The notes beneath the pieces were generated by a model. It made no database searches. It worked only from the letters and a program-made list of their open reading frames with translations, and was not told where the DNA came from. A DNA stretch of 24,096 nt from a virus, in IMG/VR virus record IMGVR_UViG_3300000313_000013, positions 1 through 24,096 of that record; one strand, given 5' to 3'. This document shows positions 1 to 24,096 of this stretch, in pieces; the first letter of the stretch is position 1, and each line of letters begins with the position of its first letter. The translations under genes and the position numbers were made by a program.

Positions 1-219
1 CTGCCCGACAAAACGATCGTGGCGCGGGCGAAGAAGTACCCGCCGAAGACGGCAGACGACTCGGCGTATATGTTTTGCGAGCACGTCATGGAGACGAATG
101 AGCACGAGCGCGCGTTCAAGCTGGAGGCCCGAGATTGGAAGTTCCGGCTGTCGAATATGACGGACGAGCAGGCGGCGAAGACTTGGCCCGACATGATAGC
201 GCTATACGACGCAGCCTGA
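1..219 (+). CDS. hypothetical protein, 5' end outside the window
   Basis: The frame is open from the first base to a TGA at 217-219. It has an in-frame GTG at 19, but no ribosome-binding site precedes that GTG, so the true start probably lies upstream of the window. The visible part is hydrophilic, rich in charged residues and Trp/Tyr, and ends in WPDMIALYDAA. I do not recognise a family and see no membrane segment or catalytic motif. The next gene follows after about 40 bases on the same strand. Confidence 0.5.
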   Translation: MPDKTIVARAKKYPPKTADDSAYMFCEHVMETNEHERAFKLEARDWKFRLSNMTDEQAAKTWPDMIALYDAA

Positions 220-260
220 CTACAAGCACCCGATCCCAACAGTCTGAGGAGGACATCCCA

Positions 261-992
261 ATGGCTAACACGCGTGAAGACATCCTGCGCCGCATCAAGG
301 CGTGTCTCAACCTCGCCGAGCGCGGGGGCACTGAGGAAGAGGCGACGCTCGCCGCCGAGATGGCGTCGGCCATGGCGCTCAAGTACGGCATTGATCTGGC
401 GGCCGTGCAAGGCGCGACGATCAACGCCAAGCCTCGAGGATTTACCGACCACAAGGTTTACAAATCTGAGAAGTATCAGAAGTGGCTCATGGATCTTGTC
501 TGCGGTGTCGCTGCAACGCACGCGGCCAAGGTCTACTTTACCACCTGGCGTGACCGTGAGACGGACTATCACGTCATCGCGCGTGAAGAGTTGGGAGACG
601 CCATTAGGCTCACCGTCGAGTACCTTGCGCAGGCCATCATGCGCATGAACCGCGATGCGGTGAAAGGCCGTGGACTGACCCAGCAGGGTCGATCCGAGTT
701 CCGCGCCGCCTTCCGGATGGCCGCAGCGATGCGCGTGCGTCACCGTCTCGAGGAGCGCGCCGAGCAGGTCGCCAAGAAGGATGATGTCGCGCAAAAGACC
801 ACAGGTCACAATGCCCTGGTGGTGCGCGATTACTTCGAGCGCGAGCTGCGCGAGCTGCAGGAATGGATGGACGACGCCGGCTTTACCTTCAAGCAGCGTC
901 GCGCCTCTACGCGCACTATCCGCTCCGCCGACGGTTGGGCCGCTGGCGTAAAGGCTGGTGAGGCGATTGGGCTGGAAAAGCAACTCCGCTGA
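261..992 (+). CDS. DUF2786 domain protein
   Basis: This is a 243-residue protein. The ATG at 261 is chosen because GAGGAGGA (246-253) lies at proper spacing before it; an upstream in-frame extension is possible but has no such signal. Residues 1-50 show the DUF2786 pattern: an ILRRIKACLNLAERGGTEEE helix, then AALAxKYGID-like text. This domain is common in phage and bacterial proteins of unknown biochemical role. The rest is helical and charged and includes a long Arg/Glu-rich stretch (residues 130-200). The last 77 bases are overlapped in antisense by the convergent gene ending at 916. The domain call is fairly safe; the function is unknown. Confidence 0.8.
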   Translation: MANTREDILRRIKACLNLAERGGTEEEATLAAEMASAMALKYGIDLAAVQGATINAKPRGFTDHKVYKSEKYQKWLMDLVCGVAATHAAKVYFTTWRDRETDYHVIAREELGDAIRLTVEYLAQAIMRMNRDAVKGRGLTQQGRSEFRAAFRMAAAMRVRHRLEERAEQVAKKDDVAQKTTGHNALVVRDYFERELRELQEWMDDAGFTFKQRRASTRTIRSADGWAAGVKAGEAIGLEKQLR

Positions 993-1248
993 AGTCCCAA
1001 CGCGCGATACCGCGCGCCGTCACGCGATACGCTCGGAACGAGGGGCCTCCTGCATGGGGGGTCACCTCTTCCAAGTATCCATAGCCCTCGAGGATACGCG
1101 CACGTCGGGCCGTCGGGTTGTAGAACGGTGTGCCCTTGCGGCCTTCATAGCGAGCGACATGGACGCAGCGTGATCCTTGCTCCCACGACTCGACAAACCT
1201 GCCAAGCAGCAGCACACACTTGTCGCTCAAGACGACTTCTTCGGCCAT
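916..1248 (-). CDS. small winged-helix-like protein, third gene of the minus-strand operon
   Basis: The protein is about 110 residues. I favour the ATG at 1248, two codons after an alternative GTG at 1254; neither has a strong ribosome-binding site. Its start overlaps the end of the primase-helicase gene (stop at 1227-1229), which suggests translational coupling. The middle reads like a winged helix-turn-helix: a helix, then RRARILEGYGYLEEV, then a wing and FRAYRVTARGIARW. This resembles the ending of many phage and archaeal wHTH proteins. The C-terminal tail of about 25 residues is Arg/Pro-rich and lies antisense to the DUF2786 gene, so it may be little more than read-out to the next stop. 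No enzyme motif is visible. Confidence 0.6.
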   Translation of the reverse strand: MAEEVVLSDKCVLLLGRFVESWEQGSRCVHVARYEGRKGTPFYNPTARRARILEGYGYLEEVTPHAGGPSFRAYRVTARGIARWDFSGVAFPAQSPHQPLRQRPNRRRSG

Positions 1249-3101
1249 GACCACTTCACCCGTTCACCCACAGTGGTGGTCACGATGCCCACCTCTTTCT
1301 TAGCCTGATTGACTGTCTTGCTGTCGAAGCCCTTGGCCTCGGCGTCACGTCGCACCTCATCGGCCCATCGAGGACCGTTCTTCAACGACTGCTCAAGGAA
1401 CGCGCACACAACCTCCCACGAACTCGGGTTACCTGTGGCTTCGGCCTTGAATATCTCCTCAGCGGTGAAATTGACTGGGCCATCAAATGTGAAGGGTCTC
1501 GACCTCGATGATCTGAGCGAATAGGATTGCGGGCGTCCCAGCGGGCCGAGGTTGTTCTTGATGTGACAGACTACGCGGCCTTCATCCGGGTCTTCTGGGT
1601 TGCGTCCTACGATCAATACCGAACGCGCGGCGGCTGTCAGATCGATAGAGCCAATGCCCCGGTAGATCGACTTGTCTCGAGAGCCTTTAGTGAGGTGTCG
1701 CACAACGATAGCCGCGATATGGAAGTCTGATGCGATGCGAGCCAGGCGTGCCATTACTTCTCGCGTCTCGTTAGCCTTGTGCAGATCGACCTTGCCGCCA
1801 AGGTATGCGACTAGCGGGTCCATGATGAGTATCTTAGGCCTCACCCGCTCGATGTAACCTCGTATTTCCTCATCGCCATCTTCGTCCAGCGTGACCAGAC
1901 CATCCACCGCGAAGATGCGCCTATGGTTTGCGTTCAATGTATCGAGCCTTGGTCGGATCGTATCACCCAGACCGTCCTCGGCTGACATCAGCAGGACCCC
2001 ACCTGATACCGCGTCGCCCTTTTGCCCGGGCAGCTTTTCACCTTTTGACACGTAGGAGCACAGGGCAGTCGTGAACCATGATTTGCCAAGGCCGGGATCA
2101 CCCTCAACGATGGTCACCTTACCGTAGGCGATGTAAGGCCACCATAGCCAATCGACTTCCTCGGCCTCAACATCCGACAATCGAATGAGCTTGGCGGGTT
2201 GTGATGGTTTGCCCGCATCATGCCCGGCAAGCGGCGTGGCATGTCCATTCACTTTCTCATGCCGTCTATGCACCTTGGTCAGTTCGCGTCTCAGCTGACG
2301 ATCTTCGCCGCGTCGACCGTTGAACTTGTTCCAGACGCTATTTTTGATGAGGACAAATATCTCTTCGAATGATAGGCCTGTCTCGTGCAACTCGTTCTCG
2401 AGCTTCCAGATCATGTCCGACCGCACGCCTTGCGTTGCAGCCTTCGCCGTCAGCAGGCGCAGCGTGTCTTTCTTGATCTTGCCCTTCCATTTCTCAAGGA
2501 CCTCATCCATGTCAGCGTCGCCGGCGTCCTCATTATCGGTGTTGGGATCGCTCGGCTCAGGTAAGTCTTTCAGGCTGTATGCGTTGCTCTTGTGCCACAG
2601 TAACTTGCCACGCGGCGAAGACGGATACTTGTGATTACGCGTGCCGGGGATGCGCAAGACCTGCGTCAGGTCCCAGCCGCCGTGATCGGCGCCGTTCTTG
2701 TATGACAGCGCACGATTGACCTCCTCGATGTCGGATGCCTCTTGCTCAGACGTCAGGCGCCACAGTGCGGCGTATCGCCCCGGCGACGTCTGCCACGCAA
2801 TTTGAGGGACAGGAGCGCACTTGCCTGGTTGTTTCTCGTCGAGGTCGGCCCACAAAAACACGGTGTTTGCTGCGTACTCTTTGCGTCGCTTCTTCTGTGA
2901 GAACCCATGCGGGCAGAAATATAGGTTGTAGTGGTCAGTGCTGTGCCCATCGAAGAATTCCTCGAGCGTATCCTCGTCGATAGGCCACTTGAACAGATGC
3001 TCTTTCCAATCGCCGCCCTTCTTCGACTTCGTTGCAAGGCAAAAGAATTCTCCAGGCTGTTCCGACCAAACGGACAGCAAGAACCTTATTGCTTCGTGCA
3101 C
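1227..3101 (-). CDS. primase-helicase: AEP-type primase fused to RepA-like AAA ATPase
   Basis: This is a 624-residue protein starting at GTG 3101, with GAGG seven bases upstream. The N-terminal part (about 1-165) looks like an archaeo-eukaryotic primase/prim-pol domain: a DxD pair in FLWADLDE (D86, D88), RYAALWRLT (109-117), and WDLTQVLRIPGTRNHK (143-158), a signature of RepB/D5-type primases. The second part is an AAA_25/RepA-like hexameric helicase: Walker A GDPGLGKS (334-341), Walker B ILIMDP (424-429) and a conserved RHLTKG (468-473). The last ~65 residues look like a winged helix. The protein would lay primers and unwind the fork during phage replication. It is encoded opposite to the polymerase and recombination genes and follows a 57-residue HTH gene that overlaps its start. 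Confidence 0.9.
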   Translation of the reverse strand: MHEAIRFLLSVWSEQPGEFFCLATKSKKGGDWKEHLFKWPIDEDTLEEFFDGHSTDHYNLYFCPHGFSQKKRRKEYAANTVFLWADLDEKQPGKCAPVPQIAWQTSPGRYAALWRLTSEQEASDIEEVNRALSYKNGADHGGWDLTQVLRIPGTRNHKYPSSPRGKLLWHKSNAYSLKDLPEPSDPNTDNEDAGDADMDEVLEKWKGKIKKDTLRLLTAKAATQGVRSDMIWKLENELHETGLSFEEIFVLIKNSVWNKFNGRRGEDRQLRRELTKVHRRHEKVNGHATPLAGHDAGKPSQPAKLIRLSDVEAEEVDWLWWPYIAYGKVTIVEGDPGLGKSWFTTALCSYVSKGEKLPGQKGDAVSGGVLLMSAEDGLGDTIRPRLDTLNANHRRIFAVDGLVTLDEDGDEEIRGYIERVRPKILIMDPLVAYLGGKVDLHKANETREVMARLARIASDFHIAAIVVRHLTKGSRDKSIYRGIGSIDLTAAARSVLIVGRNPEDPDEGRVVCHIKNNLGPLGRPQSYSLRSSRSRPFTFDGPVNFTAEEIFKAEATGNPSSWEVVCAFLEQSLKNGPRWADEVRRDAEAKGFDSKTVNQAKKEVGIVTTTVGERVKWSWPKKSS

Positions 3102-3259
3102 TTGAGCGCCTCAACGCTGGAGCGACGGACCATCCAAGACCACCCGCCTTCTACCTTGGTGGCCTCTAGCCTGCCGCTCTTGATGAGGCGTATGACTTGA
3201 CCGTATCTAAGCTGCAGTGTTTCCGCAGCTCGCTTCACCGTGATGTATTCCGGAGTCAT
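3086..3259 (-). CDS. 57-residue helix-turn-helix protein (HTH_17/excisionase-like)
   Basis: This short gene was translated by hand from the complement: ATG at 3257-3259, stop TAA at 3086-3088. The product begins MTPEYITVKRAAETLQLRYG and continues through QVIRLIKSGRLEATKVEGG to WMVRRSSVEAL. This is the pattern of HTH_17/MerR-type excisionase-like DNA-binding domains: 'VKRAAE-L-Q-R-YGQVIRLIKSGRLEATKV', then a wing and a residue pattern that sets the last helix. Its 3' end overlaps the start of the primase-helicase gene by 16 bases. As first gene of the minus-strand operon it may autoregulate the divergent region 3260-3351. It could equally be a replication accessory or excisionase-type protein. 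No good ribosome-binding site is visible. Confidence 0.75.
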   Translation of the reverse strand: MTPEYITVKRAAETLQLRYGQVIRLIKSGRLEATKVEGGWSWMVRRSSVEALKCTKQ

Positions 3260-3306
3260 CGAGAAAATTGCCCATTACCTGTGGCGACGAAAGGACGTAA
3301 ACACCA

Positions 3307-3336
3307 AAATTAAGTTCAACGTCGCGCAATCGTCAA
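3307..3336 (-). promoter_or_regulatory. candidate sigma70-type promoter for the minus-strand primase operon
   Basis: Read on the minus strand, TTGACG (complement of 3331-3336) is followed after 18 bases by TAATTT (complement of 3307-3312). It lies about 50 bases upstream of the HTH gene start, in the only divergent intergenic space of the early region (3260-3351). For the + strand kinase gene I see only a poor match (TTACCT at 3275 and TAAACA at 3298), so its promoter remains unclear. The call rests on hexamer similarity alone. Confidence 0.45.
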
Positions 3337-3351
3337 TGACCGGAGTAGAAA

Positions 3352-3903
3352 ATGATCGTAGTAGAAGGACCCGACGGCGCGGGTAAGTCGACTCTCATCG
3401 CCGAGCTTGCTGCCACGTTGAATGTCGCGATACATCACTCTGGCGGTGCGGCGAAGAATACAGAGGAAATATTCGCACGCCATGACTCTCTCGTTGCTCG
3501 CATACGCGCGCGGGAACTATTTGTTTTTGATCGTGCATCGGTAATCAGCGACAGCGTCTATGGCCCGGCGTTGCGGGGGGGCACTCCTTTCTTCGCACGT
3601 CCCGAAGCGATCTATGAGTTGGCCGACGTGTTGGTCGTTCCGATCATCTACTGCCGTCCCCCTCGTCACGTCATCGCCGACAACGCGGGACGTCCGCAAC
3701 CGGAGAAGGCGTACCGCAACTTCGCGAAGAAGCCGTCGGACATCGCGCGCATTGTCGAGTGTATCCCCGACATCATCAAGCGCTACGACATCATCATGGG
3801 CAACTTCAGGCACTGGACATATGACTACACCGGCCTGACTTCGTCCTTGACGGTGCCCGCCTTGCGCGGGCTGATAAGCGCCTATCTTCCCAGCCTCGTG
3901 TAA
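3352..3903 (+). CDS. P-loop deoxynucleoside monophosphate kinase-like protein
   Basis: This is a 183-residue protein; GGAG at 3342-3345 precedes the ATG. The P-loop is at the very N-terminus (EGPDGAGKST, residues 5-14), as in thymidylate kinases. FVFDRASVISDSVYG (57-71) contains the Asp-Arg motif (D60, R61) that contacts the nucleotide in this family. The length is near the 200 residues usual for the TMK/dNMP-kinase group. Such enzymes convert dNMP to dNDP with ATP. The next genes are a pyrophosphohydrolase and TS-fold proteins, so the substrate may be the modified nucleotide made by the cassette (inference). The family assignment is good; which nucleotide it uses cannot be read from the sequence. 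Confidence 0.85.
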   Translation: MIVVEGPDGAGKSTLIAELAATLNVAIHHSGGAAKNTEEIFARHDSLVARIRARELFVFDRASVISDSVYGPALRGGTPFFARPEAIYELADVLVVPIIYCRPPRHVIADNAGRPQPEKAYRNFAKKPSDIARIVECIPDIIKRYDIIMGNFRHWTYDYTGLTSSLTVPALRGLISAYLPSLV

Positions 3904-3913
3904 GGAACACATC

Positions 3914-4477
3914 ATGAGTACCACGACTACCGAACCGTCTATCTCGCAGAGCAAGGTGATGGTCGCATTGAGCGAAGTAGGCGAGTGCGTCCGTATGCTC
4001 GCTGAGCTCATCAACTCCCCCGACAACCCGCTTAAGCGCGGGCAGATCGCGGTGATGCTCGAGCGCGCTGCACAACGGCTAGTTCCCGGCCCTGTCAATC
4101 AGCTGGGGGATATTCACGACTTCCACACCAAGTTTGGCCTCGCCTACGCCGGCGATCCTCGTTTGTTGCCGAGAGATTTGCACATCTTTCGCGTCAGTTT
4201 CATGGAAGAAGAACTGCAGGAATTCGACTCGGCCTATATGGACGACGATCTAACCAAGGCGTTGGACGCGTTGGTCGATCTGGACTACGTTCTCAAGGGC
4301 ACCGTGCATCTCATGGGCCTCAGCGCTGTGTATCCGCGCGGGTGGGCTCGGGTGCATCGCGCCAACATGCAGAAGATCCGGGCCGAGAAGCCCGGCGACA
4401 GCAAGCGAGGTTCTACCTTCGACGTTATCAAGCCCGAGGGTTGGATCGCGCCTGACCTGTCCGACCTAGTGAAGTGA
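3914..4477 (+). CDS. all-alpha (MazG/HisE-like) dNTP pyrophosphohydrolase
   Basis: This is a 187-residue protein with AAGGA before the ATG. The C-terminal two thirds match the all-alpha NTP pyrophosphatase fold: IHDFHTKFG (67-75), the metal-binding FMEEELQEF (96-104), KALDALVDLDYVLKGT (115-130) with D118, D122 and D124, then VHRANMQKI (147-155). These are the acidic clusters of the EExxE...D/ExxD metal site. The first 60 residues form an extra helical region. Members hydrolyse dNTPs to dNMP and PPi; T4's dCTPase belongs to the same superfamily. Here the enzyme could remove a normal dNTP from the pool and supply dNMP to the TS-fold proteins downstream (inference). Its stop overlaps the next gene's start region. 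Confidence 0.8.
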   Translation: MSTTTTEPSISQSKVMVALSEVGECVRMLAELINSPDNPLKRGQIAVMLERAAQRLVPGPVNQLGDIHDFHTKFGLAYAGDPRLLPRDLHIFRVSFMEEELQEFDSAYMDDDLTKALDALVDLDYVLKGTVHLMGLSAVYPRGWARVHRANMQKIRAEKPGDSKRGSTFDVIKPEGWIAPDLSDLVK

Positions 4478-5298
4478 TGACGACACTACTTGAGGAGTAT
4501 GCCCGCTTCGTGTTGGAGGTGGGGCATACTCCCGAACTGATCGTAGCCGGCGTCCAGCGTATCCACAGGGACGTCGGCTGGTCTATTCGTCCGGACGTGT
4601 TCTTTGACGGCTCGATGACGTTGGCACACACCGGATACACGAAGAACAAGCTGGGGGCCCTCGAGCGCAACTACTACAACCCGGTCAGCATCAAGCGAGC
4701 GAAAGCCGACCTTGCCTGGAGGATCAAGAACAAGAAGTATGGTAGTGGCGCCTTTGATTTTCGCGGCGAGCCGAAGAAGGGCACGAAGCAGGACTACTGC
4801 TTGCAATCGTGCGTCATCTCGTTCTATCCACCGAAGGGTTACACCACAGTCCAGGTGTTCTGGCGCACGGCTGAGCTGCTCAAGCGATTCCGCGGAGACA
4901 TCCTCTTTTTGCGTGACTTCATCCTGCCCCACTTCAGCGAAGAGTTCGCACAAGCGCCTATTCATCAAGTAGACTTCAGGTTTGCCAACGCGACGTTCCA
5001 TCCGATGTATACCATCTTGCTCGTGTCGCAAGTGCCTGACTGGATGGTGCACTTTAACCGGATCAAGCAGCATAACCCTCGGCTGTTCCGGTCGATGATG
5101 TATTGGGGGTGGCGGTATGTGTGCGACACATCGGCCTCTATTGACTCGTACTCATCCGCGCGTCAAGTTCGCGTGATCGCTAATCGCGTGACGCCTCCTG
5201 ACCGTATGCTTCGTTTTCGAGGCTACGTCGAGCGACGGTTGATGGAGAACCTCGACGACTATCCGAAGAGCGTGCAGTCTTTCTACAGGGGAAAGTGA
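4477..5298 (+). CDS. divergent thymidylate-synthase-fold protein (first of a tandem pair)
   Basis: This 273-residue protein starts at ATG 4477, which overlaps the preceding TGA (a GTG one codon earlier is possible), so translation is probably coupled. On its own it is hard to recognise. Lined up with the following protein it shares C112, then after 18 residues FWRTAELLKRFRGD (R130, E133, D141), then FHPMY (H175). In thymidylate synthase these correspond to the nucleophilic Cys, the Arg-Ser-x-Asp motif, the position of Asn177 and the His near Tyr209. The TS phosphate-binding SRR motif before the Cys is not obvious, so catalysis may differ. It may be a second base-modifying enzyme or a partner subunit of the next protein. 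The homology is my own by-eye alignment. Confidence 0.6.
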   Translation: MTTLLEEYARFVLEVGHTPELIVAGVQRIHRDVGWSIRPDVFFDGSMTLAHTGYTKNKLGALERNYYNPVSIKRAKADLAWRIKNKKYGSGAFDFRGEPKKGTKQDYCLQSCVISFYPPKGYTTVQVFWRTAELLKRFRGDILFLRDFILPHFSEEFAQAPIHQVDFRFANATFHPMYTILLVSQVPDWMVHFNRIKQHNPRLFRSMMYWGWRYVCDTSASIDSYSSARQVRVIANRVTPPDRMLRFRGYVERRLMENLDDYPKSVQSFYRGK

Positions 5299-5300
5299 CG

Positions 5301-6173
5301 ATGCGATATGCTAACTTCGAGGTCGCCCGTAACACGCTGGCGCGCGTTCTGTTGCACGCAGGTTCCAAGGTCAAGACTGAGCGATGGCAGGCGCTCGATG
5401 TGTCGAAAGACCCCTCGTTCCAGATGGTGGAGACTCTGTTCGCCGAGGTGTCGGTGGCCATCGAAACCGAGGATTTGGAGAGCTTACGGTCGTCCATCGG
5501 TCCCAACCTACCATGGGCTGACGATCACTTCGTCGAGCGTGTCAGTGGTCGACCCATCAATCCCGGTCTTCAATGGCGGTACTGGCCGTATGCGCACAGC
5601 GCAGATCGTCACCGTGTTGACGGCGGCCAGTTCAACCACAACTACATGGAGCGCTACTGGCCCCGCCACGCGGCGCGCTTCAATGTCGGCACAGACACGG
5701 TGCAGGAGTTTGACGCCATCGCCGGCGAGGTGTGGGGGCCGGGTTGGGATGATCGCGCGACGGGAGTGGAACCCGCTATGGGCCTGCGAGCGCCCTATGG
5801 CGACCTACAGGGCGTTGTAAGGCTTCTCGCGAACGAACCCACCACTCGGCAAGCTTACATGCCTGTGTGGTTCCCTGAGGACACGGGCGACGCACACAAC
5901 GGCCGCAAGCCTTGCAGCATCGGCTATCACTTCATCATGCGAGACGCCCAACTGCATGTCACCTACCACATTCGCTCCTGTGACTTCGTGCGACACTATC
6001 GAGACGACGTCTATCTCACTGTGAGGCTACTCCTGTGGGTACTCAACGAGTGTCGCAAGCTGAACCCAAAGTGGGAGGATGTCAGGCCTGGCCTTTTCAA
6101 TATGTATATCGGCTCGCTGCATTGTTTCGTCAATGATGTGATCCTGATCCGCAAGGACCTGAGCCCCCCATGA
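5301..6173 (+). CDS. thymidylate-synthase-family nucleotide C5-(hydroxy)methylase, predicted dCMP-specific
   Basis: This 290-residue protein starts at ATG 5301, with GGGGA eight bases upstream; the earlier in-frame GTG at 5295 is too close to that site. Core TS motifs are clear: APYGDLQGVVRLLANEPTTRQ (164-184) with the phosphate-binding R183, MPVWFPED (187-194), the nucleophile C205 in KPCSIGYHF, and RSCDF (225-229) exactly 20 residues after the Cys, as in E. coli TS. The residue 11 after that Arg, which is Asn177 in E. coli TS and selects dUMP, is Asp (D236). Asp at this place is linked to dCMP use, as in T4 dCMP hydroxymethylase. The product could be 5-methyl- or 5-hydroxymethyl-dCMP. The family is sure; the substrate is inferred. 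Confidence 0.85.
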   Translation: MRYANFEVARNTLARVLLHAGSKVKTERWQALDVSKDPSFQMVETLFAEVSVAIETEDLESLRSSIGPNLPWADDHFVERVSGRPINPGLQWRYWPYAHSADRHRVDGGQFNHNYMERYWPRHAARFNVGTDTVQEFDAIAGEVWGPGWDDRATGVEPAMGLRAPYGDLQGVVRLLANEPTTRQAYMPVWFPEDTGDAHNGRKPCSIGYHFIMRDAQLHVTYHIRSCDFVRHYRDDVYLTVRLLLWVLNECRKLNPKWEDVRPGLFNMYIGSLHCFVNDVILIRKDLSPP

Positions 6174-6445
6174 TCGGTGAGGTTTTCACTTACCGCGAGG
6201 CTCATTGTGGGTACTGGATGGTCATGGCGCGTCGGAACAGCCGGGTGATCGTGTCCCCCCTGTTCTGGCGTGATCGAGAGTGGCCGACTCGGCAGTTCTC
6301 GCTCCGTGCGTTCAAGGAGGCCTTTCGACTCGTGACGAAGGCCGAGATACAATATTTGCACCCGGTCGTCCAAGCTCGGTATGACCGGGAATGTCTGCGT
6401 CTGTGGAGGACCATCGCGTGGAACACCGCCCAAGCCGTCAGATGA
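6170..6445 (+). CDS. small hypothetical protein between the TS-like and dCMP deaminase genes
   Basis: This 91-residue protein starts at an ATG that overlaps the TGA of the previous gene (ATGA), so it is coupled to it. It is rich in Arg, Trp and Tyr, with motifs such as FSLRAFKEAFRLV and YDRECLRLWRTI, and is predicted to be mainly helical in the second half. There is no membrane segment and no recognised family. Its fixed place between nucleotide-metabolism genes suggests an accessory role, but nothing in the sequence shows this. Confidence 0.6.
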   Translation: MIGEVFTYREAHCGYWMVMARRNSRVIVSPLFWRDREWPTRQFSLRAFKEAFRLVTKAEIQYLHPVVQARYDRECLRLWRTIAWNTAQAVR

Positions 6446-6891
6446 TGTTTATGGACATGGCGGAAGTAGCTGCGCGACGCAGCACTTGCTTCCGGGGTAA
6501 CATCGGTGCGCTGATCGTGTCAGGCACCAACATCTACGCCATGGGATACAACGGCCCGCCGTCTGGACATCCTCACTGTGCTGGTCAAGAGTGCCAGCTA
6601 GGTCCCACAGGGGGATGCGCGCGATCCGCGCACGCTGAGGACAACGCTATTCAGCGGGCTGGGTCGATGGCCTACGGGGCCGACCTTTACTGCACGTCCT
6701 CACCGTGCGAGCGGTGCGCCGAGAAGATCATCATGTTTCAACTCGGCCGGGTGTTCTACCGTCACCCATATCGGTCCTCCGCAGGCCTACAGAAACTCTT
6801 ACAAGCCGATATTCCGGTCTACCGGGTCACACCCGCGGGCTACATCGTCAGCGAGCTCACGGGCGATCTAATCGATCCACGGAGTCTGTAA
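6418..6891 (+). CDS. deoxycytidylate (dCMP) deaminase
   Basis: I place the start at GTG 6418 because GGAGGA (6405-6410) lies seven bases before it; ATG 6391 and ATG 6442 are alternatives in the same frame. This gives 157 residues. The zinc cytidine deaminase signature is complete: AHAEDNA (71-77, H72 and catalytic E74) and SPCERC (95-100, Zn ligands C97 and C100). The RSTCFRG entry and the GYNGPPSGHPHC insert (43-54) are typical of dCMP deaminases. The enzyme turns dCMP into dUMP. In this cassette it would share or compete for dCMP with the TS-fold enzymes. Its start overlaps the preceding gene by 28 bases and its end lies one base before the polymerase ATG. Confidence 0.92.
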   Translation: MEHRPSRQMMFMDMAEVAARRSTCFRGNIGALIVSGTNIYAMGYNGPPSGHPHCAGQECQLGPTGGCARSAHAEDNAIQRAGSMAYGADLYCTSSPCERCAEKIIMFQLGRVFYRHPYRSSAGLQKLLQADIPVYRVTPAGYIVSELTGDLIDPRSL

Positions 6892-6892
6892 T

Positions 6893-9340
6893 ATGCCCTC
6901 TTGCACTCGTTGCAAGCTTCACGAGTACGCCAACACTGTCTGCTTGCTCGGGTCGGGATCGGCCGTCAAGCGAGTGATGATCGTCGGCGAGGCGCCTGGT
7001 GAAGAAGAGGACAACCAAGGCAAGCCTTTCGTCGGTCGATCAGGCCAGATGCTCAACGAGATGCTCGAAGCCGTGGGTGTCGACCGAGAGGAGGTGTATG
7101 TCACCAACGCCGTCCATTGTCGGCCGCCGGACAATCGCACGCCCGACAAGAAGGAGATTGGCCAGTGTGACTACTGGCTCAAGAAAGAGATCGCTAAGGT
7201 AAAGCCCCGGTTCATCCTCACGCTCGGCAACGTCGCGGTGTTCGCGTTGACGGGAACCAAAGGTATCAAAGAGCTTCGCGGCAAGCCAATCGAGAAGAAG
7301 GGTACCGATCTCGGCCTTGAGACGGACGAGACGGTGTATGTGTTCCCGGCCTACCACCCGTCCTATGCGTTACGCGATCCGCGCAATCGACCGGTCCTCG
7401 AGCGCGACATCGCGCAATTCTTCGAGCTCGTGCGCAATGGCAAACCTAAGGCCGAAGAAGGACTACGCGTTCGCATCATCCTGTCGCGTGACGAGCTAGA
7501 AGAGGCCATCGAAGATATCCACCAGAACGACTTGCTGTCCTGGGACACTGAGACGTCTGGACTCGACCCATTCGCTCCTGGCGCGTGGATGACTTCCTTT
7601 GGCGTTGGCACGCACAAGTACCAGTGGTGCCTCCCGCTCAACCACCCAGAGGGCCCGATCTATCAGAAGTTCAACACGCAGAAGCGATGGGTGAAACAGC
7701 TGGTAACGGCGATGCGCGGTAAGACCATCGTCGCGCAGAACGGCAAATTCGACTCGCTGACTCTGCGTGTCTTGTTTGGCGAACGACTGCTAACAGACTT
7801 CGACACGATGCTCGCCCACTACCAACTCGACGAGAATTCCTATCATGGGCTAGATCACCTCGCGAGCCACTACTTCGGTGCATCGGAGTATGACATACCG
7901 CTCAAGGAGAAGCATGGTTTCGGTCCGCTCGACCGACACTGCAAGTATCTCGCACAAGACCTGAACTTCACGCGACGGCTGTATTACGTGCTGAAGAAAG
8001 AACTCGCCAAGGATCCAGCCACAGAGCGTCTGTTCTACGAGCTGACGATGCCTGTGGCGCGCATGTATGCAGACGCCGAATTCAACGGCGTCTATGTTGA
8101 TCCGAAGAAACTCAAGGACGCGTGGAAGTATTGGGACAACATCGAGAAGGAGAAGCTCGCTGAATTGAACAGGCTCGTGCCAGATGACCGGACACGCAAG
8201 AACAAGAAGACCAAAGAGATTGTCGTCGGCATCAACTGGAATTCGGCGCAACAGGTCGCAGACGTCTTATTCAATCGCTTTGGTTTGAAGCCGCTCGAGA
8301 TGACAAACGGGGGCAAAGGCGAACCCAAGCCAAGTGTGTCTGAGTCGGTACTGCTGCGCCTTGCTGACAAGTCACCGATCCCGCGACTGTTGCTCGACTA
8401 CCGTGAGGCCGTCAAGAACAAAGGAACTTTCGTAGAAGGGTGGATGAAGAGGTGTTATGACAATCGGATGCACCCGACCTTCAAAGTTCATGGCACTGTC
8501 ACAGGACGCCCGAGCTGCGAAGAGCCCAACCTTCAGCAAACGCCGCGCGACGCGCGCCTACGCAGCCTAATTACCGCACCCCCCGGATGGACATTGATCG
8601 ACGCCGACCTGTCGCAAGCTGAGCTACGTATCACCGCCGAGATGTCCGGTGATCGTGAGCTCAAACTCAGTTACCAAACTGGCGTAGATGTCCACACGCT
8701 GACAGTGCAGCGTATCTTCGGCATCATGAAGCCGACGAAGGAAGAACGCAAGAAAGGTAAAGCGATCAACTTCGGCTTTGTGTATGGCATGGGCTGGAAG
8801 AAATTTAAGGACTACGCGCGCGACAACTATGGCGTGGACTTCACAGACGCCGAGTGCAAGCGGATCAGGAAATACTTCTTCCGCCTATATAATGGTCTGC
8901 CCGACTGGCATATGCGTCAACGCAGGTTCGCCAACCGAAATGGCTACGTGCGCTCGATCATCGGACGCAAGCGTCGCCTACCTGAAGCGCAGTTGACAGG
9001 CAGCGATCCCCACACTGAGATGAGGAAAGCCGAGGCCGAGCGTCAGGCCATCAACTCGCCTGTCCAATCGCTCGCAAGCGACATCAACTTGCTTGCAACC
9101 GTCCAGCTCCATCGGGAGTTTGGTGAGACTGACTATTTCCGCATGATCGGCACGATCCACGATGCCATCTTGATGGAAATACGAGACGACATGGTCGATA
9201 CCGTGCTGCCTCGCGTCAAGCAAGCGATGGAGTGGCCTGACAAGTTCAACGAGTGGGATATTCGGATGTCCGTCCCCATAATCGCAGAAATCGAGTGGGG
9301 TCCGTGGGGCGCAGGAACAGTGTGGGAGCCAAACAAGTGA
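6893..9340 (+). CDS. family-4 uracil-DNA glycosylase fused to A-family DNA polymerase
   Basis: This is an 815-residue fusion. Residues 1-180 are a family-4 UDG: four Fe-S cysteines (C4, C7, C76, C92), GEAPGEEED (32-40) followed by KPFVGRSGQ, and HPSYAL (155-160). Residues 195-375 are a 3'-5' exonuclease: WDTETSGLD (D218, E220), NGKFD (N283, D287) and YLAQD (Y352, D356). The rest is Pol I: motif A DADLSQAELR (D572), motif B RKKGKAINFGFVYG (R619, K623, F627, Y631) and motif C HDAILME (H756, D757, E762). There is no 5'-nuclease domain. It is the likely replicative polymerase, with uracil removal built in. All catalytic residues appear intact, and the fusion lies in one uninterrupted frame. Confidence 0.95.
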   Translation: MPSCTRCKLHEYANTVCLLGSGSAVKRVMIVGEAPGEEEDNQGKPFVGRSGQMLNEMLEAVGVDREEVYVTNAVHCRPPDNRTPDKKEIGQCDYWLKKEIAKVKPRFILTLGNVAVFALTGTKGIKELRGKPIEKKGTDLGLETDETVYVFPAYHPSYALRDPRNRPVLERDIAQFFELVRNGKPKAEEGLRVRIILSRDELEEAIEDIHQNDLLSWDTETSGLDPFAPGAWMTSFGVGTHKYQWCLPLNHPEGPIYQKFNTQKRWVKQLVTAMRGKTIVAQNGKFDSLTLRVLFGERLLTDFDTMLAHYQLDENSYHGLDHLASHYFGASEYDIPLKEKHGFGPLDRHCKYLAQDLNFTRRLYYVLKKELAKDPATERLFYELTMPVARMYADAEFNGVYVDPKKLKDAWKYWDNIEKEKLAELNRLVPDDRTRKNKKTKEIVVGINWNSAQQVADVLFNRFGLKPLEMTNGGKGEPKPSVSESVLLRLADKSPIPRLLLDYREAVKNKGTFVEGWMKRCYDNRMHPTFKVHGTVTGRPSCEEPNLQQTPRDARLRSLITAPPGWTLIDADLSQAELRITAEMSGDRELKLSYQTGVDVHTLTVQRIFGIMKPTKEERKKGKAINFGFVYGMGWKKFKDYARDNYGVDFTDAECKRIRKYFFRLYNGLPDWHMRQRRFANRNGYVRSIIGRKRRLPEAQLTGSDPHTEMRKAEAERQAINSPVQSLASDINLLATVQLHREFGETDYFRMIGTIHDAILMEIRDDMVDTVLPRVKQAMEWPDKFNEWDIRMSVPIIAEIEWGPWGAGTVWEPNK

Positions 9341-10329
9341 CCTTCGTAGTTCATCAGAGCACCATCAAGTGTTGGCGTCGGTGCAAGAGGCAGTATTACT
9401 ACAAGTATGTGCTCAGGCTCGTGAAGCGTCGCACAGGCGCACCGTTGATCCGCGGCACGATAGTTCACAGCATGATTGAGGCTCAAGCTGAAGGACGCGA
9501 CCCATGGCAAACACTCGCCCAGGCTGAAAAAGACATGGGCAAGCTGTTCGCTGAGGAGCGCGAGTACTACGGCGACATCATTGGTGACATTCGCTTGCTG
9601 ATGGAAGGATACTTCGACTGGTACAAGAAAGACCCACTCACACCGATCCCGCTGCACCCGGGCAAGAAAGCGAAGAAGACGGAGCATGAGTTTGAAGTCG
9701 ACCTGACCCCCTCAATCCGGCTGAAGGGCAAGATCGACATGCTCGCAGAGGATCGTCGCGGGCACCAGTGGCTAATGGACCACAAGACTCACAAGCAGCT
9801 GCCGTCCGGTGACTTGAAATACTCAGACATTCAATCAGCGCTCTACATCTTTGCTGTCCGCATTGTCAGCAAGGTGAGGCCAATTGGTGTGGCGTGGAAC
9901 TACATCCGGTGGAAGAGGCCGACGAAGCCTGAGGTGCTCAAGAATGGTCAGATGAGCCGTCGCGACATTGACACCACGTGGGCCGTGTATGAGCAAGCAC
10001 TGATCGAGGCCGGCCTCAAGCCAAAAGACTATCAAGACATGCGCGAGAAGCTCGACGGGAAGGAGAGCGAGTTCTACGCGCGACACTACTTGCCAGTGAA
10101 TGACACGCTCTTGAACAAGCTCGTAGAAGAAGCACAGGTGACAGCCAGGGAGATTAAGCGTAAAGGAGGACACGATACTACCCGCACCATCGACCGTCAC
10201 TGCGACTGGTGCGACTACTACAGCATATGTCAAGCTCAACTGCGCGGTCTGGATGACGCCTTCATCCGGAAGCATGATTTCAAGGAGGCTGTGGATGAAG
10301 AGGCCGAGAAGGACGAAGAGTCCGCGTGA
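9337..10329 (+). CDS. Cas4/RecB-like PD-(D/E)XK nuclease with probable Fe-S cluster
   Basis: This 330-residue protein starts at GTG 9337, which overlaps the polymerase TGA (GTGA) and has GGGAG upstream. It shows the RecB-nuclease order: QYYYKY (19-24), GTIVHSMIE (40-48, H44), KGKIDML (130-136, D134), MDHKTHK (147-153, D148 and K150) and QSALY (166-170). An N-terminal Cys pair (C12, C16) and C-terminal CDWCDYYSIC (C289, C292, C298) fit the cysteine layout of Cas4/AddB-type [4Fe-4S] nucleases. The adjacent Sak4-like ATPase suggests a recombination pair: end resection plus annealing or strand exchange. It carries an acidic C-terminal tail (DEEAEKDEESA). Confidence 0.9.
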   Translation: MTFVVHQSTIKCWRRCKRQYYYKYVLRLVKRRTGAPLIRGTIVHSMIEAQAEGRDPWQTLAQAEKDMGKLFAEEREYYGDIIGDIRLLMEGYFDWYKKDPLTPIPLHPGKKAKKTEHEFEVDLTPSIRLKGKIDMLAEDRRGHQWLMDHKTHKQLPSGDLKYSDIQSALYIFAVRIVSKVRPIGVAWNYIRWKRPTKPEVLKNGQMSRRDIDTTWAVYEQALIEAGLKPKDYQDMREKLDGKESEFYARHYLPVNDTLLNKLVEEAQVTAREIKRKGGHDTTRTIDRHCDWCDYYSICQAQLRGLDDAFIRKHDFKEAVDEEAEKDEESA

Positions 10330-11128
10330 CGTAACGGACTACGAAGACGTGGCCAAGAAGATCAAAGACGTCGAGGACTACGACCCAGAAGTCAACGTGG
10401 TTCTCTACGGTAAGCCCGGCACAGGTAAAACCACGCTGGCTTCAACCTTTCCGAAGCCCATGCTCTTTATCGACGTGGGTGAAAAGGGTACAGACTCGGT
10501 CCGGGATGTCGAAGGGTGCAAGGTTATCCGCGTGGCCGACTGGGACGAGCTCGAGATGCTCTATTGGTATCTACGAGACAACCCGGATGACTTCAAGACC
10601 GTCTGTGTGGACACTGTGTCGCAAGCACAAGGTCTGGCGATCCGCGCCGTGCTCGAGAAGAAAGGCAAGGTGGTCGAAACTGGCAAGCTTGGCGGCTGGG
10701 GCACGATGACGAAGAAAGACTGGGGTTCCGTCGCGGAGATGCTCAACCCGTATATCTTGAACATGCGGGACCTACCGATGAACGTGGTCTTTATTGCCCA
10801 TGACCGCGTCTTCAATGCGAATGATGAAGACGATGAGGCAGAAGGTATCCAACCATCCGTTGGCCCACGCCTCATGCCGAGCATCTGCTCGACACTCAAC
10901 GCGTCGGTAGGCGTCATCGGCCAGACGTTCATCCGAGAACGGTTCATCTCGAAGCCCAACCCGAAGAACCCCAAGAAGAAGATCGAGGTGCGGAAGGTCG
11001 AGTACTGCTTGCGCGTCGGCCCCCACAGCTACTACATCACGAAAGCGCGCAAGCCACGATCCGTCGAGCTAACTGACGTGATCGCTGATCCTGAGTATGA
11101 CGACATCAAGGAACTGATAGGAGCATAG
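10295..11128 (+). CDS. Sak4-like RecA-fold ATPase (AAA_24)
   Basis: The start is ATG 10295, preceded by AAGGAGG (10282-10288); the gene thus overlaps the nuclease gene by 35 bases. The 277-residue product has a basic N-terminus, Walker A GKPGTGKTT (39-47), a Walker B-like TVCVDT (102-107), VFIAHDR (165-171) and a C-terminal part with a KxGPHSYY-like segment. This is the arrangement of the phage AAA_24 'nucleotide-binding' family that includes Sak4 single-strand annealing/RecA-like proteins. It likely acts with the upstream nuclease and the downstream DUF669 ssDNA-binding candidate in recombination-dependent replication. The family is confident; the exact reaction is inferred. Confidence 0.87.
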   Translation: MKRPRRTKSPRDVTDYEDVAKKIKDVEDYDPEVNVVLYGKPGTGKTTLASTFPKPMLFIDVGEKGTDSVRDVEGCKVIRVADWDELEMLYWYLRDNPDDFKTVCVDTVSQAQGLAIRAVLEKKGKVVETGKLGGWGTMTKKDWGSVAEMLNPYILNMRDLPMNVVFIAHDRVFNANDEDDEAEGIQPSVGPRLMPSICSTLNASVGVIGQTFIRERFISKPNPKNPKKKIEVRKVEYCLRVGPHSYYITKARKPRSVELTDVIADPEYDDIKELIGA

Positions 11129-11131
11129 GAT

Positions 11132-11440
11132 ATGGGTGACCAGCCCGAACCCAAGACCAACGGCAGTGTGATTGAGCAAGCAGTGGCTATGCTCGAGAAG
11201 AATGGCGACAAGCAACTGGCGGCAGAACTTGACTACATCGCGATCCGTCACCTCAGGTTCTGTCAGGCGGGCATCAACGAGCCTCTCTTCGTGCTACGCG
11301 GGTCGGACGTCAAGACCCTCTCTACGCGCCCGCTCGCGTGGCTGATCCGCCAGGCCACAAAGCGGGGGATCGCAGTCCCCTCGGACTGGCGAGAGACGAA
11401 GAAAGCTATGCGGCGGTACCGCAAAGAAATGGAGGTTTGA
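11132..11440 (+). CDS. hypothetical protein after the Sak4-like gene
   Basis: This 102-residue protein begins three bases after the previous stop, with AGGAG upstream. It is helical and charged: an N-terminal IEQAVAMLEKNGDKQLAAEL helix and a basic C-terminus (RETKKAMRRYRKEMEV). I do not recognise a family. It lies between recombination genes in the same direction and is likely co-transcribed with them. The basic tail would suit nucleic-acid or partner binding, but that is a guess. Confidence 0.7.
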   Translation: MGDQPEPKTNGSVIEQAVAMLEKNGDKQLAAELDYIAIRHLRFCQAGINEPLFVLRGSDVKTLSTRPLAWLIRQATKRGIAVPSDWRETKKAMRRYRKEMEV

Positions 11441-11465
11441 CTAAAACACACAACATCACTAGACT
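11437..11465 (+). promoter_or_regulatory. candidate promoter for the DUF669-like gene
   Basis: TTGACT (11437-11442), a 17-base spacer and TAGACT (11460-11465) fit a sigma70 promoter. It lies in the 70-base gap before the DUF669-like gene, which also has AGGAG before its start and a terminator right after its end. Promoter, gene and terminator would form a single-gene unit for high expression. It has the same -35 hexamer as the candidate lysis promoter at 15710. Confidence 0.5.
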
Positions 11466-11510
11466 GCGCGACGCTACCAACTGCTGACAACCACAGGAGA
11501 GATCAGCATC

Positions 11511-12308
11511 ATGGCCAGAAAGCCGAAGTCGTCCGGGCTGAGCATCGACTTCTCGGGGGTAGAGGCACGGGTCCTCGTTCCCGAGGGTGACTACAAGGTC
11601 AAGCCCACCGAAGTCACGAAGGAAGACGGCAACGAATTCCCCTACCTCGCCTGGACCTTCGAGATCACCGACGGCAAGTTCGCCGAGAAGAACCTCTACA
11701 CCAACACGTCGCTGGCGCCGAAGGCCCTGTGGAACCTCCGCAGCCTGCTCGAGGCCATGGGTATCGAGGTGCCCGACGGCGTGATGGAGCTCGACCTCAA
11801 GGGGATCATCAGCGAGGCCGGCGAGTTCTTCGTCACGGTCGAGCACGAGAAGTACGAGGGCAAGCCCCGGCCGCGCATCGTCGACTACTTCCCGGCCGAC
11901 GAAGAGGACGAGAAGAAGGACGACACGCCGGCGAGCAAGAAGAAGGACAGCAAGCCGGCCGGCAAGGGCAAGACGGAGGAGAAGGAGGAAGAGCCCGACT
12001 TCTCCGAGATGGACAAAGACGAGCTGGTCGAGTTCATCGATGCCCACGACCTCGACGTGGACGCCGACGACTTCCCGAAGCTGTCCAAGCTGCGCGCCGC
12101 CGTCGAGAAGGCGTGGGAGGAGCGCGACGAGGACGGCGGGGGCGACGGCGAGAAGTACTCCGAGGACGCCATCAACGAGATGGGCACCAAGGAGCTGCAG
12201 GCCATCGTGGACAAGCACAAGCTGGACGTCGAGCTCGAAGGCACGACCAAGGCCAAGCGTCGCGCTGTCCTGAAGGCCCTCAAGGCCGAGGACCTGATCG
12301 AGGAATAA
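11511..12308 (+). CDS. DUF669-like ssDNA-binding candidate with two C-terminal SAP/HeH-like repeats
   Basis: This is a 265-residue protein with a good AGGAG site. Residues 1-128 resemble the phage DUF669 family: VPEGDYKVKPTEVTKEDGN, then EITDGKFAEKNLY and a Trp-containing helix. These proteins sit beside Sak4/RecT-like genes and are thought to bind ssDNA. A long Lys/Glu/Asp linker (129-165) leads to two similar helical units, M167-W202 (MDKDELVEFIDAHDLDVDAD) and M224-E265 (MGTKELQAIVDKHKLDVELE), which look like HeH/SAP or Rho-N-type nucleic-acid-binding motifs. Almost every codon ends in G or C, unlike its neighbours, which points to strong expression or separate origin. It has its own candidate promoter and terminator. 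Confidence 0.78.
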   Translation: MARKPKSSGLSIDFSGVEARVLVPEGDYKVKPTEVTKEDGNEFPYLAWTFEITDGKFAEKNLYTNTSLAPKALWNLRSLLEAMGIEVPDGVMELDLKGIISEAGEFFVTVEHEKYEGKPRPRIVDYFPADEEDEKKDDTPASKKKDSKPAGKGKTEEKEEEPDFSEMDKDELVEFIDAHDLDVDADDFPKLSKLRAAVEKAWEERDEDGGGDGEKYSEDAINEMGTKELQAIVDKHKLDVELEGTTKAKRRAVLKALKAEDLIEE

Positions 12309-12326
12309 CGCTTCACCTTCGGCGGG

Positions 12327-12356
12327 GGCGGGTTGTCGAAAGGCAGCCCGCCTTTT
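12327..12356 (+). terminator. rho-independent terminator after the DUF669-like gene
   Basis: An 11-base-pair stem (12327-12337 with 12342-12352, two G-U pairs) closes a GAAA loop and is followed by TTTTCT. It begins 18 bases after the stop codon. The GNRA-type loop and U-tract are classic. The next ORF's ATG (12359) sits immediately behind it. Confidence 0.88.
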
Positions 12357-12358
12357 CT

Positions 12359-12739
12359 ATGGCAGTATGGACTCCCAAGTTCGGACACGTTTCGCTGACA
12401 CCTCGCAAGCTCGCCGAGTTGCAGGAATTGGTATTCTTCTATCGAGGGCATGTCGATTTGTCCTCGATGCCGATAGGCCCCGGCGCCGCGAGAGTGTGGA
12501 GGAAATGCGCATGGTTCACCATCCGCGGCCTCATGGACATCCAGCCATCGCCAGACATGACATCCACTCATTACGTCGCAGTAGTCACGCAACTCGGCTA
12601 TGTAGTTGCCGGAGCGAAGCCTAATGAAGAAACCGGAAAGCCGACTCGTGTCAGACGTAAGGACGCGTTTATCCGACGAAATTGGCGGCAGGTGGTTAAA
12701 GGTCCATGGCGGGCCATTCCAAGAGGCAGGCGTAAGTGA
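12359..12739 (+). CDS. putative small winged-helix-like protein
   Basis: This is a 126-residue ORF starting at the ATG directly behind the terminator; no ribosome-binding site is visible, so a later start is possible. Amino-acid composition and codon use look coding in this frame and poor in the other two. The pattern LTPRKLAELQELVFFYRG, then FTIRGLMDIQP, then HYVAVVTQLGYVVAG resembles a wHTH, comparable in layout to the protein ending at 916. The last ~38 residues are very basic (ending RAIPRGRRK) and overlap the VRR-NUC gene by 116 bases in another frame. The function is unknown; a DNA-binding regulator is one reading. Confidence 0.5.
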   Translation: MAVWTPKFGHVSLTPRKLAELQELVFFYRGHVDLSSMPIGPGAARVWRKCAWFTIRGLMDIQPSPDMTSTHYVAVVTQLGYVVAGAKPNEETGKPTRVRRKDAFIRRNWRQVVKGPWRAIPRGRRK

Positions 12740-13124
12740 CCTCGTGGGATGCGTTTTTGGCTACTACGTGGCTATCGAGGTTAAGACCCCACAGGACCGT
12801 CGGCCGGACAACCCCTTGCAGGTCAAGTGGATCGATGATATCCGCGCCAACGGCGGGTGCGCGTTCATCACCTACTCGGCTTCGGCTGCGTGCCGCCGAG
12901 TAAAGGCTTTCCTACTGTCGCACGATAGGGACGGGTCTATCCATGAGGCTCTTGAAGCGCGATCTGTATCCGTATCAACGTCGGGCTGCCGTGCTCGCCG
13001 GAAAGCAGAAGTCATTCGCGTTGTGGATGGACCCAGGAACGGGGAAGACCATCGTCTCTCTGAAAGTGATCGCCGTCCGGTGGCGAAGGAACTCACTGCG
13101 CCTGGTGTTAGTCGTCGCCCCTAA
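12624..13124 (+). CDS. VRR-NUC family nuclease
   Basis: This 166-residue protein starts at ATG 12624, with GGAG about ten bases before it. The N-terminal 105 residues fit the VRR-NUC fold of the PD-(D/E)XK class: an ESRL helix, KVHGGPFQEAGVSDLVG with the catalytic Asp, YYVAIEVKT with the E-x-K pair, then a QVKWIDDIRANGG helix. Such domains cut structured DNA (for example FAN1) and in phages often lie next to SNF2 helicases, as here. The remaining ~60 residues overlap the helicase gene in another frame for 182 bases and look like unstructured read-out, so the domain may simply lack a stop where expected. Confidence 0.82.
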   Translation: MKKPESRLVSDVRTRLSDEIGGRWLKVHGGPFQEAGVSDLVGCVFGYYVAIEVKTPQDRRPDNPLQVKWIDDIRANGGCAFITYSASAACRRVKAFLLSHDRDGSIHEALEARSVSVSTSGCRARRKAEVIRVVDGPRNGEDHRLSESDRRPVAKELTAPGVSRRP

Positions 13125-14334
13125 ATCTGTCCTCGGCGTCTGGCGACATCAAGCGAAGCAACACCTCGCCGTCCCCCACCGCGTGCTGATCGGTAAAGAG
13201 CACCTGATGACGCGACGGTCGCTGATCGACCCGGGACAGGTAACCTTCCTCGTCCTCAACTATGAGCAGGTCTGGCGAGTGGCGCAACGCCTCAAGAAAA
13301 TGCCTTGGGACATGGTGGTCGCTGACGAGGCGCACAGGCTCCGTCACAAGAACTCGCGGCAGTCTAAGGCGGTGTGGCGTATAGGCCAGCGTGCGGCGTT
13401 TAAGCTCGCTTTGACGGGTACTCCAATCGGCAAGGACGAGCGCGACCTGTGGGCTCAGTTCAGGTTTCTTGACGACTCGATACTAGGATCGGCGTGGAAG
13501 GCCTTCGAAAAGAAATACATGAGGCGGACGTGGATCGGTCCGCCCGGGGCGCAATGGCCAAAGGTGAGGCTAAAGCCCAACGCGGGTGAACGCATCACTC
13601 GAGCGGTGGCTGACTATGTCTATTCGATCCGAGCTGAAGACGCATTGGGATTACCACCTGCGACAGACACGGCGTTGACTTTCGACCTGACGTTTAAGGC
13701 TGCCGAAGCTTATCGCAAGATCGAAAATGACTTCGCTTATGAGTTCAACGGCTTGGTTAGTAGCACGCCATTGGCTATCACGCGGATGCTTCGGCTGCAT
13801 CAACTCGCAGGGGGTCACCTTGGCACCGATGAAGGTAAAGTACTCGAGTTCAATCAGGACAAACTCGACACGCTCACTGATTGGCTGGAGGATTTACCAC
13901 AGGGCGAGAAGCTTGTCGTCTTCGCTCAGTTCACTCAAGAGATAGATCGCATCGCTGCCTTGATGACGCGTGTTGGCCGATCTTATGCGATACGAGACGG
14001 CCGCACGTCAAAGAAAGACGCAGATCGATGGATCGACTTTCAGGAAAAGAAACACCCAAGTACTTACATCGCCCAAGTTGCGAGCGGGGGAATAGGCGTA
14101 GACTTGTTCGCTGCGAGGTTCGGCGTATTCTACTCTGCGTCATTCAGTTACATCGACTATGAGCAATGCCGAAGGCGCCTGCTGCGCAACGGTCAGACGC
14201 GTCCCGTTAGTTTTATCCACATGGTGGCCCGGAACACTATTGACGAGGACCTATACAGCGCCTTACAAGGGACAGGCGTGATCGCCGATCAGGTCCTGCA
14301 GCGGTTGCAGGATCGCCGGCGGCGCAATCGGTGA
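12943..14334 (+). CDS. SNF2-type DEAD-like helicase/translocase
   Basis: This is a 463-residue superfamily-2 ATPase. Visible motifs are LYPYQRRAA (8-16, Q-motif region), MDPGTGKT (29-36, motif I), VVAPKS, ADEAHRLRH (127-135, motif II, DEAH), LTGTP (motif III), VVFAQFTQ in the second lobe, ASGGIGVDL (motif V) and QCRRRLLRNGQTRP (motif VI, the QxxRRxxRxGQ form typical of SNF2). The start at 12943 is needed to keep the Q-motif, and it overlaps the VRR-NUC ORF by 182 bases. The protein likely acts with that nuclease in replication-fork remodelling or repair; this pairing recurs in phages. It ends in a strongly basic tail (RRRRNR). Confidence 0.92.
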   Translation: MRLLKRDLYPYQRRAAVLAGKQKSFALWMDPGTGKTIVSLKVIAVRWRRNSLRLVLVVAPKSVLGVWRHQAKQHLAVPHRVLIGKEHLMTRRSLIDPGQVTFLVLNYEQVWRVAQRLKKMPWDMVVADEAHRLRHKNSRQSKAVWRIGQRAAFKLALTGTPIGKDERDLWAQFRFLDDSILGSAWKAFEKKYMRRTWIGPPGAQWPKVRLKPNAGERITRAVADYVYSIRAEDALGLPPATDTALTFDLTFKAAEAYRKIENDFAYEFNGLVSSTPLAITRMLRLHQLAGGHLGTDEGKVLEFNQDKLDTLTDWLEDLPQGEKLVVFAQFTQEIDRIAALMTRVGRSYAIRDGRTSKKDADRWIDFQEKKHPSTYIAQVASGGIGVDLFAARFGVFYSASFSYIDYEQCRRRLLRNGQTRPVSFIHMVARNTIDEDLYSALQGTGVIADQVLQRLQDRRRRNR

Positions 14335-14347
14335 AGGAGCTGCAGCG

Positions 14348-14698
14348 ATGGCTAAGGCCGCGAAGGAAAAGGACAAGGAGCCCGAGAAGAAGGGCGGCGC
14401 TACCCCGTTCAAGTCGGTCGAGTTCGGCGTCAAGAAGCTGGCCGAGACCGAGGACCTCAAGGGCATGAAGGCGTCGGACATTCGCGTGCTGCTGCGCGGC
14501 GACGATGAGCTTCGGGAGGAGTTCCGCAAGGACGACAACTGGGACTTCGGCAACCAGAAGAACGTCGACCGGGTCGCCAAGAAGCTGAAGAAGGCGCACG
14601 CCGAACGGCAGGCCAAGCGGGCCGCGGCCAACTCCGCCGGCAAGGACGAGGAGGAGAAGGACGAGAAGCTGGCCGCGAAGGGCAAGGGCAAGAAGTAA
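14348..14698 (+). CDS. Lys/Glu-rich small protein, last early gene
   Basis: This is a 116-residue protein with GGAG before its ATG. Both ends are Lys-rich and low in complexity (AKAAKEKDKEPEKKGG at the start, AAKGKGKK at the end). Between them is a folded-looking helical core (residues 20-85) with FGVKKLAETEDLKGMKASDI and VDRVAKKLKKAHAERQAKRA. The layout recalls small abundant nucleic-acid-binding or nucleoid proteins, but no family is recognised. Codons end almost only in G or C, as in the DUF669-like gene and unlike the helicase gene just upstream, which suggests high expression. A terminator follows. Confidence 0.75.
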   Translation: MAKAAKEKDKEPEKKGGATPFKSVEFGVKKLAETEDLKGMKASDIRVLLRGDDELREEFRKDDNWDFGNQKNVDRVAKKLKKAHAERQAKRAAANSAGKDEEEKDEKLAAKGKGKK

Positions 14699-14715
14699 CA
14701 CCTCGACGGCCGGCG

Positions 14716-14737
14716 GCGACGCGCCGTTAAGCGTCGC
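14716..14737. other. perfect 7-bp inverted repeat in the convergent junction
   Basis: GCGACGC (14716-14722) and GCGTCGC (14731-14737) are separated by eight bases, in the space between the early and late blocks. There is no T-run after either side, so it is not a terminator by itself. It may assist termination or be a protein site. Confidence 0.35.
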
Positions 14738-14745
14738 AAGAAATG

Positions 14746-14776
14746 GGAGGGTCCTCGCGGGCCCTCCTTTCGTTTT
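14746..14776 (+). terminator. rho-independent terminator at the end of the early block
   Basis: A nine-base-pair stem (14746-14754 with 14759-14767, including one G-U pair) closes a TCGC loop and is followed by TTTCGTTTT. It ends the rightward early transcripts. On the minus strand the same stem has one mismatch and only a weak T-rich tail, so it serves leftward transcripts less well. It runs up to the endolysin stop codon. Confidence 0.85.
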
Positions 14777-15347
14777 AGGCTACCGAGCGCGCGATACACA
14801 GGCAACGGGTCATACGACGCACCCAACCGCCCTTGTACTTCGCCCAGGTGCCCGCGTTGCTCTCATACAAGATACGCTCGCCGGCGAACTCCGACAGCAA
14901 CACGTCGAGAGTCGTCGGCAGGTGATAGATCGCGGGTTGCGTCAGGAACGAGGACACGGCCGCCACAGTCATCGGCCCGAGTTCGCCGTCAACCGCGCCC
15001 TTGTAACTCGACCCGAGCGACTGCTGGAGTAGCCGGACTGCCGCGTTGACTCCACTGCCCCACGCGGCATCGATCAACAAGACGCCGATAGGAACCGGCA
15101 AGCGCTCAGTCATCATCTTGCCGGCGTAGTCAGTGCGACAGATGTTCTCGGCGTCCTCGTAGGTCAAATTAGCGATGTCGAGGCTGGGATACGACCCGGC
15201 AGACACACCCCACTTGCTGCCTTTGAGAACGCCGACGCCAACCTCGCCACCGGTCCAATTGCCATGATCGTCGGGGTCTAGGTCGAGAACGCCCGACTCC
15301 TGCGATGCGATGAACGGCCAAACGAGGTCTACTGCTGTGGTGGTCAT
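14775..15347 (-). CDS. GH108-type endolysin
   Basis: This 190-residue protein starts at ATG 15347, with GAGGTGA directly upstream; the open frame extends further but without such a site. The N-terminus has the glycoside hydrolase 108 layout: a helix with the probable catalytic Glu (E17 in ASQESGVLDLDPDDHGNW), a GVGVLKGSKWGVS segment, then IGVLLIDAAWGSGVNAAVRLLQQ. The second half, with VDGELGPMTVAAV, matches the peptidoglycan-binding PG_binding_3 domain. The enzyme would cut the glycan strands of the cell wall at lysis. It has no signal peptide, so export would need a holin; the membrane protein two bases upstream is the candidate. Confidence 0.85.
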   Translation of the reverse strand: MTTTAVDLVWPFIASQESGVLDLDPDDHGNWTGGEVGVGVLKGSKWGVSAGSYPSLDIANLTYEDAENICRTDYAGKMMTERLPVPIGVLLIDAAWGSGVNAAVRLLQQSLGSSYKGAVDGELGPMTVAAVSSFLTQPAIYHLPTTLDVLLSEFAGERILYESNAGTWAKYKGGWVRRMTRCLCIARSVA

Positions 15348-15349
15348 GC

Positions 15350-15652
15350 TCACCTCGACTTCTGTTGAAACGTCGGACGCCGTAGCTCTTCGTCCTTGAG
15401 CACGGCTACGTCTTCTCGAAGCACAGACAGATCGTGCGCCACAGCTGTCTGCCACTGTTGAAACTCCGCGTGCTTCATCGGGTCGAGGTCATGCAAGTTC
15501 TTCACCTCAACCCGCAACGCTTCGATGGCCTGTGCACTGGAGATCAATCCTGTCTCGACGTGGACGGCTACCCCGAAGACGCTGATGGCAAACCCCAGTC
15601 CGGCGAAGATGTGGCCGGCATTGAGCTCCCAAGCGAACTTTAAGGACGGCAC
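15350..15652 (-). CDS. single-membrane-helix protein, holin or lysis accessory candidate
   Basis: This is a 100-residue protein. GTG 15652 is chosen because AGGAGA lies eight bases before it and because the upstream alternative start (15691) falls inside the predicted promoter. Residues 13-31 form one hydrophobic helix (AGHIFAGLGFAISVFGVAV). The rest is a charged, coiled-coil-like helix (KHAEFQQWQTAVAHDLSVLR). The tail ends next to the endolysin start, so the two form a lysis pair. One helix with a long soluble part fits a class III-like holin or a spanin-like protein, but no lipobox or strong family match is visible. Confidence 0.65.
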   Translation of the reverse strand: MPSLKFAWELNAGHIFAGLGFAISVFGVAVHVETGLISSAQAIEALRVEVKNLHDLDPMKHAEFQQWQTAVAHDLSVLREDVAVLKDEELRRPTFQQKSR

Positions 15653-15681
15653 TTCCGAGTCTCCTGTGTCATATTTTCGGC

Positions 15682-15710
15682 AAGATAACACCCCGCCAAT
15701 CTGCAGTCAA
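15682..15710 (-). promoter_or_regulatory. candidate promoter of the lysis genes
   Basis: On the minus strand TTGACT (complement of 15705-15710) and TATCTT (complement of 15682-15687) are 17 bases apart, a good sigma70 match. It lies between the large appendage gene and the lysis pair and yields a short leader that contains the AGGAGA site. This would let lysis genes be expressed apart from the tail operon. Confidence 0.6.
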
Positions 15711-15733
15711 ATACTTGTGATGGTTGGTTATTG

Positions 15734-15752
15734 CATCGTTAATTCATCGTTA
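15734..15752. repeat. direct repeat CATCGTTA x2, one helical turn apart
   Basis: CATCGTTA occurs at 15734-15741 and again at 15745-15752, spaced 11 bases start to start. The pair lies upstream of the -35 box of the lysis promoter, where activator sites often sit. The T before each copy is shared as well (TTGCATCGTTA and ATTCATCGTTA). It is a candidate operator for a late regulator; the protein is unknown. Confidence 0.45.
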
Positions 15753-15763
15753 CTGGGCTGTGA

Positions 15764-17947
15764 TTAGGTGACCACAGACACGGCGACATAGCCGGCAGAA
15801 ACTGGCTGCGCGACGAAGCGGCGGGGCCGCGGGATCACCATTCGATCTGGCGCCTCAAACTGCGCGTTCCATTGCTGATTGATCGAAGGCGAACGCGGCG
15901 CCTTTGGAAATGGCTTGGTAGACTGCACCACCTCGACAAGAACCTCGGACACGCCTACATACGGGTTGACGTTCTTTGCGAGAACTTCGATAGACAAAGC
16001 GTAAACACCCGAGGTCGGGTTAGGATTGTTCGCTATTACTTCGGAGATGAGCCCCGCTACTCCCACGTAGGGGTTAGGATTGTTAGCGACTACCTCCGCC
16101 GACATTTCGTAAATTACGGCTGAGGTATAGGCAACCTTCCACGTCTGCGAGTTAGACACATACAGAGTGGTGCTGTTGCGCGCTAGAACTGTGTAGGTCC
16201 CCGCAGACGGCGCGGTGAACGTGATCGACCAATTGCCGCCACTTGCGGTCGGAGTGATGCCTGTGGTCCACGTGGTGCCGTTGTCTAACGAGTAGTCGAT
16301 ACCTGTTGGGGCGGTGCCAGTGTAGGTGCCGCTAAATGTAGCAGTAGCGCCCGGATCGACCTCCACGGGGGCATTAAGGGTGAGCGGAGCCTGGGCTGCT
16401 CGGTAGTGTGCGAGGACCTGCGCCGACGACAAGCGGTAATTATACAAGGCGGCATTGGACATATTGCCCTGATACCACTCACCAAAGCCACCATCGCCGC
16501 CAAGCAGGAACCCGTTGTTAGTCGTGCCGTGACTGCCATTATTGGTGTTGCTTGCAACCAAGGTCCCGTTGACGTATAGATACTGACCCGACGAGTCCGC
16601 CGTGAAGACTACGTGGTAGGCAGTTCCTGCAGAAGCACTTCCTCCACTTAGGTCGTAACTCCCCCCATTGACGAGAAGCTGGAACTGGTTGCCTGTTACA
16701 CGCGTGCGCCATCCACTGTTGCCGTTGTAAGCGAACCAATTGCCGGAACTACTGACATTCGAGGGCTTGATCCACGCTTCGCACGACCCGGTCGGCTTAA
16801 AGATTGCGGGAGTGCCTGAGCTGGGCACCGTGACGTCCGCGCTTGTCCCCATAAGGATGCTAGGGCCAAGGCCCGCGCTCAACGATGACTGGTTGATCGT
16901 TGCGCCACTAACAGTGCCGTTAAGCCCGGCTACCAGATCGGTGATAGTAGACCCGGAAGTCTCCTTCATCGGCCAATAGGCAACCGGGTTGTCATATAAG
17001 ATCGTGGTGTCATAGCTTGACACCCCGCTCGGCAGAGCTTTGATATACAAGATACCCGCGCCGCTGACCAGCGTCGAAGTGTCACGCACCGAGATGGTGT
17101 GGGTGCCAGCCGTAGAAGCCAGAGTCAGCGAGAACGACCAGTTGCCGCCACTGATGGTCGGGGACGAAGCGCTGACGTAGGACCCGCCGTCGATGGAGTA
17201 TTCCAACGCGGTAGGGGTAGTGCCTGAATAGGTGCCCGACAACGTTACAGTCTGACCGGCCCAATACCCTTGAGTTAGGGAGGTGACATCGATGGACTGG
17301 GAACCAGACAGGGTAGTGATGGCTACATCACTGGCATTGGCTTGGTTGGACCCGTTGGTAGGAGTATTCTGGCTAAGGGCCGCATACCCGGCGGCAGAGA
17401 CGGAACTGTCTGTGATATTGATTAGCCAAGTCGAAGGCTCCGCCTGACCAAGTAACCAGTATCGGAATTTAAGCGAAGTCCCCTGCACCCGTAGGCGCAT
17501 GAGCATAATACTGCCAGCCGATACCCCGGAAATGCCACCTGTTACTGCACCCCCGCTGATGTTTGTATAAGTCCCGCTGACTATCTTATATACATTGAAA
17601 GAAGGGGTTGACCCACTGTAAGCACTAAATGTAACCGCATACCCAGCGGTGGCAGAACTATTGCTTCGGACAATGCCATAAGTTCCAGACCCCCAGCTAC
17701 CGGAAATGGTGGGGATATACTGACCCCACACCATGTCGATATCTGCGGCTGTCCCAGCACCCGTATAGACAACCCCTTCACCATTATTCTTTGAAGTGCA
17801 TGTAAGGGAGTTAGAATGACCGGGCAAAACACTAAAGGCCGCGGCACTCCATGAACCCGTGGCGATGGCCCAGCCACTAGGTAGTGACCCAGCCGTTGTG
17901 GCGTCAAAGCCGTTAGTCGGGTTGTCCGACGAGTATAGCTGGGCCAT
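15764..17947 (-). CDS. receptor-binding/appendage protein with LamG and Ig-like domains
   Basis: This 727-residue protein has AGGAG before the ATG. Layout: an N-terminal beta-rich jelly-roll (about 1-210); an Ig-like domain (215-302); a LamG/concanavalin-like domain (321-517, starting AYWPMKETSGSTITDLVAG and including GQYLYVNGTLVAS); a second Ig-like domain (520-605) clearly similar to the first (both have GTYxGTxPTxxxYSxD and SGGNWS); three 18-residue repeats (618-671); then a short tail. It is Ser/Thr/Gly-rich with almost no Cys and no signal peptide, as usual for phage fibres and adhesins. LamG domains bind sugars, so surface glycan recognition is likely. It is the last gene of the tail operon. 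Confidence 0.82.
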   Translation of the reverse strand: MAQLYSSDNPTNGFDATTAGSLPSGWAIATGSWSAAAFSVLPGHSNSLTCTSKNNGEGVVYTGAGTAADIDMVWGQYIPTISGSWGSGTYGIVRSNSSATAGYAVTFSAYSGSTPSFNVYKIVSGTYTNISGGAVTGGISGVSAGSIMLMRLRVQGTSLKFRYWLLGQAEPSTWLINITDSSVSAAGYAALSQNTPTNGSNQANASDVAITTLSGSQSIDVTSLTQGYWAGQTVTLSGTYSGTTPTALEYSIDGGSYVSASSPTISGGNWSFSLTLASTAGTHTISVRDTSTLVSGAGILYIKALPSGVSSYDTTILYDNPVAYWPMKETSGSTITDLVAGLNGTVSGATINQSSLSAGLGPSILMGTSADVTVPSSGTPAIFKPTGSCEAWIKPSNVSSSGNWFAYNGNSGWRTRVTGNQFQLLVNGGSYDLSGGSASAGTAYHVVFTADSSGQYLYVNGTLVASNTNNGSHGTTNNGFLLGGDGGFGEWYQGNMSNAALYNYRLSSAQVLAHYRAAQAPLTLNAPVEVDPGATATFSGTYTGTAPTGIDYSLDNGTTWTTGITPTASGGNWSITFTAPSAGTYTVLARNSTTLYVSNSQTWKVAYTSAVIYEMSAEVVANNPNPYVGVAGLISEVIANNPNPTSGVYALSIEVLAKNVNPYVGVSEVLVEVVQSTKPFPKAPRSPSINQQWNAQFEAPDRMVIPRPRRFVAQPVSAGYVAVSVVT
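15935..16096 (-). repeat. three in-frame 54-base (18-residue) tandem repeats in the appendage gene
   Basis: Residues 618-671 of the appendage protein consist of three units with exact 18-residue period: EVVANNPNPYVGVAGLIS, EVIANNPNPTSGVYALSI and EVLAKNVNPYVGVSEVLV. A fourth unit has decayed after EVV. The conserved E-V-x-A-x-N-x-N-P suggests one short strand-turn per unit. The DNA copies are similar but not identical, so the array is old enough to have drifted. Confidence 0.85.
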
Positions 17948-17959
17948 TACCGGTGCTCC

Positions 17960-19486
17960 TTACGAGTAGATGATGTAGCCCGGCAGTGCTGCACCTGCCG
18001 CCGACTGACCCCACTGAGCGCCAGTATTGGGATCGGTCTGCGCCATATATTCCACAAACAAAGGCGAAGAGGACAGGTAGGTAGCCGTGCCCGCCCCGGT
18101 CGTGGTGCCAGACTTGATGACGGCTTGAAGCTGTCGAAGGCCCGCGTCATTCTTGGCCGCCAGCGCCGATACCTTGATACCAAGGACCGCTCCTAACGTA
18201 GCCGGGATAGACCCCACAGTGAAAAGGTCCTCGTGCCCCACTACATAGTCCGTATTATAAGCCGTGGCCGGGATCGGCGGATACATATTGGCGATGTCGT
18301 AGTTGGACGGGGAGGACACGCCCATCTGGCAGTAGATGCCCCCGGAGTTGCTTACCAGGGAAGCCACTGTGGAAGTCGGGAAGCCCGACCCATACGACTG
18401 ACCCTGGGTTCCATACCAGCTAGACGAGTTGGTCGAGTTGTAGCCGATACTAGGGTTAAAGTCCGCGAGAATGGCCACCCAGTAGTAAGTGCCTGACTGG
18501 ATGTGCTTGCCGCCGGAGAAGGTGAACGTCTGCGCACCGGACCCAGGATTAGTGATTACCGCGCTGGTATCGATAGGCGCCCCCGTCGGCAGTCCATTGG
18601 TGTCCGCATACACCGCAGCCTGAATGTGGCCGGTGCCGCTGCTACCGAAGGTGATAGTAGCCGAAGTGAGAGTACCCCCCACACCAGACTTGATGCGTTG
18701 ATAGGCAACGTTGTTAGAGCCAGGATTGAAATTCCCCCCGTTGCCACTGTAGCTGGTGACCGAGTAGCTAGAAGGGTTCGGGGTATATTGGACCGAACTG
18801 TTGCCAGTCGCAAAGTTGCGGAAGACGCGATTGTCGCCCAGCCACGTGTTCCACGGAGCGGAACCTGTATTGTCGCCCCAATACCAGTGCATGGACTTCA
18901 AGTAGGTCCCGCCAGCGCCAGTTAGCTGACGGTTCATCGAAAGCGACACCTGAGCCACATACCCCGAAGAGCTGGACCCCTTGGTGTTAACCCCGGTGAC
19001 AGTGAAGACCTGCGCGCCGTTCTTACGGATGGTAACGCTGCCCGCCGAGGCGTCGATCACGCCGCTGACCTCGTAGTAGTCCCACACCGCGCCGCTCATG
19101 TTCGCAACCGCCGCGATGGTGGAACCTAGCTGCGTGCCACCTCGCCACACGCTAAGGTTGCCTGAAATGTCAAACGAGACGTGGAATTGCTCGTTCCCGA
19201 ATTCATCAGCAAAGGAATAGCTTATAGCGATGCGGCTGTCATCGATGTATCCCGCCGACCGAAACCCAAAGAAGAACGTGCTCAGCTTGGTGTTAAAGGT
19301 GCGGTTAGCCGAGGTCGTGCCTCCTCCCCCCGCTTGAGCGCTCAACTGCAAGTAGGGGTCGCCATACGGCCCGCCGGTGTAAATATAGAACCCACCATTC
19401 GTGCTATAGGCGCTAAGCTTTCCGTAGGTAATGAAATCCGAGAAGTTCGGAGAGAAAGAGAAGCTCTCGCAATCACGTAGGGCCAT
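17960..19486 (-). CDS. tail appendage protein
   Basis: This 508-residue protein has AAGGAG before its ATG. It is rich in Gly, Ser, Thr, Asn and aromatic residues and is predicted to be mostly beta. The first ~230 residues read like a concanavalin-type jelly-roll (FHVSFDISGNLSVWRGGTQL, GSVTIRKNGAQVFTVTG). A middle segment, with a TATITFGSSGTGHIQAAVYA-like sandwich, resembles carbohydrate-binding modules. The C-terminus ends SAAGAALPGYIIYS. It lies in a run of appendage genes behind the tail-tip genes and probably forms part of a fibre or decoration involved in host attachment. I do not recognise a specific family. Confidence 0.75.
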   Translation of the reverse strand: MALRDCESFSFSPNFSDFITYGKLSAYSTNGGFYIYTGGPYGDPYLQLSAQAGGGGTTSANRTFNTKLSTFFFGFRSAGYIDDSRIAISYSFADEFGNEQFHVSFDISGNLSVWRGGTQLGSTIAAVANMSGAVWDYYEVSGVIDASAGSVTIRKNGAQVFTVTGVNTKGSSSSGYVAQVSLSMNRQLTGAGGTYLKSMHWYWGDNTGSAPWNTWLGDNRVFRNFATGNSSVQYTPNPSSYSVTSYSGNGGNFNPGSNNVAYQRIKSGVGGTLTSATITFGSSGTGHIQAAVYADTNGLPTGAPIDTSAVITNPGSGAQTFTFSGGKHIQSGTYYWVAILADFNPSIGYNSTNSSSWYGTQGQSYGSGFPTSTVASLVSNSGGIYCQMGVSSPSNYDIANMYPPIPATAYNTDYVVGHEDLFTVGSIPATLGAVLGIKVSALAAKNDAGLRQLQAVIKSGTTTGAGTATYLSSSPLFVEYMAQTDPNTGAQWGQSAAGAALPGYIIYS

Positions 19487-19504
19487 CGGACCGGCCTCCT
19501 TTTC

Positions 19505-19981
19505 TTACCAGAGTTCCTCGTAAACAAGCGTGCCAGTCAGTGAAGTGGCTGCACCCGGCGACGTATCGAGCGACACGATAAGGGCCTGATTGGGCGCAAT
19601 CACGACTCGGTCATCCGGCGGAGGCATATAGACGTAGCCGTTGAGCAGGTTGACCACGCCGGCGTGCAGCTTCAGCGACGAGCCGCCCGTCTGCGTCGCC
19701 TGTGTCGTATCGTTGGTGTGCGCCGAGTTAATCTGTGGCGACGCACTGTTGGGCAACGTCGGGGAAGGCGTCGGCGTAGCACCGCCAGAGCCCGGTGTGA
19801 TCGTCCCACTCATGCGCCGCAGCGTGATGCTGAGGTTCTGGGCGTTGGGAGCCGCTGCGTCCATGCCCACCTCGAAGGAATGAACCTTGATCGCGGCGTT
19901 GGCGCCAGTGTAGATGCCGACAAGGTCTTGAGCAGCAGATACGGACACCTTCTCGAAGACGACAGTGAAAACGCGAGCCAT
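19505..19981 (-). CDS. small tail appendage protein with Pro/Thr linker
   Basis: This 158-residue protein has AGGAGA before its ATG. The first ~60 residues are beta-rich (ARVFTVVFEKVSVSAAQDLVGIY). A Pro/Thr/Ser linker follows (GGATPTPSPTLPNSAS), then a second beta part with YMPPPDDRVVIAPNQALIVS. This looks like a small capping or jelly-roll structural protein, a type often found next to fibre genes in siphophages. No enzyme motif or membrane helix is present. The function is inferred from its place in the tail operon only. Confidence 0.72.
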   Translation of the reverse strand: MARVFTVVFEKVSVSAAQDLVGIYTGANAAIKVHSFEVGMDAAAPNAQNLSITLRRMSGTITPGSGGATPTPSPTLPNSASPQINSAHTNDTTQATQTGGSSLKLHAGVVNLLNGYVYMPPPDDRVVIAPNQALIVSLDTSPGAATSLTGTLVYEELW

Positions 19982-19999
19982 CTTGCTTCTCCTGAGTTA

Positions 20000-20782
20000 T
20001 CAGCCGTTGAACGCGAGGCCCAAAGCAACGCCGCTCTGGGTGGCATCCGGGGTGGCGGGGCCGAGAACCCGGAGATAGTCGAACTGGGCGAACGCGACAG
20101 CAACACCGCTAGTAGAGTAGGTTCCTTGATACCCGCTGGCTGACCAGGTGATCGTCCCCTCGTTCACCCAATTGGAGTTGTTGGTCGGATCATTAGCCGC
20201 GAGGCATTTCTGAAGTGTGTAAACGGTGCTCCCTGTGCAAGACGCGGAGCATGTCGCCACAGAGGAAGCACCTGAGCCCGTGGCGCCCCCGTTGGCTGGC
20301 AGAGTTATCGCCTCCTCAGTCTGGGTGAACAAGACGACCTGATTAGCCCCGGTCAGCTTGCCGGGCACGAAGGTCTTCAGGATGTAGCGAGGCGTCGGCG
20401 TTACCCACTGGGGAGCGACCCCTGTTCCCGTCGTGACGGCTTGCAGCACCTGACCATTGGTGCCGACGCCAAGCCCGGCCCACCCGGTGTGCGTGCGAGC
20501 GATGAGCTCGCCCTCGGTGGCGCTGATAACGTGGTCGAGGAACGCCGTGAAGGACACGCCGGTGGGCAACGCAACGCCACCGGAGATGTTGGCGACGAGC
20601 TGACCGTCTGGCAAGGTCGAGAAGGAAGACGTGCTCCACGTTGAGCCGTTCCACACAGACAAGACGCCGGTGTCAGTCGACCACCACCAAGCCATGCAGC
20701 CTGTGGGAATGTTCGGCGTGGCCGGTCGAGCTGCTGCGAGCCCGTAGCCCAGGTAGTCGGTGATGACTGTGCTATGGCCCAT
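20000..20782 (-). CDS. tail fibre-like protein
   Basis: This 260-residue protein has its ATG overlapping the stop of the hub gene by one base (TAATG), with AGGAG ten bases upstream. It has the Trp-rich N-terminal segment MAWWWSTDTGVLSVWNGSTW, a form seen in phage proteins that cap fibres. A motif WAGLGVGTNGQVLQAVTTG, typical of trimeric fibre repeats, lies in the middle. The C-terminal ~100 residues form a Ser/Thr-rich beta domain with a Cys pair (CSASC). It is likely a fibre attached to the tail hub encoded just before it. Confidence 0.75.
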   Translation of the reverse strand: MGHSTVITDYLGYGLAAARPATPNIPTGCMAWWWSTDTGVLSVWNGSTWSTSSFSTLPDGQLVANISGGVALPTGVSFTAFLDHVISATEGELIARTHTGWAGLGVGTNGQVLQAVTTGTGVAPQWVTPTPRYILKTFVPGKLTGANQVVLFTQTEEAITLPANGGATGSGASSVATCSASCTGSTVYTLQKCLAANDPTNNSNWVNEGTITWSASGYQGTYSTSGVAVAFAQFDYLRVLGPATPDATQSGVALGLAFNG

Positions 20783-23442
20783 TAGAAGAGCACTCCTATT
20801 GCCTGTCCGGTCGGATCAACGATGACACCCGACGGCGCGGTGTCGCCATTCGTCAGGGGCAACATGCCTCCCGACCCCCCGCCGCCTCCTCCTGCTCCTG
20901 TGGTGCAACTTGCGCTCGAGCTTGGCGAACTCGGTCCGGCGGCGTTGACAGCCTCAACCCACCATGTGTAAGTCGTGCTGCCTGCCACAGACGCGTCGAG
21001 CCAAGGTTGACCCGCGACGGTGCCGACCAAGACAGCCGAACTGAACACTGCTCCCGCGCCAGGTGCTCGATACACCTGGTACGAGTAGACAGTCGGATCG
21101 GTCGATGGCGTCCAGGCGAGCAGGGCATTGGCGGGTCCTGGCGTTGCCGTGAGGCCTGTTGGCGCCGATGGCGGGGATAACACCAGCGAACCTGAGTTGA
21201 GCACGCTAGAAGTCACCCAGGAGCTCACAGCCAGCCCGTTTGAACTGATGGCGCGAACGCGCACGCGATAGTTGGTGTTCGCGACGGCAGGAGCAAGCGT
21301 CGCTGAGGTCGCGAGCGATCCTGTCGAGCTGTCAAGCGACCACGTCGCACCGCCGTCGGCGGACCACTGGATGTCATAGCTACCCAGGAGCGGCCCGGCT
21401 GATGCGGCCCAGCTCGCACTCATTTCAATGAGTGTCGTGCCGTCGGCTTGCGTGATGCGACTCGAGGACAATGCGAGCGACGTAGGCGGCGCGATGGTGT
21501 AAGCCACTCCCGTTGGAGTGTAGCTATACTCCGTGACCGCGGAGATATCCTCATGCGCGGAGCCAAAGATGTTGAAGCTCACGAACTTGAGGTAGATCGT
21601 CTTGCCGACGTATTCTTGCGGCAGGTCATACTTAAAGATCTTGTCGTCTAGACGACAGAACGGCGCACCAGTCGAGTGAGACGCGACTCCCGTGCCGTAG
21701 ATGCCTCGACGGAGGTAGGTGAAGTTGTAGTTATAGGTCGAAGTGCCCAACGCGGACGAGCCGTAAGAGACCAGCTCGCTATCGATGATGGCAAGCGTCC
21801 GATACGCGTCCGCGTCTGCATGGGTGGCGCCCGGAATGATCGTAGTCAGGCTCTCGGTGAGATTGACTTTGAGCGTGTCGGTGGTATCAGGATCAGCGGT
21901 CGCAGGAAGCGTCGAGGTAAGAACGCCTTGTCCCGCACGATTATAGATCGTGCCGATCTGATCGAAGTTGGTGCCGTTGCCGGACAGATAGACTTCGCAA
22001 CCACCCCAATCAGCAGACGCTCCACTCACCCCAACCCACACCTGCGGCAAACCGTTGGGTAGCAACTGAGGAGGAGGCTCGAAGATCAGTGGAGTGTTCA
22101 CCGACCCCGGGCTTGCCGTGATCGAAGGCATATTGTTGACTTGCGATGATCCTTGCGGCGTGTAGAGTGCGACTTGCCCCACAGAGGCGGGGAATTCCTC
22201 GGCCGTGACTTTGAGGTTGAACTTTTCGTCTTCCTCGATTTCTCGGATGCGCACAGGAACCAAGTAAAGACCGAGGTTGGAGTCTGTCAGCGTCACGATG
22301 TCGCCGACCTCAAGCAAGATGAACTCAGGACCAAGCGTGAAGGTGTAGGTGTTGCGGATATAGACGTAGCGGTTGAGGATCAGCTGTGCGACCGTATTAC
22401 CCACGTTCACATCGCAGATGTCCTTGGCCTGAGTGCTAGGCGCCGTGAGCAGGCCATACTGGTCGATCATTGCCTGGTCTCGGGCCTCGATGGGGCTCGC
22501 CTGATAACGCCGGCCGACTCGGTCGCTGATCTCGATCTTGACATAGTTAGCAGCATCGGCAGGATCGGTGCGCGTCACATCGACCGGCGGCGATCCCGAG
22601 CTGGCGACGTAATCTGCGTAGTCGAGGTTGTAGACCGGCGTCAAGTTCGGCGTGTAGGTCGCGCCGTTGCCCGACCAAGATACGTCACCTAGAGGAGTGA
22701 ACTGGATCTGTGTGCCATTCCAGAAGATCCACGAGTTGGTTAGCTGCGCCCACCGATCAATGATCTGAGTCGCCTGCTCTTGCTGATCGATGGCAGGCGA
22801 CATGAAGATGCCCATGGCCTGCGTGTAGGTGCGAAAAGCGGTGACGTCTCCGATGACCGATGAGGGTAGACCAAGGCCATATTGGGTGTTGGTCAGCAGG
22901 TCCGGGATGACGTCTGCCATATTGACATCGTTGTAGGCAGCGTAGCCGGCCTGTGACCCCGCGAAGAAACCCAACACCTCGAAGACGTAGTTGGTAATCA
23001 TCGCCGACGAGCCCAAGTCAGTGTTGGAGTTGGCTACGTAGGCTGTCAACGAGTAGGACAACGCCTGATCCGGGTGGACGCTCTCCGTGTAGGACCACGG
23101 CGACTGCGAAGCGCTGCCCAGGAAGGTTGTGAAGCCCAAATCACCTGGGGAGGCGTGAGCATCGTTGCCAGACCAGACGAAGCCATACCCTTGGATTGGG
23201 CCTTCGCAGATCGCCAAGATCGTCGCGGCTGAGTATGTCTGTTGGCCTCCTCCTTTGCCGCCACCTCCCCCTTTGCCACCCCCGCCGCCAGACGAATGGG
23301 ATTGGAAGTCGTTGTACCAGATCAGGTTGCCAGCTACAGCAGCCTGGCCATAGACGATGGCGATGCCGACGCCCAGAGCACTCGTGTTGAGCTGAAGCGA
23401 TGTGTAAGTGGGCTTGGTCTTGCCCGACTTAAACAGGTGCAT
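20782..23442 (-). CDS. tail-tip hub / host-specificity protein (GTA gp15/J-like)
   Basis: This 886-residue protein starts at ATG 23442, preceded by GGAG; the upstream in-frame extension lacks such a site. A short hydrophobic N-terminus (LGVGIAIVYGQAAVAGNLIWYND) leads to a Gly/Lys linker (residues 51-66). The long middle contains the typical hub segment (ICDVNVGNTVAQLILNRYVY, then LEVGDIVTLTD and VRIREIEED), as in phage_tail_3/J-like proteins. Two fibronectin-III-like domains follow (about 650-750 and 755-845). A Gly-rich stretch then leads to the end PSGVIVDPTGQAIGVLF. It should form the tail tip that contacts the host and holds the fibres. The peptidase and BR0599 genes upstream match the same module in gene transfer agents. 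Confidence 0.87.
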   Translation of the reverse strand: MHLFKSGKTKPTYTSLQLNTSALGVGIAIVYGQAAVAGNLIWYNDFQSHSSGGGGGKGGGGGKGGGQQTYSAATILAICEGPIQGYGFVWSGNDAHASPGDLGFTTFLGSASQSPWSYTESVHPDQALSYSLTAYVANSNTDLGSSAMITNYVFEVLGFFAGSQAGYAAYNDVNMADVIPDLLTNTQYGLGLPSSVIGDVTAFRTYTQAMGIFMSPAIDQQEQATQIIDRWAQLTNSWIFWNGTQIQFTPLGDVSWSGNGATYTPNLTPVYNLDYADYVASSGSPPVDVTRTDPADAANYVKIEISDRVGRRYQASPIEARDQAMIDQYGLLTAPSTQAKDICDVNVGNTVAQLILNRYVYIRNTYTFTLGPEFILLEVGDIVTLTDSNLGLYLVPVRIREIEEDEKFNLKVTAEEFPASVGQVALYTPQGSSQVNNMPSITASPGSVNTPLIFEPPPQLLPNGLPQVWVGVSGASADWGGCEVYLSGNGTNFDQIGTIYNRAGQGVLTSTLPATADPDTTDTLKVNLTESLTTIIPGATHADADAYRTLAIIDSELVSYGSSALGTSTYNYNFTYLRRGIYGTGVASHSTGAPFCRLDDKIFKYDLPQEYVGKTIYLKFVSFNIFGSAHEDISAVTEYSYTPTGVAYTIAPPTSLALSSSRITQADGTTLIEMSASWAASAGPLLGSYDIQWSADGGATWSLDSSTGSLATSATLAPAVANTNYRVRVRAISSNGLAVSSWVTSSVLNSGSLVLSPPSAPTGLTATPGPANALLAWTPSTDPTVYSYQVYRAPGAGAVFSSAVLVGTVAGQPWLDASVAGSTTYTWWVEAVNAAGPSSPSSSASCTTGAGGGGGGSGGMLPLTNGDTAPSGVIVDPTGQAIGVLF

Positions 23443-23917
23443 TGGGCTTGCTCCAGACGTTGAAGAAGCGGATCTTGCGGGTCTCAAAAACTGGGTGATG
23501 TAAGTCGAGCAACAGCACGGTCTTCTCGTCGAGGTGTGCGTGTATCAACTGTCGCTCGTTGACCACGATTGCACCATGAGAGAACACTTTGCCGAACTTG
23601 GCGATGACCACATCTCCGACGCGAGGACGTTCTACCTCCTGCCCCAGCTGGAACAACCAGCCAAGGAACTTCTCCTCGTTGCGATGCAGGTGCCACATCG
23701 GTGGGTAGGGACGCGGATCGAAGGGCGCCAGAACCCCTGTGTCCACATACACGCGGACAAGAAGCATCGCACAATCGACACCAACGCCTTTCTGATCTGC
23801 CAACCAGTGATACGGCGTGCGCATCCACGAGCGAGCTTCAGCCACCACAGCTTCTCGCTGCTGGCGTTCCTCGTCGGAGATCCCGGGGTCAGAAAGCGAG
23901 AGTGGCTGAGGGAACAT
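23429..23917 (-). CDS. tail-associated NlpC/P60 peptidase
   Basis: This is a 162-residue protein. ATG 23917 is preferred because the domain begins just after it (EERQQREAVVAEARSWMRTPY); its ribosome-binding site is weak, but translation is probably coupled with the upstream gene, which it overlaps by 29 bases. The catalytic Cys is C49 in GVGVDCAMLL. The His is H114 in SHGAIVV, and the third residue is H126 or H128 in LIHAHLD. PRVGDVVIAKFG is the usual strand before the His. It would open peptidoglycan during DNA entry. It corresponds in position to GTA gp14. Confidence 0.88.
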   Translation of the reverse strand: MFPQPLSLSDPGISDEERQQREAVVAEARSWMRTPYHWLADQKGVGVDCAMLLVRVYVDTGVLAPFDPRPYPPMWHLHRNEEKFLGWLFQLGQEVERPRVGDVVIAKFGKVFSHGAIVVNERQLIHAHLDEKTVLLLDLHHPVFETRKIRFFNVWSKPNAPV

Positions 23918-24096
23918 AAGGGAACCCGCGATAGTGTTGGCTGTTACTAAAGGTGCCGCTGCACGTCGCCTGAGTCTTATCGCACCCAAAGGTTGCCTGG
24001 AACGTGTCGCCAGCAGACGGTGCTGCATAGAGCGGGTAGGGAAGCACTAGCCCGTTGCTTCCACTAATGGCTCGGATCGTCCTCACCGAGCCCGCC
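23889..24096 (-). CDS. BR0599-family (DUF2163-type) tail protein, C-terminal part only
   Basis: The frame is open to the window edge, so the N-terminus is missing. About 69 residues are visible and end at a TGA at 23889-23891. The part GCDKTQATCSGTF followed by YRGFPYVP is the signature of the C-terminal domain of phage BR0599/DUF2163 proteins, with its paired Cys. This corresponds to GTA gp13 and fits the next two genes. A GTG at 24086 is only an internal codon. Confidence 0.82.
   Translation of the reverse strand, partial: AGSVRTIRAISGSNGLVLPYPLYAAPSAGDTFQATFGCDKTQATCSGTFSNSQHYRGFPYVPSATLAF

Follow-up and report, generated by a model that had tools for sequence, protein, structure and literature searches.

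The window, that is, the whole 24,096-nucleotide stretch analysed here, is a 24-kb IMG/VR record of a virus of bacteria, and because the record is only 24 kb long the genome is probably incomplete. Between positions 3352 and 9340 its + strand carries a tightly packed cassette in which genes overlap or are separated by a few bases, in the 5' to 3' order kinase, pyrophosphohydrolase, protein C, protein D, a 91-aa ORF, dCMP deaminase and a UDG-PolA fusion. The original prediction had described a tightly coupled, one-directional cassette, and every gene that it named was found. Its gene list was correct, but the 91-aa ORF between D and the deaminase and the UDG domain of the polymerase have to be added, and the start of the deaminase moves from 6391 to 6442.

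The first gene (3352–3903, + strand like all genes of the cassette) encodes a 183-aa protein that matches the thymidylate kinase family PHROG_761 (1.3e-11). When compared with solved kinases, the profile of its family finds YorR (1.6e-11) and the poxvirus TMPK entry 2v54 (1.9e-6), and the protein looks like a putative dNMP kinase of the P-loop type. It is followed by an all-alpha NTP pyrophosphohydrolase of the MazG/PRA-PH type (3914–4477), which matches PF01503 (PRA-PH, 1.8e-8) and, by profile, the MazG-like protein DR2231 (3.1e-15); the enzyme is presumed to convert dCTP and dUTP to dCMP and dUMP. Proteins C (4477–5298) and D (5295–6173) come next. The 91-aa ORF (6170–6445) shares ATGA overlaps with D and with the deaminase, matches nothing in Pfam or PHROG and has one clear relative (L035:11643–11888, 1.7e-6). 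The deaminase is recognised by PF00383 (3.8e-19) and by the dCMP deaminase family PHROG_174 (4e-38), and most likely spans 6442–6891, since the later start forms an ATGATG overlap. Finally, the polymerase (6893–9340) combines a family A polymerase domain (PF00476, 2.6e-78) and a 3'-5' exonuclease (PF01612, 8.7e-17) with a family-4 UDG domain at its N-terminus (PF03167, 2.2e-35; TIGR00758, 8e-50). A simple regular expression recovered the UDG motif in 20 of 72 relatives; Pfam searches of seven relatives took its place.

The neighbours on both sides belong to the replication module. A RepA/RecA-like ATPase with a primase-like N-terminus (1227–3101, − strand; PF13481, 1.8e-22; PF16793, 5.6e-8) diverges upstream. 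The conserved downstream neighbour is a Cas4/PD-(D/E)XK exonuclease (9253–10329, + strand; PF12705, 3.5e-23), which lies outside the modification pathway.

The same gene order is found in Serratia phage Serbin, Pseudomonas phages PMBT14, Almagne and Lebethron, Brevundimonas phage Strzyga, Yersinia phage P744, a Desulfofustis phage, Gordonia phage Gibbous, Mycobacterium phage FF47 and Curtobacterium phage Shrew; the C homologue of the actinobacteriophages is very divergent and its placement partly positional. D is also present in Muddy. Among the 76 D loci flanked on each side by 2 kb or more, C accompanies D in 68, the deaminase in 70, the polymerase in 69, the kinase in 64 and the pyrophosphohydrolase in 50, an arrangement far beyond chance. 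C precedes D in 45 of the 46 contigs with C, and the one exception ends just after C. A locus search with C alone returned nothing and a diverse C alignment was too divergent, whereas a closer subset of C sequences worked.

Two TS-fold proteins with aspartate at position 177

Protein D can be placed in the thymidylate synthase (TS) superfamily. Its match to the Pfam TS domain, PF00303, is weak but significant (7.9e-6, over the cut-off), and it carries the equivalents of ThyA Arg126 (R185), Cys146 (C207), Arg166 (R227) and His207 (H276), along with Asp169 (D230). At the column of Asn177 it has an aspartate, D238. The equivalents of R126, C146, R166, N177 (as Asp) and H207 are invariant in all 92 sequences. 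Two marks of canonical ThyA are absent from D, which has Asp rather than Asn at 177 and Ser/Thr rather than His at 147. AlphaFold predicts D with no more than fair confidence (pLDDT 73, falling to low values at 90–131).

Protein C has no Pfam match. Its AlphaFold model is better (pLDDT 90), and the listed Foldseek matches are all TS-fold proteins, the best being 9iqu (1e-5, probability 1.00); by hhalign, the C profile aligns with ThyA at an E of 3e-5. Counting from the GTG at 4474, Cys109 corresponds to ThyA C146, Arg131 to R166, Glu134 to D169 and Asp142 to N177, so that C joins the TS fold to a catalytic Cys and a phosphate-binding Arg. Cys109, Arg131 and Asp142 are invariant in 75 of 75 distinct C sequences, which share 20–30% identity with the C of the window, and a catalytic role for C is suggested by these three residues. 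C lacks an R126 equivalent and a conserved H207, and overall its conservation is far below that of D. Some relatives (Pseudomonas phages) have a third, minimal TS-fold family that also keeps the Cys, Arg and Asp. The C homologues of Serratia, Pseudomonas and MW202455 phages fall into PHROG_34294 and those of FF47 and Shrew into PHROG_13667; both families are without functional assignment, and are read here as TS-fold dCMP-type enzymes. The novelty of the locus is C, a TS-fold family without a Pfam match standing beside D.

Asp at the Asn177 position, the mark of the dCMP-specific branch, is thus present in both enzymes, as the original prediction had held. The N177D substitution makes TS act on dCMP instead of dUMP, and in MetaGPA Asp177 together with TS, PRA-PH and dCMP deaminase marks cytosine-modified contigs (PMC8670742). 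Because their active-site residues are invariant, C and D can be argued to be enzymes acting on a cytosine nucleotide.

A more conventional explanation is that the cassette supplies thymidylate, with a dCTP/dUTP pyrophosphatase, dCMP deaminase, TS and TMP kinase leading to dTTP. The enzyme classes do match, homologues are annotated as dUTPase, thymidylate kinase and thymidylate synthase, and a UDG-fused polymerase would suit a high dUMP pool. However, Asp177 is invariant in both C and D, and a second TS-fold enzyme would not be needed. Further, the 39 genomes with the cassette, some of which are fragments so that absences are lower bounds, contain ThyX in 22 cases (two of them inside the cassette), DHFR in none, and no ThyA-type (PF00303) gene other than D itself. 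Given these three counts, ordinary thymidylate synthesis is unlikely, and thymidylate supply is a very improbable purpose of the cassette.

Candidate chemistry of protein D

The original prediction drew a parallel to T4, in which gp56 (dCTPase), gp42 (dCMP hydroxymethylase), gp1 (dNMP kinase) and cd (dCMP deaminase) replace cytosine. Its core, a pathway that builds a 5-substituted dC nucleotide for DNA, is supported at the nucleotide level by the invariant Asp177, the ThyX and PF00303 counts and the MetaGPA association (PMC8670742); the close likeness to T4 did not hold up. If D were to work as in T4, it would be a methylene-THF-dependent dCMP hydroxymethylase acting by itself, the phage DNA would contain plain 5-hydroxymethyl-dC, and C would be a regulatory or structural paralogue. 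The members of the pathway are indeed of the same classes, acting on dCTP and dCMP; D shares Asp177, Asp169 and Ser/Thr147 (Thr in gp42) with the T4 enzyme; and an AU test does not reject a grouping of D with T4-type enzymes (p 0.44). However, Asp145 of T4 dCMP hydroxymethylase, located three residues ahead of the catalytic Cys, activates water and the D145N variant is inactive (PMC6400193), whereas this column, which is Asp in 16 of 16 T4-type, Xp15 and ctIqW sequences, is Arg in 59 of 59 non-redundant D sequences (Arg204 in the D of the window). T4 Gly173 is likewise replaced by His. These columns, like 143, 147 and 212, lie in the C-terminal half, where D aligns well. In a profile search of the PDB, AfhB outscores T4 dCMP hydroxymethylase for D (7.1e-8 against 1.6e-5). 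Here there are two TS-fold enzymes, and three in some relatives; C has no T4 counterpart, and the intact Cys, Arg and Asp in all 75 C sequences are unlike a dead paralogue. The polymerase is PolA here and PolB in T4. A T4-type role for D alone is therefore unlikely. For Glu58/60 of T4, which activates methylene-THF, the candidates in D are N71, E81 and E119, the N-terminal alignment being ambiguous; an attempt to read folate or flavin use of D from Glu58/Tyr94 was dropped as the alignments disagree.

AfhB is the solved protein nearest to D by phmmer, profile search and tree, and the AfhB structure 9iqu is also the best structural match of C. The entries 9iqc and 9iqu come from the RB69-type protein family and carry the titles dCMP hydroxylase AfhB and flavin-dependent monooxygenase with dCMP and FAD. 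RB69-type enzymes, as in RB69 and HY126, make 5-hydroxy-dCMP (PMC13390438). D and the RB69-type enzymes share HxF with Asp212, the motif D177-x-Tyr-Leu and a short C-terminus. In the tree D is sister to the RB69-type with 93% ultrafast bootstrap over 107 columns, while the AU test rejects no alternative (p 0.21–0.44 for D grouped with T4-type or XP12-type). As the AU test is not significant, D is not claimed to be a confirmed AfhB-type hydroxylase. D differs from the RB69-type in having Arg143 (Glu there) and in keeping Asp169 (Asn there), a residue that contacts folate in TS, which makes hydroxylation by D insecure. Further, no arabinosyl pathway is seen, and the RB69 enzyme fails to match the C profile. 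On balance, the sequence comparisons lean slightly towards 5-hydroxy-dCMP over 5-hydroxymethyl-dCMP as the product of D.

The comparison with XP12, also drawn in the original prediction, turned out to be weak. XP12 and Pamexvirus phages likewise have a pyrophosphohydrolase, an Asp177 TS and a dCMP deaminase beside replication genes, so D, with its Asp177, might simply methylate dCMP and place 5-methyl-dC in the DNA. However, XP12-like phages use a single TS and have no C. The XP12-type marks, taken from XP12-like relatives rather than from XP12, are Pro147 (Elanor, JWT), accompanied by Asn143, and a DHFR (Elanor, AXL1), in contrast to Ser/Thr147 in all D sequences and Arg143. Reductive methylation yields dihydrofolate, and the DHFR found in AXL1 and Elanor is absent from all 39 genomes here. 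Methylation of dCMP by D is accordingly most improbable.

A two-enzyme pathway to modified cytosine

Downstream enzymes known from other systems were also sought. GT2 and GT4, which together made up the genome-wide glycosyltransferase search, were found in none of the 39 genomes, unlike in T4, and Pfam detected no glycosyltransferase among 74 accessory proteins of complete or near-complete relatives. The MetaGPA/Xp15 cassette for 5-carbamoyloxymethyl-C shares the Asp177 TS, PRA-PH and dCMP deaminase but requires a carbamoyltransferase; a search for that enzyme, with Xp15 as positive control, was negative in all 39.

From the gene content, order, conservation, active-site residues and folds observed at these loci, we infer a pathway in which D and then C make a C5-substituted cytosine deoxynucleotide for the phage polymerase, a reading to which we give a probability of about one half. 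The pyrophosphohydrolase would convert dCTP (and dUTP) to the monophosphate, lowering unmodified dCTP and supplying dCMP. D, with its Cys nucleophile and Asp177, would act on dCMP and place an oxygenated group onto C5; the product would be 5-hydroxy-dCMP if D resembles AfhB/RB69, or 5-hydroxymethyl-dCMP if it resembles the T4 enzyme. C would use a nucleotide of the same type, and its most likely task is a second step on the product of D through a renewed Cys addition at C6, by which it may stand in for the sugar transferase of T4-like and RB69-like phages. The kinase would then phosphorylate the product and PolA incorporate it, while the deaminase could turn leftover dCMP into dUMP for ThyX or the host TS.

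Could C and D instead form one obligate enzyme that performs a single reaction on dCMP? The active site of a TS is completed by phosphate-binding arginines that the other subunit contributes, and the R126 equivalent is present in D and missing in C; the two genes are strictly linked and appear translationally coupled through TGATG and GTGA overlaps. However, 8 of the 76 D loci have no detectable C, two C genes accompany one D in L013 and L030, and C is much less conserved than its supposed partner, which leaves an obligate heterodimer a rather remote prospect. Several of the D genes without C adjoin a homologue of C5-cytosine DNA methylases, mostly together with an asparagine-synthase-like amidotransferase. 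C5-methyltransferases attack cytosine C6 with a Cys. C is proposed as the second-step enzyme because, where it is missing, D is thus paired with another enzyme that would use Cys at C6 of cytosine. It is a tentative suggestion that C and the third, smaller family of the Pseudomonas phages form a new branch of the TS fold that attaches or swaps a C5 group on the product of D, again through Cys-C6 chemistry.

In the literature searched, which did not extend to the AfhB and glycosylated-5-hydroxycytosine papers, no base measurement was found for any phage with the cassette; the papers on PMBT14, AXL1 and the Durham collection contain none for a phage with C and D. The pairing of D with C suggests a cytosine modification so far undescribed in these phages.

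Collectively, the cassette probably makes an altered cytosine nucleotide with a compact and widely shared set of genes. Cytosine modification at the nucleotide level is of an already known kind, and its two-enzyme form appears to be new. If C does modify the product of D further, many phages that infect Proteobacteria and Actinobacteria would complete a hypermodified cytosine ahead of DNA synthesis and with no glycosyltransferase involved. If the pathway is correct, two PHROG families would gain a chemical role, and there would be a new TS-fold family to study, for which cultured isolates exist. Further, many small tailed phages annotated with a plain thymidylate synthase, among them Serbin, PMBT14, Gordonia phages and FF47-like mycobacteriophages, would carry modified cytosine, with consequences for how they are sequenced and how restriction and CRISPR act on them.

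Small proteins in phages with the cassette

In the window, a 91-aa ORF (6170-6445) is coupled both to D, the TS-superfamily protein, and to the dCMP deaminase, and its single clear relative lies in L035, where it adjoins C, the divergent TS-fold protein. In some related loci a third TS-fold protein, a minimal one of about 175-225 aa, is encoded in the interval that separates D from the deaminase (L022:12768-13313, L021:7257-7802, L023:12815-13378, L039:7413-7979, L054:7044-7577, L078:8216-8740 and L101:6821-7498). Cys, Arg and Asp are present in this protein, with an Arg-to-Asp spacing of 11 residues, and its conserved tail reads FAL(K/R)GNSNEKL. Searches of Pfam and PHROG with the copy from Pseudomonas phage PMBT14 returned no match. 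Separately, L016:2542-2823, in another phage with the cassette, is annotated as an acyl-carrier-like protein; a scan of accessory proteins gave a PP-binding match in one of 74.

Glycosylase domain of the polymerase

The window's DNA polymerase A (6893-9340) forms a fusion with a uracil-DNA glycosylase domain of family 4 containing the motif GEAPGEEED...PFVG. The polymerases of Serbin, PMBT14, L005 and Shrew likewise have this domain, and none was detected in those of Strzyga, FF47 and MW202777.

D loci without detectable C

Six D loci in which C was not detectable (L055, L081, L083, L090, L096 and L108) encode a C5-cytosine DNA methylase homologue; at L083:2955-5114 this homologue is split, and the intervening intein-like segment contains a DUF559/MTES_1575 nuclease domain. 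An asparagine-synthase/glutamine amidotransferase accompanies the homologue in most of the six, and some also encode an N6/N4 methylase-like protein and dUTPase_2. These loci possibly represent an alternative modification cassette.

Follow-up and report, generated by a model that had tools for sequence, protein, structure and literature searches.

The closest described relatives of the nuclease considered here are the stand-alone VRR-NUC nucleases stNUC, saNUC and psNUC (PF08774), with which it shares the catalytic D, E-x-K and Q columns and a profile match to the structures 4qbo, 4qbn and 4qbl, as well as a fold match to 4qbn. Unlike these enzymes, it scores below the Pfam cut-off and adds a C-terminal helix and a tail encoded within a helicase gene. 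The helicase matches the phage SNF2-family helicases (PF00176, phrog_62) over nearly its full length, and in several annotated phages such a gene likewise comes after a VRR-NUC or nuclease gene. In our case, however, both reading frames run through the Walker A region, whereas two annotated examples overlap by 11 and 14 nt.

Two described phenomena offer a frame for such an arrangement. Long same-strand overlaps in prokaryotes have been ascribed to stop-codon mutation (PMC2174442) and share with this locus an upstream ORF that enters the next gene out of frame; in contrast to that account, the tail in two clades of relatives (C and D, below) and the stop position in clade C are selected. In Listeria phage PSA, +1 frameshifting joins phage protein products through the +1 frame, as here the next gene lies in the +1 frame. 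A proline codon is the site at which ribosomes shift into the second frame in PSA (PMC5009743), whereas our helicase has a start of its own.

Three overlapping genes in the window

The window is a complete virus record of 24,096 bases, in which the following features were distinguished:

12359..12739, + strand: ORF A, an open frame of 126 aa (ATG 12359, stop 12739) whose last 116 nt lie within VRR-NUC
12624..12739, + strand: overlap of ORF A and VRR-NUC, 116 nt (chance P 0.18)
12624..13124, + strand: VRR-NUC nuclease, 166 aa (ATG 12624, stop codon 13122-13124), predicted PD-(D/E)XK fold with a C-terminal tail
12927..12934, + strand: SD-like AGGGACGG inside VRR-NUC, 8 nt 5' of the helicase ATG (duplex -6.6 kcal/mol)
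12942..12980, + strand: end of the last predicted helix in the VRR-NUC tail (residues 107-119, AlphaFold2), with no structure predicted from there to 13121
12943..13124, + strand: overlap of VRR-NUC and helicase, 182 nt, including the Walker A codons (GTGKT; chance P 0.29)
12943..14334, + strand: SNF2-family helicase, 463 aa (ATG 12943)

Reading of the window sequence bore out the coordinates and overlap lengths (116 and 182 nt) reported in the first-pass annotation, together with its +1 shift at each step, ORF A, VRR-NUC and the helicase occupying frames 2, 0 and 1. The 5' ends of the two downstream genes are firm: the nuclease opens with the family-conserved [A]KKPESRL, and in the helicase frame a stop lies ~39 nt upstream of 12943, the intervening sequence lacking any start codon. 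Because the downstream proteins align with their relatives throughout the overlaps, an indel cannot account for them. The overlaps are true, with both frames intact.

The helicase contains SNF2-related and Helicase_C domains (PF00176, 85.1 bits against a cut-off of 24.9; PF00271, 33.4 bits against 23.5) and matches phrog_62 at E 1.5e-107. Its SD is modest, since 10% of the ATG and GTG codons in the loci of clades C and D have values of -6.1 kcal/mol or lower; the corresponding values are -5.8 kcal/mol at the VRR-NUC ATG and a weak -2.3 kcal/mol at that of ORF A. The VRR-NUC and helicase frames are jointly open for only ~39 nt upstream of the helicase ATG, and inspection of this stretch by eye for slippery sites gave no sign of frameshifting in the window. 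The nuclease-helicase fusion by frameshifting that had been suggested is thus unsupported there, given the helicase's own ATG and SD-like stretch and the shortness of the shared open frame.

ORF A had been described as winged-helix-like, an assignment that we could not confirm: searches of Pfam and PHROG at E 0.1 gave no match, and neither did tblastn against phage records at E 1. Between ORF A and the preceding DUF669-like gene, at ~12321-12356, a strong GC hairpin followed by TTTTCT (-25.4 kcal/mol) resembles a terminator and is absent from the output of a terminator scan.

The nuclease matches PF08774 with E 0.0038 and 17.7 bits, under the gathering cut-off of 23.8, and we therefore call it VRR-NUC-like by fold and profile rather than a Pfam member. 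It also matches phrog_93 (E 6.2e-14) and, by profile comparison, the solved VRR-NUC structures; its predicted model aligned with 4qbn_A at E 3.2e-4 and a target TM of 0.71, and the PD-(D/E)XK catalytic residues D39, E52, K54 and Q66 are unchanged across 25 sequences. AlphaFold2 modelled the protein confidently to about residue 119, with a helix at 105-119 that spans the helicase ATG, and predicted no structure for residues 121-166 (block pLDDT 41-63). The view of the tail as unstructured, basic read-out after the domain is therefore partly right for VRR-NUC. On this model the first dozen or so residues of the tail probably complete the last helix, while the rest may be dispensable. We detected no clear homologue of the tail among the loci compared (best E 0.066). 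For clade C, the predicted VRR-NUC has helices at 106-121 and 143-154, with moderate to low confidence.

How long such overlaps become by chance was gauged by redrawing the codons of the downstream gene synonymously in 5000 trials per overlap. The ORF A/VRR-NUC overlap was matched or exceeded (>=116 nt) in 18% of trials (median 44) and the VRR-NUC/helicase overlap (>=182 nt) in 29% (median 104), so that the lengths of the window overlaps alone are unremarkable and prove nothing. The same kind of test across 61 loci, which presumes a +1 frame and is unsuited to the one locus in +2 (L107), gave a median P of 0.076, with 0.000 to 0.18 in clade C and up to 1.0 in loci with short overlaps.

The base composition of the VRR-NUC/helicase overlap in the window tracks the helicase frame. 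GC content as the sole cause of long overlaps was rejected, since a locus at 45% GC (L052) retains a 233-nt overlap. A foreign composition of the gene cassette was also rejected, the exceptional genes being the two that flank it: third-position GC is 0.93 in the DUF669-like gene (11511-12308) and in the lysine-rich gene after the helicase (14348-14698), compared with 0.63-0.75 in the other genes measured.

Frame relation and overlap length among relatives

Scans and phage records yielded 128 loci with both genes, of which 61 were retained after removal of 67 with an identical junction stretch; this set still includes near-identical loci (for example L023 and L032, at 97%), and 30 helicase loci for which no VRR-NUC was found just upstream were excluded from the counts. 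The helicase lies in the +1 frame relative to VRR-NUC in 60 of the 61 loci, the exception being L107 (+2), and none of the 61 carries an in-frame fusion. Measured from the helicase model start, the overlap is 1-53 nt in 11 loci, 131-200 nt in 24 (including the window), 233 or 236 nt in 25 and 287 nt in one. Relatives with ordinary short overlaps, and a single indel to explain the long ones, were looked for as the finding that would undo the arrangement. Instead, 50 of the 61 loci overlap by 131-287 nt, the short overlaps (<60 nt) are mostly in the +1 frame too, and a single indel is excluded because the downstream gene, which such a change would disrupt, is intact. If the ATG/GTG/TTG at 2179 is taken as the helicase start, a distant locus recovered by motif scan (L175) has an overlap of 17 nt, again with a +1 step. 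The frame relation between VRR-NUC and helicase is old, since it is kept in nearly all of the pairs examined.

As a control, we considered 13 VRR-NUC loci without a detected helicase (several of them near-identical), in which the ORF ends 33-48 nt past the end of the VRR-NUC model; L020, which is cut at the junction, was excluded. In paired loci the ORF ends 150-243 nt past the model end in 26 of 27, and 27 nt past it in L009.

Clade C comprises the 22 loci whose helicase is at least 55% identical to that of L023, and in all 22 the nuclease terminates at the same point, 233 nt into the helicase gene. Defining the clade by helicase identity gives the same 22 loci as defining it by the 233-nt stop position, which avoids circularity. 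Three Brevundimonas-type loci follow at 48-49% identity, with nucleases ending at 233, 233 and 236, and all remaining loci are at most 37% identical to L023. Clade D consists of 11 loci with a helicase at least 66% identical to that of L004 and overlaps of 143-158 nt. The window helicase is 29% identical to L023 and 27% to L004, so that these clades bear on the window only indirectly.

Searches with the helicase or VRR-NUC recovered no close relatives of the window, and a search with the polymerase found two distant loci at 33-43% identity. The window's DNA polymerase (6893-9340) itself has an N-terminal domain of the uracil-DNA-glycosylase superfamily ahead of its exonuclease and family A polymerase domains. 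Four of the clade D loci that were inspected show a further out-of-frame overlap, between the helicase ORF and the gene that follows it, at 4217-4445 in L004 (229 nt), 1763-1982 in L156 (220 nt), 4211-4292 in L014 (82 nt) and 2925-3006 in L157 (82 nt).

Selection on the tail and helicase starts in clades C and D

Selection was assessed on codon alignments, in which third-position changes silent in the helicase were classified according to their consequence for the nuclease sequence; the intervals given for N/S are bootstraps over columns, and the sequence pairs are not independent. Within the clade C overlap, N was 0.135, S 0.338 and stop-creating changes 0.025, giving an N/S of 0.40 [0.29-0.54], compared with 0.260, 0.231 and 0.278, respectively, and an N/S of 1.13 [0.95-1.38] downstream. 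Clade D behaved in the same way, with an N/S of 0.42 [0.30-0.62] in the overlap and 1.11 [0.89-1.51] downstream, and stop-creating silent changes at 0.024 versus 0.214. No sliding downstream window had an N/S as low as the overlap, either in clade C (0/279) or in clade D (0/378), and disjoint pairs gave 0.27 in the overlap versus 1.24 downstream in clade C (11 pairs) and 0.32 versus 1.31 in clade D (5 pairs). Codon identity in the overlap was 0.676 in clade C, where downstream windows reached at most 0.473, and 0.657 in clade D, where one downstream stretch equalled it (up to 0.659). Constraint was strongest at codons 15-30 in clade C (N/S 0.19); the far end of the clade D tail (codons 30-46) was weakly constrained (N/S 0.74). 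The three Brevundimonas-type loci, which lack statistical power, gave a non-significant N/S of 0.87 [0.26-1.51]. Judged from these substitution patterns, the VRR-NUC tail is translated and selected as a dual-coding sequence in clades C and D.

The nuclease stop in clade C is TGA, TAG or, once, TAA, and is produced via 11 different helicase codon pairs, with the wobble position of a CGT, CTT or CAT codon supplying its T in all 22 loci. This pattern indicates that the position of the stop is itself under selection in this clade. Near the 3' end of the clade C helicase, at alignment columns 454-485, codon identity climbs to 0.70, which may point to a further overlap or to some regulatory element.

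In each of the 11 clade D loci the helicase has a start within VRR-NUC, located at -42 or -6, whose SD is -10.9 to -11.7 kcal/mol. In clade C there is no helicase start codon at a conserved position near the 5' end, and in four loci (L023, L032, L054 and L077) none occurs from -130 to +100. The helicase frame is nevertheless open from -141 to -42 in all 22 loci, for which the mean chance is 0.45 (0.22-0.63 per locus); as the loci are related, these chances were not pooled into a combined P, and they are used in place of the stop-creating count, which in this upstream stretch is near zero by construction, all 22 being open. An ATG or GTG lies between -216 and -141 in every one of the 22 loci. 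The SDs there are modest, but such weakness decides nothing, VRR-NUC's own starts in this clade often being weak as well. Amino-acid constraint in the helicase frame starts only at about -40. The open upstream frame fits a clade C helicase start that lies further inside VRR-NUC, and frameshifting, while conceivable, is not needed.

Competing explanations and significance of the overlap

The first-pass annotation had offered true overlapping tails, lost stop codons and ribosomal frameshifting as options. The first is the best supported, given purifying selection in two clades and a +1 step at 60 of the 61 loci, and we consider it likely that separately started same-strand genes truly overlap here, in a frame relation that is old in the family and with a tail that is dual-coding in two clades. 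A ribosome translating VRR-NUC would pass the helicase start without changing frame and terminate at 13122-13124, and the nuclease, if made, would carry a tail of ~60 residues whose coding DNA also specifies the N-terminus and Walker A loop of the helicase. Initiation of the helicase at ATG 12943 would be the work of other ribosomes, and the overlap may couple synthesis of the two proteins. VRR-NUC probably acts beside the SNF2 helicase as a Holliday-junction-type nuclease that processes junctions during phage recombination or replication.

A neutral origin, in which a point mutation removed the stop codon of the window's VRR-NUC (and that of ORF A), translation continues to whichever stop comes next by chance and the resulting tails have no use, is a serious contender, although we lean against it. 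The window overlaps fall within chance lengths, most of the VRR-NUC tail has no predicted structure, and stop-codon mutation is one published account of long same-strand overlaps (PMC2174442). The window's own tails may indeed have arisen through lost stop codons, but the frame relation seen there is common to 59 of the 60 other loci, and two distantly related clades have tails under selection. Programmed +1 (or -2) frameshifting that fuses VRR-NUC to the helicase could draw on clade C, where a conserved nearby helicase start is missing, four loci have none over a long stretch, and helicase constraint from about -40 would also be expected from a shift near that point. We nonetheless regard it as highly improbable, since the window helicase has its own ATG and SD-like stretch, the open frame and upstream ATG or GTG of all 22 clade C loci fit an internal start, and a shift so far upstream would truncate the nuclease before its E-x-K residues. 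Sequencing or assembly error is scarcely credible: the window is a single metagenomic contig of which no independent copy was found, but its VRR-NUC and helicase frames run intact through the overlaps, so that no indel lies there, and the same arrangement occurs in other contigs and in two isolate genomes.

Beyond the reading of separately started, overlapping genes that we prefer, we tentatively propose a wider one that is, as a whole, on the unlikely side. The locus would be a widespread and poorly annotated dual-coding module, in which VRR-NUC has a selected C-terminal tail, with a fixed stop, encoded across the Walker A region of the neighbouring helicase, and synthesis and evolution of the two proteins are linked. 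In one clade the helicase would be initiated far within the nuclease gene (or translated after a frameshift), with most of that gene read in two frames, and the window would be a diverged member.

Three of the annotated records examined have the long overlap (L002, L003 and L004). The VRR-NUC gene is missing from two of them, which are cultured Brevundimonas phages, and another frame is annotated at that place in the third (MW202777). A small gene ahead of VRR-NUC in L002, at 1926-2195, may resemble the anti-CBASS protein Acb2. A common gene caller restricts same-strand overlaps, and no account of a VRR-NUC/helicase overlap appeared in the titles or abstract openings of the matches listed among open PMC papers. 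Since the nuclease gene is absent or replaced by another frame in all three records, such VRR-NUC genes may be undercounted, and the arrangement is easily missed by genome annotation.

The overlap traverses the highly conserved Walker A loop, and the cultured Brevundimonas phages make the tail testable. It is difficult to demonstrate that long same-strand overlaps are selected, and here the substitution patterns in the tail of two clades, together with the stop position in one, provide direct evolutionary evidence of it.
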